Assembly: GCF_000721265.1 (NCBI RefSeq)
Contig: NZ_JOFZ01000010.1
Span: forward strand, 1-64,000
Direction of reading: 5' to 3'
Length of the DNA stretch: 64,000 bases
DNA from: Streptomyces sp. NRRL F-5126
GTDB taxonomy: Bacteria > Actinomycetota > Actinomycetes > Streptomycetales > Streptomycetaceae
The position numbers were made by a program, and so were the translations under genes. The notes beneath the pieces are model-generated. The model was given only the letters and a program-made list of their open reading frames with translations. It was not told the DNA's origin and searched no databases. Positions 1-64,000 of this stretch are shown here, in pieces. The first letter of the stretch is position 1; each line of letters begins with the position of its first letter.

Positions 1-300
1 CGAGAGCGGAACAGGAGAGAGGAATAATCCCTCCCGTCCACAGCATCCTCGCTGTGTTACTACAAAGGAACCCAAATCCACCGGACATCACATCCGGCAA
101 ACCGGGGTATCAACATATCTGGCGTTGACTTTTAGCACGCTGTTGAGTTCTCAAGGAACGGACGCTTCCTTCGGAAACCCTTCCAGGATCCCTCCGGGCG
201 CTTTCCCTTCGGTGTGTCCAAACTCTATCAGGGTTTTTCACCCTCCCCGACCACCGTTCTGCGCACATGCAGAAGCAGTACCCGGTTCCGGGCGAGTTCA
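1..300 (-). promoter_or_regulatory. rRNA operon promoter and 5' leader; 16S gene lies beyond the left edge
   Basis: Read on the minus strand, this stretch carries the streptomycete pre-16S leader: a GTTCCTTGAGAACTCAAC element at about 142-160, then an AACGCCAGATATGTTGATACC segment, then a CAGCGAGGATGCTGTG hairpin and a GGGATTATTCCTC segment ending in GTTCCGCTCTCG at position 1. From memory of Streptomyces rrn operons, the mature 16S 5' end should lie some tens of bases left of position 1. A plausible -10 hexamer TAGAGT sits at 222-227 (minus). I could not define its -35, and rrn operons usually have several tandem promoters. No coding sequence is supported here. Confidence 0.82.
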
Positions 301-395
301 TCTTGACAGGAGTTCCGCCGACGCCGACCCGTCGGGCCGCGTCAAGCAGGGGTATGACCCTACAGCCCCTTTACCTCTGCCCGCAAATCGGTTAC

Positions 396-430
396 GCGCC
401 CTCCGCACGCTCCTCTCGTGCGGAGGCGCC
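396..430 (+). promoter_or_regulatory. Hairpin in the crr 5' region
   Basis: CTCCGCAC (401-408) and GTGCGGAG (418-425) are exact inverted repeats around a 9-base loop. Flanking GCGCC/GGCGC bases extend the stem with one bulge. It lies about 90 bases before the crr start and between divergent rrn and crr transcription. It could be a leader structure or a barrier between the two units; no U-tract follows. Confidence 0.45.
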
Positions 431-521
431 GCTGGCCATGACTTACGCTCTGTTCAGCACCCCGTCCCGCTCACTCACAGTGACGACGGATCCGAGAACA
501 CTCCGCCCACTGGGAGGTCCC

Positions 522-971
522 ATGACCCTCGTGTCAGCTCCGCTGTCCGGCCGCGCCATCGGTCTCGCCGCCGTACCCGACCCCGTGTTCGCCGGGGCCA
601 TGGTCGGGCCAGGCACCGCCATCGACCCCGTGCGTGAGCCGACCGAGGCCGTCTCCCCCGTCGACGGCATCGTCGTCTCCCTGCACCCGCACGCGTTCGT
701 CGTCGTGGACGGTGACGGCCATGGTGTGCTCACCCATCTCGGGATCGACACCGTCCAGCTCAACGGCGCCGGTTTCGAGCTGCTGGTCAACAAGGGCGAC
801 GCCGTCACGCGCGGTCAGGGTGTCGTGCGGTGGGACCCCGCGGGCGTCGAGACGGCCGGCAAGTCCCCGATCTGCCCCGTCGTCGCACTTGAGGCCACCG
901 CCGACTCGCTCGCCTCCCTGCGCGAGAGCGGCGACGTCGCGACCGGTGAGACGCTGTTCGACTGGCAGTGA
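522..971 (+). CDS. crr: PTS glucose-type IIA component (IIA-Glc, Crr)
   Basis: This is the soluble 149-aa IIA protein of the sugar phosphotransferase system. It accepts phosphate from HPr and passes it to membrane IIB/IIC permeases. The IIA-Glc fold is recognisable in SPVDGIVVSLHPHAFVV and in HGVLTHLGIDTVQLNG. His57 and His72 are the conserved histidine pair, with His72 (THLGID) the expected phosphorylation site. The ATG at 522 follows GGGAGG (512-517), and family length matches; longer in-frame extensions have no ribosome site. ptsI follows 128 bp downstream on the same strand. No HPr gene lies nearby, so ptsH must be elsewhere. Confidence 0.95.
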   Translation: MTLVSAPLSGRAIGLAAVPDPVFAGAMVGPGTAIDPVREPTEAVSPVDGIVVSLHPHAFVVVDGDGHGVLTHLGIDTVQLNGAGFELLVNKGDAVTRGQGVVRWDPAGVETAGKSPICPVVALEATADSLASLRESGDVATGETLFDWQ

Positions 972-1099
972 GCCGGAGTTCGGCAGCGGGCCGAAGCTCG
1001 ATCGGCGGTTGAGGCCGGAAGCCGGGCACCCGGCTTCCGGGCTGCCGCACACCAACCGCGGTGCAGGGGGCCACCGCACGTAACACGGAGACGGTGAAA

Positions 1100-2779
1100 T
1101 TGGAGACAACGCTGCGAGGCGTCGGTGTCAGCCACGGTGTGGCGATCGGCGAGGTACGGCACATGGGGACGGCCGTCCTGGAGCCGCCCGCCAAGCAGAT
1201 CCCCGCGGGGGAGGCCGAGCGCGAGCAGGGTCGGGCCCGGCAGGCTGTCGAGGCGGTCGCCGCCGACCTGATCGCCAGAGGCAATCTCGCCGGCGGCGAG
1301 GCCCAGGCGGTCCTTGAGGCGCAGGCCATGATGGCGCAGGATCCCGAGCTGATCGCGGACGTGGAGCGGCGGATCGCCGTGGGCAGCACCGCCGAGCGCG
1401 GTGTGTACGACGCGTTCGCCTCGTACCGCGCACTGCTCGCGGGCGCCGGTGACTACCTGGCGGGGCGGGTGGCCGACCTCGACGACGTGCGCAACCGCAT
1501 CGTCGCCAGGCTGCTCGGCGTGCCGATGCCCGGGGTTCCCGACAGTGACGCGCCGTATGTGCTGATCGCGCGGGACCTCGCCCCCGCGGACACGGCGCTG
1601 CTCGACCCGTCGCTGGTGCTCGCCTTCGTGACCGAGGAAGGCGGACCGACGAGTCACAGCGCGATCCTGGCGCGAGCTCTCGGGGTGCCCGCCGTGGTTG
1701 CGCTGCCGGGTGCGACGGAGCTGGCGGAGGGCGCGGCGGTCGCCGTGGACGGTTCCACCGGCGAGGTGTTCGTCGAGCCCGGCAGCGAGCGGCGTGCGCA
1801 GCTCGAGCAGATCGCCGCGGAGCGGCGGGCCGCGCTGGGCGCGGCGACCGGCCCGGGTGCGACGTCGGACGGGCACAAGGTGCCGCTGCTGGCCAACATC
1901 GGTGGGCCGGGGGATGTCGCGGCCGCGGTGGACGCCGGGGCGGAGGGCGTGGGGCTGTTCCGTACGGAGTTCCTGTTCCTCGACGGCGGTGGGCAGGCGC
2001 CGTCGGAGGAGAAGCAGATCGCGGCCTACCGCCCGGTTCTCGAGGCGTTTCCCGAGGGCCGGGTCGTGGTGCGGGTGCTCGACGCGGGGGCGGACAAGCC
2101 CTTGGCGTTCCTGACCCCGGCCGACGAGCCGAACCCTGCGCTCGGCGTGCGGGGGCTGCGGAGCCTGCTCGACCATCCGGACGTGCTGCGGACGCAGTTG
2201 GCCGCGCTGTCGAAGGCCGCCGAGGGGCTCCCGGTGTACTTGGAGGTCATGGCGCCCATGGTGGCGGACCGCACGGACGCGAAGGCGTTCGCGGACGCCT
2301 GCCGCGAGGCGGGGCTGCGGGCGAAGTTCGGCGCGATGGTGGAGATTCCCTCCGCCGCACTGCGTGCCCGCTCCATCCTGCAGGAGGTCGAGTTCCTCTC
2401 CCTGGGCACGAACGACCTGGCGCAGTACACGTTCGCCGCCGACCGGCAGGTCGGCGCGGTATCGCGGTTGCAGGACCCGTGGCATCCCGCCCTGCTCGAC
2501 CTGGTGTCGCTTGCGGCGGACGGTGCGGAGGCGGAGGGCAAGAGCTGCGGGGTGTGCGGTGAGGCGGCCTCCGATCCGCTGCTCGCGTGCGTGCTGACGG
2601 GTCTCGGGGTGACGTCCCTGTCGATGGGCGCGGCGTCGATTCCGTACGTGCGGGCGGCGCTGGCGAAGCACACCCTGGCGCAGTGCGAGCGCGCGGCGGC
2701 GGCCGCGCGGGCCACGGACTCCGCGCAGGAGGCCAGGCAGGCGGCGCAGGCGGTGCTCTCCGGAGAGTCGCACGCGTAG
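1100..2779 (+). CDS. ptsI: Phosphoenolpyruvate-protein phosphotransferase (PTS Enzyme I)
   Basis: Enzyme I takes phosphate from phosphoenolpyruvate and gives it to HPr, the first step of PTS sugar uptake. The N-terminal HPr-binding and swivelling part carries the phospho-histidine motif GGPTSHSAILAR (His186). The C-terminal PEP-binding barrel carries EVEFLSLGTNDLAQY and the catalytic-cysteine motif GVCGEAASDP. The likely start is TTG at 1100 (559 aa), because GGAG at 1087-1090 is well spaced and family proteins begin METTLRGVGVSHG. In-frame ATG 1061 and GTG 1094 are alternatives. It pairs with crr upstream. The end is followed by a hairpin at 2816-2848. Confidence 0.95.
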   Translation: METTLRGVGVSHGVAIGEVRHMGTAVLEPPAKQIPAGEAEREQGRARQAVEAVAADLIARGNLAGGEAQAVLEAQAMMAQDPELIADVERRIAVGSTAERGVYDAFASYRALLAGAGDYLAGRVADLDDVRNRIVARLLGVPMPGVPDSDAPYVLIARDLAPADTALLDPSLVLAFVTEEGGPTSHSAILARALGVPAVVALPGATELAEGAAVAVDGSTGEVFVEPGSERRAQLEQIAAERRAALGAATGPGATSDGHKVPLLANIGGPGDVAAAVDAGAEGVGLFRTEFLFLDGGGQAPSEEKQIAAYRPVLEAFPEGRVVVRVLDAGADKPLAFLTPADEPNPALGVRGLRSLLDHPDVLRTQLAALSKAAEGLPVYLEVMAPMVADRTDAKAFADACREAGLRAKFGAMVEIPSAALRARSILQEVEFLSLGTNDLAQYTFAADRQVGAVSRLQDPWHPALLDLVSLAADGAEAEGKSCGVCGEAASDPLLACVLTGLGVTSLSMGAASIPYVRAALAKHTLAQCERAAAAARATDSAQEARQAAQAVLSGESHA

Positions 2780-2815
2780 CGGACGCGCGTGACCGCCGTC
2801 AGGGCGGTGCGGGGT

Positions 2816-2848
2816 GGGCCGCCGGCCGGGGTTTCCCGTCGGCGGCCC
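2816..2848. terminator. Bidirectional terminator-like hairpin
   Basis: GGGCCGCCG (2816-2824) and CGGCGGCCC (2840-2848) form a perfect 9-bp stem with a 15-base loop. It sits between the converging ends of ptsI and the unknown minus-strand gene. Confidence 0.6.
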
Positions 2849-2871
2849 CGTTCATGTTTCCGCCTGCGCGG

Positions 2872-3783
2872 TCAGTGGTGGAGTCCGGGCTCTTCCGGGC
2901 CGAGGTCGAAGCCGGCCCGGTAGTCCACGTCCGGTTCCGGGCCGATGGGTTCGCCCGTCTCCGCGTCCGTGCAGTACGCGTTGAACACCTCGGCGGCCGT
3001 CAGGGGCGCGAGGTGCCCTTCGGCGAGGTGCCAGCCGTGGAGGCGGTCGGGGGCGCCGTGGGCGGTGGTGCGCATGACGACGCCTCCTCGCGTGCCGAGG
3101 GCGATGCCCGTGGCCAGGACGCAGACGAACTCGGCGCTCTGCACGGTGTCCAGGACGGTGGGACCGTCCGTCTGCTCGGCCTGGAGGACCGCGGTCAGTT
3201 GTTCCTCGGCGGCGGGGATGCTGCACACCATCTGGTGCGTGCCGGGTCCCGCGCCTTCCAGGAGCCGCCACAGGAGGCGGTGGGCCTGGTCGAAGGCGGC
3301 CTGCCCGATGTCCTCGCCGCAGTCGGCGCAGGAGCCGAGGTCGGCGAGTACCGCCGTCGCGTACGCGTGGGTCGCCTTGCGGACGGCGGTCTCGGCGAGC
3401 GTGTGCAGCAGGCTCTCGAACGGCGCGCCCGTGTAGGGCACGACGGCGCCGCCGGTGGCAGCGATGTGCGCCGTGTAGCGGGCCCTGACCGCGGGAGAGT
3501 CGGGGTCGAGGCCGGCGTCGGCGCAGTACCAGGCGTATTCCTCGGGGTCGAACAGGGCGGCGCCGACGTGCAGTGACTCGCGGGCGAGGCCGCGCAGCAG
3601 GGCGTCGGCCTGCCGCCGGTAGGCGGAATGGTCGTCGAAGGGGAAGCTGCGGTAGCGGCACATCGCCGCGAAGTCCTGCTCGTCGGCCAGGAGGCCGACC
3701 GTGCTGGGTACTTCGCGGCGCAGCGCCCTGCGCAGCGTCCTGGCCGTGGGCCGTCCGCCGCTGTCGTCGGTGTGTGCTGTCAT
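2872..3783 (-). CDS. Unknown protein, about 303 aa
   Basis: I do not recognise a family. The predicted soluble protein has no signal peptide or membrane segment. It contains a cysteine pair in GSCADCGEDIG near residues 150-160, too little for a confident metal-site call. Codon usage and third-position GC fit a real gene. The ATG at 3783 follows GGGGGAG; a GTG at 3801 is an in-frame alternative. It lies 86 bp downstream of the acetoacetyl-CoA synthetase gene on the same strand and may be co-transcribed with it. Function unknown. Confidence 0.8.
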   Translation of the reverse strand: MTAHTDDSGGRPTARTLRRALRREVPSTVGLLADEQDFAAMCRYRSFPFDDHSAYRRQADALLRGLARESLHVGAALFDPEEYAWYCADAGLDPDSPAVRARYTAHIAATGGAVVPYTGAPFESLLHTLAETAVRKATHAYATAVLADLGSCADCGEDIGQAAFDQAHRLLWRLLEGAGPGTHQMVCSIPAAEEQLTAVLQAEQTDGPTVLDTVQSAEFVCVLATGIALGTRGGVVMRTTAHGAPDRLHGWHLAEGHLAPLTAAEVFNAYCTDAETGEPIGPEPDVDYRAGFDLGPEEPGLHH

Positions 3784-3869
3784 GGCTCCCCCTGAGGTCA
3801 CGCGCTGTCCGGGTGGTGCGCTGTGGTCTCACTCACCGTAACGAGGGGGTCTGACAGTGGCCCGCTCGT

Positions 3870-5846
3870 TCAGTGGCGGTCGCGGGCGAAGCGCTCGTAG
3901 AACCGCAGGACGTCGATGTCGTCGACGGAGCCCGGGTTGACGGCCTTGTCGAGTCGGGAGCCCTGGAGCAGGCGTTTGACGGGGACTTCGATGCGCTTGC
4001 CCGTCAGGGTGTGCGGGACGCCGGGTGCCTCGATGATCTCGTCGGGTACGTGGCGGGGCGAGAGGTCGGCCCTGATGGCCTGTTTGATGCGCAGGCGGAG
4101 GTCGTCGTCGAGGCTCGCGCCCTCGGCGAGGTGCACGAAGAGCGGCATCCAGTATCCGCCGTCGGGTTGTTCGATGCCGACGACGAGGGACTCGCGGATC
4201 TCGGGGAGTCGCTCGACGGCCTCGTAGATGTCGGCGGAGCCCATGCGCACGCCCTGCCGGTTCAGGGTGGAGTCGGAGCGTCCGTGGATGATGACCGTGC
4301 CGCGGTCGGTGAGGGTGATCCAGTCGCCGTGCCGCCAGACGCCCGGGTAGGTCTCGAAGTAGCTCTCGCGGTAGCGGCTGCCGTCCGGGTCGTTCCAGAA
4401 CCGGACCGGCATCGACGGCATGGGGCCCGCGACGACGAGCTCGCCGACCTCGCCGATGACGGGCTTGCCCTGGGCGTCCCACGCCTGAAGATCGGTGCCG
4501 AGGCCCGCGGCCTGGAGTTCGCCGATGTGGACGGGGAGGGTGGGCACGGCGCTCGCGAAGCAGCTGCAGACGTCGGTGCCGCCGCTGACGGAGGCGATCC
4601 ACAGGTCGTGGCCGACCTCGTCGTGGAGCCAGCGGAATCCGTCGGGCGGCAGTGGGGATCCGGTGGTGGCGACGCATTTGAGGCGGGAGAGGTCGTGGTC
4701 GCGGCCCGGGTGGACGTCGGCCTTGCGGCAGGCCATCACGTACGCGGCGGAGGTGCCGAAGAGGGTGGTGCCGGTGCGTTCGGCCACGTCCCACTGCGCG
4801 TCGGTGCCGGGGTGGGCGGGGCTGCCGTCGTAGAGCACGACCGTGGTGCCGACGAGGAGTCCGGAGACGAGGAAGTTCCACATCATCCAGCCGGTGGACG
4901 TGTACCAGAAGAACCGGTCCTCGGGCCCGAGGTCGCAGTGCAGGCCGAGTTGCTTGACGTGTTCGAGGAGGATGCCGCCCTGGGACTGGACGATGGCCTT
5001 CGGCAGTCCCGTGGTGCCCGAGGAGTAGAGGACCCACAGCGGGTGGTCGAAGGGGACGTGCGTGAATGCGGGTTCGGTGGTGCCGCCGACGAGCGCGTCC
5101 CAGTCGAGTGCCCCCTCGGGGGGCTCGGTGCCGAGGAGCGGTACGTGGACGACGGCGCGCAGCGTGGGCAGTTCCCGGCGCAGTTCGGCGACGACGCCGG
5201 TGCGGTCGTGGGTCTTGCCGCCGTAGCGGTAGCCGTCGACGGCGAACAGGACGACGGGTTCGACCTGCTGGAAGCGGTCGAGGACGCTGCGCGCGCCGAA
5301 GTCGGGGGCGCAGGACGTCCACACGGCGCCGACGGCGGCGGTGGCGAGGAGCGCGACGACGGCCTGCGGCACGTTGGGGAGGTAGCCGCTGACGCGGTCA
5401 CCGGGGCGCACGCCGAGTTCACGCAGGTGGGCCGCGAGCCCGCCGACCTGGTGGCGGAGTTCCCGCCAGCTGGTGGTGGTCTGCTGCTGGGTCTCGTCGA
5501 CGTGGAGGAGCGCGGGCAGTTCGGCCCTGTCCGGGTCCTCGCCGGCGCGCAGGGCGTGTTCCGCGTAGTTGAGGGTGGCGCCGGTGAACCACTGGGCGCC
5601 GGGCATCGTGCGGTCGCCGATGACCTGCTCGTACGGGGTGGCGAAGCGGATGCCGAACCATTCGGCGACGGCGGCCCAGAACGTGTCGAGTGCGTCGACG
5701 GACCAGCGGTGCAGCGCCGGGTAGCCGCCGTCGGCCGGCGCGCCGTGGTGTTCGGCCGCCCATGCCTGGAACCGTGTCACCTGCGCGGCGGCGACGCTCT
5801 CCGGCGTGGGCCGCCAGAGAGGGGCAGGGGTGGGTTCTGTGATCAT
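3870..5846 (-). CDS. aacS: Acetoacetyl-CoA synthetase (acetoacetate-CoA ligase)
   Basis: This 658-aa acyl-adenylate-forming enzyme should activate acetoacetate to acetoacetyl-CoA with ATP, allowing reuse of ketone bodies and polyhydroxybutyrate-derived acid. The N-terminal acetyl-CoA-synthetase-type cap (LNYAEHAL) is present. The ATP-binding P-loop VLYSSGTTGLPKAIVQ lies at about residues 272-287. An adenylation signature with WSGGTDVCS-like SVSGGTDVCSCF and the C-terminal catalytic lysine in HTLTGKRIEVPVKRLL are also visible. Length and the long N-terminal cap fit AacS better than acetyl-CoA synthetase. Exact substrate is inferred from family resemblance. Upstream are 255 non-coding bases. 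Confidence 0.9.
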   Translation of the reverse strand: MITEPTPAPLWRPTPESVAAAQVTRFQAWAAEHHGAPADGGYPALHRWSVDALDTFWAAVAEWFGIRFATPYEQVIGDRTMPGAQWFTGATLNYAEHALRAGEDPDRAELPALLHVDETQQQTTTSWRELRHQVGGLAAHLRELGVRPGDRVSGYLPNVPQAVVALLATAAVGAVWTSCAPDFGARSVLDRFQQVEPVVLFAVDGYRYGGKTHDRTGVVAELRRELPTLRAVVHVPLLGTEPPEGALDWDALVGGTTEPAFTHVPFDHPLWVLYSSGTTGLPKAIVQSQGGILLEHVKQLGLHCDLGPEDRFFWYTSTGWMMWNFLVSGLLVGTTVVLYDGSPAHPGTDAQWDVAERTGTTLFGTSAAYVMACRKADVHPGRDHDLSRLKCVATTGSPLPPDGFRWLHDEVGHDLWIASVSGGTDVCSCFASAVPTLPVHIGELQAAGLGTDLQAWDAQGKPVIGEVGELVVAGPMPSMPVRFWNDPDGSRYRESYFETYPGVWRHGDWITLTDRGTVIIHGRSDSTLNRQGVRMGSADIYEAVERLPEIRESLVVGIEQPDGGYWMPLFVHLAEGASLDDDLRLRIKQAIRADLSPRHVPDEIIEAPGVPHTLTGKRIEVPVKRLLQGSRLDKAVNPGSVDDIDVLRFYERFARDRH

Positions 5847-6050
5847 GGTACGGCTCCCGGCCTGGGCTCGACGCTGGTGTGCGACGCGCGTGCCCGTGCG
5901 GGGTACGCGCGGGACACGGCTGACAGGGACGATGCCACGTGATCGTCTCTCGCACCAGGCTGCGCTGCCCGCCGCCCGCCGCTCGCCGCGCCGCTTGGAC
6001 GTGGTCGCACGGGCGCTAGGGCCGGCCCGTGCGGGCTCCCTCCGTGCGGG

Positions 6051-6080
6051 GTCCGTCCGTACGTGGTCCGTCCGTAGGTG
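6051..6080 (+). repeat. Tandem 15-bp repeat, two copies plus partial
   Basis: GTCCGTCCGTACGTG (6051-6065) is followed directly by GTCCGTCCGTAGGTG (6066-6080), differing at one base, then by GTCCG. A degenerate GTGCGGG copy precedes it. The repeat lies just beyond the 3' end of the amidohydrolase gene in untranslated sequence. Confidence 0.8.
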
Positions 6081-6101
6081 GTCCGGGCGGCGGCGCGCCG
6101 G

Positions 6102-7064
6102 TCAGATGTTCAGCACGCGCCGCGCGTTCAGGTGGGCGATCCCGCTCTTCACCTCGGGCGGGAGCGCGGCCTCCTCGATGGAGGCCACCGCGTCGGCGGT
6201 GTCTTCGTACGGGTAGTCGACGGCGAACATGACCGAGTCGGCGCCGACGGTGAGGACGGCGGCCCGCACGGCCTCCGGGGCGAGTATCCCGCTCGTGGTG
6301 ATCAGGATGTTGGATCCGATGTACTGCGACGGCATGCGTTCGAGCGGTTCGTCGACCTCGAGCGTGCGGTAGCGGGAGTCGAGGCGGGAGCGCTGGAACG
6401 GCAGGAACTCGCCGAGGTGCCCGAGGATCAGCGTGGCGCCGGGGTGCCGGTCGAAGACTCCGGCGTACACCAGCCGCAGGGCGTGGCCGCCGGTCTCGGC
6501 CTGCCAGCTCCAGCTCGCCCCGTACATCTCGGGCCGCCCGCGCATCACGTGCCAGTCGTCCGCCGGCAGCGAGCCGGGGTGCAGGTACAGCGGCACGCGC
6601 AGTTCTTCCAGTGCGCTCCACAGCTCGTCGTAGGCGGGATCGTCCAGGTACCGGCCCTGCGTGTGGTCGTTGACCAGTGCGCCGCTGAAGCCCAGGTGGC
6701 GGATGCAGCGTTCCAGTTCGGCCACCGCGGCCGCGGGGTCCTGCAGCGGCAGGGCGGCGAACCCGCGGAAGCGGGAGGGGTGGCGGGCGATGGTGCCGGC
6801 GAGATGGTCGTTGGCGAATCGGGCGTTGCGCACCGCCGCGCGGGTGTCCGCGTCGGCCTGGATGCCGGGGACGCTCAGCGAGAGGACCTGGATGTCGATG
6901 CCGTGGGCGTCCATGTCGGGCAGGCGGTACTGCTCGAAGTCGTCCAGGCGCCGCATGCAGTGCTCGGCGTACTGGTCGCTGGTGCGGATCCTCATCGGGG
7001 CCGCGCCTTGGCGTGCGGCCAGTTCCGGGATGGTGAAGGCCTCCTCCAGCGCGATGTAGGCCAT
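6102..7064 (-). CDS. Amidohydrolase-superfamily decarboxylase-like protein (DHBD/gamma-resorcylate type)
   Basis: This 320-aa protein belongs to the amidohydrolase-2 group of metal-dependent barrel enzymes, many of which decarboxylate aromatic acids. Family markers are the N-terminal YIALEEAF (metal ligand Glu near residue 7-8), DHT and LHPGS histidines in the middle, GHLGEFLPF, and FAVDYPYED supplying the late Asp. The EEAF form, without the His of EEHF, is what I recall for 2,3-dihydroxybenzoate decarboxylases. Substrate is not determined. The ATG at 7064 follows GAGGAG. It sits 59 bp downstream of the reductase gene, probably one operon under the divergent TetR regulator. Confidence 0.82.
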   Translation of the reverse strand: MAYIALEEAFTIPELAARQGAAPMRIRTSDQYAEHCMRRLDDFEQYRLPDMDAHGIDIQVLSLSVPGIQADADTRAAVRNARFANDHLAGTIARHPSRFRGFAALPLQDPAAAVAELERCIRHLGFSGALVNDHTQGRYLDDPAYDELWSALEELRVPLYLHPGSLPADDWHVMRGRPEMYGASWSWQAETGGHALRLVYAGVFDRHPGATLILGHLGEFLPFQRSRLDSRYRTLEVDEPLERMPSQYIGSNILITTSGILAPEAVRAAVLTVGADSVMFAVDYPYEDTADAVASIEEAALPPEVKSGIAHLNARRVLNI

Positions 7065-7123
7065 GGCAGGGCTCCTCGGTCGTCTGCGGTGACGGTGTGC
7101 GGGCGTGGGGTGTGGCTCGGGAC

Positions 7124-7735
7124 TCAGCCGAGCGGTACGACGATCGCGCCGGCATGGTCGCCCGTCCGCGCCTCGTCGAGCATGAGCGCGGCCACGGAGG
7201 CGCGGGACATCCTGGGCGGCAGGAGCGGGCGCCGCAGTTCGGCGAGCGGCACCGTGCGGCGATCGGGGCTGAGGGGGCCGTTGGTCAGATCCGGCGCATG
7301 GAACACGCTGGCGCCGGCATCCAGGGCGATCCGGTCCGCCTCGGCCTTCTCGGCCAGTTCGGCGCCGACGGCCATCCGCATCACGGCCTGGTAGATCCGG
7401 CCGCCCGCGCCGGTCGACTCGCCCGAGCCCAGCGCGCCGAGCCATACCGTGCGCACGCGTGCCGCGGCGAGCAGCCCGGCGCCCGCAACCAGCGCTCCCG
7501 GACCTTCGCCCTTGGCCAGGCCGATGGCCGATATGGCCACGTCGACGTCGTCCAGGGCCGGGAAGGTGCGCGGGGAGCATACGTCCGCCCGCCGGACGTC
7601 GATCGCGCCGGGGCCCGACGCGGTGAACCCGTCCGGGTCGCGCACGAGCGCCACGATGTCGTGGCCCCGCTCGATGGCCTGGTCCACGAGCAGGCCGCCG
7701 ACCCTGCCCGACGCGCCAAGTACTGCGATTCGCAT
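7124..7735 (-). CDS. NAD(P)-binding reductase, NmrA/SDR-like
   Basis: This 203-aa protein starts MRIAVLGASGRVGGLLVDQA, a Rossmann dinucleotide-binding motif (GxxGxxG) at residues 7-13, followed by RDP and a DVDVAISAIG beta strand, as in atypical short-chain NAD(P)-binding proteins of the NmrA/YwnB type. It acts in the cytosol; its substrate is unknown. Its ATG at 7735 faces the TetR gene across 142 bp holding operator-like repeats. It is the promoter-proximal gene of a two-gene unit with the downstream amidohydrolase. Confidence 0.83.
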   Translation of the reverse strand: MRIAVLGASGRVGGLLVDQAIERGHDIVALVRDPDGFTASGPGAIDVRRADVCSPRTFPALDDVDVAISAIGLAKGEGPGALVAGAGLLAAARVRTVWLGALGSGESTGAGGRIYQAVMRMAVGAELAEKAEADRIALDAGASVFHAPDLTNGPLSPDRRTVPLAELRRPLLPPRMSRASVAALMLDEARTGDHAGAIVVPLG

Positions 7736-7755
7736 GGTGATCCGACTCCTGACTG

Positions 7756-7791
7756 AACAACTGTTGGTTACATGAGTAAACAAGTGTTGGT
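7756..7791. promoter_or_regulatory. TetR operator-like direct repeat
   Basis: AACAACTGTTGGT (7756-7768) and AACAAGTGTTGGT (7779-7791) differ at one base and are offset by 23 bp, about two helical turns. Each is itself a small imperfect palindrome (CAAC-T-GTTG in the first copy). They lie between the divergent reductase and TetR genes, so TetR binding would control both directions. Confidence 0.65.
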
Positions 7792-7877
7792 CAGCGGCTG
7801 TCAAGCGGCGGAGACGGTAAAGTGAACAGCCGTAGCCGAACGGTGCAGCCGGTGCACGAGGCCGGAAGGGAGCAAGG

Positions 7878-8585
7878 GTGGCGTCTCGGGAGCAGCCCGC
7901 CCGCCGCCGGCGCAATCCGCGAGGACAGGGGCAGGTACTCAGGACCCAGCTCGTGGATGCCGCGGCGAAGCTGCTGGCCACGCTCGACCAACCGGAGACG
8001 CTGACGCTGCGGCAGGTCGCCCGCGAGGTCGGGGTGGCGCCGGCCAGTATCTACAGCCATTTCCCCGACCTGGGCGCGCTGGTCCAGCACGTGCTGCGGC
8101 TGCGCTACGACGAACTGGCCCGTTCGATGAGCGAGGCGGCACGATCCGCCCCCGACCCGCTGTCCGACCTCGTAGCCAGGTGCGCGGCCTACGTGCGCTG
8201 GGGCGTGGGGCAGCCCGGGCACTACCGCACGCTCTTCGGCGGCCGGATGCCCGCCGATCTCGTTCCCGTGTCGGCCCACGGCGCCGGGGCCGACCTGCTG
8301 GGATCCGTCGTCGACTCGCTCGCGGCCGTCACCGATCCGGACGGGACGCGGTCCACGGCCGGGCAGCGCCGGCAGGCGGCGCTCCTGCTGTGGAGCGCGA
8401 TGCACGGCCTGATCCTGCTCTACAACGACCACGGCGCCATGGACTGGCCCCCGCTCGACGACCTGCTCGCGGCTCTGATCGGCCTGCACGCCGCCCGGCC
8501 AGCGGCCGAGGTCGCGGCCCGCCTGCCGTCCGACGACGGGCCGGGCGCGGACGGCGCGAGCGCCACGGACGACGCGGGTCAGTAG
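7878..8585 (+). CDS. TetR-family transcriptional regulator
   Basis: This 235-aa regulator has an N-terminal helix-turn-helix (LTLRQVAREVGVAPASIYSHFPDLGALV, about residues 42-70) typical of TetR proteins and a C-terminal ligand domain of the WHG type. The GTG start at 7878 follows AAGGGAG. It is transcribed away from the reductase-amidohydrolase pair and probably represses that pair and itself through the 7756-7791 repeats. Its last 7 bases overlap the end of the converging Nudix gene. Confidence 0.88.
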   Translation: MASREQPARRRRNPRGQGQVLRTQLVDAAAKLLATLDQPETLTLRQVAREVGVAPASIYSHFPDLGALVQHVLRLRYDELARSMSEAARSAPDPLSDLVARCAAYVRWGVGQPGHYRTLFGGRMPADLVPVSAHGAGADLLGSVVDSLAAVTDPDGTRSTAGQRRQAALLLWSAMHGLILLYNDHGAMDWPPLDDLLAALIGLHAARPAAEVAARLPSDDGPGADGASATDDAGQ

Positions 8586-9124
8586 CCCTCGTGGCGGTAC
8601 GCGCCGGCGAACCAGTTCCGCGCTGCCGTCGTGTGCAGCGGGAACGCGAGCTCCTGCGGGCCGCGCAGCAGGTACCTGCCGTCCGTCTCCGCCGTGGGCC
8701 GGTCGGGCGGCAGGAGGTCGGCGCGGCGCGCGGGCAGCAGGCCGAACAGCAGCAGGTGGCCATCGGGCGAGCTGAGCGCGTCGGCGAGCCGCACGTCCTC
8801 GCGTACGGCCTCGATGCCCGTCTCCTCCCGCAGCTCGCGCACGACGGCCTCCCGCCAGTCCTCGCTCGCCTCGACGAAGCCGCCGGGCAGGGCGGTGCCG
8901 CCGCGCTGCGGCTCGATGGTGCGGCGGATCGTGACGAGCGCCGTGCCCTGCTCGTCGGTCACGGGCAGCAGGGCGACGGCGACCGGCAGCGGGTTGCGGT
9001 AGGCGGTGTCGCCGCAGTCGGCGCACGTGCGGGGCCACCCCGTGCCGACCGGGTAGCGGCCGCCGCAGCTCGCGCAGTGCGAGTCCGGCACGGGGGTCTT
9101 CGTGAATCCGTCAGGTCGCGGCAT
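8579..9124 (-). CDS. Nudix hydrolase
   Basis: This 181-aa protein has an N-terminal four-cysteine zinc-ribbon-like segment (CASCGG...CADCGD, residues 17-38), then a Nudix domain with the complete box GGFVEASEDWREAVVRELREETGIE (GX5EX7REUXEEXGU) around residues 80-105. It should hydrolyse a nucleoside-diphosphate-linked substrate; which one cannot be told. Its ATG overlaps the stop of cvnD by 14 bp, so it is translated as the last gene of the conservon operon, an unusual addition to cvnABCD. Confidence 0.88.
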   Translation of the reverse strand: MPRPDGFTKTPVPDSHCASCGGRYPVGTGWPRTCADCGDTAYRNPLPVAVALLPVTDEQGTALVTIRRTIEPQRGGTALPGGFVEASEDWREAVVRELREETGIEAVREDVRLADALSSPDGHLLLFGLLPARRADLLPPDRPTAETDGRYLLRGPQELAFPLHTTAARNWFAGAYRHEGY

Positions 9125-9785
9125 GCTCCGGTGCCCCGGTCGCCACCGTCATGGCGTGTTCCACGACCGTCACCAGGACCTCCTTCACCGATTTTCTGTT
9201 CCGCGCGTCGCACTCGACCAGCGGGACACTCGGATCGAGGTCCAGTGCCTCGCGCACGCTGCCCTCGGGGTAGCGGTCGGCGCCGTCGAATCGGTTCACG
9301 GCGACGGCGAACGGGATGCCGCGGCGCTCGAAGAAGTCCACGGCGGCGAACGAGTCGGCGAGCCTGCGGGTGTCGGCGAGGACGACCGCGCCGAGCGCGC
9401 CCTGTGCCAGTTCGTCCCACAGGAACCAGAAGCGGTCCTGTCCAGGCGTGCCGAACAGGTACAGCGCGAGGCCCTCGCGAAGCGTGATGCGCCCGAAGTC
9501 CATGGCGACCGTGGTGGTGGTCTTGCGCTCGACGCCGCTCACGTCGTCGACCGGGCGGCTGGCCTCGGTGAGCGCCTCCTCCGTGCGCAGCGGCTTGATC
9601 TCGCTCACGGCCCCGACGAACGTCGTCTTGCCCACCCCGAAGCCGCCCGCGACGAGGATCTTCAGGGTGATCGGGTCGGCGGGCCCCGATGCGGGTCCCC
9701 GGGCGGCCCCGCTCGCGCGTGCGGCGGCGGTGCCCGGGCCCCGGCGGTCGGAGGGGCCGGACGAGCTAGAGCGCCCGAAGGCCAT
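9111..9785 (-). CDS. cvnD: Conservon small GTPase CvnD
   Basis: This 224-aa Ras-like GTPase is the fourth component of a conservon, the actinobacterial signalling cassette that resembles a eukaryotic receptor-G-protein module. Motifs: P-loop GGFGVGKTTFVG at about residues 47-58, a switch region with TTTVAMDFGRI, G3 FGTPGQDRFWFLW, and a VNRFDG guanine-recognition motif near residue 165. A 40-residue Ala/Gly/Ser-rich N-terminal extension precedes the GTPase fold. The start overlaps the end of cvnC, consistent with translational coupling. Confidence 0.92.
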   Translation of the reverse strand: MAFGRSSSSGPSDRRGPGTAAARASGAARGPASGPADPITLKILVAGGFGVGKTTFVGAVSEIKPLRTEEALTEASRPVDDVSGVERKTTTTVAMDFGRITLREGLALYLFGTPGQDRFWFLWDELAQGALGAVVLADTRRLADSFAAVDFFERRGIPFAVAVNRFDGADRYPEGSVREALDLDPSVPLVECDARNRKSVKEVLVTVVEHAMTVATGAPEHAAT

Positions 9786-10161
9786 TGATCACCTCTCGGA
9801 GGATGTTCACGTCCGGCAGCTCGGCCGGCGGAACGGGGCGGGTTACGTGGACGAGTTCGTCGTCGAGGAGGTCGCCGACGAGTACGCGGATCACCCCGAC
9901 GGGCAGGTCGAGGCCCGAGGCGAGTTCGGCGATCGACTGCGGTGTCCGTACGCAGCGCTCGACGATCTCCACGTGCTCGGGCGACAGCTTCCTGTCGAGG
10001 CCGGGCCTCTCAGCGGCCGGCTCGGGGATGACAAGGGCGATCAGGTCGAGCCGGTGCCTGGCGCCCGTTCCGGTGCGGCCGCGCGTCATCGCGTACGGCC
10101 GCACCACGGGCCCGGCCTCACCGTCGAACCACGCCTGAGGGCCTTGACCTGTGTCCTTCAT
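9766..10161 (-). CDS. cvnC: Conservon protein CvnC (DUF742)
   Basis: This 131-aa DUF742 protein has the family hallmark VVRPYAMTRGRT near residues 19-30, followed by a winged-helix-like part (LSPEHVEIVERC...SIAELASGLDLPVGVIRVLVGDL). In conservons it is thought to associate with the membrane sensor together with CvnB and CvnD. The ATG at 10161 is chosen because the protein then aligns with family length; its ribosome site is weak. Its 3' end overlaps cvnD by 20 bp. Confidence 0.9.
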   Translation of the reverse strand: MKDTGQGPQAWFDGEAGPVVRPYAMTRGRTGTGARHRLDLIALVIPEPAAERPGLDRKLSPEHVEIVERCVRTPQSIAELASGLDLPVGVIRVLVGDLLDDELVHVTRPVPPAELPDVNILREVINGLRAL

Positions 10162-10172
10162 GTGCCGGGTGC

Positions 10173-10610
10173 TCAGCCTGACAGGCCACCGCGTCGCGGC
10201 GCGGTCGCGAGGTGGCTGCCCACCCGCTTCACCATGAGCGTCATCTCGTAGGCGACCTGGCCGACGTCGGTGTCGGCGTCGGCGAGCACGGCGAGGCAGC
10301 TGCCGTCTCCAGCGGCGGTGACGAACAGGAACGCGCCGTCCAGTTCGACGACGGTCTGCCGGACCTGGCCGACGTCGAAGTGCCTGCCGACGCCCTTGGC
10401 GAGGCTGTGGAAACCGGAGGCGACCGCCGCGAGGTGCTCGCCGTCCTCCCTGCTGAGGTCCCTGGACGCGCCGGTGGGGAGCCCGTCGCCCGAGAGAACG
10501 AGCGCCTTGCGGATGCTGGCGACCCGCCCGACCAGCTCGTCGAGGAGCCAGTCGAGCTCGCGGCCGCCGTCCGCCTGCGTCGCGCCTCGTGGTGTGTGCG
10601 GTGCGGTCAT
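10173..10610 (-). CDS. cvnB: Conservon protein CvnB (roadblock/LC7)
   Basis: This 145-aa roadblock/LC7-domain protein has the typical opening ELDWLLDELVGRVASIRKALVLSGDGL and a hydrophobic GAFLFVTAAGDGSCLAVLA strand. Roadblock proteins regulate small GTPases (here CvnD). Its ATG overlaps the cvnA stop in an ATGA, which implies coupled translation. It lies between cvnA and cvnC in the standard conservon order. Confidence 0.92.
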   Translation of the reverse strand: MTAPHTPRGATQADGGRELDWLLDELVGRVASIRKALVLSGDGLPTGASRDLSREDGEHLAAVASGFHSLAKGVGRHFDVGQVRQTVVELDGAFLFVTAAGDGSCLAVLADADTDVGQVAYEMTLMVKRVGSHLATAPRRGGLSG

Positions 10611-13189
10611 CGACCGTCCCCCTCCGATGTCGTTCCTGGTGTGCCACCGGGGGCGGCGCCGGGGTTTCCGGCGGAGTCCTCGGCTTCGTTCTGAAGGCGG
10701 CCGCGCTGCCAGCCGCGCTGGAGGGAGGCCATCCGGGTGCGTACGTCACGCGCCTCGCGCTCGGCGTCCTCGGGCGACGAGACCGGCGCGGGCGCCGGCG
10801 CCGAGGCGCGCTCGGCGGCGGCCTCACGCAGCTGCGGGGCGAGGTTCGCCTGCCGCACGCGCCGGGGCAGTCCGCCCGCGGCCGGACCCGAGGGGCCGGC
10901 CCCGTACGCGGGCTCCGCGCCGGCTCCGCGCCCTGCGGCCGCTGCGGGCCCCGTGGCCGGCGGTTCGGGGTGCGTCCTGCCCTGCTGCCGGTCGTCCAGG
11001 CGCCTGCCGCGGTCGGCGACGAGCGTGGGCGAGGTCCTGCGGCGCGGCAGCTCCGGCGGTGTGCCGTCGCCCTCGCCCGCCACCGGCTCGCCCGCCTGCT
11101 GGTGCTGGTCCTCGGCGGCCCAGGCGGCCGCCCTCGCGCGTGCGGCGGTGTCGCGGGCGGCCGCACGGTCGCCGGGCGCCGGCGCCTCCGGGAGCGCCGC
11201 AGGGGCGAGCCTGATGCCGTGTTCGGCCCGCGGTCCCGGGACCGTACCGGAGGCCTGCCGCCGCTTGCGGTCGAGCCGGAGGCCGGTCTCGGTGTCGGGC
11301 GCCTCGGTCAGCAGGGCCGCAGGCAGCAGGATGATGGCGGTGGTGCCGCCGTAGGGGGACGGTTCGAGTGAGACCCGGACGTTCTGCCGCTGGGCGAGCC
11401 TGCTGACGACGAACAGGCCGAGCCGGTCCGTGTCGGACAGCTCGAACTCGGGGGTCTCCGCGAGGCGCAGGTTCGCTTCGAGCAGCGCGTCGGACGGCAT
11501 GCCGAGGCCGCGGTCGTGGATCTCCAGCGTGAAACCGCCCGCGGTGCGCTCGCCGTTGACCTGCACGGCGGTCTGCGGCGGCGAGAACACCGTGGCGTTC
11601 TCCAGCAGTTCGGCGAGCAGGTGGGTGAGGTCGGCGACGGCCGGGCCGCCCACGCCGATCCTGGGGAGCCTGCGCACCTCTACGCGCTCGTAGTCCTCGA
11701 CCTCGGCCACGGCCGCCCGTACGACGTCCATCAGCTGCACGGGCTTGCGCCACTGCCGTGACGGCACGGCACCGGAGAGGATGACGAGGCCCTCGGCGTG
11801 CCGGCGCATGCGGGTGGTGAGGTGGTCGAGGCGGAACAGGTCGGCGAGTTCGTCGGTGTCCTCGGTGCGGCGCTCCATGGCGTCGAGGAGGCCGAGCTGG
11901 CGGTGGAGCAGTACCTGGTTGCGGCGGGCGAGGTTGACGAACACCTCGGCCACGCCGCGCCTGAGGTCGGCCTGCTTGACGGCGGCCTCCACGGCGGCCC
12001 GCTGGAGGGTGTTCAGCGCCTGCCCGACCTGGCCGATCTCGTGGTCCTCGTAGGCGAGCCTTGGCGCCTCGGTCTCGACGTCGACCTGCTCGCCCGAGGC
12101 GAGGCGGCGCATGACGGCCGGGAGGCGGACGCCCGCCGACTCGTTGGCCTCCTTGCGCAGTTCGGACAGGTCGTGGACGAGGGCGCGGCCGACGCGTACG
12201 GAGACGATCACGGAAGCGATGAGCGCGATGAGCCCGACGCCGGCGGCCGCGAGGAAGCGGAGGTAGACGTCGTGGCGCGCGGCGGTCACGTGGCGCTGGA
12301 AGAGCGAGTCGGCCCTGGCGCTCTCCTTCTGGGTGCCGGCCATGACGGGACGGGCGAGGTCGCGCCACTTCTGCGCCGACATCGTCCGGTCGTTGACCAT
12401 GGCGCCGGTGGTGGCGATGTCGTTCTCGTGCATCGCCAGCATGTCGTTGGCGGCGCCCGAGTTGTACGCGCCGAGTACGGCGGACTCCGAGGACGGCAGG
12501 TCCGCGAGGCTGGTCTTGTAGAGCAGCTGGCGGTCGGAGACGAGGCCGGAGACCGTGCGGCGTTCGGCGGGGCTCAGTTCGCCTGCCACGAGGGCGGAGG
12601 TGACCAGGGCGTTCTCGCGGGAGAACATCTCCTGCGCCTGGAAGATGCCGACGAGGGCGCGGCCCTGGTTGTCGCCGTCGACGTCCTCCTTGCCGTAGAC
12701 CGTGGAGAGGAAGAGGTACGCGGGGTCGACGACCGTGGCGTACGCGTCGAGCGCCTTGCCCCGCGAGAGGCCGTTCTTGTCGACGGACGCGCGGACCGCT
12801 GCCAGCCTTCGGGCCTGGGTGGTGAAGTCGTCGAGGTGCTTCCTCGCAGTCGCGTCGAGGTCGTCCCGCAGCGCCGGAGAGGCACCGGCCCGCACGCCGG
12901 CGACGGCGCGGTCGGTGGCGGCGCGGTCGGAGCGCAACTGCCGTGCCGTGTCCGAGTCGCCGGGCGCCGCGAGGAGTACGAGCGTGTCGAGCCGCTCCTG
13001 CTGGACGGCGGCGACGGTGCGCTGCACCGGCCGGCCGACGTCGGCGGCCGCGGCCTTGAGGTGGCGCAGGCGCAGGGCCTCGCTGCCGGTGAGCACGCCC
13101 GTGAGCGCCGACAGGGCGGTGACGGATATGAGCGGCACGAGCAACAGCGCCACGATCTTCCGGCGGATCGACTTCCCGCGAAAGCGCAT
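10607..13189 (-). CDS. cvnA: Conservon sensor histidine-kinase-like protein CvnA
   Basis: This 860-aa membrane sensor heads the conservon. A first membrane helix (about residues 12-35) is followed by a nitrate/nitrite-sensor-like extracytoplasmic helical domain (to about 320), a second membrane helix (FLAAAGVGLIALIASVIVSV), a HAMP-like linker, then a kinase core with a DHp-type LFRLDHLTTRMRRHAEGL and an ATPase domain with LLAELLENATVFSPP (N box), DRGLGM (G1) and LGLFVVSRLA (G2). The C-terminal 200 residues are low-complexity Pro/Ala/Arg. The ATG at 13189 follows GGGGGAGG. The ligand is unknown. Confidence 0.93.
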   Translation of the reverse strand: MRFRGKSIRRKIVALLLVPLISVTALSALTGVLTGSEALRLRHLKAAAADVGRPVQRTVAAVQQERLDTLVLLAAPGDSDTARQLRSDRAATDRAVAGVRAGASPALRDDLDATARKHLDDFTTQARRLAAVRASVDKNGLSRGKALDAYATVVDPAYLFLSTVYGKEDVDGDNQGRALVGIFQAQEMFSRENALVTSALVAGELSPAERRTVSGLVSDRQLLYKTSLADLPSSESAVLGAYNSGAANDMLAMHENDIATTGAMVNDRTMSAQKWRDLARPVMAGTQKESARADSLFQRHVTAARHDVYLRFLAAAGVGLIALIASVIVSVRVGRALVHDLSELRKEANESAGVRLPAVMRRLASGEQVDVETEAPRLAYEDHEIGQVGQALNTLQRAAVEAAVKQADLRRGVAEVFVNLARRNQVLLHRQLGLLDAMERRTEDTDELADLFRLDHLTTRMRRHAEGLVILSGAVPSRQWRKPVQLMDVVRAAVAEVEDYERVEVRRLPRIGVGGPAVADLTHLLAELLENATVFSPPQTAVQVNGERTAGGFTLEIHDRGLGMPSDALLEANLRLAETPEFELSDTDRLGLFVVSRLAQRQNVRVSLEPSPYGGTTAIILLPAALLTEAPDTETGLRLDRKRRQASGTVPGPRAEHGIRLAPAALPEAPAPGDRAAARDTAARARAAAWAAEDQHQQAGEPVAGEGDGTPPELPRRRTSPTLVADRGRRLDDRQQGRTHPEPPATGPAAAAGRGAGAEPAYGAGPSGPAAGGLPRRVRQANLAPQLREAAAERASAPAPAPVSSPEDAEREARDVRTRMASLQRGWQRGRLQNEAEDSAGNPGAAPGGTPGTTSEGDGR

Positions 13190-13596
13190 GGCCTCCCCCA
13201 GATTCCCGGCAACAAACGGCGTGAGCCTACTACTGTCACACCGGCAACTCGAAGACGTGTCAGGAGCCTGACGGGCCGACCGGCGAGGGATTGCCGCCGG
13301 TTTTCCCCTTATGCCGTCCGGGTTCGGGCGGCACCGATGTGCCGCCCTCAACGAACCGGCAGGTCAGACGGTTTTGCCAGTTCAAACACACCACGCAAAA
13401 CCTTCACTCGGCGCGGGCCGCGAACCGGGGGTGCCGCGGGGCTGTGGCACCGCCTGATTGCCGCGTAAATGTCTGGGAAAACAATGGTGTTACGGGAATC
13501 GCGTTCGCCCGCGGATCGTTTTCGTATCAGGCGGAGTGATCCGGCCATTGCCGGGCACTCGGCGTGCGGTCGGGTCGGGGTGGGGAGTGACGGTCC
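13190..13596. other. Intergenic region between divergent cvnA and a membrane-protein gene
   Basis: About 400 non-coding bases. The only strong signal is a sigma-R-type promoter on the plus strand at 13494-13520. On the minus side the cvnA ribosome site lies right before 13189. A short CCGGCGGCAATC/GCCGCCGG palindromic patch occurs near 13290. I see no RNA gene. Confidence 0.5.
13494..13520 (+). promoter_or_regulatory. Sigma-R-type promoter candidate
   Basis: GGGAAT (13494-13499) is followed after exactly 18 bases by GTT (13518-13520), matching the sigma-R consensus GGGAAT-N18-GTT known from S. coelicolor thiol-stress genes. It would start transcription about 70 bases before the ATG at 13597. 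The same pattern precedes rbpA in this window. Confidence 0.55.
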
Positions 13597-14109
13597 ATGG
13601 ACACGGACGAGCGGCGTGGCGGTGCGCCGGCAAGGGCGTTCACGGGCGTGGCGCGCGACCTGTGGGTCGAGGAGCCCGCGGTGCGCTACCGGATGGCCGA
13701 TCCCGTCAGGACGGCGGCCGTGCGCGCGGTGATCGTGGCGGCCGTGACGCTGATCGAGGCCATGGTCGCGTTCCTCGCCACGCTGGCGGACTCGTGGCTC
13801 GCGTTCCCCATGGTGATCGCCGGTGTGGCGTCCACCGTGGCGGCGACGTGGGCCGTGCTCGACGTGTGGGTGACGCGCCAGATGTGGAACCAGCGCCACG
13901 GCGTGGTGTCCGTGCCGAGCAGTACGGCGCGCCGGCTTCGCAAGGAGCGCAGGGCCGCGCGGCGCGCGGCCCGTGAGGCGCAGCGTGCGGAGGCCCGGAT
14001 AGCCAGGCGCGCGCGGCGCCGCCGCCCCGGGCCGCGGTCCGGCGGTGCGGGCGAGCGCCGTGGAGGCCACCGTCAGCACCACGCGCCCCGCTCGGCGGTG
14101 ACGCGCTGA
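13597..14109 (+). CDS. Unknown small membrane protein
   Basis: This 170-aa protein has two predicted membrane helices (about residues 40-62 and 68-90), a short TRQMWNQRH loop, and a strongly basic Arg/Ala-rich C-terminal tail of about 70 residues expected to lie in the cytosol, where it could contact nucleic acid or ribosomes. I recognise no family. The ATG at 13597 lies 77 bases after a sigma-R-type promoter. The gene ends 20 bp from the converging SMC-like gene. Confidence 0.75.
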   Translation: MDTDERRGGAPARAFTGVARDLWVEEPAVRYRMADPVRTAAVRAVIVAAVTLIEAMVAFLATLADSWLAFPMVIAGVASTVAATWAVLDVWVTRQMWNQRHGVVSVPSSTARRLRKERRAARRAAREAQRAEARIARRARRRRPGPRSGGAGERRGGHRQHHAPRSAVTR

Positions 14110-14129
14110 CCGACGGGTCGCCGGTACCG

Positions 14130-17100
14130 TCAGTTCCCGTCGTCGTCCGGCGCCTGGTCGGCGGTGGGAGACTGCCCCACCGGAGCCACCCGCGGGGACG
14201 ATTGCTGGGCGGGGATCTCGCGCGCCGTCTCCGGCGGGGCCGGGGCCTCCTGTGACGGCGTCCTGCGGAAGACGCGCGTCGCGGTGATCTCGCCGTGCAC
14301 CTGCTCGCCCTCCGGCTCGTGTACGGGCAGACCGGGCCTCAGATGCTCCTCCACGCTGATGTACTTGAGCCCCGCCCGCAGGTCCGCGTCGTTGCGCAAC
14401 CGGATGACCAGCGGGAACTCCGCGAGTGCCGTCGTGTCGAACAGCCCCGTCGTGTAGAGCAGCTGGACGCCCAGCGCGTCGGAGACGGCACGCTGCAGCT
14501 CCAGCAGGTACGTGGCGTTGGCGCGCCCGATGGGGTTGTCGAGGAACAGCGTGCCCGCGTGGCGGTGCTTGTCACGTCCACGGTCGTTGCTGCGCAGCGC
14601 GGCCATCGTGCAGTACAGGGCGATCGCGGCCGTCAGCAGCTGGCCTCCGGAGAAGACGTCCCCCATCTGGCCGACGGGGACGCGTTCCGCGCGGAGCACC
14701 GCGTCGGGCTTGAGGATCTCGACGGCGACGCCCTTCGGGGAGAGCGCGGCCCGCACGCCGCGCAGCAGCAGCGACATGCCGTCCCTGCGCAGGTCGGAGT
14801 TCTTGCGCAGCGCGGCGCGCGTGGCCTCGTCCACGACCTCGCCGAGCCGTTCCGTGAGGGTCGCGCGGTCCGGTTCCTCGAAGCGGATCCGCAGGAACTC
14901 CTGCCCCGACCACTCCCCGAGTCCCTCGGGGAGCCGGGAAAGACGCTGGGCGGAGCGCAGCGTCGTCAGGGCGGACTCCACGAGCCCGCGCAACCTGTCG
15001 ACGATGGAGTCACGGTTGCGTTCGAGCTGGGCGAGCTCGTCGGTCAGGACGCGCAGGCGCGGCGCGAACGCCTCGGCCCAGCGCTCGGCGTGCTCGGGCA
15101 GCGCGGCCGCGGGCAGCTCGCGGATCTGCTGGCGCGCCGGCGTGCGGACCTGTTCGTAGCGTGTCGCGTTCGCGTGGCGTACGAGGACGTCGCTCGCCTC
15201 GCGGACCGCGGACTCGGCGACCGACAGGTCCTGTGCGCAGCCGCGCACCGACCTGCGGGCACCGGCGGCCTCGTGGCGCGCTTCGGCGAGGGTCCCGGCG
15301 TAGGGCTCGGGCCGCTGGGACGCCTCGTCGCCCGCCTCGCCGCCGGTGGTCGCGTGCTCGTCCTGTGCGGGCGCGCCGCGCAGTAGGTCGCGCAGGAGCG
15401 CGGCGGTCTCGTCGAAGCCGCCCGCCGCGTCCTCGGCGGCGCGGTGCGCGTGCAGCAGTTCGTCGTGCGCCGCGCGGGCCGCCTCCAGCGCGTCACCGCG
15501 CACGGCCAGTTCGCCGGTGGCGGTGCGCAGCAGGGCCTGGGCCCGGTCGGCGTCGGTGGGCACCTGCTCATCGGGCAGTTCGACGTGGGCGTCGCCGTCC
15601 TGCGGCGCGAGGCGCTCGGCCTCGCCTCGCAACCTGCCGAGCTGCTCGCTCGCGGCGGACGCGCGGGACTCCAGCATCTGCACCAGTGACTCCGCCCGGG
15701 CTGCGGCGGCCTGCCGGGAAGGGCCGTCCGCGCCGTCGGGTGATTCCAGTAGCTCGGACGCGCGCGTGCGTACCTTGTTGCTGAGCCGGTCGAGTTCGGC
15801 GAGGGCCGCGCTCTCGTCGCTCTCCGAGCGCGCCTGCTCCGCCCTCAGATCAGCGCCGACGCCGACCTTCTCGTACAGCTGGGACGCGGCACGGTAGGCC
15901 TCGCGGAGCGCGGGCAGGGCGGCGCGCGGCGCCTCGCCGTCCGGACGTTCGGGCTCGTTCTCGGGGGCGCCGGCGATCTCGGCGCGTTCGGCACGCAGGG
16001 TGCGCGCCGTGCGGCGGGCGTCGTCGGCGGCGCGCTGGGCTGCCCTGCGGTCCTCGTCCGCCGCGCGCGCGTGGTCGAGGCAGCCGGCCGCGCGGGCCTC
16101 GGCCTCGGCCGCGTCGTCGGCCAGTTCGCGGAGCGCGGCCTGCCAGGCGGGCCGCTCCCGCAGCCGGTGCGCGAGGCCGGACAGCGCGTCGGCGGCGCGC
16201 CGGGCGCGCTGGGCGGCCTCCTGGCGCTCCTCGCCGGCGCGCGCCGTGTCCGCGGCGGCCTGCTCGGCCTCCGCGCTCGCGGCGCGGGCCACGGCCAGTT
16301 CCTCCCCGGCACGCTCGGCGCTCTCGCGGGCCGTGCGGGCCGACGCGGCCAGCTCCGTCAGCGTCCCCGGTGGGCAGTCGGCACGCCAGGAGCCGATGCG
16401 GGCCGCGAGCGCGCGGTCCCCGGTGAGGCGTGCCGCGACCTCCGTGATCTCCTCGTCGCGCGCGGCTGCGCGGCCGCGCAGCGCCCGCCGCTCCTCGTCG
16501 GCCGCGTGCTCGTCGTGCATCGCCGGGTTGGGCGGGACGAGGAACACCCCGGCTGCGCCGTCCTCGCCACCGCGCGGCACGGGCGCGAGCAGCGCGGCCG
16601 CCGTGCCGACGGCGACGGTGGAGCGGGGCAGCAGGGCGGCGGCGGCGAGCACTTCGCGTGCGCGCGCGTGGGACGCGTGGTCCGTGATGACGACGCCGTC
16701 GACCAGTTCCGGGCGGGTGGCGAGGACGGCCGCGTGGTCGGCGGGGTCGACACTCTGCGCGAGGTAGCGCCAGCCGGGCAGCGCGGGGATGCCGTGCTCG
16801 CCGAGGTACTCGACGGTGGCGAGCACGTCGGGGCCGGGCGGCAGGAGCCCGCCGTCGCCGAGCGCGCCGAGGATGCGCGCGTCGTCGGCGGCCGCGGTGC
16901 GCAGGTCGAACAGGCGCCGCTCGGCGGAGACGATGGACTGGTCGAGCAGGTCGCGCAGTTCGTCGGCGTGGCCGTCGAACTCCTCGGCCGGCAGCGGCCC
17001 CAGGGTGGTGGACCCGCCGCCGTGACTGCCGGTGCGGGGTGCCGGGACGCCCGGGCCGCCGGACGCCGAGGGCAGGGAGAGCAGCTGGGTGAGGCGGTCG

Positions 17101-18911
17101 TCCGCCGCGATCGACTCCGCCGCGCGGCGCTCCGCCTCGTACGCGCGCTCCGCGGCCTGCGCCGCGTCCTTGGCGCGCGCGGCGGCCAGTTCGCTGCGGC
17201 TCTCGGCGCCTGCGGCCTCCCTGGCGCGCTCGGCGGCGGCGCGTGCCGCGGCGCGGGCGGTGTCGAGCGCCGCCGCGGCGGCCTTCTCGGCGTCGCTCGC
17301 CGCGAGCGCCGCGCGTGCGGGGTCGGCGCCTGGCGCCGCGTCGTCCAGCCAGCCCGCGCGTACGGCCTCCGCGGTCTCCTGCTCGACCTCGTCGAGGCGC
17401 CTGTGCAGGTGGTCGGACTCGCTGCGCGCGCGTTGCGCCGCGGTGGCCGCCGACGTGGCGTCGCGGTGTGCGGCGTCGGCGGCGTCCTGGAGGGCGGCGG
17501 AGCGCGCCTCCTCCTCGTTGGCGAGGCCTTCGGCGTCACCGGCGGCCGCGTGCAGGGCGCGTACGAGGTCGGCCGCGGCCGTGGCGCGCGCGGCGAGCGC
17601 GGGCGCCGCGTCGCGCTCGGCCTCGCGGATGGCGACGGCCACGCGCGCCGAGCGGTCGGCGGCGGCGCGGTGGCGCAGCACGGCCTCGGCGGCCTGCCAG
17701 GCGGAGTGCAGCGTCCGGGCGTCGGTCAGCTCGCGGCGCTGGGCGGCGGCGCGCTTCTCGGCGGCGGCCAGCGCGAGCGAGGCGTGCCGGTAGGCCAGTT
17801 CCGCGGCGATGAGCGCGCTGTGCGTGCGCGCGTCCTCCGCCGCGGTGACGGTGTGGGCGGCGTCCGTGACGCGGCTCGCCAGCTCGCCCGTGCGGGCACG
17901 TTCGCGGGCGGCGCGGGCGGCGAGGCGGCGCACCAGCGCGCGGGCGGCGCGTTCCGACGCCGTGTGGACCTCGCGCGCGTGTGTGCGGGCGTGGGCGGCC
18001 TCCACGATGCGGCCGAGCAGGTCGACCGAGCCGGCGGTGAAGTCGCGTTCCGCGGTGAGTTCGGCGCGGCGGCCCAGCTTGTTGCCGAAGCCGCCGACGA
18101 GGTCGGCGAGGCCGTCCGTGTCGCGCGTGTCGGTGACGGCCCGCAGCAGCAGGTCCGTGAAGTCGGAGTCCTTCTTGACGGCGAACAGGCCGGCGGCCTC
18201 TCCCTCGTCCGCGTTCATCTCGCGCTGGTAGCGGAACAGTTCGGGGTCGAGGCCCAGGTCGCCGAGGTGCTCGTTCCAGCGGTCGTGGATCTCCTCCCAG
18301 TACACCTCCAGGTGGGGGTAGGCCTTGCCCGCGTCGGTGAGGGCGTCGCGGAAGCCCTTCATGGTGCGGCGCCGCCCGCGCGCGCCCGAGGCGCCCTCGG
18401 CGGGCGGACGCACGGACTGCGCCTCGGCGACGGGCAGGGAGTCCAGGCTCAGGCCGGGGCCAGGCCTGAAGGAGTACCAGGCCTCGGCGAACTTGCGCGG
18501 GTCGCCGGAGACCTGGCGGCCGCGCCACTCGCTGGCCTTGCCGACGACGACCAGCTCGCCGGTGAGCGTGTGCTGCCACTCCAGGGCGACGTGCCCGCAG
18601 TCGTCGGCCAGCAGGAACTTGCGCAGCACGCCGGAGCTCGCGCCGCCGAGTGTGTTGCGGTGCCCGGGCAGCATCACGGAGAAGATCAGCTTCAGCAGGA
18701 CGGACTTGCCGCCGCCGTTCTCCAGGAACAGCACGCCCGCGGGCGCGGGGCGCCGCGGCGGGCCGGCCGGCACGTCCTCGAAGAACTCTGCCTGCACGGG
18801 CGCGGGCGCCGGCACGGCGGCACCGACGCCGCGCAGGTCGAGCACGGTGTCGGCGTAGCGCGCTCCTGCGGGCCCGATGGAGTAGAGGCGGACCCTGGAC
18901 AGCTCGTACAT
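14130..18911 (-). CDS. SMC-like ATPase of a putative MksB/JetC-type condensin
   Basis: This 1593-aa protein has an SMC/MukB-like plan. The N-terminal ATPase half carries a P-loop FLENGGGKSVLLK (residues 62-74, Lys69-Ser70). Very long Ala/Glu/Arg-rich coiled coils follow, interrupted near residues 620-830 by a globular part (WRYLAQSVDPADHAAVLA...VDGVVITDHASHAR). The C-terminal ATPase half has signature FSGGQ at 1420-1424 and Walker B LFLDN at 1455-1459. The first P-loop Gly is replaced by Leu63, and the usual catalytic Glu after Walker B is Asn1459. A disordered tail follows. It is the last gene of a three-gene operon. The family call is inference from architecture and gene order. Confidence 0.72.
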   Translation of the reverse strand: MYELSRVRLYSIGPAGARYADTVLDLRGVGAAVPAPAPVQAEFFEDVPAGPPRRPAPAGVLFLENGGGKSVLLKLIFSVMLPGHRNTLGGASSGVLRKFLLADDCGHVALEWQHTLTGELVVVGKASEWRGRQVSGDPRKFAEAWYSFRPGPGLSLDSLPVAEAQSVRPPAEGASGARGRRRTMKGFRDALTDAGKAYPHLEVYWEEIHDRWNEHLGDLGLDPELFRYQREMNADEGEAAGLFAVKKDSDFTDLLLRAVTDTRDTDGLADLVGGFGNKLGRRAELTAERDFTAGSVDLLGRIVEAAHARTHAREVHTASERAARALVRRLAARAARERARTGELASRVTDAAHTVTAAEDARTHSALIAAELAYRHASLALAAAEKRAAAQRRELTDARTLHSAWQAAEAVLRHRAAADRSARVAVAIREAERDAAPALAARATAAADLVRALHAAAGDAEGLANEEEARSAALQDAADAAHRDATSAATAAQRARSESDHLHRRLDEVEQETAEAVRAGWLDDAAPGADPARAALAASDAEKAAAAALDTARAAARAAAERAREAAGAESRSELAAARAKDAAQAAERAYEAERRAAESIAADDRLTQLLSLPSASGGPGVPAPRTGSHGGGSTTLGPLPAEEFDGHADELRDLLDQSIVSAERRLFDLRTAAADDARILGALGDGGLLPPGPDVLATVEYLGEHGIPALPGWRYLAQSVDPADHAAVLATRPELVDGVVITDHASHARAREVLAAAALLPRSTVAVGTAAALLAPVPRGGEDGAAGVFLVPPNPAMHDEHAADEERRALRGRAAARDEEITEVAARLTGDRALAARIGSWRADCPPGTLTELAASARTARESAERAGEELAVARAASAEAEQAAADTARAGEERQEAAQRARRAADALSGLAHRLRERPAWQAALRELADDAAEAEARAAGCLDHARAADEDRRAAQRAADDARRTARTLRAERAEIAGAPENEPERPDGEAPRAALPALREAYRAASQLYEKVGVGADLRAEQARSESDESAALAELDRLSNKVRTRASELLESPDGADGPSRQAAAARAESLVQMLESRASAASEQLGRLRGEAERLAPQDGDAHVELPDEQVPTDADRAQALLRTATGELAVRGDALEAARAAHDELLHAHRAAEDAAGGFDETAALLRDLLRGAPAQDEHATTGGEAGDEASQRPEPYAGTLAEARHEAAGARRSVRGCAQDLSVAESAVREASDVLVRHANATRYEQVRTPARQQIRELPAAALPEHAERWAEAFAPRLRVLTDELAQLERNRDSIVDRLRGLVESALTTLRSAQRLSRLPEGLGEWSGQEFLRIRFEEPDRATLTERLGEVVDEATRAALRKNSDLRRDGMSLLLRGVRAALSPKGVAVEILKPDAVLRAERVPVGQMGDVFSGGQLLTAAIALYCTMAALRSNDRGRDKHRHAGTLFLDNPIGRANATYLLELQRAVSDALGVQLLYTTGLFDTTALAEFPLVIRLRNDADLRAGLKYISVEEHLRPGLPVHEPEGEQVHGEITATRVFRRTPSQEAPAPPETAREIPAQQSSPRVAPVGQSPTADQAPDDDGN

Positions 18912-18977
18912 GGCGGCGGTCTCTCTTGAACTCGCGAACGATTGTGCGGAGGTGGGCGGTGGGCGGCGTCAGCCGGG

Positions 18978-19880
18978 TCAGCTGTGGAACGGCAGCCCCG
19001 CGCCCTCGACAGGACCGAGGTCGTCGGCATCGGCGCCGGGCGGCAGCAGCGTCGCCGAACCGTCCGTGACCGGCACGACGCCCAGCTCCGCGAGCTCGCC
19101 GAGGGCGGCGGACCCCGCCATGTCGCGGACCTGCAACTGGTAGCGCGCGGTGGTGCGGTAGGCGCCGCCCGCGTCGTCGCCCGTGCGGTGCAGGAACCCG
19201 GACTCGGTGAGGAAGGCGACGGCCTTGCCGACGATGCCCGTGGTGGAACCGGCGAGGCGGCGCGCGTCCTTGGTGGCGCCCGTGGCGCTGCGGCGGGCGT
19301 ACACCCGCCACGCGGCCTCGAGACCGGGCGCGTCGCTCGCCGGGTCGGTGTTCTCGCCCGACTCCTCGGCCCGCTCCTCCAGGCGGCGGCACGCCTGGCG
19401 GACGAACGCGTCGACGCCGTTGACGGTGATGCGTCCGATGTACCCGTCGTCGGCGAGGTCCTCGGGGCGGGGGAACGCGAGCGCCGCGACGGCGAGATGG
19501 GCGAGGCCGTGCAGGAAGCGGTCGGCGGAGTCGCTTGCGGCGCGGCGCGCGTACTCGCCCATGCGGACGGCGAACACCGAGTCCTCGGCAGCCGTCACCG
19601 CCATGCCCGCGCGGACGGACACCTCGAGAACGACAAGACCGAGCCCGGTGGCGACGGCGTCGGCCACCCGGGCGAACGGGGGATCGTCGCGGTAGCGCCG
19701 CAGCAGCTCCGTGTACTCGGCGTCACGGGCGGGCAGCAGCCGCGGCTGGAGCCCGAAGGACACGAGCCGGGCCGCGTCCGCCGCGTCGGCGGGTGTGACG
19801 CCCGCGGGGGCGGCCGGTGCGGGCCGCTCTCCCCCGAGGTCGCCCCAGGCGTCGCTCGCCGCCGGGTGCTGGTCGCTCAC
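18978..19880 (-). CDS. Putative MksE/JetB-like (KITE-type) accessory subunit
   Basis: This 300-aa soluble protein has a disordered first 40 residues, then helical and winged-helix-like parts: RFLHGLAHLAVAALAFP in the middle and STTGIVGKAVAFLTESGFL with YRTTARYQLQVRD near residues 225-265. Size and position between a kleisin-like and an SMC-like gene match MksE/MukE/JetB proteins, which bind the kleisin. Sequence similarity alone is too weak for a firm assignment. The GTG at 19880 follows GAGGAGA. It lies 66 bp before the SMC-like gene. Confidence 0.55.
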   Translation of the reverse strand: MSDQHPAASDAWGDLGGERPAPAAPAGVTPADAADAARLVSFGLQPRLLPARDAEYTELLRRYRDDPPFARVADAVATGLGLVVLEVSVRAGMAVTAAEDSVFAVRMGEYARRAASDSADRFLHGLAHLAVAALAFPRPEDLADDGYIGRITVNGVDAFVRQACRRLEERAEESGENTDPASDAPGLEAAWRVYARRSATGATKDARRLAGSTTGIVGKAVAFLTESGFLHRTGDDAGGAYRTTARYQLQVRDMAGSAALGELAELGVVPVTDGSATLLPPGADADDLGPVEGAGLPFHS

Positions 19881-20007
19881 GGACGTCTCTCCTCGGGTAC
19901 GTGCGGACAACTGGCGACGGGCCGGCAGGGGCCGGTGACCGCAGGGTGCGCCCCGCAGGCCACCGGAAGGCGGTGCGCGGGTGCCGGGCGCTGCGGCCCC
20001 CGCGCCG

Positions 20008-21552
20008 TCACGCCGCCTCCGTGCGGGCCGTGGCCATGGCGGCCGCGTCGAGCAGCGCCGTGCCGACGATCAGGTCGGCGCCGCCGAACTCGGGGTCGTC
20101 AAGCGGTGTCCCGTCGTCCACGGCGAACAGCAGGCGCTCCTCACCCTGCCGGTACGCCGTTCCCACAGGCGGGCTGGCCGCGTGGACCGCGAGCAGCGCG
20201 ATCAGGTACGGCAGGTCGGGGTCGCGGCGGCGCGCCTCGGCGAGCAGCCCGGAAAGGCGGCGGGGCGCGTCGTGTTCCAGCGTCAGCAGCTCCATGGCCT
20301 GGGCGAGCTGGTGCTCGCTGAACCTGCTGTCGTCCGGGGTGGCGACGAGATCGGGCTCGGGCATCTCAGCGCCCAGGTGCGCCCGTTCCACCGGCGGCGT
20401 CAGCAGGAGCTCCACCAGGTCGCCGACGCGGACGGCAGCCGGATTGCGCAGCCCCGTCCCCCGGGCGAAGTACGCGTCGGTGACGCGGGTCGCGTCGGCC
20501 ACGGGCAGCGGCAGCAGGGGGGCGACGAGCTGGCCGTACAGGTCGAGCCCGGACCGGGCGGCGGGCGTGGCGAACGCCTGCCTGTCCTGTTCCGCGCGAA
20601 AGAGCGGGCCGGCCTCGAGCAGCCGCGACTGGAGCTGCGTGTGGCGGCGGATGCAGTCCTTGACGATGTCGACCAGTTCGGCGGCGCGCCGCTTGTGCTC
20701 CGCGGTCTTCGGGTCGGCGCCGGTCTCCGCCTCGTCGCGCGCCTTGCGGATGTTCGTCAGGATCGCGTTCTCGTGGCGGTAGCGGTCCGCGACGTGGTCG
20801 AGCGCCTCGTCGATCATGTCGGGTACGGCGTCGAGCCAGTCGACCGCGCGCACGTTGCGCCGGGTGGCCTCCAGGGTCCTGCGCAGCGTCTCCGCGTACT
20901 GCACCGTGCGGTACCTGGCCTGCTCGGCGGCGAGCTGCGCGTCGGCCAGGCGGCCGCGGCTGATCAGTACCTCGAGCTTGACCTCGGCGGCGATCTGCGC
21001 GCTCGTGACGTCCGTGTCGAGCGCGCCCACCAGCACGTTGACCGCCTCGTCGGTCGTACGCAGGTAAACGCTGCCGCCCTCGCCCGGCACCTCCTCGATG
21101 AGCTTGAAGTCGTAGTCCCTGCGGCGGTAGACGCCGTCGGTGCCGAACGTGCCGTAGACGGCACGGAATCCGCGGTCGACGCTGCCGACGTTGATCAGGT
21201 TCTCCAGCACCCAGCGTGCCACCCGCTCGTGTTCCGCGGCGGGCCGCCGCGGTGCCTGCGCCGCCACGCGCGGGAGGAGCCTCGCCACTATCTGCTCGTG
21301 GTCCGCGCCCGTGTCGAAGTCCATGTGCAGCGTGACCAGGTCGATCGCGGCGAGTGCCACCTCGGCCATCGCGTACACGCCGTACTCCCCCGCGAGGTTG
21401 GCCTTGCGCGCGTCCAGGTCGTGCAGCGGGGCCGTGCAGGCCAGGGCGCGCAGGCGGCGCGCGAGGCCCTCGTCGGCCGCCGGGCCCTGCGCGGGCCGCG
21501 GCCCGGCGCCGAGCCGGGGCGTAGCTGGGTGGGTCGGGGCGGGCGAAGTCAC
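20008..21552 (-). CDS. Putative kleisin-like subunit (MksF/JetA type)
   Basis: This 514-aa, mostly helical protein is the first gene of the operon. The N-terminal half resembles a dimerising winged-helix region (AEHERVARWVLENLINVGS...YRRRDYDFKLIEEV). The middle is a long helical stretch (residues about 175-300, including DEALDHVADRYRHENAILTNIRKARDEAE). A C-terminal helical domain follows. This layout and its place before the MksE-like and SMC-like genes fit a MukF/MksF/JetA kleisin. The GTG at 21552 is preceded by no good ribosome site and may be leaderless. The assignment is inference. Confidence 0.55.
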   Translation of the reverse strand: MTSPAPTHPATPRLGAGPRPAQGPAADEGLARRLRALACTAPLHDLDARKANLAGEYGVYAMAEVALAAIDLVTLHMDFDTGADHEQIVARLLPRVAAQAPRRPAAEHERVARWVLENLINVGSVDRGFRAVYGTFGTDGVYRRRDYDFKLIEEVPGEGGSVYLRTTDEAVNVLVGALDTDVTSAQIAAEVKLEVLISRGRLADAQLAAEQARYRTVQYAETLRRTLEATRRNVRAVDWLDAVPDMIDEALDHVADRYRHENAILTNIRKARDEAETGADPKTAEHKRRAAELVDIVKDCIRRHTQLQSRLLEAGPLFRAEQDRQAFATPAARSGLDLYGQLVAPLLPLPVADATRVTDAYFARGTGLRNPAAVRVGDLVELLLTPPVERAHLGAEMPEPDLVATPDDSRFSEHQLAQAMELLTLEHDAPRRLSGLLAEARRRDPDLPYLIALLAVHAASPPVGTAYRQGEERLLFAVDDGTPLDDPEFGGADLIVGTALLDAAAMATARTEAA

Positions 21553-21830
21553 GGTGCACAGACTAGGTCCTGCCACTGACAGGGGCCGAAACGGCGCAGA
21601 ACCGCCCACGTCGCGGCCGGGCCCGCGCGTCCCCCGCCGCGCCGGAACCACGCATCACCTGAAAAGATGCGGCCGTGACTCCGCTCCCCCGCCTGACGGC
21701 AGGGGGCCTCCAGCCAGAAGGTTGCGGTCCAGCCCGAACCGGTCCCTTTCGGGACGAGAAGGAGCCAGCACGACGCAGGGAAGCGATTCCCCCACCGGCC
21801 GAAGCCAGTGGTTCCCTCACTAGGAGACTG

Positions 21831-22595
21831 ATGGAGTCGAGAAAGATCGATCTGAACGCCGACCTCGGGGAGGGTTTCGGCCGCTGGCACCTGACGGAGG
21901 ACGAGGCGCTGCTCTCGGTCGTCACGAGCGCCAACGTGGCCTGCGGCTTCCACGCGGGCGACGCGGTGACGATGCGCTCGGTGTGCGCGTGGGCCGCGGA
22001 GCGCGGCGTGCGGATCGGCGCTCAGGTGTCGTACCGGGACCTGGCGGGGTTCGGCCGGCGGTCGATGGACGTCCCGGCGGACGAGCTCGCGGCGGAGGTC
22101 GCCTACCAGATCGGCGCGCTGCGGGTGTTCGCGGAGGCCGCGGGGTCGCGCGTCTCGTACGTGAAGCCGCACGGCGCGCTGTACAACCGGGCGGTGCACG
22201 ACGACGGGCAGGCCGGGGCCGTCGTGTCGGGCGTCCTCCTGGCGGGCGGCGGGCTCCCCGTGCTCGGCCTGCCGGGTTCCCGGCTGCACGCGCGCGCGGC
22301 GGAGGCCGGACTCCCGGTGGTGGCGGAGGCGTTCGCGGACCGCGCGTACACGGCGCGGGGCACCCTGGTGCCGCGTACCGAGGAGGGCGCGGTCGTCAGT
22401 GACGGCGCGGCGGTGGTCGAGCGCGCCGTGACGATGGCAACGTCCGGTTCGGTGACGGCGGTGACGGGCGAACGGGTGGACGTACGCGCGCGTTCGCTGT
22501 GCCTGCACGGTGACACGCCGGGCGCCGTGGAACTGGCGCGGACGGTGCGCGGGGCGATGGAGTCCGCGGGGGTGCGTGTGGAGCCGTTCGCGTGA
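21831..22595 (+). CDS. pxpA: 5-oxoprolinase subunit PxpA (LamB/YcsF family)
   Basis: This 254-aa protein opens with the family signature KIDLNADLGEGFGRW and has ANVACGFHAGD and SYVKPHGALYN. PxpA works with PxpBC in the ATP-dependent ring opening of 5-oxoproline (pyroglutamate) to glutamate, removing a spontaneous by-product of glutamine and glutamyl turnover. The ATG at 21831 follows TAGGAG. It is the first of three overlapping genes. The 278-bp gap to the divergent kleisin-like gene holds both promoters. Confidence 0.94.
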   Translation: MESRKIDLNADLGEGFGRWHLTEDEALLSVVTSANVACGFHAGDAVTMRSVCAWAAERGVRIGAQVSYRDLAGFGRRSMDVPADELAAEVAYQIGALRVFAEAAGSRVSYVKPHGALYNRAVHDDGQAGAVVSGVLLAGGGLPVLGLPGSRLHARAAEAGLPVVAEAFADRAYTARGTLVPRTEEGAVVSDGAAVVERAVTMATSGSVTAVTGERVDVRARSLCLHGDTPGAVELARTVRGAMESAGVRVEPFA

Positions 22596-23209
22596 GGACG
22601 GTGGGCGTCGGGGACCACGCGCTGCTCGTGGAGCTCGCGGACGGCGAGGAGACGGCGGCGCTGCACGGCGAGTTGCTGCGGCGCCGCGCGGACGGGTCGC
22701 TGCCGCGGGTGGGCGAGATCGTGCCCGCGGAACGTACGGTGCTGCTCGACGGGGTCGCGGACCCCGCGCGGTTCGCGGCCGAACTGGCGACCTGGCGGCT
22801 GACGGCGGCCTCCACGGCGGACGCCGCGTCCGTGGACGTGCCGGTGCGCTACGACGGGCCCGACCTCGCCGACGTGGCCGCCATGTGGGGCGTCGGTCCC
22901 CGGGAGGCGGCGCGGATCCACGCGGCGACGTCGTTCCGCGTGGCGTTCTGCGGCTTCTCCCCCGGCTTCGGGTACCTGACAGGACTCGGCGAGCGGTACG
23001 CGGTGGCCCGCAGGGCGACGCCCCGGACGTCGGTACCCGCCGGGTCCGTGGCCGTGGCGGGCCCGTACACCGGCGTGTACCCGCGTCCTTCGCCGGGCGG
23101 CTGGCAGCTGATCGGGACGACGGACGCCGTCCTGTGGGACACGGAACGCGAGCCCGCCGCGCTGCTGGCGCCCGGCACGCGCGTGCGGTTCGTGGCGGTG
23201 GAGGCGTGA
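22592..23209 (+). CDS. pxpB: 5-oxoprolinase subunit PxpB (KipI/allophanate hydrolase subunit 1 type)
   Basis: This 205-aa protein has the subunit-1 hallmarks CGFSPGFGYLTGL, PRTSVPAGSVAVAGPYTGVYP and SPGGWQLIGTT. It forms the 5-oxoprolinase complex with PxpA and PxpC. The B. subtilis homologue KipI also inhibits the sporulation kinase KinA, a role not implied here. Its GTG start overlaps the pxpA stop in GTGA, indicating translational coupling. Confidence 0.94.
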   Translation: MRTVGVGDHALLVELADGEETAALHGELLRRRADGSLPRVGEIVPAERTVLLDGVADPARFAAELATWRLTAASTADAASVDVPVRYDGPDLADVAAMWGVGPREAARIHAATSFRVAFCGFSPGFGYLTGLGERYAVARRATPRTSVPAGSVAVAGPYTGVYPRPSPGGWQLIGTTDAVLWDTEREPAALLAPGTRVRFVAVEA

Positions 23210-24144
23210 GCGGCGTGCATGGCGCGAGCGGCGTGAGCAGCGTGGCGCGGGACGGTTTCACGGTGGTGCGGGCGGGTGCGCTGACGACGGTGCAGGACCT
23301 GGGCAGGCCGGGCCACGCGCACCTGGGCGTGCCGCACGCGGGCGCGCTCGACGCGCCGGCGGCGCGGCTGGCGAACCGCCTCGTGGGCAACGCGGACGGC
23401 GCCGCGGTGCTGGAGACCACGCTGACGGGGTGTGCGCTCAGGCCGGGGCGCCAGGTGACGGTCGCGGTGACGGGCGCCCCGGGCCCCGTCCTCGTCGACG
23501 GCCGCCCGGCGGCGTGGGGCGCGCCGGTGCTGGTGCCCGCGGGCGGTGTGCTGGAGGTCGCGCCGGCGCGCTCGGGCGTGCGCGCGTACGTGGCGTTCGG
23601 CGGCGGCGTCGCGGTCGCCCCGGTGCTCGGCAGCCGCTCGACCGACCTGCTGTCCGGGTTGGGGCCCGCGCCGCTGCGCGACGGGGACGTGCTGCCGCTC
23701 GGCCGCCCGACGGGCCCCGGCGCGCCGCCGGACGCGCTGCCGTGGCCGGCGCCGCCGGCGGAGCTGGTGCTGCGCGTTCGGCTCGGGCCGCGTGCCGACT
23801 GGTTCACGGACGCGGGGCTGCGGACGCTGACGGCAGGCGCCTTCCGCGTCTCGTCCGCGAGCAACCGCATCGGGCTGCGTACGGAGGGCCCCTCGCTGGA
23901 GCGCGCGAGGAGCGGCGAGCTGGCGAGCGAGGGCATGGTGACGGGCGCGGTGCAGGTACCGCCGGACGGCCGCCCCGTGGTGTTCCTCGCCGACCACCCG
24001 ACGACGGGTGGCTATCCGGTGGTCGCGGTCGTGCGGTCGGCCGACCTCCCGGCGGCGGCCCAGGCGGCACCTGGCACGCCGATCAGGTTCGTCGTGACAC
24101 GCGCGACGGCGGGCGGCCCGGCCGCGGGGCGCGCCCGCGCGTAG
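23206..24144 (+). CDS. pxpC: 5-oxoprolinase subunit PxpC (biotin-dependent carboxyltransferase-like)
   Basis: This 312-aa protein carries the subunit-2 motifs LTTVQDLGRPGHAHLGVPHAG, ARLANRLVGN and VFLADHPTTGGYPVVAVV. It completes the PxpABC 5-oxoprolinase. The GTG at 23206 overlaps the pxpB stop; GTG 23233 in frame is an alternative that would drop a GlySer-rich nine-residue start. Nearly 800 non-coding bases follow. Confidence 0.93.
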   Translation: MSGVHGASGVSSVARDGFTVVRAGALTTVQDLGRPGHAHLGVPHAGALDAPAARLANRLVGNADGAAVLETTLTGCALRPGRQVTVAVTGAPGPVLVDGRPAAWGAPVLVPAGGVLEVAPARSGVRAYVAFGGGVAVAPVLGSRSTDLLSGLGPAPLRDGDVLPLGRPTGPGAPPDALPWPAPPAELVLRVRLGPRADWFTDAGLRTLTAGAFRVSSASNRIGLRTEGPSLERARSGELASEGMVTGAVQVPPDGRPVVFLADHPTTGGYPVVAVVRSADLPAAAQAAPGTPIRFVVTRATAGGPAAGRARA

Positions 24145-24938
24145 GGGCCCCGCCGGGCGTGGCGAGGCGGTGGCGGCGCCCGGCGCCGGCCGCCACGCGC
24201 GCAGCGGTGCGGGTCGATCCAGGCGCGCGTCCGCCCGGTGCCCCGCTTGGCCCCGGGCTGCGTGCGGCGCCCCGCCCTGGGGCGGGCAAGGGGTCCCACG
24301 CCCATGTCCGGGCGGCTGCCCACAGGCGAGCGGCCGCCCGTGGAACCACCGCCGCGTGTGACCGCCGGGGCTCCCGTCGGCCGCGCACCGGCGGCGTCCA
24401 GAAGGACCGGACCGTGCCCGGCGGGCGTCTCCGTCGTACGCGCTGCACGCTCGCGGTGAGCGGCCGTTCCCGCGATCACCGGCGCCGCGCGCCCCTCCCT
24501 GCGCCCGGCGCGGCGCGAGCGCAGCAGCGGAGCCGGGGGCGCGTGCCCGGCTCAACGTGCGGATGGCAGCGGGACCGGTAGGCCGCCCGGGGGCCACGAG
24601 CGCGCCCGGTGCGGCGCGGCGCGTGAGCTGCCCGGCGGGGAGCGGCGGGCCCCGCCCCAAGGGCGGCGGCGGATTCCCGCGCAGCCTCCTGGGCGGCGAT
24701 GAGCCGGCGGGATCCGCGGACCCGGGCCCGCTCGGGGCCACGGGGCGCGGCCCGGTGCGGAACGCTCCGTGAGCCGCGCGGCGGGGCGGTGGCACGGCAG
24801 CCGGGATGCGGCGCCGGCGCAGGACCTCGCGCCGCGCAGACGCGGGTACACGACCACACGCGCGGCGCCACGGGCCGCGCCCGTGTGGCGCGCCGCGAGG
24901 GCCGCCCGGCGCGGTGGCGCGCGACGCGGCGGGCAGCG
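24145..24938. other. Long intergenic region without a supported gene
   Basis: About 794 bases between the converging pxpC and HEAT-repeat genes. It is exceptionally GC-rich with many short GC palindromes (for example GGCGCCCGGCGCC near 24175), any of which could stop transcription. Open frames here lack a ribosome site, a consistent third-position GC bias or a recognisable protein, so I call none. It could hold a decayed gene. Confidence 0.5.
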
Positions 24939-26354
24939 CTACAGCGCCGTCGCGTCCGGGCCGAAGCGGCTGCGTACCGCCGTCTGCACCTCGTCCTCCT
25001 CCGCGGGGTCGGCGGCGAGCGTGCGCAGCCGCTCCGCGACGCGCGCGTCGCCCATCTCCGCGTGCAGTGCGGCGATCTCGCGGGTGGTCTCCTCGCAGTC
25101 CCACAGGCACTCGAAGGCGAAGCCCGTCGCGTACGAGGGGTCGGTCGCGGCGAGGGCGCGCGCGGTCCTGCCGCGCAGCTGGGAGGAGGTCGTCTCGCGG
25201 TAGACGTGGCGCAGCACGGGCGCGGCGCAGGCGATACCGAGCCGCCCCGCGCCGTCCACGAGCGTCCACAGCGCGGGCGCGTCGGGGCCGTCGGCCCGTA
25301 CCGTCTCGCGCAGGGCGCCGAGGACGAGCGGCGCGTCCTGCGCGGCGCCCCGTACGGCCAGCACGCGCGCGGCCGCCGCTCCGAGCCCGTCGGCCCTGTG
25401 GACCCAGCGCCGTGCCCTCTCCACGGCCGCGACGCCGCACATGCGCTCGAAGGCGGACACGGCCGCGTCCGCCACCGCGCGTTCGCCGCCCGCGGCCGCT
25501 TCGATCAGGTCGAGGGCCGCGGGGTCGGACGTCCTCGCCAGGTAGTGCAGGCAGGCGCCGCGGGCGCCCGGCGGCCCGCCCTGTGCGGCTTCGAGGATCG
25601 CCGGGCGGTCCTCGGGGCCTGCGACGGCGAGCAGGCAGCGCGACGCGGGCAGCCCCGGGTCGCCGCCGTCCTCGTGGCCCTGCTGTGCCCAGTCGAGTAC
25701 GGCGCCGACGCTCCAGCCGGGACGAGGGCCCTGCGGCCGCAGCTGACGCTGCCACCGGTCGAACGAGCCGCGCTCGCCCGCCGCCCTGATGCGGTCGCCG
25801 ACGCCGTCGCGCTCGTCGTCGGCCCACAGCCGCCAGGGTCGCGGCTCGAAGGCGTCGCGGACGGCCGCGGCGAGCGCGGCCTCGCCCTCGTGCGTCGCGG
25901 GGAAACGCGCCAGTACCGGCACGGCGAGGGCGCGCAGGCCCTGGTCGTCGTCGCGCAGCGCGAGCTCGTCGAGCGCCCAGGCCCAGTTGGAGCCCGTGAC
26001 GGCGTAGCGCCTGAGGAGGTCGAGGGCGTCCCGCCTGCCGTACGAGGCGAGATGGCCGAGGACGGCCAGGGCGAGCCCGGTGCGCTCCTCGCCGGTCTCG
26101 TACCGGTCCTCGGCGCGGAAGAGGTGACGGTCGATCGCGTCGAGCCCGCCGTGGAGGTCGAAGTAGAGGCGCGCGTAGTACAGGGAGCGGTTCTCCGCCT
26201 GCCAGTCGTGGCGCGGGTCGCCGAGCACGCAGTGGTTGAGGGCGGTGAGCGCCTCGTCGCGCGGCGCGGCGAGCGCGTGCAGCGTGCCGTCGCCGCGGCC
26301 CCGCTGGAGCAGGCCGAGCAGGGTGCCGCTCGGAGCTATGACCGGATCGAACAT
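24939..26354 (-). CDS. HEAT-repeat-like protein
   Basis: This 471-aa soluble protein is built of about ten helical repeats of the HEAT/PBS-lyase type (LALAVLGHLASYGRRDALDLLRRYAV, AVADAAVSAFERMCGVAAVERARRW, ALWTLVDGAGRLGIACAAPVLRHVYRET). Such solenoids are protein-binding scaffolds and no catalytic motif is visible. The ATG is at 26354. It is divergent from smeA-sffA with 385 bp between. Its role is unknown. Confidence 0.83.
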   Translation of the reverse strand: MFDPVIAPSGTLLGLLQRGRGDGTLHALAAPRDEALTALNHCVLGDPRHDWQAENRSLYYARLYFDLHGGLDAIDRHLFRAEDRYETGEERTGLALAVLGHLASYGRRDALDLLRRYAVTGSNWAWALDELALRDDDQGLRALAVPVLARFPATHEGEAALAAAVRDAFEPRPWRLWADDERDGVGDRIRAAGERGSFDRWQRQLRPQGPRPGWSVGAVLDWAQQGHEDGGDPGLPASRCLLAVAGPEDRPAILEAAQGGPPGARGACLHYLARTSDPAALDLIEAAAGGERAVADAAVSAFERMCGVAAVERARRWVHRADGLGAAAARVLAVRGAAQDAPLVLGALRETVRADGPDAPALWTLVDGAGRLGIACAAPVLRHVYRETTSSQLRGRTARALAATDPSYATGFAFECLWDCEETTREIAALHAEMGDARVAERLRTLAADPAEEDEVQTAVRSRFGPDATAL

Positions 26355-26739
26355 TCGGGAAGCCTCACATCAAGCTGTCGACACAACCGGGGAGTACCTA
26401 GGCCGCGCGGCAACAAGGAGGACCCACTGTCGTCTGCTTGGTGTAGACCATTTCCCTGCCTCTCGTCGCAGGCCCGGTATGGGCCCGTCGTCATGATGAC
26501 CCAGCGTTTTCGCCACCGCGACCACATTTAGGCGCCACCTGCTCATGCCCGGACTCGCGCACCGTATCCGTGCCGGGCGGAGCGTACTGCGCGGAACTTT
26601 GCATCCGGATCGGCAGCGACACTGGTCCATTGCGGTGAAAAAGATGGCCTTTCACCCATTTACACCTTTAGTCATATAGATACTTGGCGTCAGGATGGAA
26701 CAACTCATGGTGACTGTCCCCTCAACCAGGAGAACACTC
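26355..26739. promoter_or_regulatory. Divergent control region for the HEAT-repeat gene and smeA
   Basis: No gene is seen. It is AT-richer than its surroundings near 26630-26690. GGTGAAA (26634-26640) and TTTCACC (26650-26656) form a perfect 7-bp inverted repeat about 85 bp before smeA, a plausible operator. A TAGATA-like -10 lies at 26677-26682 without a convincing -35. The smeA ribosome site AGGAG is at 26728-26732. Confidence 0.5.
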
Positions 26740-26934
26740 ATGATTCTGTCTATCTCGGGCGTCGTGCTGCTGGGCATCATCGTCTTCCTCTTCTTCAGGA
26801 AGGACGGGCTCAAGGCGTCGCACGGCCTCGTGTGCGCCCTGTTCGGCTTCTACCTGGCGGGCACGGCCATCGCGCCGAGCATCACGGCAGGCGGGCAGAG
26901 CCTCGCCGGGCTCCTGGGCGGGATCAAGTTCTGA
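26740..26934 (+). CDS. smeA: Small sporulation membrane protein SmeA
   Basis: This 64-aa protein has two hydrophobic segments (LSISGVVLLGIIVFLFF and GLVCALFGFYLAGTAIAPSI) joined by RKDGLKASH. In S. coelicolor, smeA is expressed in sporulating aerial hyphae and its product brings SffA to sporulation septa. The ATG at 26740 follows AGGAG; an upstream ATG at 26695 would add 15 unlikely residues. sffA follows after 62 bp, so the two form the known pair. Related small genes accompany tra-like genes on plasmids. Confidence 0.9.
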   Translation: MILSISGVVLLGIIVFLFFRKDGLKASHGLVCALFGFYLAGTAIAPSITAGGQSLAGLLGGIKF

Positions 26935-26996
26935 CCCCTGGTCCGCGCGAGTGCTCATCGCCCGTCGAATCCCTTCCGCACCTCCAGGAGACAGCT

Positions 26997-28754
26997 GTGG
27001 CCCGGCGACCACTCCCCCGCATTCTGAGCAGCGGCACCATCCGTCTCGCGCGTGGCCGCGAGATGGCGCGTACGGCCGCCGACAGCGCCACGGACGTCCT
27101 CCATCCGCTGATCACGCTCACGCGCGGTCTGCGGCTGCTCGCCGTCGCGGCGCGGCAGAAGTGGGCCGGCACCCCGAAGGAACGGCGCGGTCCCGCGCTG
27201 TTCCTGGTGGCGGCCTGCGTCCTGGTGGTCGCGCTCATGCCGTACGGGCCGCTGCTCGCCCTCGTCACGGTCATGGCGCTGGCCGCGTGGAAGGGACGCG
27301 ACCGCACCGCGCGCGCAACCGGGCCCGACGAGGCGGAGTCGCGGCGCCTGCAGTCCCTCTACGAGGCGCTGGTCCCGTACTTCTCCGTGCCGGAGGACCC
27401 GAGTCCGCTCTTCGCACACGGCGGGGAGTGGAGCGCGGCGTTCGACGCGTACGAGTTCGACGGCGAGGGGCGCCTGACCCGCCTGCGGGTGACGTACCCG
27501 CCGTACTTCACCGACGGTGACGCCACCGCGCGCGCCACGGTCGAACAGCTCCTGCACGCCAAGTCCGGGCGTGGCAGGGAGTACCACTTCGCCTGGAACG
27601 AGGAGGGCAACGAGCTCGTCATGAGCGTGCTGCCCGCCCTGTCCACGTCGATCGTCGCGCAGCGCTTCGTCACCGTCCCCGGCGAGACGCTGCTCGGCTT
27701 CACCGACGACGCGTCGGTACGGCGCACCGTGCCGGTCGTGGCCGGCGAGGAGACGCTGCAGGAACCGCCGGTCGTCTGGCGGACCGGGCAGCGGTCCACG
27801 GAGCCGCACCTCCTGGTGGCGGGCCTGCCGGGCGCCGGCTCGACGAGCCTGCTGCGTGGCATCGCGCTCCAGGCGCTGCGCCACGGCGATGTGCTGGTGG
27901 TCGAGGGCAGCGGCACGGGCGAGTTCGCCTGCTTCATGGGCCGGCCCGGGGTGCTCGGGGTGGAGTCGGCGCTCGGCGGCGCGCTCTCCGCGCTGGAGTG
28001 GGTGGCGCGCGAGACCGAGCGGCGGCTGGTCGCGGCGAACCGGGCGCGGCAGGCGGGGCTCGCGCTGCCCGACGACGTCAAGCGGCCCCTGTGGGTCCTC
28101 TTCGACCGGCCGAGCGTCTTCGCCCACCTGGCGGCGGCCGAGTCCATGCGCGACCCGCAGCAGTTGCTGACCGTGCCGCTGCGGCACGGCAGGGCGGCCG
28201 GGGTGACGGTCGTGGTGGCCGACCAGATCGACGCGCTCGACTGGGTCGAGGAGACCGTCAAGGCGCACACACGCGCGCGCGTCGTGCTCGGCGCCGTCTC
28301 CGCGGGGGTGGTCGAGTCCGTGCTCGGCGCGCCCCCGCACACGACCCCGACGCCGGAGGTCCCGCCCGGCCGCGGGTACGCGCGCTTGGGCGCCCGCGAG
28401 GTGCTGCGCCTTCAGGTGCCTGCCACGCCCGACCCCCACGACGAGTCGGCGCCCGCCGCGCACCGCGAGGCGGTGCTCGGCCTGCTGCCGGCACGCGGCG
28501 AGGAGTCCGCGGAGCGGGCGGAGCCCGAGCCGGATCCGGGCGTCGCTCCGGGCCCGGGCACCGGCCCCGGAGCGGCAGCGGGGCCGGAACCCGAGCCGGA
28601 GGCCGCCGACGGCTCCCGCCCGGCCGTGGGGCAGGAGCCGGCCGACGAGCCGGAGCCGAGCGAGGAGCGGCCGGAGCACGAGCCCGCGCCGGAACCGGCC
28701 GTCGAGCACGCGGGTCGGGTGCCCGTGCTGAACCGGCTGCTGACGGAGGGCTGA
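26997..28754 (+). CDS. sffA: SpoIIIE/FtsK-family septal protein SffA
   Basis: This 585-aa protein has two membrane helices at about residues 67-98, then a FtsK/SpoIIIE-like domain and a disordered Pro/Glu-rich tail from about 500. The P-loop position reads GLPGAGSTS (276-284), lacking the Walker A lysine, and the Walker B position reads LWVLFDRPS without the acidic pair. So ATP hydrolysis is doubtful. In S. coelicolor, SffA collects at sporulation septa with SmeA's help and behaves differently from FtsK. The GTG at 26997 follows CCAGGAGA. Confidence 0.9.
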   Translation: MARRPLPRILSSGTIRLARGREMARTAADSATDVLHPLITLTRGLRLLAVAARQKWAGTPKERRGPALFLVAACVLVVALMPYGPLLALVTVMALAAWKGRDRTARATGPDEAESRRLQSLYEALVPYFSVPEDPSPLFAHGGEWSAAFDAYEFDGEGRLTRLRVTYPPYFTDGDATARATVEQLLHAKSGRGREYHFAWNEEGNELVMSVLPALSTSIVAQRFVTVPGETLLGFTDDASVRRTVPVVAGEETLQEPPVVWRTGQRSTEPHLLVAGLPGAGSTSLLRGIALQALRHGDVLVVEGSGTGEFACFMGRPGVLGVESALGGALSALEWVARETERRLVAANRARQAGLALPDDVKRPLWVLFDRPSVFAHLAAAESMRDPQQLLTVPLRHGRAAGVTVVVADQIDALDWVEETVKAHTRARVVLGAVSAGVVESVLGAPPHTTPTPEVPPGRGYARLGAREVLRLQVPATPDPHDESAPAAHREAVLGLLPARGEESAERAEPEPDPGVAPGPGTGPGAAAGPEPEPEAADGSRPAVGQEPADEPEPSEERPEHEPAPEPAVEHAGRVPVLNRLLTEG

Positions 28755-28994
28755 CGCGGCGCCCCGGCGCCGGCCGTGCTTCCCGGGCGGCCGGTGGAGC
28801 GACTGCCCGCGAGGCTCGCGGCCCCGCGGGGGGAACCCCAGAAGGCGGCGGCCCGCCCGCGCCGACCGCCACTCCTGGAGGTGAGTGTCCGCCGGAGCGC
28901 AGACCCGCGCCCCGCACGAAGCGACGGCCACGCACGATCCCGCGCCGGGCCCGTCGCCGGACGGGAACAGGCGCCCGCGGCGTGCGCGCCCGTG

Positions 28995-30500
28995 CTACGC
29001 CACGAACGTGCGGGGCGGCGTGTGCGGGGCCGCGCCCGAGTCCAGGAGGCCGACCGCTCGGGCCAGGCGCGCCGCCGCCTCCGTGGCCACCGGGCCCGAA
29101 ACCGTGAACGGCAGCCGCACGTATCCCTCGAAGGCGCCGTCCACCCCGAAGCGCGGACCCGACGGCACGCGCACCCCGACCCGTTCGCCCACCTCGGCGA
29201 GGCGCGAGCCCGACAGTCCGCCCGTGCGCACCCAGAGCGTCAGTCCGCCCTCCGGGACGTGGAACTCCCAGCTCGGCAGCGCCCGGCTGACCGCGGCGAC
29301 CAGCGCGTCCCTGTTCTCTCTCGCCTGCGACCTGCGCAGCGTCAGGGCCTCCTCCCAGCCGCCGGTCCGCATCAGCCAGTGCACCGCGAGCTGTTCGAGC
29401 ACGGGCGTGCCCATGTCCGCGTACGCACGTGCGGCGACCAGCGAGCGGATCACGTCGGGCGCCGCCCGTACCCAGCCGATCCGCATCCCCGCCCAGAACG
29501 CCTTGCTCGCCGAGCCCACCGTGATCACCGTGGAGCCCGCCGGGTCGAACGAGCAGACGCGGCGCGGCATGCTCATGTCCTCGTCGTGGTGCAGCTCGGA
29601 CATCGTCTCGTCGACGACGAGCACCGTTCCCGAGCACCGCGCGACGTCGACGAGGCGCCTGCGCTGGTCCTCGTCCGCCAGTGCGCCCGTCGGGTTGTGG
29701 AAGTCGGCGACGACGTACGCGAGCCGCGGCGCCGAGTCCCGCAGTGCCTGGCGCCACCTGGGGATGTCCCATCCGGACAGGCCTTCTGCCATGGCGACGG
29801 GGACGAGGCGCGCGCCCGCCTCGCGCATCAGCTGGAGGATGTTCGCGTAACTGGGGGACTCCACCGCGACGCGCTCGCCGCGCCCGGCGAACAGGTGGGA
29901 GATCGCGTCGATGGCGCCCATGGCGCCCGTCGTCACCATGATCTGCTCCGGCATCGTGGGCACGCCGAGCGCGGTGTAGCGGTCGGCGAGCAGTTGCCGG
30001 AGCGCGGGCAGGCCCGCCGGGTAGTCGCCGTGGGTGTGCGCGTACGGCGGGAGGTCCTCGAGCGCGCCGCTCACCGCACGCGTCAGCCACGGCTCGGGCG
30101 CGGGCAGCGCGGCCGTGCCCAGGTCGATGAGCGAGCCGAGCGACTCGGGCGGCAGCGGTTCGAGGCCGCGCGCGGGCAGCGGGTTGCCCGCGGGTACGGC
30201 CGTCCAGCTGCCCGCTCCCCTGCGGGACTCCAGGAACCCTTCACCGCGCAGCGCCTCGTAAGCCGCCGCGACGGTGGTGCGGCTCACGGCGAGCGCCACC
30301 GCAAGTTCGCGCTCCGCCGGCAGCCGCGCGGCGACCGGCACCCTGCCCTCGAGGACGAGCAGCCTGACGCCGTCCGCGAGCGCGCGGTAGGCGGGCTTCC
30401 TGCGGCCGCCGCCCGACGCCGGCCGCGCGGTGTCCTGGCGCTGTGCCTTGAGCTGCCGCGCGAGCTGGGTAGCGCCGACCGCTGACGTCCACTCGGCCAT
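28995..30500 (-). CDS. MocR-type GntR regulator with aminotransferase-like domain
   Basis: This 501-aa protein joins an N-terminal GntR winged helix (LADGVRLLVLEGRVPVAARLPAERELAVALAVSRTTVAAAYEALRGEGFL, residues 44-93) to a class-I aminotransferase-like domain with FHNPTG and the PLP-lysine motif SASKAFWAGMRIGW. MocR proteins sense PLP or amino compounds. The ATG at 30500 is chosen over an upstream start at 30557. It is divergent from a YczE-type membrane protein, a common MocR partner, across a region with a 10-bp-phased repeat. Confidence 0.9.
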   Translation of the reverse strand: MAEWTSAVGATQLARQLKAQRQDTARPASGGGRRKPAYRALADGVRLLVLEGRVPVAARLPAERELAVALAVSRTTVAAAYEALRGEGFLESRRGAGSWTAVPAGNPLPARGLEPLPPESLGSLIDLGTAALPAPEPWLTRAVSGALEDLPPYAHTHGDYPAGLPALRQLLADRYTALGVPTMPEQIMVTTGAMGAIDAISHLFAGRGERVAVESPSYANILQLMREAGARLVPVAMAEGLSGWDIPRWRQALRDSAPRLAYVVADFHNPTGALADEDQRRRLVDVARCSGTVLVVDETMSELHHDEDMSMPRRVCSFDPAGSTVITVGSASKAFWAGMRIGWVRAAPDVIRSLVAARAYADMGTPVLEQLAVHWLMRTGGWEEALTLRRSQARENRDALVAAVSRALPSWEFHVPEGGLTLWVRTGGLSGSRLAEVGERVGVRVPSGPRFGVDGAFEGYVRLPFTVSGPVATEAAARLARAVGLLDSGAAPHTPPRTFVA

Positions 30501-30523
30501 GAATGCGGTCCACCTTCCCCGGA

Positions 30524-30542
30524 TTGGCCATGGCTGGCCCTG
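30524..30542. promoter_or_regulatory. Candidate MocR operator (phased direct repeat)
   Basis: TTGGCCATG (30524-30532) and CTGGCCCTG (30534-30542) form a direct repeat offset by 10 bp, one helical turn, between the divergent MocR and YczE-like genes. Paired direct repeats are usual for MocR binding sites. Confidence 0.45.
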
Positions 30543-30601
30543 ATCGGCAGGGAACAAGCTGGCGTTTCACCAGTCCACCGATGCCAGGGAAAGGGTACGC
30601 C

Positions 30602-31267
30602 GTGTTCCTCTCGCTCCGCCGGGTCCGGGGACTCCCGCGACGCCTCGTTCAGCTGTACGCCGGCCTCGTGCTGTACGGCGCGAGCTCCGGTCTCATCATC
30701 AGGGGCGACCTCGGGCTCGAACCGTGGAACGTACTCAACCAGGGCGTCGGGGACCTGGTCGGCCTGTCCATCGGTACGGTGTCGATCGTCGTCGGCGCGG
30801 GCGTGCTGCTGCTGTGGATCCCGCTGCGGCAGCGGCCCGGTCTCGCCACCGTCTCCAACGTGTTCGTGGTGGGGCTCGCGATCGACGCCATGACGGCCGT
30901 GCTGCACCCGGTGCACGGCATGGCGGTGCGGATCGCCCTGCTGGTCTGCGGCATCGTGCTCAACGGCGCGGCGACCGGCCTGTACATCTCCGCCCGCTTC
31001 GGCTCCGGACCCCGCGACGGCCTGATGACGGGCCTGCACCGGGTGACGGGCCGCTCGATACGGCTGGTGCGCACGGCGATCGAGGTCACCGTCGTCGCGG
31101 CGGGGTTCGCGCTCGGAGGCTCGCTCGGCGTCGGCACCGTCGCCTACGCGCTGGCGATCGGCCCGCTCGCGCAGATCTTCCTGCGGATCTTCGCCATCCC
31201 CGCGGCCGACGGCGGTGCCGCGGCAGCCACCCGCGAGGCGGCCGAGGGCGCGATACTGCGGCCGTGA
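30602..31267 (+). CDS. YczE/YitT-family membrane protein
   Basis: This 221-aa integral membrane protein has about five or six helices. It has the YczE hallmarks YGASSGLIIRGDLGLEPWNVLNQG and FGSGPRDGLMTGLHR. Members are small uncharacterised transporters often controlled by an adjacent MocR regulator, and the divergent MocR gene fits this. The GTG at 30602 follows AAAGGG; ATG 30581 in frame lacks a ribosome site. Its stop overlaps the start of the next gene by 4 bp. Confidence 0.88.
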   Translation: MFLSLRRVRGLPRRLVQLYAGLVLYGASSGLIIRGDLGLEPWNVLNQGVGDLVGLSIGTVSIVVGAGVLLLWIPLRQRPGLATVSNVFVVGLAIDAMTAVLHPVHGMAVRIALLVCGIVLNGAATGLYISARFGSGPRDGLMTGLHRVTGRSIRLVRTAIEVTVVAAGFALGGSLGVGTVAYALAIGPLAQIFLRIFAIPAADGGAAAATREAAEGAILRP

Positions 31268-32034
31268 ACCGCGAACACCAGCTCCATCCGTACCTCGGCC
31301 GCCGCACGCCCATCCCGTTCGCCCACAGGGGTGGCGCGGCCGACGGCATCGAGAACACGGCCGCCGCGTTCCGGCGCGCCGCGGGCCTCGGGTACCGCTA
31401 CTTCGAGACGGACGTGCACGCCACGGCCGACGGCCGCCTCGTCGCCTTCCACGACGCGACGCTCGACCGGCTGACCGACGCCGCGGGACGCATCCGCGAC
31501 CTGCCGTGGTCCGAGGTCGCCGATGCGCGTGTCGCGGGGCGCGAGCCGCTGCCGCTCTTCGCGGACCTGCTCGCCGAGTTCCCGGCCGCGCGGTGGAACG
31601 TCGACGTCAAGGCGGAGGCGGCGCTGCTGCCGCTGCTCGACCTGATCCGGGAGGCGGACGCCTGGGACCGGGTCTGCGTCGGCTCGTTCTCCGAGGCGCG
31701 CGTGGCCCGTGCCGCCCACCTCGCGGGCCCGCGGCTCGCCACCTCCTACGGCGTGCGGGGCGTGCTCGGGCTGCGGCTGCGCTCCCTCGGCGTCCCGGCC
31801 TTCGTCCGCGCCGGGGCGGTCTGCGCGCAGGTCCCGGTGGAGCACGCGGGCGTGCGAGTGGCGGACCGCCGCTTCCTCACGTGGGCGCACGCGCGCGGGC
31901 TTCAGGTGCACGTCTGGACGGTCAACGACCCGGATCGGATGGGAGCGCTCCTCGACCTCGGCGCGGATGGCATCATGACCGATCATCTGGAGACGCTCCG
32001 CACGGTGTTCGAGGCGCGGGGCGTATGGCGCTGA
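31264..32034 (+). CDS. Glycerophosphodiester phosphodiesterase (GDPD family)
   Basis: This 256-aa protein should cleave glycerophosphodiesters to glycerol 3-phosphate and an alcohol. The catalytic pair is seen in FAHRGG (His about 21, Arg 22), metal-binding ENT and ETDVHATADG (Glu, Asp), and FHDATLDRLTD. The end HVWTVNDPDRMGALLDLGADGIMTDHLE is typical. There is no signal peptide, so it is probably cytosolic. The GTG start overlaps the YczE stop in GTGA, so the two are coupled. Confidence 0.92.
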   Translation: MNREHQLHPYLGRRTPIPFAHRGGAADGIENTAAAFRRAAGLGYRYFETDVHATADGRLVAFHDATLDRLTDAAGRIRDLPWSEVADARVAGREPLPLFADLLAEFPAARWNVDVKAEAALLPLLDLIREADAWDRVCVGSFSEARVARAAHLAGPRLATSYGVRGVLGLRLRSLGVPAFVRAGAVCAQVPVEHAGVRVADRRFLTWAHARGLQVHVWTVNDPDRMGALLDLGADGIMTDHLETLRTVFEARGVWR

Positions 32035-32097
32035 CCGGCCGCCGGGCCCGTTTCCCGCGGACGGCGGCCCGGGACGCGGGGGACGGGGAGGTGGCGG

Positions 32098-33486
32098 GTG
32101 ACCGCCGAGATCGTGGACGGCACGGCGGCAGGCGAGGGGTCCGCGGCACGGCGGCGTGAGCAGCGGGGCTGGTACTTCTACGACTTCGCCAACTCGGTCT
32201 ACTCGACGAGCGTCATCACGGTCTTCCTCGGCCCGTACCTGACGTCGGTCGCGAAGAACGCCGCCGACGCACACGGCTTCGTGCACCCGCTGGGCATCCC
32301 TGTGCGTGCCGGGTCGCTGTACGCGTACACGATCTCCGTCTCGATCGTGATCGCCGTGCTGCTCATGCCGCTGGTCGGTGCGGTGGCGGACCGTACCGGG
32401 CGCAAGAAGCCGCTGCTCGGGGCCGCCGCGTACGTGGGCGCCGCGGCGACGGCCTGCATGTTCTTCCTGGACGGCGACCGCTACCTGCTCGGGGCCTTCC
32501 TGCTGATCGTGGCGAACGTGGCGCTGCCCGTATCGTCGGCGCTCTACAACGCCTACCTGCCGGAAATCGCCGAGCCTGCCGAGCGCGACCGCGTCTCGTC
32601 GCGCGGCTGGGCCTTCGGCTACACGTCCGGCGCGTTCGTGCTCGTCCTCGATCTCGCGCTGTACTCGGGCCACGACTCCTTCGGGGTGTCCCAGTCGACG
32701 GCGGTACGCGTCTGCCTGGCCACGGCGGGCCTGTGGTGGGGCGCGTTCACCGTGGTGCCGCTGCGCAGGCTGCGCGACCGCCGCGCCGCCGCGCGGCGCA
32801 CGGACGGCGCGCGGGGCGGCACGGCACCGGCGCGCGGCGCCGTCGCCGGCGGCTGGCGCCAACTCGCCGCGACGCTGCGTGACATGCGCCGCCATCCGCT
32901 CACGCTCGCCTTCCTGCTGGCGTACCTCATCTACAACGACGGCATCCAGACGGTGATCTCGCAGGCGTCGGTCTTCGGCTCCGAGGAGCTGGGGCTCGGG
33001 CAGACCACGCTGATCGTGGCTGTCCTCCTGGTGCAGGTGCTGGCGGTCGCCGGGGCGCTGGCCATGGGCAGGATCGCCCGCGTCTACGGCGGCAAGCGGA
33101 CCGTGCTCGGTTCCCTCGGCGTATGGATCCTCATCCTGGTCGGGGGGTACTTCCTGCCGGCGGGGGCGCCGGCGTGGTTCTTCGGCCTCGCCGCGGCGAT
33201 CGGCCTGGTGCTCGGCGGCAGCCAGGCGCTTTCCAGGTCGCTGTACTCCCACCTCGTGCCCCGGGGCAAGGAGGCCGAGTACTTCTCCGCCTACGAGCTG
33301 AGCGACCGCGGCCTGAGCTGGCTCGGCCCGCTCGCATTCGGCCTCGCGTACCAGCTGACCGGCAGCTACCGCGTGGCGATCGTCTCACTGCTGGTGTTCT
33401 TCGTGGTGGGTTCTGTGCTGCTGGCGCGGGTACCGCTGACACGGGCGGTGGCGGCCGCGGGCAACACCGCGCCCGAGCGGATTTAG
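32098..33486 (+). CDS. Major facilitator transporter, UMF1 (Atg22-like) family
   Basis: This 462-aa protein has about twelve membrane helices. It carries the UMF1 opening RGWYFYDFANSVYSTSVITVFLGPYL, the ADRTGRKKPLL loop after helix 2, and ALSRSLYSHLVPRGKEAEYFSAYELSDR in the second half. UMF1 members are thought to export amino acids or other small solutes; the substrate is not known. The GTG at 32098 follows GGGGAGG. It follows the GDPD gene by 63 bp. Confidence 0.92.
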   Translation: MTAEIVDGTAAGEGSAARRREQRGWYFYDFANSVYSTSVITVFLGPYLTSVAKNAADAHGFVHPLGIPVRAGSLYAYTISVSIVIAVLLMPLVGAVADRTGRKKPLLGAAAYVGAAATACMFFLDGDRYLLGAFLLIVANVALPVSSALYNAYLPEIAEPAERDRVSSRGWAFGYTSGAFVLVLDLALYSGHDSFGVSQSTAVRVCLATAGLWWGAFTVVPLRRLRDRRAAARRTDGARGGTAPARGAVAGGWRQLAATLRDMRRHPLTLAFLLAYLIYNDGIQTVISQASVFGSEELGLGQTTLIVAVLLVQVLAVAGALAMGRIARVYGGKRTVLGSLGVWILILVGGYFLPAGAPAWFFGLAAAIGLVLGGSQALSRSLYSHLVPRGKEAEYFSAYELSDRGLSWLGPLAFGLAYQLTGSYRVAIVSLLVFFVVGSVLLARVPLTRAVAAAGNTAPERI

Positions 33487-33665
33487 ACGCGGGACCCAAA
33501 GGGCGGTAGTGTACGCGTTTGGCCTGCCAGCTGTACCGTTCCTTCGTGGTTCGGTATGTAAAATACGGGGTGACATCTCTTGCCACAGGTGACAAACCGG
33601 GCGCTGGCGGGTACCCGAAGACCAAGTGAGCACCAGCGGTACAACGGGCGACGCAGCACCGGGAC

Positions 33666-33692
33666 GGGAATCTTTACCGCCGACCGGACGTT
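33666..33692 (+). promoter_or_regulatory. Sigma-R-type promoter of rbpA
   Basis: GGGAAT (33666-33671), then exactly 18 bases, then GTT (33690-33692): a perfect match to GGGAAT-N18-GTT. rbpA is a known sigma-R target in S. coelicolor. Start of transcription is expected about 55 bases before the rbpA ATG. A second AT-rich patch (TAAAAT, 33559-33564) may mark a housekeeping promoter upstream. Confidence 0.85.
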
Positions 33693-33754
33693 GACCGGAA
33701 GACGACGACAGCGACACCTTGTCCTGTGGGCGACAAGCCCGGGAGGCACGATTC

Positions 33755-34129
33755 ATGAGTGAGCGAGCTCTCCGCGGTACGCGACTCGTGGTTACCAGCT
33801 ACGAGACGGACCGCGGCATCGATCTGGCCCCGCGCCAGGCGGTGGAGTACGCATGCCAGAACGGCCATCGATTCGAGATGCCGTTCTCGGTAGAGGCGGA
33901 GATTCCTGCGGAGTGGGAGTGCAAGGCGTGCGGCGCCCAGGCACTTCTGGTGGACGGGGACGGCCCCGAGGAGAAGAAGGGCAAGCCCGCCCGTACTCAC
34001 TGGGACATGCTGATGGAGCGGCGTACGCGCGAGGAGCTCGAAGAGGTCCTCGCCGAGCGGCTGGCCGTGCTGCGGTCGGGCGCAATGAACATCGCCGTAC
34101 ACCCGCGCGACAGCAGGAAGTCCGCCTGA
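33755..34129 (+). CDS. rbpA: RNA polymerase-binding protein RbpA
   Basis: This 124-aa essential actinobacterial transcription factor binds RNA polymerase and the primary sigma factor and stabilises open complexes. Visible parts are the disordered N-terminus with RGTRLVVTSYETDRG, a core domain with C-x-N-G-H (ACQNGHRFEMPF) and ECKACG, and the C-terminal sigma-interaction helix MERRTREELEEVLAERLAVLR. The ATG at 33755 follows GGGAGG. It is followed by a long terminator hairpin. Confidence 0.97.
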   Translation: MSERALRGTRLVVTSYETDRGIDLAPRQAVEYACQNGHRFEMPFSVEAEIPAEWECKACGAQALLVDGDGPEEKKGKPARTHWDMLMERRTREELEEVLAERLAVLRSGAMNIAVHPRDSRKSA

Positions 34130-34165
34130 CGTCCTGACGCGGCGGCGCTTGTGGCGCGAGACGGA

Positions 34166-34218
34166 ACACGGGCCGCGGGCCCCGGCACGGATTCCGTGCC
34201 GGGGCCCGCGGCCCGTGT
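34166..34218. terminator. Perfect 25-bp-stem bidirectional terminator
   Basis: The arms at 34166-34190 and 34194-34218 are exact reverse complements over 25 bp with a 3-base loop (ATT). The hairpin separates the converging rbpA and fxsA genes and has no T-run, as is common for actinobacterial terminators. Confidence 0.9.
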
Positions 34219-34253
34219 CTGTCATGTGGTTCCCGCGGGTTCGTGCGGGTCAC

Positions 34254-34853
34254 TCAGGGAGTGAGGGGCGGCCTCGGGCCCTCGTCGTCACCCCGCTGCC
34301 CCGGGCGCCGTCCGGCGCCTTCGTCGTCCCTGACGACCTCGCCCTGGACCACGTTGCCCTCCTGGCGCATCCGGGCACGCTGCGCCTGCTGGAAGGCGTC
34401 CTGGAGGTCGCCCGGCACCGCGGCCCGCATCCGCTTCTCCATCGACCGGTCCGCGATCCGCCCGACGACGGACCTGACCGGGGGGATCAGCAGGAGCAGC
34501 CCCGCCGCGTCCGTGATCAGGCCGGGGACGATGATCAGCAGGCCGCCCAGCATCAGGAAGCCGTTGCGGCTGGAGTGCGCGCTCTGCTCGCGGCTCACCT
34601 CGCCCTGGCGCTGTTGCTGCTGGAGCGTCTGCCGCAGGCTCTCGAAGGCGCGTCGGCCGGCCGTCTTCACGACGACGGAGCCGAACACGATCCCCGCCAC
34701 GATGATCAGGAAGACGATCAGGCCGCTCGTGGCGGAGCCCACCAGGGTGAGCAGCCAGATCTCGAGCGCGATCCAGACGAGCACGGCGAGGGGCGCGAGG
34801 GAACGGGCGCGCGAGCGCTTGGGCACCGGCCCCTGCGGCGTTGCTGTGGTCAT
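34254..34853 (-). CDS. fxsA: FxsA-family membrane protein
   Basis: This 199-aa membrane protein has an N-terminal pair of helices (LAPLAVLVWIALEIWLLTLVG and LIVFLIIVAGIVFGSVVV), then a QQQQRQGE linker, then the FxsA signature GFLMLGGLLIIVPGLITDAAGLLLLIPPVRSVVG. The tail is polar. In E. coli, FxsA relieves phage T7 exclusion by F; its role in actinobacteria is unknown. The ATG at 34853 gives family length. It converges on rbpA. Confidence 0.9.
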   Translation of the reverse strand: MTTATPQGPVPKRSRARSLAPLAVLVWIALEIWLLTLVGSATSGLIVFLIIVAGIVFGSVVVKTAGRRAFESLRQTLQQQQRQGEVSREQSAHSSRNGFLMLGGLLIIVPGLITDAAGLLLLIPPVRSVVGRIADRSMEKRMRAAVPGDLQDAFQQAQRARMRQEGNVVQGEVVRDDEGAGRRPGQRGDDEGPRPPLTP

Positions 34854-34932
34854 GACTCCAGTGTGCCTGGCGGGGCGTCCGTCCGGGGTAAGCGGCCGAC
34901 GGGTTTCGGGCCCGCGGCCCGGGCGGCGTCCG

Positions 34933-35757
34933 TCAGGACGACTCGGCGGCCCGCGACTCGGCGCCGCCCTCGCGGGCGGGCGCCGGCGCGCCGATCGGGC
35001 CGCGGCCCAGCATGCGGTTGGCGCGGGTCTCCACGCCCCAGGCCGTGACACGCCAGAGGGCCTCGACGAAGATGTCCCGGCTCATCTTGGAGTCGCCGAT
35101 CTCGCGGTCGACGAACGTGATGGGGACCTCCACGACGTGGAATCCCGCCTCGACCGCGCGCCGGGCGAGGTCGACCTGGAAGCAGTACCCCTGCGAGGCG
35201 ACCTCGTCGAGGCCGATGCCCTCGAGCGTCTCCTTGCGGAAGGCGCGGAAGCCGCCTGTGACGTCCCTGATCGGCACGCCGAGCAGCAGCCTCGAGTACG
35301 TGCTGCCGCCACGGGAGATGAGCTCCCTGGTGCGCGGCCAGTTGACCACGCGGCCGCCGGGCATCCAGCGTGAGCCGAGCACCAGGTCGGCGCCCTTGAG
35401 CGCGGTGAGCAGGCGGGGCAGTTCCTCGGGCTGGTGCGAGCCGTCCGCGTCCATCTCCACGAGCACGCCGTAGCCGTGGTCGATGCCCCAGCGGAAGCCC
35501 GCGAGGTAGGCGGCTCCGAGGCCCTCCTTGCCCTTGCGGTGCAGTACGTGGACATTGTCGTCCTTCGCGGCGAGCCCGTCGGCGATCCGTCCGGTGCCGT
35601 CAGGGCTGTTGTCGTCCGCGACCAGCACGTGGGCGTCGGGCACCGCGGAGCGTACGCGCCCGACGATGGCCTCGATGTTCCCCGCCTCGTCGTAGGTCGG
35701 GATGATCACCAAGGCCGAGCCGAGCGGACCGAACCGCCTCTGACCGCCGTCGTTCAC
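34933..35757 (-). CDS. ppm1: Polyprenol monophosphomannose synthase (Ppm1/DPM1 type)
   Basis: This 274-aa family-2 glycosyltransferase moves mannose from GDP-mannose to polyprenyl phosphate at the cytosolic membrane face, making the donor for protein O-mannosylation and lipoglycans. Motifs: IIPTYDEAGNIE (about residues 18-29), VADDNSPDGTG, EMDADGSHQPE (DXD) and GGFRAFRKETLE. It has no membrane domain, as in streptomycete Ppm1, where the acyltransferase domain is a separate protein. The GTG at 35757 follows AAGGGG. A leader of up to 400 bases may precede it. Confidence 0.93.
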   Translation of the reverse strand: MNDGGQRRFGPLGSALVIIPTYDEAGNIEAIVGRVRSAVPDAHVLVADDNSPDGTGRIADGLAAKDDNVHVLHRKGKEGLGAAYLAGFRWGIDHGYGVLVEMDADGSHQPEELPRLLTALKGADLVLGSRWMPGGRVVNWPRTRELISRGGSTYSRLLLGVPIRDVTGGFRAFRKETLEGIGLDEVASQGYCFQVDLARRAVEAGFHVVEVPITFVDREIGDSKMSRDIFVEALWRVTAWGVETRANRMLGRGPIGAPAPAREGGAESRAAESS

Positions 35758-36304
35758 GTATGCCCCTTAGTCGTGTTGCGCAGAGCACCACCATAGCGAT
35801 CTCGGCGGCGCAGGTCGCTTCCACGGGTGGCGAGTTGTGGCATCCGGGGGTGCTCGCGGTGTCCGTCCCGTGGTCCCTGCGCGGGCCGCCGACCGCCGGC
35901 CTGCGGATCGGGACCCGGCGTCCTTCGGGCCGACCTGGCACCCGCTGGCTGCGGGCCTGCCGAGAGCCGTTGTCTACTGAACGCCGGGGCCCCATCCGGG
36001 TCGCACCCGCCGACCGGGCGAAACCTTCCCGCACCGCCGGAGCGCCGAGGCTGGGCCTGGCTCCCAGTGGCGTTGCGCCGGTGCGGCACACCGCCCCTGA
36101 CCCAGTGGCGTTCGGCGAGGGGCGTGGAGGATGCCGGACGGACGTCCTGTGGTGGACTCCGCCGAACCTACCCGCCCCCGGCGGTTCGCTGTCAACAGCC
36201 GTACGACCTGCGCCGTTGAGCGGAAACAGCAGGTCAGACGGGAAGATCCGCAGGTCGCCGTGCGACTGGGCGGTCCACGCCCGTGGGCTCGGAACGTCCG
36301 TACG
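35758..36304 (-). promoter_or_regulatory. Long ppm1 upstream region with a distal promoter and repeated motif
   Basis: About 547 non-coding bases before ppm1. A minus-strand promoter candidate has TTGACA at 36190-36195 and TAGGTT at 36165-36170 (19-bp spacer), which would give a leader near 400 bases. Within it the 12-mer AACGCCACTGGG (minus) occurs twice, at 36063-36074 and 36101-36112. A closer -10-like TATGGT occurs near 35790. No gene is supported. Confidence 0.5.
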
Positions 36305-37957
36305 TCACTCGTTCGGTCGCCTGAAGACGGTGCGTCCGGCGACGACCGTCTCCAGGCACTCGGGCAGCGGCCGCCCCGGCGTGAGGTCCGGCAGTCCGGG
36401 CGTGCCCGAGCGCGGGTCCGTCGACCAGCGGGACACCCGGTCGTCGGGCGCCTGGACGATCAGCTCGCCGGTACGCCAGACGGCGTAGTCGGCGGGGGCG
36501 CCGGGAACGAGCGTCCCGGCGTCGTCACGGCCGGCGGCCCGCCACCCGCCGCGCGTGTGCGCCGTGAACGCGGCCCTTACGGACACCCGGTGCTCAGGCG
36601 TGCGGTGGAAGGCGGCGGCCCTGACGGTGCCCCACGGGTCGAGCGCGGTGACCGGGCTGTCCGAGCCGAGAGCCAGCGGCACGCCGGCCTTCAGGAGCGC
36701 CGCGTACGGGTTGAGCGTGCGGGCGCGTGCGGCGCCGAGGCGTGCGGCGTACATGCCGTCGGCGCCGCCCCAGGCGGCGTCGAACGCGGGCTGGACGGAC
36801 GCGGTGAGGCCGAACTCGGCGAAGGCGGCGACCGTCTCGGGGCTCAGCATCTCGGCGTGTTCCACGCGGTGGCGTGCCGCGCGCACGCGGGCCGCGCCCA
36901 GCCGGCCGCCGGCGGCGCGCACCCCCTCGACGACGGCGCCGACGGCCGCGTCCCCGATGGCGTGGAAGCCGGCCTGCAGGCCCGCCTCCGTGCAGGCCGC
37001 GACGTGGGCGGCGATGTCGGCCGCGTCCAGGTGGGCGGTGCCGGTGTGCGGCGCGTCGGCGTACGGCTCGTGCAGGCACGCCGTGTGGGACCCGAGCGAG
37101 CCGTCCACGAACAGGTCGCCGGCCGCGCCGAGGGCCCCGAGCTCGCGCACGCGCCGGGCACCCTTCTCGTCGGTGACGTGCTCGGCCCAGTAACCGTGGA
37201 CGCGCGGGCCCTGGCCGTCGGCGGCCAGCGCGAGCAGCGCGGTGAAGTCGTCCTCGTCGGAGATGTCGGGGCCACCGCACTCGTGGACGGAGCCGATGCC
37301 GAGGGACGCGGCGCGCGCCAGGGCGGCGCGCTGGGCCTCGGCGCGCTGGGCCGGGGTGAGGGCGGCGTGGGCGGCTGCCCGTACGGCGTGGTGGGCGTCG
37401 CCGGTGAGCGGGGCGCCCGGCTCGTGGCCGCGCAGCCCGGTGACGCCCGGCACGAGGTCGAGAAGGGCTGTGGTGACGACGGCGGAGTGCACGTCGACGC
37501 GTGTGAGGTAGAGCGGCCTTTCGCCGGTGGCCTCGTCCAGTTCCGCCCTGGTGGGCGGGCGGCCGTCCGGCCAGCGTGCCGCGTCCCAGCCGTGGCCGAG
37601 CAGGATGCGGTCGGCGGGGCGTGCGGCCGCGTGGGCGCGTACGCGCGCGAGGGCGTCGGCGAGGTCGCGTGCGCCGGACAGGTCGAGGCCGGTGAGCGCG
37701 AGGCCGGTGGCTGTGGTGTGGACGTGGGCGTCGGTGAAGGCGGGCGTGACGAGCGCGCCGTCCAGGTCCACGACCTCGTCCGCCCCCGCCGCGAAGGAGT
37801 CGGCGGCGCCCTCGGAGCCGACCCAGGCCACATGCCCGCGTTCGACGACCATGGCGGTGGCGAACGGGTCGGCGGGGCTGTGTACTTCCCCCCGGCGCAG
37901 CAGCACGGTGCGGGGTTCGCTCTGGGGGGCGGCGTTCGGGGCGGTGCTCGGGTTCAT
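36305..37957 (-). CDS. YtcJ-like amidohydrolase
   Basis: This 550-aa amidohydrolase-superfamily protein has the metal-binding TPAFTDAHVHTTATG (HxH near residue 80), LGIGSVHECGGPD, GFHAIGDAAVGAVVEG, VEHAEMLSPE and LALGSDSPVTALDPW for the late Asp. YtcJ-like enzymes hydrolyse N-acyl or formamide-type bonds; the substrate here is unknown. The ATG at 37957 is preferred to far-upstream starts that would overlap the lrp-type gene. It lies 32 bp after that regulator's stop, on the same strand. Confidence 0.88.
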   Translation of the reverse strand: MNPSTAPNAAPQSEPRTVLLRRGEVHSPADPFATAMVVERGHVAWVGSEGAADSFAAGADEVVDLDGALVTPAFTDAHVHTTATGLALTGLDLSGARDLADALARVRAHAAARPADRILLGHGWDAARWPDGRPPTRAELDEATGERPLYLTRVDVHSAVVTTALLDLVPGVTGLRGHEPGAPLTGDAHHAVRAAAHAALTPAQRAEAQRAALARAASLGIGSVHECGGPDISDEDDFTALLALAADGQGPRVHGYWAEHVTDEKGARRVRELGALGAAGDLFVDGSLGSHTACLHEPYADAPHTGTAHLDAADIAAHVAACTEAGLQAGFHAIGDAAVGAVVEGVRAAGGRLGAARVRAARHRVEHAEMLSPETVAAFAEFGLTASVQPAFDAAWGGADGMYAARLGAARARTLNPYAALLKAGVPLALGSDSPVTALDPWGTVRAAAFHRTPEHRVSVRAAFTAHTRGGWRAAGRDDAGTLVPGAPADYAVWRTGELIVQAPDDRVSRWSTDPRSGTPGLPDLTPGRPLPECLETVVAGRTVFRRPNE

Positions 37958-37989
37958 GGGCACCAGTCTCCCCGCCTGCCCCGGCACGG

Positions 37990-38430
37990 TCAGATCCGGG
38001 GCGGACGCGCCTCGTAAGGGGTGGAGAGCACCACGGTGGTCCTGGTGGAGACGCCCGCCAGGGTGCGGATGCGGGTGAGCATGTCCTCCAGCTCGACCGG
38101 CGCCGACACGCGGATCTTCAGGATGTAGTTCTCGTCGCCCGCGACGCTGTGGCACGCCTCGATCTCGGGGATGCCGGCCAGGCGCTCCGCGATGTCGTCG
38201 GGCGCGCTCGGGTCGAACGGCTTGACGGAGATGAACGCGGTCAGCGGCAGGCCCACCGCCTCGGGGTCGACGACGGCGCGGTAACCGCGGATCACCCCGC
38301 GCTGTTCGAGCCGCCGGACCCGCTGGTGCACCGCCGACGTGGACAGGCCCGTGGCCTTGCCCAGGTCGGTGTAGCTCATCCGGCCGTCCCTGACGAGCAA
38401 CTCCACGATCTGACGATCCAGCTCCTCCAT
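37990..38430 (-). CDS. Lrp/AsnC-family regulator
   Basis: This 146-aa feast/famine regulator has an N-terminal HTH (LDRQIVELLVRDGRMSYTDLGKATGLSTSAVHQRVRRLEQRGVI, residues 4-48) and a RAM ligand domain (VGLPLTAFISVKPF...ACHSVAGDENYILKIRV). It probably senses an amino acid and may control the downstream amidohydrolase, with which it could be co-transcribed. The ATG at 38430 gives standard family length. The ribosome site is weak. Confidence 0.9.
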   Translation of the reverse strand: MEELDRQIVELLVRDGRMSYTDLGKATGLSTSAVHQRVRRLEQRGVIRGYRAVVDPEAVGLPLTAFISVKPFDPSAPDDIAERLAGIPEIEACHSVAGDENYILKIRVSAPVELEDMLTRIRTLAGVSTRTTVVLSTPYEARPPRI

Positions 38431-38582
38431 GCGGCTCAACCTATTCCCTCCGGGTCGCTCCCGGCACCGGCGGAGGCGTGATGCGATGATCCATCCGCCG
38501 CCGTGTGACGAAGGCCACAGGTTCGGCCCGTGGTCGTTCGAGGCCTCGCGATTACCCGGCACGCCGGGCGGGAAGTGCTTGC

Positions 38583-38598
38583 TGTGGTCGAGACCACA
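38583..38598. promoter_or_regulatory. DasR-box-like palindrome
   Basis: TGTGGTCGAGACCACA has perfect 7-bp arms and matches 11 of 12 bases of the dre core TGGTCTAGACCA. It lies 36 bp before the ATG at 38635 and 152 bp before the divergent lrp-type start. DasR is the GntR regulator of N-acetylglucosamine use in streptomycetes. Confidence 0.5.
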
Positions 38599-38634
38599 TG
38601 TGCCTGGTCGGCCCACCCGAGGGGGAATGACTCC

Positions 38635-39072
38635 ATGCAACGCTGGAAGCGCACCGGTATGTCCGCACCGGAGCCCGCCGGTCTCTTCGACGCCGACGAC
38701 GGCGAGTTCGAGGACACCTTCGAGATGTACCGCGTGGTCTGCCCGGCGTGCGCCCGGCCGATCGCGCTGCTCGCGGGCGAGGACGCCCTCCCGGAGCACG
38801 CGCTGTGCCCGACGCCCTGGAATCCGTTCGTGCTCTCCGTCTGCCCCGGCACGGGCGGCGCCGCGGCCGACGCGCTGCCGGCGGACGCGAAGGCCGAGGC
38901 CCGCGAGCGTGACGCCTCGCTGCTGCTGACGCTCCCCCAGGGGCTCGACTGGCGCACGCAGCCGTTCTCGCACGTCGGCGGCCCCGGCTCGCGGCCGGTG
39001 AAGCGTCCTGACATCGCCCTGGGGCCCGACGCGGCACCCCGTCGGGCCGCGGCGCACCGCGCGGCCGCCTGA
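38635..39072 (+). CDS. Unknown protein with cysteine-rich (CxxC) segment
   Basis: This 145-aa protein has MYRVVCPACARPIALLAGEDALPEHALCPTPWNPF near residues 31-65, giving a CPAC knuckle and further cysteines that could bind zinc, and a Gln/Trp segment LDWRTQPFSHVGGPG. I know no function. The ATG at 38635 follows GAGGGGG; a GTG at 38530 is possible but would overlap the palindrome at 38583. It is divergent from the Lrp-type regulator and converges on a TetR gene. Confidence 0.75.
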   Translation: MQRWKRTGMSAPEPAGLFDADDGEFEDTFEMYRVVCPACARPIALLAGEDALPEHALCPTPWNPFVLSVCPGTGGAAADALPADAKAEARERDASLLLTLPQGLDWRTQPFSHVGGPGSRPVKRPDIALGPDAAPRRAAAHRAAA

Positions 39073-39120
39073 GCCCGCCCGCCGCCCGGCCCCCGTCTCC
39101 TCCGGCCTGCTGCCCGTTCG

Positions 39121-39810
39121 TCAGTCCTGCGGGCCCTCCGGGGCGCCTTCGGCGTCCTCCCGGCCCGTGACCGGACGCCAGTCCGGGTCCGGTGACGGGG
39201 ACGGGCACTCGGGCGCGAACTCCTCGATCGTGTCGAGCGTGTGCCGCAGCATGCGTACGAGCAGGTCGCGCGGGATCTCGAGACGCAGCTCCTGGTGGCC
39301 GAGCCATTCGAGGGTGAGCCACTCGACGCTGCTGAGCCAGCCGAGGAGTGCGAGCCGCGCGATCGCCGGGATGTCCTGCGTCCCGTAGGCGCCCTCGGCG
39401 AGGGTGAGCACGAGCCCGTCGCGGACGACGTCCCTGATCGCCTGCACCTGCGTGTCGAAGCCGACGCCGCCGTTGATGATGGTGCGGTACGCGGCACCGT
39501 TCTCCTGGGCGAAGCGCAGGTACGCCTCGACGGTGCGCTGGACACGCGTGGCGCGCGGCAGTTCTGGGTCGCTCGCGGCCAGCGTCACCAGCTCGCGCAC
39601 GGAGTCCTCGACGATGGCGAGGTAGTAGCCGCGCTTGTTCTTGAAGTAGTAGTAGATCAGCCCTTTGGCGACACCCGCGTGGCTCGCGATGTCGTCCATC
39701 GACAATGCGTCGTAGGACGTGTTGGCGAACATCTTCCGCCCGGTCGATATGAGTTCGGAACGACGCAGTTGCGATCGTGCCGAAGGGGCGCTCTGCTGAC
39801 TACCGTTCAA
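39121..39810 (-). CDS. TetR-family transcriptional regulator
   Basis: This regulator of about 229 aa has a TetR HTH (RSELISTGRKMFANTSYDALSMDDIASHAGVAKGLIYYYFKNKRGYYLAIV, residues 17-67) and a long ligand domain. The TTG at 39810 is favoured: GGAGGGCAGGA lies at suitable distance, and a CATACT -10 is at 39849-39854. The GTG at 39837, nine codons earlier, would sit almost at that promoter's start point. The target is unknown. The upstream gene on the same strand is a secreted C39-like protein. Confidence 0.86.
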   Translation of the reverse strand: MNGSQQSAPSARSQLRRSELISTGRKMFANTSYDALSMDDIASHAGVAKGLIYYYFKNKRGYYLAIVEDSVRELVTLAASDPELPRATRVQRTVEAYLRFAQENGAAYRTIINGGVGFDTQVQAIRDVVRDGLVLTLAEGAYGTQDIPAIARLALLGWLSSVEWLTLEWLGHQELRLEIPRDLLVRMLRHTLDTIEEFAPECPSPSPDPDWRPVTGREDAEGAPEGPQD

Positions 39811-40011
39811 TTGGGGTCCTGCCCTCCGGCCTGCCACGGAATTCCCGCAGTATGCCAGAGGGCCGGCCGCGCGCGCCCCCGGGGTTACCGGCGGACACCG
39901 CAGGTCGGGGCGGCCGCACGGGCGTGCCCCCGCCGGGCGTACGCCACGGCCGGGGCACGCGGTGCCGGCGCGCTACCCGTGCGGCGCCGGCGCGGTGCCC
40001 GCCAGGTCCCG

Positions 40012-41403
40012 TCAGAGCAGGCCGAAGGACCTCAGGGCGCGCTCCTGAGTCCCGGTCGGCCGCGGCGGCCAGTAGACGTAGACGACGCCGCCCGAACCGG
40101 AGGAGACGCCACCGGAGGCGTTGTGGCGCTTGGTGCGCAGCCAGATGGTCTCGAACTCGGACCGCTTGTAGACGTTGCGCACGGCCGCGTCGTCCTCGGA
40201 GGCCGGGTCGTGGGCGATGACGTCGCCGTCCGCGGTGAAGCCGACGATCGCCATCAGGTGGCCCGAGGTGCCGTAACCTGCGCCGGTCAGTTCCGAGGCG
40301 AGGAACGACTGCGAGGTGATGACGGGGATGCCGGCGCCCACCAGGGTCTCGATGTCGTTCAGCGACCCGAGCCGGGTGACGGCCGCGCTCAGGCCGTGGC
40401 TCGCCGCGTAGGCCGCGTTGAAGGGCCAGTTGCCGCACCCCTCGTACTGGTAGTCGTAGGTGTAGCGGGCCGCGTTGTCGACCTGCGGGTCGGCGTACGA
40501 CGGGTCGACCCAGGCCGTCTCCGCCTTGCTGGGCCCGTGGCCCCAGTAGCCGAGGACCATCGACGTGGAGGTCGGGCTGCACCAGGCCTCGCCGCCGTTG
40601 TCGTACTGGGGGTACTGGCCCTTGTGGATGTCCTGCGAGTACGAGGGCACCCGCAGTTCGCGGGCGAGGCCCGGGGTCGACGTCGCAACCGTGAAGCGGG
40701 CGGGCACCGCCGAGGCCATCGCGCCGATGCGGTACACGGCGGGCGTGAGGCGGGTGCCGGGCCTGCGGTACAGCGTCAGCCGCAGCTGGTACGAGACGAC
40801 CCTGAGCGTGCCCGACTCGTCGTCGAGCGCGAAGGTGTCGGTGGAGATGGACGAGCGGCCGTCGGCCTGGCCGTCCACGGAGGTGCGCCGGATGTCGCCG
40901 TCCCCGTCGCCCGCCGTCCAGCGGCCCATCACGTACCAGGGCGTGTCGGTGCCGTCGGAGTAGCGGCCCTTGAGCTCGACCTGCAGCCAGGTGCCCGCGG
41001 GGGTCTCGGCGTTCCAGTGGGCGATGATCTCCGTGGCGGACACCGACGAGCGGTGGACCGGCGCGGTCCAGGTCGCGTACTCCCACGTGGCGGTCGTGCC
41101 GGTGTGCGGGTCCGCGTAGTCGGTGGTGCCGGCGGCGTCGGCGATGGCGAGCGCGGGGCGGCGTCCGGCGAGGGTGCGGACGCCGCGGGAGGTGCCCGTG
41201 CGCCAGTCGTGCCGGCCGGCCCAGAACGCGTTGTCGACGAGCCGGTCGGCGGGGCGGCCGGGCGCGTGCCCGCGTGGGGCGGCGCCCGGGGCGTGCCCCG
41301 CGGGTGCGGCGAGTGCAGGCGAGGCGGCCGCGCCGGTGCCCGCGGCGGCGGCCGCCGCGATCGCGGCGGCCAGGACGGTTCTGCGCGAGGTGTGCATGGT
41401 CAT
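40012..41403 (-). CDS. Secreted peptidase C39-like protein
   Basis: This 463-aa exported protein has an N-terminal Tat-type signal (SRRTVLAAAIAAAAAAG...ALAAPAG, residues 6-35), a beta-rich middle, and a C-terminal C39-like papain fold. The latter has catalytic Cys in GEAWCSPTSTSMVLGYWG (about 290-307), His in GTSGHLMAIVGF and Asp in IAHDPASEDD. It probably cleaves peptides in the envelope or medium. The ATG at 41403 follows AGGAG; an ATG two codons later is equally possible. A DasR-like box lies in its promoter. Confidence 0.88.
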   Translation of the reverse strand: MTMHTSRRTVLAAAIAAAAAAGTGAAASPALAAPAGHAPGAAPRGHAPGRPADRLVDNAFWAGRHDWRTGTSRGVRTLAGRRPALAIADAAGTTDYADPHTGTTATWEYATWTAPVHRSSVSATEIIAHWNAETPAGTWLQVELKGRYSDGTDTPWYVMGRWTAGDGDGDIRRTSVDGQADGRSSISTDTFALDDESGTLRVVSYQLRLTLYRRPGTRLTPAVYRIGAMASAVPARFTVATSTPGLARELRVPSYSQDIHKGQYPQYDNGGEAWCSPTSTSMVLGYWGHGPSKAETAWVDPSYADPQVDNAARYTYDYQYEGCGNWPFNAAYAASHGLSAAVTRLGSLNDIETLVGAGIPVITSQSFLASELTGAGYGTSGHLMAIVGFTADGDVIAHDPASEDDAAVRNVYKRSEFETIWLRTKRHNASGGVSSGSGGVVYVYWPPRPTGTQERALRSFGLL

Positions 41404-41530
41404 ACGACTCCTGTTCGCGGGGTGCGCGACAGACGGGGTGGGGACTGATCGAGCGGTGCGGCTCGGCGCCCACTATCGCTCGCGATACCGGCTCATCGCC
41501 ATACATCAGGGCCGACTCGCGGACACTTAT

Positions 41531-41546
41531 ATTGGTCTTGACCACT
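41531..41546. promoter_or_regulatory. DasR-responsive-element-like site
   Basis: ATTGGTCTTGACCACT matches 14 of 16 positions of the dre consensus ACTGGTCTAGACCACT. It abuts a minus-strand TATAAG (41526-41531) that suits the C39-like gene, so a bound DasR would block that promoter. It is also 55 bp before the plus-strand kinase ATG. Confidence 0.6.
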
Positions 41547-41600
41547 GGCGCCGCCTGCGGTGATGCCGTCCCGCGATGGGAACGCCCGTACGCTGGCCGC

Positions 41601-42251
41601 ATGAGTGACCTCCGCTCGGCGGCAGCGGCCCTCGCGGCCGCCCCGCCCTCCTGCGGACCGGCGCGGCTGGTCGCCGTGGACGGGCACGCGGGGTCGGGCA
41701 AGACGACGTTCGCCGGTCTGCTCGCGGCGGAGCTCGGCGGCGCGCCCGTCGTGCACCTGGACGACATCGCCACGCACGACGAGCTGTTCGGCTGGCTGCC
41801 GCGGTTCGTGCGGCAGGTCGTCGTGCCGCTGTCGCGGGGCGCCGAGGCGCGCTACGCGCCGTACGACTGGGTGGCGCGCCGGTTCGGCACGCCGCGCGTC
41901 CTCGCTCCGGCGCCGGTCGTCCTGGTGGAAGGGGTGGGCGCGGGCAGGGCCGGGCTGAGGCCGTGGCTCACGGCACTGCTGTGGATGGAACGCGCGGCGG
42001 ACGCCTCCTGGTCACGCGGCAGGCACCGCGACGGGCCCGGCCTCGGGGACTTCTGGGACGGCTGGACGCGCGCCGAGTCGGACCACTTCGCCGCCGACCC
42101 GTCCCGTCCGTTCGCCGACGCACTGGTGTGCGAGGTGCCGGACGGGTACGAGGTGAAGCCTGCGACCGGTGGGGCGCTGAACGGCGCCGGCGGGGCACCG
42201 GAGGCACCGCGCGATACCACGCGCACGGCACCCTCCCCTCACTCACGGTGA
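41601..42251 (+). CDS. Uridine-kinase-like P-loop protein
   Basis: This 216-aa protein has a P-loop GHAGSGKTTFAG (residues 29-40), a VHLDDIATHDELFGWLPRF segment with the acidic substrate-site residues of uridine kinases, and VVLVEGVGAG for the second nucleotide-binding strand. It is probably a small-molecule kinase; nucleoside specificity is unproven. The start ATG 41601 has no strong ribosome site. It is divergent from the C39-like gene. Its tail after residue 190 is low-complexity. Confidence 0.78.
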   Translation: MSDLRSAAAALAAAPPSCGPARLVAVDGHAGSGKTTFAGLLAAELGGAPVVHLDDIATHDELFGWLPRFVRQVVVPLSRGAEARYAPYDWVARRFGTPRVLAPAPVVLVEGVGAGRAGLRPWLTALLWMERAADASWSRGRHRDGPGLGDFWDGWTRAESDHFAADPSRPFADALVCEVPDGYEVKPATGGALNGAGGAPEAPRDTTRTAPSPHSR

Positions 42252-42310
42252 CACAGGTGCGTCGCGGTACCGTCCGGCCTCGCACCGCCGCCGGAGTGTC
42301 GAGGCCCGGC

Positions 42311-42413
42311 TTGACCGGGGGGTGCAACTGGTCTTACGTTCTGAATGTGCAGCTTTCACCGGCTGCCGCAGACACGAAGCCCCCGGTCGTTCCCCCGTGA
42401 TCGGGGGCTTCGT
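42311..42413 (+). ncRNA. Candidate small RNA unit with promoter and terminator
   Basis: A promoter-like TTGACC (42311-42316) and TACGTT (42335-42340) with 18-bp spacing precede a short stretch with a GCAGC/GCTGC hairpin (about 42349-42368). A perfect 12-bp stem follows (ACGAAGCCCCCG 42374-42385 with CGGGGGCTTCGT 42402-42413). The implied transcript is about 65-75 bases. The last hairpin could instead simply end the kinase transcript or the converging protease transcript. Confidence 0.45.
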
Positions 42414-42496
42414 TCTGCCCCGGTGGGCCCCGGCCCACCCGGACCACCCTCACCCTCGGTGATCACCCACAGCCGCCCCGGTGATCCACTTGCCAC

Positions 42497-43231
42497 TCAT
42501 CGCACGATGACCGAGCGGATCCAGGCGAGTTGGCCGGAGACCTCCCCCGCCTCTGCGGTCTTGTCCCGGTCGGAGCCGTCGAAGACGCCGACGAGCCTCT
42601 CCTTGCCGCGCGGAGCGGTGGTCATCACCGGCCCGCCGGAGTCGCCGCCGGCGGGGATCCCGGACACCTTGGCCATGCAGAAGTCCGAACCGCCCGGTGC
42701 GGTGAACCCCTCGCACCGGGGATCGTCCGGCCGCACCACCCGCAGCCTCGACTGCTTGAGCACGGGCGACTGGCAGGCGTTCTCGTCCCCGGTGCAGGTG
42801 GCGCCCCACCCGTACTGCCGCACGGCCTCGCCCGGGTGGACCCCGGACGTGGCGAGGCGCGCCGTGCGCACCCTCATGGGCGGGACCTCGACGAGCATCA
42901 TGTCGGCGTGAGCGCTCCCCACGAGCCCGCCGGACACCGGGCGGACCGTGGCGCCCTTCCGCATGTCGAGGCTGCCGACCCTGAACGAGACGCGCTTGAC
43001 GGAGATCCGCCGCCCCTGCTCGAAGAAGCAGTGGGAGGCGCTGATGATCCACCGCCGCGCGATCGCCGTGCCGGTGCACACCGGCTTGCCGTCGACCAGC
43101 ATGCGCACCGCCCAGGGGCCGTAGGTACTCCTCGCTCCACCGATGACGGCGGACGCCGGCGCGGCCGACACGACGGATGCCGTCATCAGGAACAAGCCGG
43201 TCAGCAACAGCACACGCACTCGACGCACCAT
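42497..43231 (-). CDS. Secreted trypsin-like serine protease (S1)
   Basis: This 244-aa protein has a Sec signal peptide (VRRVRVLLLTGLFLMTASVVSAAPASA, residues 2-28) followed at once by VIGG, the mature trypsin-type N-terminus. The catalytic triad is His in ISASHCF (about 68), Asp in SAHADMMLVEV (about 110) and Ser in GIPAGGDSGGPV (about 196). Cysteines could form three disulfides. The substrate pocket is not clear-cut. The ATG at 43231 follows AAGGAGC. It probably has a role in extracellular proteolysis. Confidence 0.92.
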   Translation of the reverse strand: MVRRVRVLLLTGLFLMTASVVSAAPASAVIGGARSTYGPWAVRMLVDGKPVCTGTAIARRWIISASHCFFEQGRRISVKRVSFRVGSLDMRKGATVRPVSGGLVGSAHADMMLVEVPPMRVRTARLATSGVHPGEAVRQYGWGATCTGDENACQSPVLKQSRLRVVRPDDPRCEGFTAPGGSDFCMAKVSGIPAGGDSGGPVMTTAPRGKERLVGVFDGSDRDKTAEAGEVSGQLAWIRSVIVR

Positions 43232-43348
43232 CGGGAATGCTCCTTGTTGCGGGGCAGCACAGGCACTTCTGAGGGTGAGATACCACGCGGGGGAGAAAAG
43301 TTCCCGCTTCAGCGTGACGGCGCGTCGAATGCACCGCCCCTGCGGTGG

Positions 43349-44338
43349 TCAGGCGTGGGCCGACTCCAGCGCCCGCTTCAGGTTGTACTCGGCGATCCCT
43401 GCCATGAAGTCCCGGTCGGGGAAGTCACCGTCGAGCAGCCGCAGCGGCCCCGCGGTCAGCGAGAGTCGCTGTGCGAGCGTGTAGAGCGCGAGCCGGTCGC
43501 CGTCCAATCCACTCGCGGACAACGGCTGGTATGCGTCGTGCAGGCGGATCCGCAGAAACACGTGCTCCCATTCGACGTCGAAGTACATCAGCCCCTCGAT
43601 GTCGATCAGCACGGGGTTCCCCTCCGCGTCCACCAGCACATGGTCAGGGCCGAGTTCGCCGTGCACGACCGCGTACTCCGCGCGCGGACTCACCGCCGCC
43701 GCCAGGTCGAACAGCCGCTCCCGAAGCCTGTCGCGGGCGTCCGCGACCCGCGAATCGCGCGAGGCCGCCTCGGTGAGGTCCCGCAGCGCGCGGTCGAGAA
43801 CCACTCCCTCGCACGAGGTGCCGCGTGATCGCTCCCCTCCGTCGACCACGGCCACCTTGCCGTACACGGGTGCCCGGTGGCCTCGCATCGCCTCCAGCGA
43901 CTCCGCGAGCCTCGCCATGACCGGCGCGGCCGCACTCCTGTCGCGCGCGAGGAAGGCCTCCAGGTTCTCGCCCTGGACGTCCTCGACGATCGCCAGGCCC
44001 GCCGGGCCGTGTGAACCGTCGCGGTCGATGAGACGGAGCGCCGGGACGCGGACACCGAGCGACTCCAGCCGCGCGTGCGCGGCCTGGAACAGATCGAGCC
44101 CGGAACCCGGCGAGAACGGGTCGGTGAGGTCGTCGTCGTGCTCGGCCGCGGGCCAGTAGTTCTCGGCGTCGCTCCACAGGTAGGCGATGGCCGTAGTGGC
44201 GTCATCCATCACCAGGCGGTACACGCCCTTCTTGCTGCCGCCCACAACCCGCTCGACTGCCTCAAGCCGCCGGCCGCTGCCCAGGGCGGCCCGCGCCGCA
44301 CCCGCCAACTGCTCCCGCGTCGCTGCCTTGCGTGCCAC
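43349..44338 (-). CDS. Aminoglycoside-phosphotransferase-fold (APH) protein with altered catalytic motif
   Basis: This 329-aa protein has the APH/choline-kinase fold: N-terminal kinase-like lobe, linker LAIVEDVQGENLEAFL, and the loop EYAVVHGELGPDHVLVDAEGNPVLIDIEGLMYFDVEWEH. The usual HGDxxxxN is changed to HGELGPDH (Asp to Glu, Asn to His), so activity may be altered. The IDIEG replaces the usual IDFE/DFG-like metal motif. The substrate is unknown and it need not be a resistance enzyme. The GTG start is at 44338. It is divergent from the AAA ATPase gene. Confidence 0.82.
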   Translation of the reverse strand: MARKAATREQLAGAARAALGSGRRLEAVERVVGGSKKGVYRLVMDDATTAIAYLWSDAENYWPAAEHDDDLTDPFSPGSGLDLFQAAHARLESLGVRVPALRLIDRDGSHGPAGLAIVEDVQGENLEAFLARDRSAAAPVMARLAESLEAMRGHRAPVYGKVAVVDGGERSRGTSCEGVVLDRALRDLTEAASRDSRVADARDRLRERLFDLAAAVSPRAEYAVVHGELGPDHVLVDAEGNPVLIDIEGLMYFDVEWEHVFLRIRLHDAYQPLSASGLDGDRLALYTLAQRLSLTAGPLRLLDGDFPDRDFMAGIAEYNLKRALESAHA

Positions 44339-44584
44339 TCTCCCGACCGCCTTCCGTCACGACAACCCGCACACCCTACGAACGCGGCTGCGCGGCGGCG
44401 ATCGGTTTGTTCACCCCGAAAGACGTCGCCAGTGGTTGGGGCAGGGCTTCGGCGGACACCGCGTGCGCAGGTACGATGCACTGCGGTGCGGTCAAATACC
44501 GTCCACCAAGAGGTGGTTCAGCAGCGGCCGACGGGCAACCGCCCGCCGGGACACCGCGGGGGCACGGTGTGGGTGGGGGCCTGG

Positions 44585-46480
44585 ATGGACATCGGCACGC
44601 AGGGCACGGCGGCGCCGGGCGACCTGGCGTGGGTGCGTGGCGTCGACGCGTACACCATGGGCGCTTACCCGCAGGCCGAGGAGGAGTTCAAGGCCGCGGT
44701 GCGGCTCGATCCCGGCATGGCGGACGGCTGGCTAGGGCTGCACGCGCTGCGCGTGGACACGTCCACCGCGCTGCTGCGGATGTACGCGGCACGCGACCGC
44801 TTCGGCGAGCAGCGCGCCCTGCACGGCCGCACTCTCAACTCCTGGTACTGGCTGGGCTGGTGGGTCCAGCCCGTGCTGGAGACGGTGCGTGATCTGCTGC
44901 TCGCACACGCCTCGCACTGGCTGGACGGGCGCAGAGTGCCCGAACTCGACCACGCGCTGGCCGGGTTGCCGCCCGCGGAGTCGGATGCGCAGGTCAGGTT
45001 CCTGCATGCCTGCCGCGCCTACCTCGTCAAGGACTGGGAGCTGCTGGCCCGTTGCACTGACCCGCTGCTCGACGACGCGCAGCTGGGCACGGAGGCCGGC
45101 CTGTTCGGCGGCATGGCCCGGGTGCGGCAGGAGATGTACGGGCAGGCCGAGCCGCTGCTCGCCACCGCTCTCATGCGGTGCCGCAGCGAGCAGCCGCAGC
45201 GCAAGGAGCTGCGGTACTGGCTGGCCCGCGCCCACGAGGGCACCGGACGCAGCGCCGCCGCGCTGCCCCTGTACCGCGCCGTGCACCGGCTCGACCCGTC
45301 GTTCATGGACACGGCCGCGCGGCTCGCGGCGATCGCGGACTCCGACGGGTACGAGGCCGTCGCCGACGGCGCCTACGACCTGGCGGGTCCCGCGGGGGCC
45401 GTGCCGCTGGCGCTGGCGGGGCCCGGCGCCGAGGCGCTGTCGGAGGCGCGCGGCGAACCCGACGCGGTGCTCCCGCTCGACCCGCGGTTCGGCGGCGGGG
45501 TGCCGGGCGCCGCGGGGCCCGCCGTCTCCCCCGACGAGATACGCGAGCGTACGGTGCCGCCACCGCGGCAGCCCTCCCCGGCGGACTTCCCCGGTGCCCC
45601 GACGGATCCGGCGCTGCTGGCCGATGCGCTGGCGGAGCTGGACCGCATGGTCGGCCTCGAACCGGTGAAGCGGCAGGTGCGGGCGTTGTCGGCGCAGCTG
45701 AACATGGCGCGCCTGCGGGCCGGCGAGGGGCTGCCCGTCCAGCCGCCGAAGCGGCACTTCGTCTTCCTCGGCCCGTCCGGCACGGGCAAGACGACGGTGG
45801 CACGGATCCTCGGCCGCGTCTTCTACGCCCTCGGGCTGCTCGGCGGTGACCATCTGGTGGAGGCGCAGCGCGCCGACCTCGTCGGCGAGTACCTCGGCCA
45901 GACGGCCGTGAAGGCGAACGAGCTGATCGACTCGGCGATCGGCGGGGTGCTGTTCGTGGACGAGGCGTACAGCCTGTCCAACGCCGGGTACAGCAAGGGC
46001 GACGCGTACGGCGAGGAGGCACTCCAGGTGCTTCTGAAGCGTGCCGAGGACAGTCGCGACGACCTGGTGGTGATACTCGCCGGCTACCCGGAGGGCATGG
46101 AGCGGCTGTTCGCGGCGAACCCCGGACTCTCGTCGCGGTTCACCACGCGGGTCGACTTCCCGAGCTACCGTCCGCTGGAGCTGACCGCCATCGGCCGGGT
46201 GCTCGCCGCGGAGGGCGGCGACGCGTGGGACGAGGAGGCGCTCGACGAGCTGCGCTCCATCAGCGGGCACGTCGTCGACCAGGGCTGGATCGACGACCTC
46301 GGCAACGGGCGCTTCCTGCGGACGCTGTACGAGAAGAGCTGTGCCTACCGGGACCTGCGCCTCGCGGGCTACCCGTCCACGCCGACCCGTGACGACCTGT
46401 CGACACTGCGCCTGCCCGACCTGATGCAGGCCTACGGTGAGGCGCTGTCCGGCCGGGACACGGCGACCGGCCCGGAGTGA
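44585..46480 (+). CDS. CbxX/CfqX-type AAA ATPase (EccA-like)
   Basis: This 631-aa protein has an N-terminal TPR-like helical domain (GVDAYTMGAYPQAEEEFKAAVRLDPGMADGWLGLHALRVD, to about residue 260), a Pro-rich linker, then a AAA module with Walker A FLGPSGTGKTTVA (about 394-406), Walker B GGVLFVDEAYSL, and sensor/arginine-finger motifs NPGLSSRFTTRVDFPSY. This plan matches EccA of type VII secretion and CbbX-like activases. No esx or ecc genes are near, so its partner is unknown. ATG 44585 is preferred; GTG 44567 is an alternative. Confidence 0.88.
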   Translation: MDIGTQGTAAPGDLAWVRGVDAYTMGAYPQAEEEFKAAVRLDPGMADGWLGLHALRVDTSTALLRMYAARDRFGEQRALHGRTLNSWYWLGWWVQPVLETVRDLLLAHASHWLDGRRVPELDHALAGLPPAESDAQVRFLHACRAYLVKDWELLARCTDPLLDDAQLGTEAGLFGGMARVRQEMYGQAEPLLATALMRCRSEQPQRKELRYWLARAHEGTGRSAAALPLYRAVHRLDPSFMDTAARLAAIADSDGYEAVADGAYDLAGPAGAVPLALAGPGAEALSEARGEPDAVLPLDPRFGGGVPGAAGPAVSPDEIRERTVPPPRQPSPADFPGAPTDPALLADALAELDRMVGLEPVKRQVRALSAQLNMARLRAGEGLPVQPPKRHFVFLGPSGTGKTTVARILGRVFYALGLLGGDHLVEAQRADLVGEYLGQTAVKANELIDSAIGGVLFVDEAYSLSNAGYSKGDAYGEEALQVLLKRAEDSRDDLVVILAGYPEGMERLFAANPGLSSRFTTRVDFPSYRPLELTAIGRVLAAEGGDAWDEEALDELRSISGHVVDQGWIDDLGNGRFLRTLYEKSCAYRDLRLAGYPSTPTRDDLSTLRLPDLMQAYGEALSGRDTATGPE

Positions 46481-46513
46481 CCTGCACCCGGGCGGAGCGC
46501 CGAGCGCACCCCG

Positions 46514-46544
46514 CCGGGCCGCCTGCCGGGACCTGACGGCCCGG
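46514..46544. terminator. Terminator-like hairpin
   Basis: CCGGGCCG (46514-46521) pairs perfectly with CGGCCCGG (46537-46544) around a 15-base loop, between the converging AAA ATPase and CNNM genes. Confidence 0.5.
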
Positions 46545-46560
46545 GCCGCCGGCCCGCCGC

Positions 46561-47676
46561 TCACGCGCGGGGGGCCAGGACCGCCTGGGCGTCGTCGCCG
46601 CCGTGCTGCCCCTGGGACGGCATGGCGCTCCCCGCGTCCGCGGCGTCGCGGTGTGACGGGTCGCGCACCTCGCCGACGAGCGTCTCCAGCACGTCCTCCA
46701 GGGCGACCAGGCCGATCACCCGGCCCGTCGCGTCCGCGACCTGCGCCAGGTGGGTGGCGGCCCTGCGCATCACGGTGAGGGCGTCGTCCAGCGGGAGCTC
46801 GGCGCGCAGGGTGGTCATCGGGCGCCACAGGTGCTGCGGCACCGCGCGTTCCGGTGCCTCAAGGTCGAGTACGTCCTTGACGTGCAGGTAGCCCATGAAC
46901 GCCCCGCCCGCCACGGCGCACACCGGGAAGCGCGAGTAGCCGGTGCGCACCGTCAGCTCCTCGATCTCGCGCGGGGTGACGGCGGCGGTCACCGTGATGA
47001 GCGAACCGCGGCTCAGCAGGACGTCGGTGACGGGGCGGCTGCCCAGCTCCAGGGCGTCCTCCAGCTGCTCCTGCGCCTCGGGTTCGAGCAGGCCTGCCTG
47101 GCCCGAGTCCTCCACGAGCCGGCCGAGCTGGACGCTCGTGTACACGGAGTCGACCTCGTCCTTCGGCTCGACGCGGAACATCCGCAGCACCAGCCGGGCG
47201 CACGCGGCGAGCGCGACGGTGACCGGGCGGCAGGGCCTGGCGAAGGCGACGAGCCAGGGGCCCAGCCACATGGCCGCCTTGTCGGGGGCCGCCATGGCGA
47301 GGTTCTTCGGGACCATCTCGCCGATCACGAGGTGCAGGAAGGACACCATCGCGAGCGCGATCACATAGCCGACCGGGTGGACGGCGACCTCGGGCAGGTG
47401 CACGGCCTGGAAGACCGGTTCCAGCAGGTGGGCCACGGTCGGCTCGGCGACGGCGCCGAGCGTCAGCGAGCAGACCGTGACGCCGAACTGCGCGGCGGCC
47501 ATCATCTGCGGCAGGTTCTCCAGGCCTTGCAGGGTCCTGCGGGCGCGTGCCGAGCCCGCGCGCGCGTGGGGTTCGATCTGGCTGCGGCGCACGGAGACGA
47601 GGGAGAACTCGGCGGCCACGAAGAAGCCGTTGGCGAGCACGAGCAGTAGCGCGCAGGCCAGTTGGAGGACGCTCAC
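46561..47676 (-). CDS. CNNM/HlyC-CorC-type transporter protein, first paralogue
   Basis: This 371-aa membrane protein has an N-terminal DUF21/CNNM domain of about four helices (LACALLLVLANGFFVAAEFSLVSVRRSQIE, IGEMVPKNLAM) and a CBS-pair domain (GYSRFPVC...GYLHVKDVLDLE...VIGLVALEDVLETLVGEVRD). Such proteins are linked to magnesium or other cation efflux. It lacks the C-terminal CorC_HlyC domain of its neighbour. The GTG start at 47676 overlaps the upstream stop by 4 bp, so the two are coupled and may form a heteromer. Confidence 0.9.
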   Translation of the reverse strand: MSVLQLACALLLVLANGFFVAAEFSLVSVRRSQIEPHARAGSARARRTLQGLENLPQMMAAAQFGVTVCSLTLGAVAEPTVAHLLEPVFQAVHLPEVAVHPVGYVIALAMVSFLHLVIGEMVPKNLAMAAPDKAAMWLGPWLVAFARPCRPVTVALAACARLVLRMFRVEPKDEVDSVYTSVQLGRLVEDSGQAGLLEPEAQEQLEDALELGSRPVTDVLLSRGSLITVTAAVTPREIEELTVRTGYSRFPVCAVAGGAFMGYLHVKDVLDLEAPERAVPQHLWRPMTTLRAELPLDDALTVMRRAATHLAQVADATGRVIGLVALEDVLETLVGEVRDPSHRDAADAGSAMPSQGQHGGDDAQAVLAPRA

Positions 47677-49082
47677 CCGGTGCCTCCAGCCGCCGCGTCG
47701 GCCGTGGCGCGCCTCTCGGCCCGGAGGCCCGGCCCGTCGGCGTCCGCGCCGGGTCCGTCCGCCGCCGGCACCGCGCCGGTGCGTACGATCCGCACGCGCT
47801 CGGCGCGGTAGCGGTCCACCTGCCGCACCGCGAGCCGCCAGCCCGGCAGTTCGACGCGGTCGCCGGGGACGGGGATGCGGCCGAGCAGGTCGGCGACCAG
47901 GCCCGCGAGGGTCTCGTAGGGCCCTTCGGGCGCTTCGAGGCCGATGCGCCGCAGGGTGAAGACGCGGGCGCTGCCGTCGGCCTCCCAGGCGGGGTGTCCG
48001 TCCTCGGCGGGCGCGGGGACGACCTCGGGGCGCGCGGCGCCCTCGGCGTCGTGCTCGTCGCGTACCTCGCCGACGAGTTCCTCGACGATGTCCTCGATGG
48101 TGACGACGCCCGCGGTGCCGCCGTACTCGTCGACGACGACGGCTATCGGCTGCTCGGTGCGCAGCCGGGCGAGCAGCTGGCGCGCGGGCAGCGTCTCGGG
48201 GACGAGCAGCGCAGGTACGGCTATGCGCGTGACGGGCGTGCGCGGGCGCAGGTGAGCCGGTACGGCGAGCGCGTCCTTGAGGTGGACCATGCCGACGATC
48301 TCGTCCATCCGGTCGCGGTAGACGGGGAAGCGTGACAGGCCGGTCGCGCGGGTGAGGTTGACGACGTCCGCGGCGGTCGCGTCGGTCTGCAGCGCGCTGA
48401 CCTTCACGCGGGGCGTCATCACGTGCTCCGCCGTGAGCCCGCCGAGTGCGACGGTGCGCACGAAGAGGTCGGCCGTGTCCTGTTCGAGGGTGCCCGCCTG
48501 CGCCGAGTGGCGGGCGAGCGAGACCAGCTCGCCCGGTGTGCGGGCCGACGCGAGCTCGTCGGTGGGCTCGACGCCGAGCATCCGCACGATCCTGTTGGCG
48601 ACGGTGGTCAGCAGCGCGATCACCGGCCGCAGCAGCAGGCTGAAGCGGTGCTGGGGCCCGGCGACGAACCGGGCGACCTGGAGCGGCTTGGACACCGCCC
48701 AGTTCTTGGGCACGAGCTCGCCGATGACCATCTGCGCGGCGGACGCGACGAGCATGCCGAGTACGACGGCGATGCCGGCGACCGCGTCGTCCGGCAGCCC
48801 CGTCGCGGACAGCGGGGGCGTGAGCAGGTCGTCGAGCGCGGGCTCGGCGAGCATGCCGACGACCAGGGAGGTGACGGTGATGCCGAGCTGGGTGCCGGAG
48901 AGCTGGAAGGACAGCTCGCGCACGGCCTTGACGACGACGCCCGCGCGCCGGTCTCCGGCGGCCGCGGCGCGTTCCGCGTCCGCTCGCTCCACCGTGACGA
49001 GGCCGAACTCGGCCGCCACGAAGAAGCCGTTGGCGAGGATGAGGACGAGTGCCGCGGCGAGCAGCAGCAGGGGGACCATCAT
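47673..49082 (-). CDS. CNNM/HlyC-CorC-type transporter protein, second paralogue with CorC domain
   Basis: This 469-aa protein has the same plan as its downstream neighbour: CNNM membrane domain (LLAAALVLILANGFFVAAEFGLV, IGELVPKNWAV), CBS pair (GLSRFPVYRDRMDEIVGMVHLKDAL...VVVDEYGGTAGVVTIEDIVEELVGEVRDEHD), then a CorC_HlyC domain (about residues 360-440) of the kind found at the C-terminus of cation efflux proteins. The ATG at 49082 (or the adjacent second Met) follows GGGAGG. Tandem paralogues suggest a paired complex. Confidence 0.91.
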   Translation of the reverse strand: MMVPLLLLAAALVLILANGFFVAAEFGLVTVERADAERAAAAGDRRAGVVVKAVRELSFQLSGTQLGITVTSLVVGMLAEPALDDLLTPPLSATGLPDDAVAGIAVVLGMLVASAAQMVIGELVPKNWAVSKPLQVARFVAGPQHRFSLLLRPVIALLTTVANRIVRMLGVEPTDELASARTPGELVSLARHSAQAGTLEQDTADLFVRTVALGGLTAEHVMTPRVKVSALQTDATAADVVNLTRATGLSRFPVYRDRMDEIVGMVHLKDALAVPAHLRPRTPVTRIAVPALLVPETLPARQLLARLRTEQPIAVVVDEYGGTAGVVTIEDIVEELVGEVRDEHDAEGAARPEVVPAPAEDGHPAWEADGSARVFTLRRIGLEAPEGPYETLAGLVADLLGRIPVPGDRVELPGWRLAVRQVDRYRAERVRIVRTGAVPAADGPGADADGPGLRAERRATADAAAGGTG

Positions 49083-49263
49083 GTCGCCGCCTCCCGGAAG
49101 GGGGCGGCGCAGGTACTACCGGACGTTCCGTCCATTGCTGGAGGGAGTCACTCCTCGATTAGCAGGAATCCCCGCGGGCCTCGACCGGCCGTGGGATGCG
49201 GGGCAGGGCGCTCCTGGCGCCCGCTCCCCACAGAATAGTCAAGACGGCGTGCAAAGGGATGTG

Positions 49264-49773
49264 TCAGCGCCCGGCCGCCGGCGGGGCGCCCGATTCGGTG
49301 CCGGTGCCGTGGGCGTCGACGAGGGCGCGCAGGGCGCGTGCGTCCCTGATGGCGCTGTGGCGTGCGATGCCCGGCTGGATGCCGAGCGCGGGCATGCTGG
49401 TGCCGTCGCTGAGGTCGAGGAAGACCCACGGGTCTCCGGGGCGCAGGTTGACCGCGAGGATCTCGGGCCAGGTGAGACGCCTGACACGTGTGAGGTTGAC
49501 CACGGTCACCCCGCCGTGGTCGGCGACGACCTTCGGCCTGGCGAGCAGGGCGAGCACGCCGTCGACGATCACGGCGACCACGAGGAACCCGGCCTGCTCG
49601 GCCGGTTCCGCCGCGTCGAGCAGCAGCGCGAGGCAGGCGATCACCGCGAGCATGACGAACCCGGCGACGAGCAGGAGCAGCCGGGTGCGCCGCGGCCTGA
49701 AGGTCACCGGCAGCGGCGGGGGCGCGCCGTGCGCCCGCCCACCGCCGTCGTCCGGCGGCGTCTTCGACGGCAT
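49264..49773 (-). CDS. PH-domain membrane protein
   Basis: This 169-aa protein has two membrane helices (LLLLVAGFVMLAVIACLALLLD and AGFLVVAVIVDGVLALLA) followed by a bacterial PH-like domain (VTVVNLTRVRRLTWPEILAVNLRPGDPWVFLDLSDG). Such proteins are common in actinobacteria; their function is unknown. The ATG at 49773 lies 5 bp after the hisG stop, so it is translated from the same transcript as hisE-hisG. Confidence 0.85.
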   Translation of the reverse strand: MPSKTPPDDGGGRAHGAPPPLPVTFRPRRTRLLLLVAGFVMLAVIACLALLLDAAEPAEQAGFLVVAVIVDGVLALLARPKVVADHGGVTVVNLTRVRRLTWPEILAVNLRPGDPWVFLDLSDGTSMPALGIQPGIARHSAIRDARALRALVDAHGTGTESGAPPAAGR

Positions 49774-49778
49774 CGCCG

Positions 49779-50624
49779 TCAGAGCCGGCAGGCGTGGATG
49801 GCCGTGGTGAGGATGGCGCGGGCGCCGAGGGCGTACAGGTCGTCCATGATGCGCTGCGCGTCGACGGTGGGGACCATCGCACGGACGGCGACCCAGCCCT
49901 CGTTGTGCAGCGGCGAGACGGTCGGAGACTCAAGGCCCGGGGTGAGCGCGACGGCGCGCTCCAGGTGCTCGGCGCGGCAGTCGTAGTCCATCATCACGTA
50001 GGTGCGGGCCACCAGGACGCCCTGGAGCCTGCGCAGGAACTGCCCGACCTTGGGGTCGTCGGCGGCGCCCGTGGCGCGGACGACGACCGCCTCCGACGTC
50101 ATGATCGGCTCGCCGACCACTTCGAGGCCGGCGTTCCGCAGCGATGTGCCGGTCTCGACGACGTCGGCGATGACCTGGGCGACGCCGAGCTGGATCGCGG
50201 TCTCGACCGCCCCGTCGAGGTGGACGACGGAGGCGTTGATGCCGTTGTCCGCGAGGTGCTTCGCCACGATGCCCTCGTAGGAGGTGGCGACCGTCATCCC
50301 CCCGAAGTCCCCGACGCCCTTGGCGGTGCCGGGCTTCGTGGCGTAGCGGAAGGTGGAGCGCGCGAAGCCGAGCTCCATGATCGGCTCGGCGTCCGCGCCC
50401 GAGTCGAGCAGCAGGTCGCGGCCCGTGATGCCGACGTCGAGGCGTCCCGAGCTCACGTAGATCGCGATGTCGCGGGGGCGCAGGTAGAAGAACTCCACCT
50501 CGTTGACGGGGTCGACGAGTACGAGCTCCTTCGACTCCTTGCGCTGCTGGTAGCCGGCCTCATGGAGCATCGCCGACGCAGGTCCTGACAGTGAACCCTT
50601 GTTGGGAACGGCGATGCGCAGCAT
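49779..50624 (-). CDS. hisG: ATP phosphoribosyltransferase (long form)
   Basis: This 281-aa enzyme catalyses the first step of histidine biosynthesis, joining ATP and PRPP. Family motifs are LRIAVPNKGSLSGPA at the start, PRDIAIYVSSGRLDVGITGRDLL, and ADVVETGTSLRNAGLEVV. The C-terminal 75 residues form the regulatory domain of the long form, usually feedback-inhibited by histidine. It lies 70 bp after hisE and is separate from the main his cluster, which is not in this window. Confidence 0.96.
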   Translation of the reverse strand: MLRIAVPNKGSLSGPASAMLHEAGYQQRKESKELVLVDPVNEVEFFYLRPRDIAIYVSSGRLDVGITGRDLLLDSGADAEPIMELGFARSTFRYATKPGTAKGVGDFGGMTVATSYEGIVAKHLADNGINASVVHLDGAVETAIQLGVAQVIADVVETGTSLRNAGLEVVGEPIMTSEAVVVRATGAADDPKVGQFLRRLQGVLVARTYVMMDYDCRAEHLERAVALTPGLESPTVSPLHNEGWVAVRAMVPTVDAQRIMDDLYALGARAILTTAIHACRL

Positions 50625-50694
50625 GGTTGCGGCTTCCTCACGGTGTCGTTGGCTGGTGCGGGCACGGCCTGTGGCGGCCCGGGGACGGATCGGC

Positions 50695-50967
50695 TCAGAG
50701 ATGGGCGTACACGTCGTCGAGGTCGATCCCGCACGCGACCATCATCACCTGGACGTGGTAGAGGAGCTGGGAGATCTCCTCCGCGGCGGCTTCCTTGCCC
50801 TCGTGCTCGGCGGCCATCCACACTTCGGCGGCCTCCTCGACGACCTTCTTGCCGATGGCATGGACGCCCTTGCCGACCAGCTCGGCGGTGCGGGACGTGG
50901 CGGGGTCCGCCTGGGCGGCCTTGTGCTGGAGCTCGGCGAAGAGCTCCTCGAACGTCTTGTTGGACAT
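50695..50967 (-). CDS. hisE: Phosphoribosyl-ATP pyrophosphatase
   Basis: This 90-aa enzyme catalyses the second step of histidine biosynthesis, splitting pyrophosphate from PR-ATP. The MazG-like helical signature is clear in [45 protein letters not shown], with the metal-binding Glu pairs. ATG 50967 gives the usual N-terminus [20 protein letters not shown] 50979 is an alternative. It follows ribH by 19 bp, so the rib and his genes are probably on one transcript. Confidence 0.95.
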
Positions 50968-50986
50968 GGTGTCGCTCACTCTAGCG

Positions 50987-51487
50987 TCAGGCGCCGGCCG
51001 CCTGGCGCCAGGGTTCGGCGACGGTCCGCAGGATCGTGGCCGTGGCGACGGCCGCGGTGACGGCCTCGTGCCCCTTGTCCTCGGTCGAGCCCTCCAGGCC
51101 CGCGCGGTCCAGCGCCTGCTGCTCGGTGTCGCACGTCAGCACGCCGAAGCCGACGGGGACGCCCGTCTGCGTGGACACCTGGGTGAGCCCCTGGGTGACG
51201 CCCTGGCACACATACTCGAAGTGCGGTGTGCCGCCGCGGATGACGACGCCGAGGGCCACGACAGCGTCGTAGCCGCGCTCTGCCAGTGCCTTGACGACGA
51301 CCGGCAGCTCGAAGCTGCCGGGCACCCGCAACAGGGTGGGCTCGTCGATGCCCAGTTCGTGCAGGGCGCGCATCGCGCCGTCGACGAGGCCGTCCATCAC
51401 CTTTTCGTGCCAGCTGGCCGCGACGACGGCGACCCTGAGGTCCCCGCAGTTCTTGACGGTCAGTTCCGGCGCGCCCTTGCCGCTCAC
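50987..51487 (-). CDS. ribH: 6,7-dimethyl-8-ribityllumazine synthase
   Basis: This 166-aa enzyme condenses 5-amino-6-ribitylaminouracil with dihydroxybutanone phosphate, the penultimate riboflavin step, usually as a 60-mer or pentamer. Family motifs are [55 protein letters not shown] (catalytic His) and [16 protein letters not shown]. The GTG at 51487 gives family length. It lies 55 bp after ribBA in the rib operon. Confidence 0.96.
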
Positions 51488-51542
51488 GTGTCTCCCTGTT
51501 TCGTTTCTGCCGGGTGCTGTCCGGGTTCGTGCCCGGTGGGTA

Positions 51543-52823
51543 CTACTGGTTGCCGCAGGCCGACGCCGGGATGGCGGCGTCGAGCCAGGGCAGGTCGTGG
51601 CCCATGCGGTCGCGCTTGGTCCGCAGGTAGCGCAGATTGTGCTCCCCTGCCGTGACCGGCATCGGCTCGCGCCCGGTCACCCGCAGGCCGTGGCGGGCGA
51701 GGGCGTCGGTCTTGTCGGGGTTGTTGGTCATGAGGGTCAGGCTGTGCACTCCGAGGTCCTGGAGGATCTGGGCGCCGGCCGCGTAGTCGCGCGCGTCGGC
51801 GGGCAGCCCGAGCTCCAGGTTGGCGTCGAGGGTGTCGAGGCCGCGCTCCTGGAGCTCGTACGCGCGCAGCTTGGACAGCAGGCCGATGCCGCGCCCCTCA
51901 TGGCCGCGCAGGTAGACCACGACGCCGCGGCCGGCCGCCACGATGTGCTCCATGGCGGCGTGCAGCTGGGGGCCGCAGTCGCAGCGCTGCGAGCCGAAGA
52001 CGTCGCCGGTCAGGCACTCGGAGTGGACGCGCACCAGGACGTCCTCGCCGTCGCCGATGTCGCCGTGCACGAGCGCGATGTGCTCCACGCCGTCCGCTGC
52101 CGAGCGGTAGCCGAAGGCGGTGAACGGGCCGAAGGCGGTGGGCAGTTCCACCTCGGCCTCGCGGTGCACGACGGGTTCGGCGGCGCGCCGGTAGGCGATC
52201 AGGTCCTCGATGGAGATGATCGTCAGGCCGTGCTTGCGCGCGAACGGGACGAGTTGCGGCAGCCGCAGCATGGCGCCGTCCTCGCCGGCGATCTCCACGA
52301 TGGCGCCCGCGGGGTGCAGGCCGGCGAGCGTCGCGAGGTCGACAGCGGCCTCCGTGTGGCCGTTCCTGGCGAGCACGCCGCCGGGCCGGGCGCGCAGCGG
52401 GAAGACGTGTCCCGGCCTGACGAAGTCGGCGGGGGCCGCGGTGCCGCTCGCCAGCAGGCCGAGCGTGGTGGCGCGGTCTGCGGCGGAGATGCCGGTGGTG
52501 ACGCCGTGCGCGCCCGCGGCGTCGACGGAGACGGTGAACGCCGTGCGCATGGACTCGGTGTTCCGGCCGACCATCTGCGGCAGTTCGAGACGGTCGAGTT
52601 CGGCGCCCTCCATCGGCGCGCAGATCAGGCCGCGGCACTCGGACATCATGAACGCCACGATCTCGGGGGTGGCCTTCTCGGCCGCGACGACGAGGTCGCC
52701 CTCGTTCTCCCGGTCCTCGTCGTCCACGACGACCACGGGGCGGCCCGCGGCGATGTCCGCGATCGCCTGCTCGACCGGGTCGAGGGCAAGGTCATCGGCG
52801 TTGCCGTTGGTGTACCAGGTCAT
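51543..52823 (-). CDS. ribBA: Bifunctional 3,4-dihydroxy-2-butanone-4-phosphate synthase / GTP cyclohydrolase II
   Basis: This 426-aa enzyme makes both riboflavin precursors. Residues about 15-215 form the DHBP synthase ([52 protein letters not shown]). Residues about 220-420 form GTP cyclohydrolase II with the zinc-binding [18 protein letters not shown] and GHEGRGIGL. The ATG at 52823 overlaps the ribM stop in ATGA. Both domains look intact. Confidence 0.96.
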
Positions 52824-53482
52824 GCTGTCGCGCCTCCAAGCGCCAGGGCACCGGTGCGGCGGGAACGCAGCCACCAGTCGCGCATCCCCCACAGGACGAG
52901 GGCCAGATAGATCACGTAGACGAGGCCGGAGAACGCCAGGCCGCTGCTGAACGCGAGCGGTACGCCGACGACGTCGACGAGCAGCCAGGCGAACCAGAAC
53001 TCGACCAGGCCGCGCGCCTGGGCGACCATCGCCGCCAGCGTGCCGACGAATATGTAGGCGTCCTGCCAGGGGCTCCAGGAGAGCGACGGGAAGGCCGTGA
53101 ACAGGCCACCGAGCGCGGCGGTGCCGAGCGCGGTGCCCGCGATGAGCAGGCCGCGCTCCCGCCAGGTCGCGAACCGCACGGTGACGGCCCCGCCGTCGCC
53201 CGCGGGGGCGCTGCCGCCGCGCGCCCGCCACTGCCGCCAGCCCCACAGGGCGACGACGATGACGATCAGCTGCTTGCCGACGCCGCCGCCGAGGTCGGCC
53301 GAGAGGTACGCGGCGACGAGTATCGCGCCGGAGAGGAACTGGGCGGGCCAGGTCCATACCGAGCGCAGCCAGCCGAGCGCGAGCGCTATCAGGCCTATCG
53401 TGTTGCCGATCATGTCGGACCAGAGGATGTGCTGGCCGAAGGCGGTGAACGCCTCGGTGTCCAGCCAGGAGAACGCGCTCAT
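52820..53482 (-). CDS. ribM: PnuC-family riboflavin transporter (RibM type)
   Basis: This 220-aa membrane protein has about seven helices of the PnuC fold, with the family-typical [41 protein letters not shown] and [44 protein letters not shown]. PnuC proteins carry vitamin nucleosides by facilitated diffusion. Its position inside the rib operon indicates riboflavin (RibM/PnuX), not nicotinamide riboside. Start and stop overlap ribE and ribBA by 4 bp each. Confidence 0.92.
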
Positions 53483-54099
53483 CCGGCGGCCTCCGTCCCG
53501 GTCGCGGCCGTCCGGTCCCCCAGCAGCCGTTCGACGTACTTCGCGAGGACGTCGACCTCCAGGTTGACGGGGTCGCCCGGCCCCTTGGAGCCGAGGGTCG
53601 TCAGCGCGAGCGTGGTGGGGATGAGGCTGATGGTGAAGTGATCGGCACCGGCCTCCACGACGGTGAGGCTGACGCCGTCCACCGTGATGGAGCCCTTCTC
53701 CACGACGTAGCGGCTGAGTCCGGCGGGCAGCTGGACGGTGACGATCTCCCAGTGCTCCGAGGCCTCGCGCGCCGCGATCGTGCCCGTGCCGTCGACATGG
53801 CCCTGGACGATGTGTCCGCCGAGCCTGCCGCCGACGGCGACGGTGCGCTCCAGGTTGACCGGGGAGCCGGGCGCGAGCGCGCCGAGGCTGGAGCGTTTCA
53901 GGGTCTCGGCCATGACGTCCGCCGTGAACCAGTCATCGCGATGGTCGGCCACGGTGAGGCACACGCCGTTGACGGCGATGGAGTCGCCGTGTTTCGCGCC
54001 CTCGGTGACCACGGGCCCGCGCAGGGTGAACCTGCAGGAGTCGCCGAGGTCCTCGACGGCGGTGACTTCACCCAGCTCTTCGACGATTCCGGTGAACAC
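53479..54099 (-). CDS. ribE: Riboflavin synthase, alpha chain
   Basis: This 206-aa enzyme performs the final dismutation of two lumazines to riboflavin. It has the family's two repeated barrels: [25 protein letters not shown] and [11 protein letters not shown] in the first, [28 protein letters not shown] and [14 protein letters not shown] in the second. The GTG start at 54099 directly abuts the ribD stop (TGAGTG), so translation is coupled. Confidence 0.96.
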
Positions 54100-55257
54100 T
54101 CAGCGCTCCTTCTGGGCGGGGGCGGCGGAGGCCGCCGCCGCGCGTACCGCGGTGATCCGCAGGTCGGGTCCGACGGTCTCGACGTGCGTCATCCGCAGTC
54201 GCAACGCGTCGGCGAGGGTGGGGATTCCGGCGTCGGCGAGTGCGGTGGGTCCCGCGCCGAGCAGGAGGGGTGCGAGGTAGCCGACGACGCGGTCGACGGC
54301 GCCGGCGGCCGCGAAGGACCCGGCGAGTGCCGCGCCGCCTTCGAGGAGCACGGAGCGCACGCCCCGCGCGTACAGGGCGTCGAGCAGGGCGGGCACGGAC
54401 AGGCCGCGCTCGCCGCGCGGCAGCCGCAAGATGCCCGCGGCCGTGCCGGTGTCCGTACCGGCGTGCGCCGCCGCGTCCGCGAGGGCGCGGGTGTCGGCGT
54501 CCTCGGCGACGGCGATCAGCGTGGGCGCGGCGCCGTCCAGGATCCGGGCCCCCGCGCGCACGGCGGTGGCCCCGGTGTCGACGCCGACCCGCAGCGGCTG
54601 GGTCGCGCCGTCGATGCCGCGCACGGCGAGGTGCGGGTCGTCGGCGCGCAGCGTGCCGGAGCCGACGACGACCGCGTCGGCCTCGGCGCGCAGCCTGTGC
54701 ACGTCGGCGCGTGCCTCGGCGGAGGTGATCCAGCGGCTGGAGCCGTCCTGCGCGGCGATCCTGCCGTCCAGGGTGGCGGCGTACTTCCAGGTGACGTGGG
54801 GGCGGCCGTGGCGCACGGCGGTCAGCCAGGCGGCGTTGACCTGCTCGGCCTCGTCCGCGAGCAGTCCGCCCTCGGCGGTGACGCCGGCGGCCCGCAGCGC
54901 GCCCGCTCCCCCGGTGGCCTGCGGGGTCGGGTCGGCGACGGCGTAGTGGACGCGGGTGACGCCGGCGTCGATGAGCGCCTGCGCGCAAGGGCCGGTGCGT
55001 CCGGTGTGGTTGCAGGGTTCGAGCGTGACGTACGCGGTGCCGCCGCGTGCGCGGTCACCGGCGGCGCGCAGGGCGTGGACCTCGGCGTGCGGCCCGCCGG
55101 CGCGCTGGTGGTAGCCCTCCCCCGCGGGGCGGCCTTCGGCGTCGAGGATGACGCACCCCACGACGGGGTTGGGGCTGGTGGAGCCGAGTCCGCGGGCCGC
55201 GAGGGCCACGGCGCGCCGCATGGCGTCGATGCCGGCCTGGTCGTTCACCCGTCCCAC
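54100..55257 (-). CDS. ribD: Bifunctional riboflavin deaminase-reductase
   Basis: This 385-aa enzyme carries out the second and third steps after GTP cyclohydrolase II. The N-terminal deaminase (about residues 5-145) has the zinc site HAEVHALRAAG and TLEPCNHTGRTGPCAQAL. The C-terminal reductase has KYAATLDGRIA, ITSAEAR and LEGGAALAGSF. GTG 55257 is chosen because AGGAGG at 55263-55268 lies 5 bases away. A GTG nine bases downstream is too far. That ribosome site can be hidden by the 55305-55313 segment. Confidence 0.95.
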   Translation of the reverse strand: MGRVNDQAGIDAMRRAVALAARGLGSTSPNPVVGCVILDAEGRPAGEGYHQRAGGPHAEVHALRAAGDRARGGTAYVTLEPCNHTGRTGPCAQALIDAGVTRVHYAVADPTPQATGGAGALRAAGVTAEGGLLADEAEQVNAAWLTAVRHGRPHVTWKYAATLDGRIAAQDGSSRWITSAEARADVHRLRAEADAVVVGSGTLRADDPHLAVRGIDGATQPLRVGVDTGATAVRAGARILDGAAPTLIAVAEDADTRALADAAAHAGTDTGTAAGILRLPRGERGLSVPALLDALYARGVRSVLLEGGAALAGSFAAAGAVDRVVGYLAPLLLGAGPTALADAGIPTLADALRLRMTHVETVGPDLRITAVRAAAASAAPAQKER

Positions 55258-55262
55258 CGGGT

Positions 55263-55313
55263 CCTCCTGCCTTCTCAGGCACGGACTCCGGGGGCTGCCA
55301 CGAGGGCAGGAGG
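55263..55313 (-). promoter_or_regulatory. Hairpin that would mask the ribD ribosome binding site
   Basis: In the mRNA, CCUCCUGCC (55313-55305) is the exact complement of GGCAGGAGG (55271-55263), which contains the ribD Shine-Dalgarno sequence. A 9-bp perfect stem with a 33-base loop lies between the FMN aptamer and the start codon. This is the expected form of a translational off-switch. Confidence 0.7.
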
Positions 55314-55399
55314 CGGAACCATCGCATCGGGAACGCCGCACCGCACGCCCGTCCACGAGGACGGACGATCCGGCGGTGGCGTACCCGTCAGGGCCCGCC

Positions 55400-55526
55400 G
55401 CGCACTGCCTCCCATCCGGACTTTAACCGTCGGTCCAGGAATTTCACCTGGTCAACCGGCCGCTGGAGGCGGACGGGTCGCGGACTGTAACCGCCGGTTC
55501 GGACTTTCACCGACCCCGGAGTGCGC
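55400..55526 (-). promoter_or_regulatory. FMN riboswitch (RFN element)
   Basis: The minus strand shows the RFN pattern: closing stem GCGCACT (55526-55520) with AGTGCGC (55406-55400), GGGTCGGTGAAAGTCCGAACC, GGCGGTTACAGTCCGCGACC, then GTTGACCAGGTGAAATTCC, then GGACCGACGGTTAAAGTCC and GGATGGGAGG. All conserved internal segments of the FMN aptamer are present. It precedes ribD by about 140 bases and should switch the whole rib operon off when FMN is high. Confidence 0.96.
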
Positions 55527-55621
55527 TGCTTGTTCGTCGTGACCAGTGTGCCACGGACGGGTATCACCCACGCGGGTGAATTCTGTGCACTGGCTCACAG
55601 TGCGTGCGGCCGTACAGCAGG

Positions 55622-56800
55622 TCACCTCTCGGGGCCGAACAGGTCGTGCTGGGCGGCGTCCCGGGCGGTGAGCAGCGCGCCGCGCAGCACGGCGGCGCCG
55701 CCGAGCGCGCTCGGCGCGACCTCTGTGCGCAGCGGGCAGATGGCCGCGAGCCGCCGCTCGACGCGCGCGGCGAGTTCGGCGCCTCCCGCGCGGCCGAGTT
55801 CGCCGGAGAGCACGACGAGCCCCGGGTCGAGCACGGTGGTGAGGGCGGCGGCGCCGAGGGCGACGCGGTCGGCCAGCTCGTCGAGGAAGGCGCCGCCCGC
55901 GCCGCCCGCCGAGGAGGCCGCCCGCAGGCACGCGGCGGCCGGCGGCTCGTGCGCCGCGGGGCGCGCGTCGATGCCGTGGCGGGCGGCGAGATCGCACACG
56001 GCGGCGGAGTTCACGAGGGCGTGCAGCCCTCCGTCGCACCCGGTCGCGGACGGCGCGCCCGGGGCGCCCGGCACGGGCAGGAAGCTGACCTCGCCCGCGC
56101 CGCCCGAGACGCCCCTGCGCAGCCTGCCGTCGATGACGACGGCGGCGCCGACGCTCAGCCCGAGCCACAGGAGTGCGAAGTCCTGGTGGCCGCGCGCGGC
56201 GCCGATGCGCTGCTCGGCGACGGCCGCGAGGTTCGTCTCGTTCTCCACCAGCACGCGGACGCCGAGCCGTTCGGGCAGTGCGGCGACGAGGCGGCGGTGC
56301 CAGGCGGGCAGACCCGAGGTGTCCCGCAGCTCCCCGCTGGCCGGGTCGACGAGGCCGGGCGCGCCGACGGCGACGCTGTGCAGCCGGGTGGCGCCCGCCT
56401 GCTCGACCGTGCGCTCCAGCAGGGCGCGGGCGTGGTCCGCCGCTTCCTCCGGGTCCGTGCGCTGGTCCACGGGGGCGGCGGCCTCGGCGAGCGTGCGCCC
56501 GAGCAGGTCGGCGACGACGGCGAAAACGCTGCCCGTCCTGATGTCGAGGCCCGCGAGCTGGGCGCGGTCGGCGGCGATCCCGTACACGCGCGCGTTGGGG
56601 CCCCTGCGCTCGCCGCCGCTCTCGCCGACGACGCGGACGAGCCCCGCGCCCTGGAGCCGCTCCACCAGGTCGGCAACGCTGGGCCGCGACAGACCGGTGA
56701 GCGCCTTGAGCTGAGCCGCTGTCAGGGGGCCCTGCTCCTGGATGTGCCGCAGCGCCAGCCTGTCGTTGATGGCTCTGGCGGTACTCGGGGATGCGGGCAT
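55622..56800 (-). CDS. ROK-family transcriptional regulator
   Basis: This 392-aa regulator has an N-terminal winged helix (NDRLALRHIQEQGPLTAAQLKALTGLSRPSVADLVERLQGAGLVRVVG, residues 13-60) and a C-terminal ROK sugar-kinase fold. The latter has LAGLDIRTGSVFAVVADLLGR, VAVGAPGLVDP, and VENETNLAAVAEQRIGAARGHQDFALLWLG. The usual zinc CxCGxxGC motif is not clear (ATGCDGGLH), which suggests altered ligand binding. The ATG at 56800 is chosen over an upstream GTG. It is divergent from an MFS transporter that it probably controls. Confidence 0.9.
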   Translation of the reverse strand: MPASPSTARAINDRLALRHIQEQGPLTAAQLKALTGLSRPSVADLVERLQGAGLVRVVGESGGERRGPNARVYGIAADRAQLAGLDIRTGSVFAVVADLLGRTLAEAAAPVDQRTDPEEAADHARALLERTVEQAGATRLHSVAVGAPGLVDPASGELRDTSGLPAWHRRLVAALPERLGVRVLVENETNLAAVAEQRIGAARGHQDFALLWLGLSVGAAVVIDGRLRRGVSGGAGEVSFLPVPGAPGAPSATGCDGGLHALVNSAAVCDLAARHGIDARPAAHEPPAAACLRAASSAGGAGGAFLDELADRVALGAAALTTVLDPGLVVLSGELGRAGGAELAARVERRLAAICPLRTEVAPSALGGAAVLRGALLTARDAAQHDLFGPER

Positions 56801-56827
56801 GGCGGTATCCTTCCACAGCCATCTATT

Positions 56828-56848
56828 TATCAGGCAGGCTTCCTGATA
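56828..56848. promoter_or_regulatory. ROK operator candidate
   Basis: TATCAGG (56828-56834) and CCTGATA (56842-56848) are a perfect 7-bp inverted repeat with a 7-base spacer. The 21-bp palindrome lies between the divergent ROK and MFS genes, 28 bp from the ROK start, in an otherwise AT-rich patch. Confidence 0.7.
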
Positions 56849-56902
56849 GTTTACGCCCCGACAGTGGACCCTCACAGCACGCCACCGCGCGAAGGACGAC
56901 GC

Positions 56903-58204
56903 ATGACTTCACAGGCCGCCCACCACGACGGTGAGCCGGGCATACGCCATGTGCGCAGGGCCCGGGTCGCGCTGGCCGTGGTGTTCTGCGCGCACGGCTG
57001 CGTCACCGGCAGCTTCGCCACCCGGGTCCCCTGGATCCAGGACCACACCGGCATCGGCGCCGGCCAGCTGGGCCTTGCCCTCGCCTTCCCCGCGCTCGGC
57101 TCCCTGCTCGCGATGCCGCTGGCGGGAACCGTGGCCCACCGCCTCGGCTCGCGCGCCGCGCTGCGCGTGCTCCTCTCGGCGTGGACGCTGTCGCTGGCCC
57201 TGCCCTCCCTCGCGCCGAACCTGTACACGCTGTGCGCGGCGCTGTTCGTGTACGGGGCGTCGTCCGGCATGTCCGACGTGGTGATGAACGGCATCGGAGT
57301 CGAGACGGAGAACCGGCTCGGCAGGTCGATCATGTCCGGGCTGCACGGGATGTGGAGCGGGGGCGCCCTGCTCGGCTCGGCCTTCGGTGCGCTGGCCGCG
57401 AACCTCGGCGCCGGTGCCCCGCTCCACCACGAGCTCGCGGCCGCCGTGCTGACCGCCGTGGGCCTGCTGGCCTGCGGCGGCGTGCTGGACGTGCGCAGCG
57501 CGCCGGAGGCGCAGGCGCCGCCGCGGTTCGCGCTGCCGCCGAGGGCGGCGCTCCTCATCGGTCTCGTCGGCTTCTGCGCCGTGTTCGGCGAGGGCGCGAG
57601 CCTGGACTGGTCCGCCGTCTACCTCAGGGACGTGCTGTCCACGTCGGCGGGGCTCGCCGCCGCGTCCACCACGGCGTTCTCGCTGACCATGGCGGTCACC
57701 AGGATCGCCGGCGACCGGCTGGTCGACCGGTTCGGCCCGGTGCGCACGGTGCGCGCCGGCGGCGTGTTCGCCACCGCGGGCGGCGCGCTGGTGGTGCTGG
57801 CGCCGCGCCCGGAGATCGCGATGGGCGGCTTCGCGCTGCTGGGCGTCGGGGTCGCGATCGTGGTGCCGCTGGCCTTCGCCGCGGCCGGGCGCAGCGGCTC
57901 GAACCCCAACCAGGCCATCGCGGGCGTCGCGACGATCACGTACACCTCCGGGCTCGTGGCGCCGTCCGTGATCGGCGGCGTCGCGCACGCGAGCTCCCTC
58001 CAGGCGGCGTTCGGCCTGGTGACCCTGCTGGCGGCCGGGCTCCTCGCGGGCGCGGGCGTCCTGCGGCCGCGGCCCCGCGCGGGCGGCGACCGCCTCGGCG
58101 GGGGCGGGGCCGACGGCGCGAACCCGGCGGCCGGCACGGCGGGCACGGACGGCGCCCCGGCCAACGGGCCGCGGCCGGGGCGCACCGGGCACGCGGGCCC
58201 CTGA
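56903..58204 (+). CDS. Major facilitator transporter
   Basis: This 433-aa protein has about twelve membrane helices. It has the MFS loop VAHRLGSRAALRVLL after helix 2, YGASSGMSDVVMNGIGVETENRLGRSIMSGLHGMWSGGALLGS, and DRLVDRFGPVRTVRAGG. It resembles the YbjJ/FucP-like sugar or drug transporter group. The ROK regulator next to it suggests a sugar or sugar derivative as substrate or signal. The C-terminal 50 residues are low-complexity. The ATG at 56903 follows GAAGGA. Confidence 0.9.
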   Translation: MTSQAAHHDGEPGIRHVRRARVALAVVFCAHGCVTGSFATRVPWIQDHTGIGAGQLGLALAFPALGSLLAMPLAGTVAHRLGSRAALRVLLSAWTLSLALPSLAPNLYTLCAALFVYGASSGMSDVVMNGIGVETENRLGRSIMSGLHGMWSGGALLGSAFGALAANLGAGAPLHHELAAAVLTAVGLLACGGVLDVRSAPEAQAPPRFALPPRAALLIGLVGFCAVFGEGASLDWSAVYLRDVLSTSAGLAAASTTAFSLTMAVTRIAGDRLVDRFGPVRTVRAGGVFATAGGALVVLAPRPEIAMGGFALLGVGVAIVVPLAFAAAGRSGSNPNQAIAGVATITYTSGLVAPSVIGGVAHASSLQAAFGLVTLLAAGLLAGAGVLRPRPRAGGDRLGGGGADGANPAAGTAGTDGAPANGPRPGRTGHAGP

Positions 58205-58222
58205 ACCGCCCGCGTCCGCCAT

Positions 58223-58242
58223 GTCGTTGTATCGTCAACGAC
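58223..58242. promoter_or_regulatory. Palindromic operator-like site before the LLM oxidoreductase gene
   Basis: GTCGTTG (58223-58229) and CAACGAC (58236-58242) are perfect inverted repeats with a 6-base AT-rich spacer (TATCGT). The site lies 61 bp before the ATG at 58304. No regulator gene adjoins it, so it may belong to a regulon encoded elsewhere. Confidence 0.55.
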
Positions 58243-58303
58243 CTGCCGTGCTCTACGGTGAACTCCTCGGTCGTGACTCGATCTTGTCTCGTAGGAGCAG
58301 CGC

Positions 58304-59236
58304 ATGCCGATCAAACTCGGTCTCTCCCTTCCGCAGATGCACCAGTTCGACCTCTCCCGCGACCTCGTGCCCGTCGCGCGGGCCGCTGAGGAGACGGGGT
58401 ACGACAGCCTCTGGGTGTTCGAGCGCACCCTCTTCCCGACCCCGGCGACGCAGGGCCTGTACGGCGTGCCCGGCCTCGAATGGCCGGACAGCTACCGCTC
58501 CGTGGCCGACCCGCTGGTCACGCTCGCCATGGCCGCGGCGGTCACCGAGCGGGTCCGCCTCGGCAGCAGCGTCCTCGTCGCGCCCTACCACTCGCCGTTC
58601 CACCTCGCGCGCTGGTTCGCCACGCTGGACGCCGCGAGCAACGGGCGCGCGGTGGCGGGTCTCGGCACCGGCTGGTCCCACGACGAGTACGCGGCGGGAT
58701 CGACGGGGACGTTCGCGGAGCGCGGCGCCGTGCTCGACGAGATGCTCGACGTCTTCGCCGCCGTGCACGGGCCCGACCCGGTGTCGTACGAGGGCCGGTT
58801 CACCACCATCGCCCCCGCCGAGGTCGGCCCCAAGCCGGTGCGCCCGGTGCCGGTCTACCTCGCCGCGTCGGGCGGCGCCGCGCTGCGCCGCCTGGTGGAG
58901 CGTGCCGACGGCTGGCTGCCGACGGGTATGACCGCCGAGCAGCTCGCCGGCGCCTGGAAGGGCGTCAACGCTCTCGCCGCCGAGCGCGGCCGCACGCGGC
59001 CGCTCGACGTGTGCGTGCGGGCCAACGTGCGGTACACGCCGCAGCCGGTCGACTCGTCGGGCCGGCAGCCCTTCCACGGCAACGTGGCGCAGATCGTCGA
59101 GGACGTCGCGGCGCACGCGGCGATCGACGGCATCGGCGAGATCCTGCTCGAACTCGGCCCCGACGCGAGGGACGGCCAGGAGCTGGCCGACCGGGCCCGC
59201 GAGGTCCACGCGGCGGTGCGCGAGGCCGGCGTCTGA
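58304..59236 (+). CDS. LLM-class F420-dependent oxidoreductase
   Basis: This 310-aa luciferase-like barrel protein has the family features KLGLSLPQMHQFD, ARAAEETGYDSLWVFER, LAMAAAVTERVRLGSSVLVAPYHSPFHLARWFATLDAASNGRAVAGLGTGW and VPVYLAASGGAALRRLVERADGWLP. LLM proteins in actinobacteria usually use reduced F420 or FMN; the substrate is unknown. The ATG at 58304 follows TAGGAG. It is preceded by a palindromic site and followed by a strong terminator. Confidence 0.91.
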   Translation: MPIKLGLSLPQMHQFDLSRDLVPVARAAEETGYDSLWVFERTLFPTPATQGLYGVPGLEWPDSYRSVADPLVTLAMAAAVTERVRLGSSVLVAPYHSPFHLARWFATLDAASNGRAVAGLGTGWSHDEYAAGSTGTFAERGAVLDEMLDVFAAVHGPDPVSYEGRFTTIAPAEVGPKPVRPVPVYLAASGGAALRRLVERADGWLPTGMTAEQLAGAWKGVNALAAERGRTRPLDVCVRANVRYTPQPVDSSGRQPFHGNVAQIVEDVAAHAAIDGIGEILLELGPDARDGQELADRAREVHAAVREAGV

Positions 59237-59253
59237 CCGTCCCTCCTGCGCCG

Positions 59254-59291
59254 CGCGGGTCCCGGCCCTCCCCGATGGGCCGGGACCCGCG
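59254..59291. terminator. Bidirectional terminator
   Basis: CGCGGGTCCCGGCCC (59254-59268) and GGGCCGGGACCCGCG (59277-59291) form a perfect 15-bp stem with an 8-base loop between the converging LLM and flavin-oxidase genes. Confidence 0.85.
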
Positions 59292-59327
59292 GCGGCCGGG
59301 CGACGCGGCGGCTCGTGCGGCCCGTGT

Positions 59328-61034
59328 TCAGTCCTCCGGCAGCTCCACCGGCGCGAGCTCGTCGAACAGGTCGCCCGGTCCCGGGTTCGACGGGTCCGTC
59401 GTGCCGCCGAAGTGGTGCAGCACCCCCCACACCGCGTTGAGCGCGGTCTGCACGGCGCCCTCCGCCCACCCGGCGGTCCACGAGACGTCGTCGCCGGCCA
59501 GGAAGATCCCGCGCTTGTCCGCCGGCAGCGCGTCCTGCACGAAGTGCGTGAACAGCCGCCGCTGGTAGCGGTAGTGGCCCGGCAGGTTGGCCTTGAACGC
59601 GCCCATGAAGTACGGCTCGTCCTCCCACGAGACCGTGATCGGGCTGCCGATCACATGGCTCCTGATGTCGACGCCCGGGTAGATCTCCCCCAGCGAGGCG
59701 AGCATCACCTCCATCCGCTCGTTCGCCGACAGGGGCAGCCACTTGAGGCTGTCGTCGCACCACGTGTACGAGAGGCAGATGACGGCCGGCGCTTCGGGAT
59801 CGTCGCCGAGCAGGTACGTGCCGCGCGTCATCCGGTCGGTGAGCGTCATCGACATCGTGTCGCGTCCGGTGCGCGGGTCCTTGTCGAGCCAGAACGGGCG
59901 GTCCACCGGGACGAACAGCTTGCTCGACTCCATGTAGTGGGTCCGCTCGATGGCGGTCCAGTGGTCGATCGGGAACAGCGCGTCGTCGCAGGCGATCTTC
60001 GACAGCAGCATCCACGACTGCGCGGTGAAGACGGCCGCGCGGTACGTGCGGATCGCGCCGGACGCGTCCGTGACGGTGATCCCGCCCCCGGCCGTGCGCC
60101 GCAGTCCCGTCACCGCGGGCAGCGGGTCGCCGTCGTGCAGGGACGCGAGCGAGGTGCCCTGCGCCCAGTACGTGATCTTCCCGGGGGCGCGGCGCCACAG
60201 CCGTTCCGGCAGCTGCCGGCTGCCGCCGACGATGCCCTCGTGGTGGTCGTCGGCCTCGGTGTAGACGACGCGCAGGATCTCCAGGATCGAGTTGGGGAAG
60301 TCGGTGTCCCAGCCGCCGGTGCCGAAGCCGACCTGCCCGAAGATCTCCCGGTGCCGGAAGGAGCGGAAGGCCGGCGAGTCGCAGAGGAAGCCGTAGAACG
60401 TCTGGTTGTCCAGGTCGCGCACGAGCCGCGACCAGATCTCCCGGATCGCGGGGATGTCGCGTTCGCGCAGCGCGCGGTTCATCGCCGAGAAGTCGGCGCC
60501 CTCCTCCAGGCAGGTGTTCCACGCGTCCATCACGTCGCGGTACACCTGGGGCAGGTCGTCGATCGTCCGGGCGAAGTGGGGCACACCCTTGAGGTCCACC
60601 ACGGTCGAGGGGGTGCCGGGGGCCAGCGGGTTGGGGAACGGCTCGGTCTCCAGGCCCACCAGGTCGATGTAGTGCCTGAGCGCGGTCGACGACGGCGGGA
60701 AGCGCATGGCGCCGAGTTCGGCGGTGAGCGCCGGGTCGCACCCCTCGAACCCGACGGTGCGCAGCCGGCCGCCGATGCGGTCCGCCTCGTAGAGGACCGG
60801 GCGCAGGCCCATCTTCATCAGCTCGTACGCGGTGACGATGCCGGACAGCCCGCCGCCGATGACGGCGACCTCGGTGCCGTGCTCGGTCGCGGGTATCTGG
60901 CCGAGGCCCGCGGGGTGGGCGAGGTAGTCGTCGTAGGCGTACGGGAAGTCAGGACCTGACATGGTGATGGGCCGCTCGCCCGCCGGGGGCTGCGGGTGGG
61001 TGTGGGAAACGGCGGTGGGCACCGTGGACGTCAT
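59328..61034 (-). CDS. davB: Flavin amino-acid 2-monooxygenase (lysine 2-monooxygenase-like)
   Basis: This 568-aa FAD protein is of the amine-oxidase superfamily: dinucleotide motif EVAVIGGGLSGIVTAYELMKMGLRPVLYEA (about residues 54-83), GGRLRTVGFEG, LGAMRFPPSS and a C-terminal FAD motif GIFLAGDDVSWTAGWAEGAVQTALNAVWG. The whole layout resembles what I recall of Pseudomonas putida DavB, which converts lysine to 5-aminovaleramide. Tryptophan or phenylalanine 2-monooxygenases are alternatives. The adjacent amidase (78 bp upstream) would complete an amide pathway. The substrate is inferred. Confidence 0.75.
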   Translation of the reverse strand: MTSTVPTAVSHTHPQPPAGERPITMSGPDFPYAYDDYLAHPAGLGQIPATEHGTEVAVIGGGLSGIVTAYELMKMGLRPVLYEADRIGGRLRTVGFEGCDPALTAELGAMRFPPSSTALRHYIDLVGLETEPFPNPLAPGTPSTVVDLKGVPHFARTIDDLPQVYRDVMDAWNTCLEEGADFSAMNRALRERDIPAIREIWSRLVRDLDNQTFYGFLCDSPAFRSFRHREIFGQVGFGTGGWDTDFPNSILEILRVVYTEADDHHEGIVGGSRQLPERLWRRAPGKITYWAQGTSLASLHDGDPLPAVTGLRRTAGGGITVTDASGAIRTYRAAVFTAQSWMLLSKIACDDALFPIDHWTAIERTHYMESSKLFVPVDRPFWLDKDPRTGRDTMSMTLTDRMTRGTYLLGDDPEAPAVICLSYTWCDDSLKWLPLSANERMEVMLASLGEIYPGVDIRSHVIGSPITVSWEDEPYFMGAFKANLPGHYRYQRRLFTHFVQDALPADKRGIFLAGDDVSWTAGWAEGAVQTALNAVWGVLHHFGGTTDPSNPGPGDLFDELAPVELPED

Positions 61035-61112
61035 GACGCGACGCTCCTGAGGCGTGAGGGTGGCGGGCGGTGAAGGGCGGAGGAAGCCCGGGCAGGGCCG
61101 AGGAGGGCGGGG

Positions 61113-61910
61113 TCAGGCGGGGGCGTCGTACAGGCCGGGCCGCCGGTCGCGCAGGTACGGGTTGGCCTCGCGGGACGCGGCGAGCAGCGCGGGGTCGACG
61201 TCGCACACGAGGAGTTCCTCGCCGCCGCCCGCGCGCGCGTGCGCCGTGCCATCGGGGCCCGCGAGGCAGGAGAGGCCGACGAAGTCGAAGTCACCCTCGG
61301 GCCCCGTCCTGTTGACGTAGGCGATGTACATCTGGCTCTCGAAGGCGCGGACGGGCACGACGGACTCGGCGACGAACTCGAAGGGCCGCATCTGCGCGGT
61401 GGGCACGAGCAGCAGGTCGGTGCCGGCCAGCGCGTGGGCGCGCACGTTCTCGGGGAACTCGACGTCGTAGCAGATCAGCACGCCCACGCGCACACCACCG
61501 ACCTCGGCCTGCACCACCTGCTGTCCTCCCGCGGCGAACCGCTCGCGCTCGAAGGGCCCGTACAGGTGGGTCTTGCGGTAGTTGGCGAGCCGCTCGCCGC
61601 CGGCGCCGATCAGCTGGGCGCTGTTGTGGACCAGCTCGCCGTCACGCTCGGGGTAGCCGTAGAGCACCGCGACGCCGTGGCGCGCCGCGCTTTGCGCGAC
61701 GGCTCGTGCACCGGGTCCTTCGGCGCTCTGCGCGAGGCGCGCGACGTCGTCGCCGATCGCGTACCCCGTCAGGAACATCTCGGGGCAGACGAGCAGGGAC
61801 GCGCCGGCCTCGGCCGCGCGCCGCGCCGCGTCGTCGAGCGCGCGCAGGTTCCCGTCCGTGCGGCCGGGGCGGCCCGAACTCTGGAGCAGGGCGGTACGCA
61901 ACGGCGGCAT
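61113..61910 (-). CDS. davA: Nitrilase-superfamily amidase (5-aminovaleramidase-like)
   Basis: This 265-aa carbon-nitrogen hydrolase has the Glu-Lys-Cys triad in LLVCPEMFLTGY (Glu about 44), YRKTHLYGPFER (Lys about 113) and VGVLICYDVEFPENVR (Cys about 146). Length and motifs fit the aminovaleramidase DavA, which turns 5-aminovaleramide into 5-aminovalerate. Aliphatic amidases of similar fold are alternatives. It lies just upstream of the monooxygenase, on the same strand, so the pair is probably an operon. Confidence 0.78.
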   Translation of the reverse strand: MPPLRTALLQSSGRPGRTDGNLRALDDAARRAAEAGASLLVCPEMFLTGYAIGDDVARLAQSAEGPGARAVAQSAARHGVAVLYGYPERDGELVHNSAQLIGAGGERLANYRKTHLYGPFERERFAAGGQQVVQAEVGGVRVGVLICYDVEFPENVRAHALAGTDLLLVPTAQMRPFEFVAESVVPVRAFESQMYIAYVNRTGPEGDFDFVGLSCLAGPDGTAHARAGGGEELLVCDVDPALLAASREANPYLRDRRPGLYDAPA

Positions 61911-62102
61911 GGCGGTTCCTCGCAGGTCACGGCGGTGTGAAGCGGGGCCGGGCGGGGCCTTCCCGGCCGCCTGCCCACCCCCTGAAGACGGTACGTTCGG
62001 CGACGGCGCGGCGACAAGCGGCGACCGTTGCGCGTACAGGCGTGATCCATTGCGCGGTCGGAGGCATCCGCGGCGATTCGTTGCGCGACGGTGCGAGATG
62101 CC

Positions 62103-62576
62103 TCAGGGACGTGACCCCGGCCACTGCGGCGCGCCCGCCGCGTACCGCCTCAGCAGCGGGGACAGGACGAGCACGGACTTGGTGCGCTCCACGTACGGCT
62201 CGCTCGCGATGCGTTCGAGTACCTCCTCGAAATGGCGCATGTCCGCCGCGAACACCTGGACCACGGCATCGGCGTCGCCCGTGACCGTCGACGCGGCCGC
62301 CACCTCGGGCAGCCGTTCGAGGCCGCGGTGGATGTCGTCGGGCGACGTGTTGCGCCCGCAGTAGATCTCGATGAACCCCTCGGTGCGCCAGCCGAGGGCC
62401 GCCGGGTCGACCCGTACGGTGAAGCCGGTGATCGCGCCCTCGGAGCGCAGCCGGTCGACGCGCCGCTTCACGGCGGGGGCGGACAGGCCGACGAGGGCGC
62501 CGATGTCCGCATAGGAGCGGCGGGCGTCCTCGGCGAGGGCGTGCAGGATGCGTTCGTCCAGGTCGTTCAGTCGCAC
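62103..62576 (-). CDS. Lrp/AsnC-family regulator
   Basis: This 157-aa regulator has an HTH (RLNDLDERILHALAEDARRSYADIGALVGLSAPAVKRRVDRLRSEGAI, residues 2-50) and a RAM domain (WRTEGFIEIYCGRNTSPDD...ASTVTGDADAVVQVFAADM). The GTG at 62576 fits family length but has no convincing ribosome site, so the message may be leaderless. It lies upstream of the davA-like gene on the same strand and may regulate amino-acid breakdown by davBA. Confidence 0.88.
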   Translation of the reverse strand: MRLNDLDERILHALAEDARRSYADIGALVGLSAPAVKRRVDRLRSEGAITGFTVRVDPAALGWRTEGFIEIYCGRNTSPDDIHRGLERLPEVAAASTVTGDADAVVQVFAADMRHFEEVLERIASEPYVERTKSVLVLSPLLRRYAAGAPQWPGSRP

Positions 62577-62631
62577 CGGTGCAGTAGACCACGTACTCCC
62601 GGGCGGCCGGTGCCGGCCGTGGCGCCGGGGC

Positions 62632-63537
62632 TCAGCAGCCCGGCTCCAGCAGGCCCTTGCGCAGCCTGCCGGTGACCCTGGCAAGCAGCCGGGACACGTG
62701 CATCTGCGAGACGCCGAGGACCCGGCCGATCTCCGCCTGCGTCATCTCCTCGCCGAACCGCATCCGCAGCAGCTGCCGCTCCCGCTCGTCCAGCGTCTTG
62801 AGCAGGGGCTTGAGCGCCTGCACGTTCTCCGCGATCTCCAGTCCCGCGTCGAGTCCGCCGAGCCGGTCGGCCAGGGGCGTCACGGTCTCGGCGCTGTCGT
62901 CGGCCGGCATGTCGATGGAGCCGGCCGTATAGCCGTTGCTGGCGACGATGCCCTCTATGACCTCGTCCTCGTCGATGCCGAGGCGCTCGGCGAGCTCCGA
63001 TGTCGTCGGCGTGCGGTCGAGCCGCTGTGACAGCTCGTCACTGGCCTTCGCCAGGTCGATCCTGAGCTCCTGGAGGCGGCGCGGCACATGCACGGCCCAG
63101 CTCGTGTCCCTGAAGAAGCGTTTGATCTCGCCGATGATGTACGGCACGGCGAACGTCGCGAACTCCACCTCGCGGGTGAGCTCGAAACGGTCGATCGCCT
63201 TGATCAGGCCGATGGTGCCGACCTGGACGATGTCCTCCATCTGGTCGGCCCTGTTGCGGAACCGGGTGGCGGAGTAGCGCACCAGCGCGAGGTTCAGCTC
63301 GATCAGCGTGTTGCGCGCGTACTGGTACTCGGACGTGCCCTCTTCGAGCTCCGTCAGCCGCGCGAAGAACAGCCGGGAGATCTCCCTGGCGTCCTTCGGC
63401 GCGACATCGGCGGGCGATTCGACACGCGGCAGGGCGTACGTCCACGACGACTGGGCACTCCCCCCGTGGCCCTCCGTGCCGCTTCCCCCGTGTGCGTACT
63501 CCGTGCGTTCGAACGGGACCGCCTTGGCCGTCGACAC
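62632..63537 (-). CDS. RNA polymerase sigma factor, SigB/SigF/SigG type
   Basis: This 301-aa stress/sporulation-type sigma factor has region 2 (RNTLIELNLALVRYSATRFRNRADQMEDIVQVGTIGLIKAIDRFELTREVEFATFAVPYIIGEIKRFFRD, about residues 74-142), region 3 and region 4 (LDERERQLLRMRFGEEMTQAEIGRVLGVSQMHVSRLLARVTGRLRKGL). The first 45 residues are unstructured. No anti-sigma gene lies beside it in this window. The GTG at 63537 follows GGGGAGG. Which of the many streptomycete paralogues it is cannot be told. Confidence 0.92.
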   Translation of the reverse strand: MSTAKAVPFERTEYAHGGSGTEGHGGSAQSSWTYALPRVESPADVAPKDAREISRLFFARLTELEEGTSEYQYARNTLIELNLALVRYSATRFRNRADQMEDIVQVGTIGLIKAIDRFELTREVEFATFAVPYIIGEIKRFFRDTSWAVHVPRRLQELRIDLAKASDELSQRLDRTPTTSELAERLGIDEDEVIEGIVASNGYTAGSIDMPADDSAETVTPLADRLGGLDAGLEIAENVQALKPLLKTLDERERQLLRMRFGEEMTQAEIGRVLGVSQMHVSRLLARVTGRLRKGLLEPGC

Positions 63538-63598
63538 GTTCGCCTCCCCTGTGTTCCTGGTTCAGTAGGAGGCGTGTACCCCGTGGCGCCGTGGTCAT

Positions 63599-63632
63599 GC
63601 GCCCGAATTCCGGGATCGCGGCATTCGGGCGC
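63599..63632 (-). terminator. Terminator-like hairpin after guaB1
   Basis: GCGCCCGAAT (63599-63608) and ATTCGGGCGC (63623-63632) form a perfect 10-bp stem with a 14-base loop, 12 bp past the guaB1 stop. Confidence 0.75.
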
Positions 63633-63643
63633 CCGTCGCCGTG

Positions 63644-64000
<357 letters not shown>

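Follow-up and report, generated by a model that had tools for sequence, protein, structure and literature searches.

What does a chromosomal SMC gene set of the Wadjet kind do when no nuclease gene stands beside it? Such a set lies in Streptomyces sp. NRRL F-5126, within the first 64,000 nucleotides of contig NZ_JOFZ01000010.1 (the window). A preliminary description of this DNA had listed three consecutive minus-strand open reading frames, and all three were confirmed in position and length (Table 1). The gene order is the operon order of Wadjet type III JetA, JetB, and JetC, with JetB placed by homology across loci. An upstream TTG is an alternative jetB start and gives 310 aa. The flanks had been described as a small membrane protein gene and pxpABC. 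A PxpA-type gene was found on one side; on the other side the small ORF was present, no Pfam family was matched by it, and its membrane label is that of the preliminary description. This ORF is syntenic in many Streptomycetaceae.

Table 1. Features of the jetABC locus and its flanks (window coordinates)
Feature	Coordinates	Strand	Basis or remark
Small putative membrane protein gene, 170-aa ORF	13597..14109	+	Flank, convergent
jetC-like SMC ATPase gene, JetC3 family, 1593 aa	14130..18911	-	ORF list, PADLOC PDLC00588, motifs
jetB-like gene, KITE candidate, 300 aa	18978..19880	-	Homology across loci with and without JetD
jetA-like kleisin gene, 514 aa, GTG start	20008..21552	-	PADLOC PDLC00567, Foldseek
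Putative PafBC/RecA-NDp-type promoter motif, TGTCAG-N10-TAGTCT	21560..21581	-	7 nt before jetA GTG; consensus from PMC8151990
LamB/YcsF (PxpA) gene	from about 21828	+	Other flank

The proteins were compared with family models. JetC matched JetC3 (1377 bits) and JetA matched JetA3 (609 bits) in PADLOC. PADLOC holds no relevant model for JetB and returned a weak unrelated match alone (E 0.013). Pfam and NCBIfam gave nothing significant for JetA, JetB, or JetC. The N-terminal P-loop, C-terminal FSGGQ, and Walker B that had been read from JetC were borne out as Walker A ENGGGKS, signature FSGGQ, and Walker B LFLDNP. Among the best 120 rows per list, the closest homologues were annotated mostly as hypothetical proteins and a few as membrane proteins.

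3D structures were also modeled, with poor results (mean pLDDT 56 and 53). In a Foldseek search of the PDB, the low-confidence JetA model found chains from MukBEF or MukE-MukF entries at its top three ranks and a PA14 JetABC chain at rank 6. The JetB model, also of low confidence, resembled chains of MukE and of JetABC, but other winged-helix proteins scored equally well. By sequence, JetC and JetA matched no solved chain at E 0.01. The earlier assignment to MukFEB, MksFEB, or JetABC was right and can be made more exact. From its JetA3 and JetC3 matches, the locus is JetABC of Wadjet type III, with JetA as the predicted kleisin, JetB as the KITE candidate, and JetC as the SMC protein.

JetD was searched for in the 7.18-Mb draft genome. 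JetD_C (PF09983) and JetD3 (PDLC00594) both gave 0 matches, and DUF2399 was found solely in a 77-aa frame on another contig. In Corynebacterium glutamicum, used as a control, a JetD_C match was present. These results confirmed that no JetD nuclease subunit adjoins the operon. The remote JetD partner that had been offered as an option was not found by either JetD model anywhere in this genome.

The same absence was observed in related loci. No JetD lay beside JetC in any of the 41 loci of the JetD-less clade (31 Streptomycetaceae and 10 Frankiaceae) whose sequence reached past the JetC end by 1.2 kb or more. Nine named Frankiaceae loci had no JetD match, some of these loci ending within JetC. 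L159, L160, and L166 were left out of the counts as truncated or degraded. Outside the clade, JetD was present in 27 of 27 testable loci (19 and 8 more), directly following or overlapping JetC; two of the 8 additional loci are on linear plasmids. JetA of such JetABCD copies was 25-54% identical to that of the window in 12 measured cases and 31-52% in a second set. Some Streptomyces genomes carry a second copy of the locus.

A phylogenetic profile indicated that the locus is near-universal in Streptomyces. JetA3 was matched in 118 of 121 genomes of the genus sample and in 117 of the 118 good ones. JetD_C was matched in 15 and JetD3 in 18 of the 121 genomes. Between them, the two JetD models picked out 19 genomes, each of which also has JetA; the remaining 99 JetA-bearing genomes match neither model. 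Throughout the family Streptomycetaceae the gene set turns up again, with JetA3 matches in 120 of 121 sampled genomes and all 17 genera. In Streptomyces and 12 other of these genera, the main copy has no JetD; one further genus (g123) is represented by a sole genome, G417, whose only copy (L098) is of the JetABCD type. The class sample gave JetA3 matches in 43 of its 296 genomes and in 5 of its 114 genera, namely Streptomyces and four Frankiaceae genera. Within Frankiaceae, 19 of 35 genomes matched. In the order of the window's genome, but outside Streptomycetaceae, 3 of 15 genomes matched. One match was weak; the other two lay on short contigs, and their JetA was just 31% and 43% identical. 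In 27 single-contig genomes, most with rounded sizes, the median distance between the operon and the nearer chromosome end was 15% of the chromosome's length. The operon pointed toward that end in 25 of the 27, including one mid-chromosome case in which direction means little.

These counts bear on a defence system whose nuclease partner is encoded elsewhere in the genome, which we consider improbable. Wadjet kinship speaks for it, as do 7 of the 15 class-sample Frankiaceae genomes with JetA3 that also match JetD_C somewhere, some of these matches being separate JetD2-type genes. It is opposed by the JetD and DUF2399 searches of the window's own genome and by the 99 Streptomyces genomes with JetA and neither JetD model.

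The constraint on the genes was then estimated. Median dN/dS among 17 Streptomyces loci was 0.117 for JetA, 0.127 for JetB, and 0.210 for JetC; in 14 of those loci it was 0.235 for pxpA, 0.286 for pxpB, and 0.255 for pxpC. Values of about 0.12 for JetA and JetB indicate strong purifying selection. The JetC ATPase motifs were intact in 39 of 39 JetD-less rows. Broken copies do occur. In G012, jetA survives but its C-terminus is unmatched, and jetB and jetC are missing from beside it; G419, G470, and G477 have broken frames, either real or sequencing errors. The genus sample and the family sample each include one good genome that lacks a JetA3 match. The locus is therefore dispensable in nature, as these broken copies and matchless genomes indicate. 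The broken copies are what a decaying defence remnant kept by chance would leave, but the selection result already makes such a remnant unlikely. Together with the intact ATPase motifs and the conserved promoter motif described below, it leaves this explanation very improbable.

A JetA tree of 64 rows was used to ask how JetD was lost. The JetD-less copies (15 Frankiaceae and 30 Streptomycetaceae rows) formed one clade with support 98/96, which suggested one JetD loss. A further JetD-less row, L089, paired with a row that has JetD; the contig of L089 breaks off within JetC. A tree with the JetD-bearing rows as one clade was rejected (p-AU 0.0003). The JetC-head tree was compatible and required one change, with a support of 49 for the joint clade and 100 for each family alone. 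The joint clade is weak in this second tree; between them, the two trees favour a single loss over two. Two independent losses, one per family and with no shared JetD-less ancestor, would replace the single-loss step alone, and we rate them as rather unlikely. The JetC-head values point that way and the neighbours differ between the families, but the JetA tree supports the joint clade. The single loss would lie in a lineage whose members today include Streptomycetaceae and Frankiaceae.

The Streptomycetaceae locus is commonly near pxpABC and the small gene, and the Frankiaceae locus is near what we take, from its sequence, to be terD. In Streptomyces, pxpABC is a syntenic neighbour, mostly several kilobases off, and it was not found in the flanking DNA examined at the Frankiaceae copies. 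For these two reasons, pxpABC is probably not a functional partner.

Alignment of jetA upstream regions revealed a conserved block that the preliminary description had missed. Part of PMC8151990 gives the M. tuberculosis PafBC motif as TGTCGG, TGTCAG, or TGTCAC, followed by N10, TA, N3, and T. The block in the window fits this consensus, TGTC(GG/AG/AC)-N10-TANNNT. Its position so close to the GTG start would give a leaderless transcript. The form of the motif was fixed once the conserved block was already in view. Of the 33 Streptomycetaceae loci that have 200 bp or more of sequence before jetA, 26 carry the motif there. First-order simulation predicted 0.01 of 33, a comparison in which the loci are related and are not 33 independent cases. 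The same 33 loci had just 6 other motif matches in 1.19 million strand-bases. Outside the clade, 8 of 20 loci (19 JetABCD and L089) also have the motif before jetA, which may mean that it arrived together with the defence system. In Frankiaceae it was found at 2 of 14 loci and is not clear there; damage control is thus no property of the whole clade.

The motif was further searched for in 864 kb (12%) of the window's own genome. Eight sites were found at spacer 10. In the same 864 kb, spacers of 6-9, 11, and 14 gave 0 sites, spacer 12 gave 2, and spacer 13 gave 1; five permuted motifs gave 0. Four of the seven sites not at jetA precede repair-type genes: ruvC (motif 41 nt before the gene, Pfam E 6e-53), a PD-(D/E)XK RecB/AddB-like nuclease, a DSHCT helicase below tatAC, which we take to be HelY-like, and a RecD2-like helicase (E 5e-24, short of the curated threshold). 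The other three sites yielded no assignment. A WYL/WCX protein, which fits a PafBC-type regulator, is encoded above tatAC, near a Pup ligase, TatA, and TatC, which is the pafB position. A PafBC-consensus motif precedes jetA and also repair genes in the scanned part of this genome.

Other reports touch on this regulation. A review lists RuvA, RuvC, RecBCD, and AdnAB in the M. smegmatis PafBC regulon (PMC8223512, in part), and ssDNA activates PafBC, according to a passage of PMC11804915. A RecA-NDp promoter precedes the UV-inducible SCO6735 of S. coelicolor (part of PMC5087735). A contrary observation comes from a section of PMC9380542, where an initial search in S. venezuelae showed no conservation of the PafBC motif of M. 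smegmatis. By title or abstract, none of the papers among the matches listed dealt with PafBC control of any SMC complex. From its sequence, jetABC is probably under a RecA-independent DNA-damage promoter of the PafBC type in Streptomycetaceae. Such a promoter points to DNA damage.

The main rival keeps JetABC in defence. In this explanation, JetABC would silence plasmids or episomes without cutting them, recognising small circular or rolling-circle DNA, perhaps through the ssDNA-activated promoter of jetABC, and compacting or sequestering it. Smc5/6 has been proposed to act on viral episomes in this manner. The Wadjet ancestry fits, and so does the occurrence of the same motif before outside-clade loci. 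Comparison of 12 or 13 nearer JetABCD rows with the JetD-less rows also fits. No JetA or JetB column conserved in at least 90% of the former was altered in at least 90% of the latter, and JetC had just 3 such columns. However, the locus is nearly universal and syntenic, whereas JetABCD copies are patchy. Moreover, Streptomyces often carry large linear plasmids, which are poor Wadjet substrates. We regard silencing as unlikely, though it is the rival to be taken most seriously.

The locus was compared with known systems. It shares JetA, JetB, and JetC homologues, their order, and the Walker B variant LDNP with Wadjet type III (JetA3-JetB-JetC3-JetD3). It differs in the missing JetD, its near-universal and syntenic rather than patchy occurrence, the shorter JetA-tree branches of the JetD-less copies, and a longer N-terminal tail of JetB in the rows compared. 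Wadjet-III SMCs are described in a portion of PMC12647877 as having no hinge channel and arms that tend to be long. With predicted homologues of SMC, kleisin, and KITE and no nuclease, the set resembles nuclease-free MksBEF and MukBEF. MksBEF of Pseudomonas aeruginosa is likewise a three-subunit SMC/kleisin/KITE complex, but it belongs to another phylum and differs in lineage (here type III) and in the PafBC-type promoter motif found here. It is a precedent for JetD loss giving a condensin (PMC10586767, in part). Likeness to E. coli MukBEF lies in the chains found by the low-confidence models; the absence of a sequence match for JetC and JetA to solved chains and the coexistence with Smc-ScpAB are differences. 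ScpA is encoded in the window's genome. MksB of M. smegmatis and MksBEFG of C. glutamicum are also actinobacterial non-canonical SMC systems, but profile comparison did not link JetA or JetB of type III to those of type I. A passage of PMC13121528 cites others for the clustering of Mks near replisomes in M. smegmatis.

Of the two roles proposed earlier, that of an actinobacterial condensin is favoured, because nearly all Streptomyces genomes have the locus, in a syntenic position, under strong constraint, and without the nuclease. We infer ATPase and loop-extrusion activity, damage induction, and a chromosomal substrate. On balance, and with modest confidence, we think that a nuclease-free descendant of type III Wadjet became a DNA-damage-inducible chromosomal condensin beside Smc-ScpAB. 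An ancestral JetABCD would have lost its JetD nuclease, apparently once, and the JetABC motor would have been retained as a fixed chromosomal gene set beside the canonical Smc-ScpAB. ssDNA from damage or stalled replication would activate PafBC, and RNA polymerase would then start at jetA in Streptomycetaceae. The JetA/JetB/JetC complex may load on DNA and extrude or bridge loops; in multigenomic hyphae, damaged chromosomes could in this way be held, compacted, or resolved. More tentatively, a plasmid-cutting defence SMC machine, disarmed once, might have been wired into the ssDNA-sensing PafBC response of Streptomyces as an analogue in role of eukaryotic Smc5/6.

The Streptomyces condensin discussed in the consulted parts of PMC8410768, PMC12511625, and PMC13121528 is Smc. 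PMC10482375 gives the number of Wadjet systems in Actinobacteria and their places on Streptomyces chromosomes; its consulted parts do not mention JetABC without JetD. By title or abstract, a JetD-less Wadjet in Streptomyces appeared in none of the matches listed from mainly open full-text literature. Loss of smc affects replication and oriC position at germination (PMC13121528, in part). The phenotype of an S. venezuelae double smc hupS mutant is called still rather mild in part of PMC8410768, which fits redundancy. A near-universal second SMC complex with a probable DNA-damage promoter is a testable candidate for redundancy with Smc, and the intact JetABCD sisters within the same genus are natural controls. 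If our explanation is true, a damage-inducible condensin would help explain the mild effect of smc deletion in S. venezuelae, and the locus would be a case of an SMC complex turned from defence to housekeeping.

An asparagine followed the Walker-B aspartate (LDNP) in all 57 type III JetC rows, from JetD-bearing and JetD-less systems alike and including the jetC product of the window (14130-18911). The usual residue at this position is the catalytic glutamate. Type I JetC proteins differed, with DEAF in 14 of 15 rows by a crude pattern match. When 22 loci were compared, JetB of the window (18978-19880) and of the JetD-less clade carried an additional N-terminal tail of approximately 30 residues relative to several JetABCD copies.

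Separate JetD-like genes were found at four Frankiaceae loci (L123-L126), and all three of those scanned contained DUF3323 and DUF2399. No type III JetABC was found within the DNA stretches examined around each of them. At L122, a JetD3-like gene was accompanied by a match to only the C-terminal part of JetC, and neither JetA nor JetB was found in that stretch; it is probably a decayed Wadjet III system. The genome of NRRL F-5126 itself contained a DUF2399-matching frame at L155, probably the remnant of a JetD2-like gene.

The gene at 10607-13351, which we take to be histidine-kinase-like, adjoins the jetABC locus in many Streptomyces. This putative kinase gene is similar to part of a conservon.

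Features at and beyond the jetABC locus
Feature	Location	Strand	Remark
Separate JetD-like gene, Frankiaceae	L123 6213-7859		matches JetD2
Separate JetD-like gene, Frankiaceae	L124 7264-9252		
Separate JetD-like gene, Frankiaceae	L125 5799-7826		
Separate JetD-like gene, Frankiaceae	L126 6732-8213		
JetD3-like gene	L122 6511-8424		
77-aa frame matching end of DUF2399	G000 (own genome) C1:631741-631914 (L155)		
Presumed histidine-kinase-like gene	window 10607-13351	-	putative assignment
Second PafBC-type motif of window	3835-3856	-	33 nt before 309-aa ORF
309-aa ORF downstream of that motif	2872-3801	-	no Pfam family
RecB-like nuclease with motif	L177 16535-17383	+	own genome
DSHCT helicase with motif	L176 14494-17340	-	own genome
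RecD2-like helicase with motif	L179 5236-7395	+	own genome
ruvC with motif	L170 16995-17591	-	own genome

A second PafBC-type motif in the window preceded a 309-aa ORF for which no Pfam family was found. The motif also occurred upstream of jetA in complete JetABCD type III systems (L052, L054, L058, L060, L094, L095, and L096); therefore, type III anti-plasmid defence may be inducible by DNA damage or ssDNA. Because such motifs also accompany genes for a RecB-like nuclease, a DSHCT helicase, a RecD2-like helicase, and ruvC in this genome, they provide sequence-based evidence for a predicted RecA-independent damage regulon in Streptomyces.
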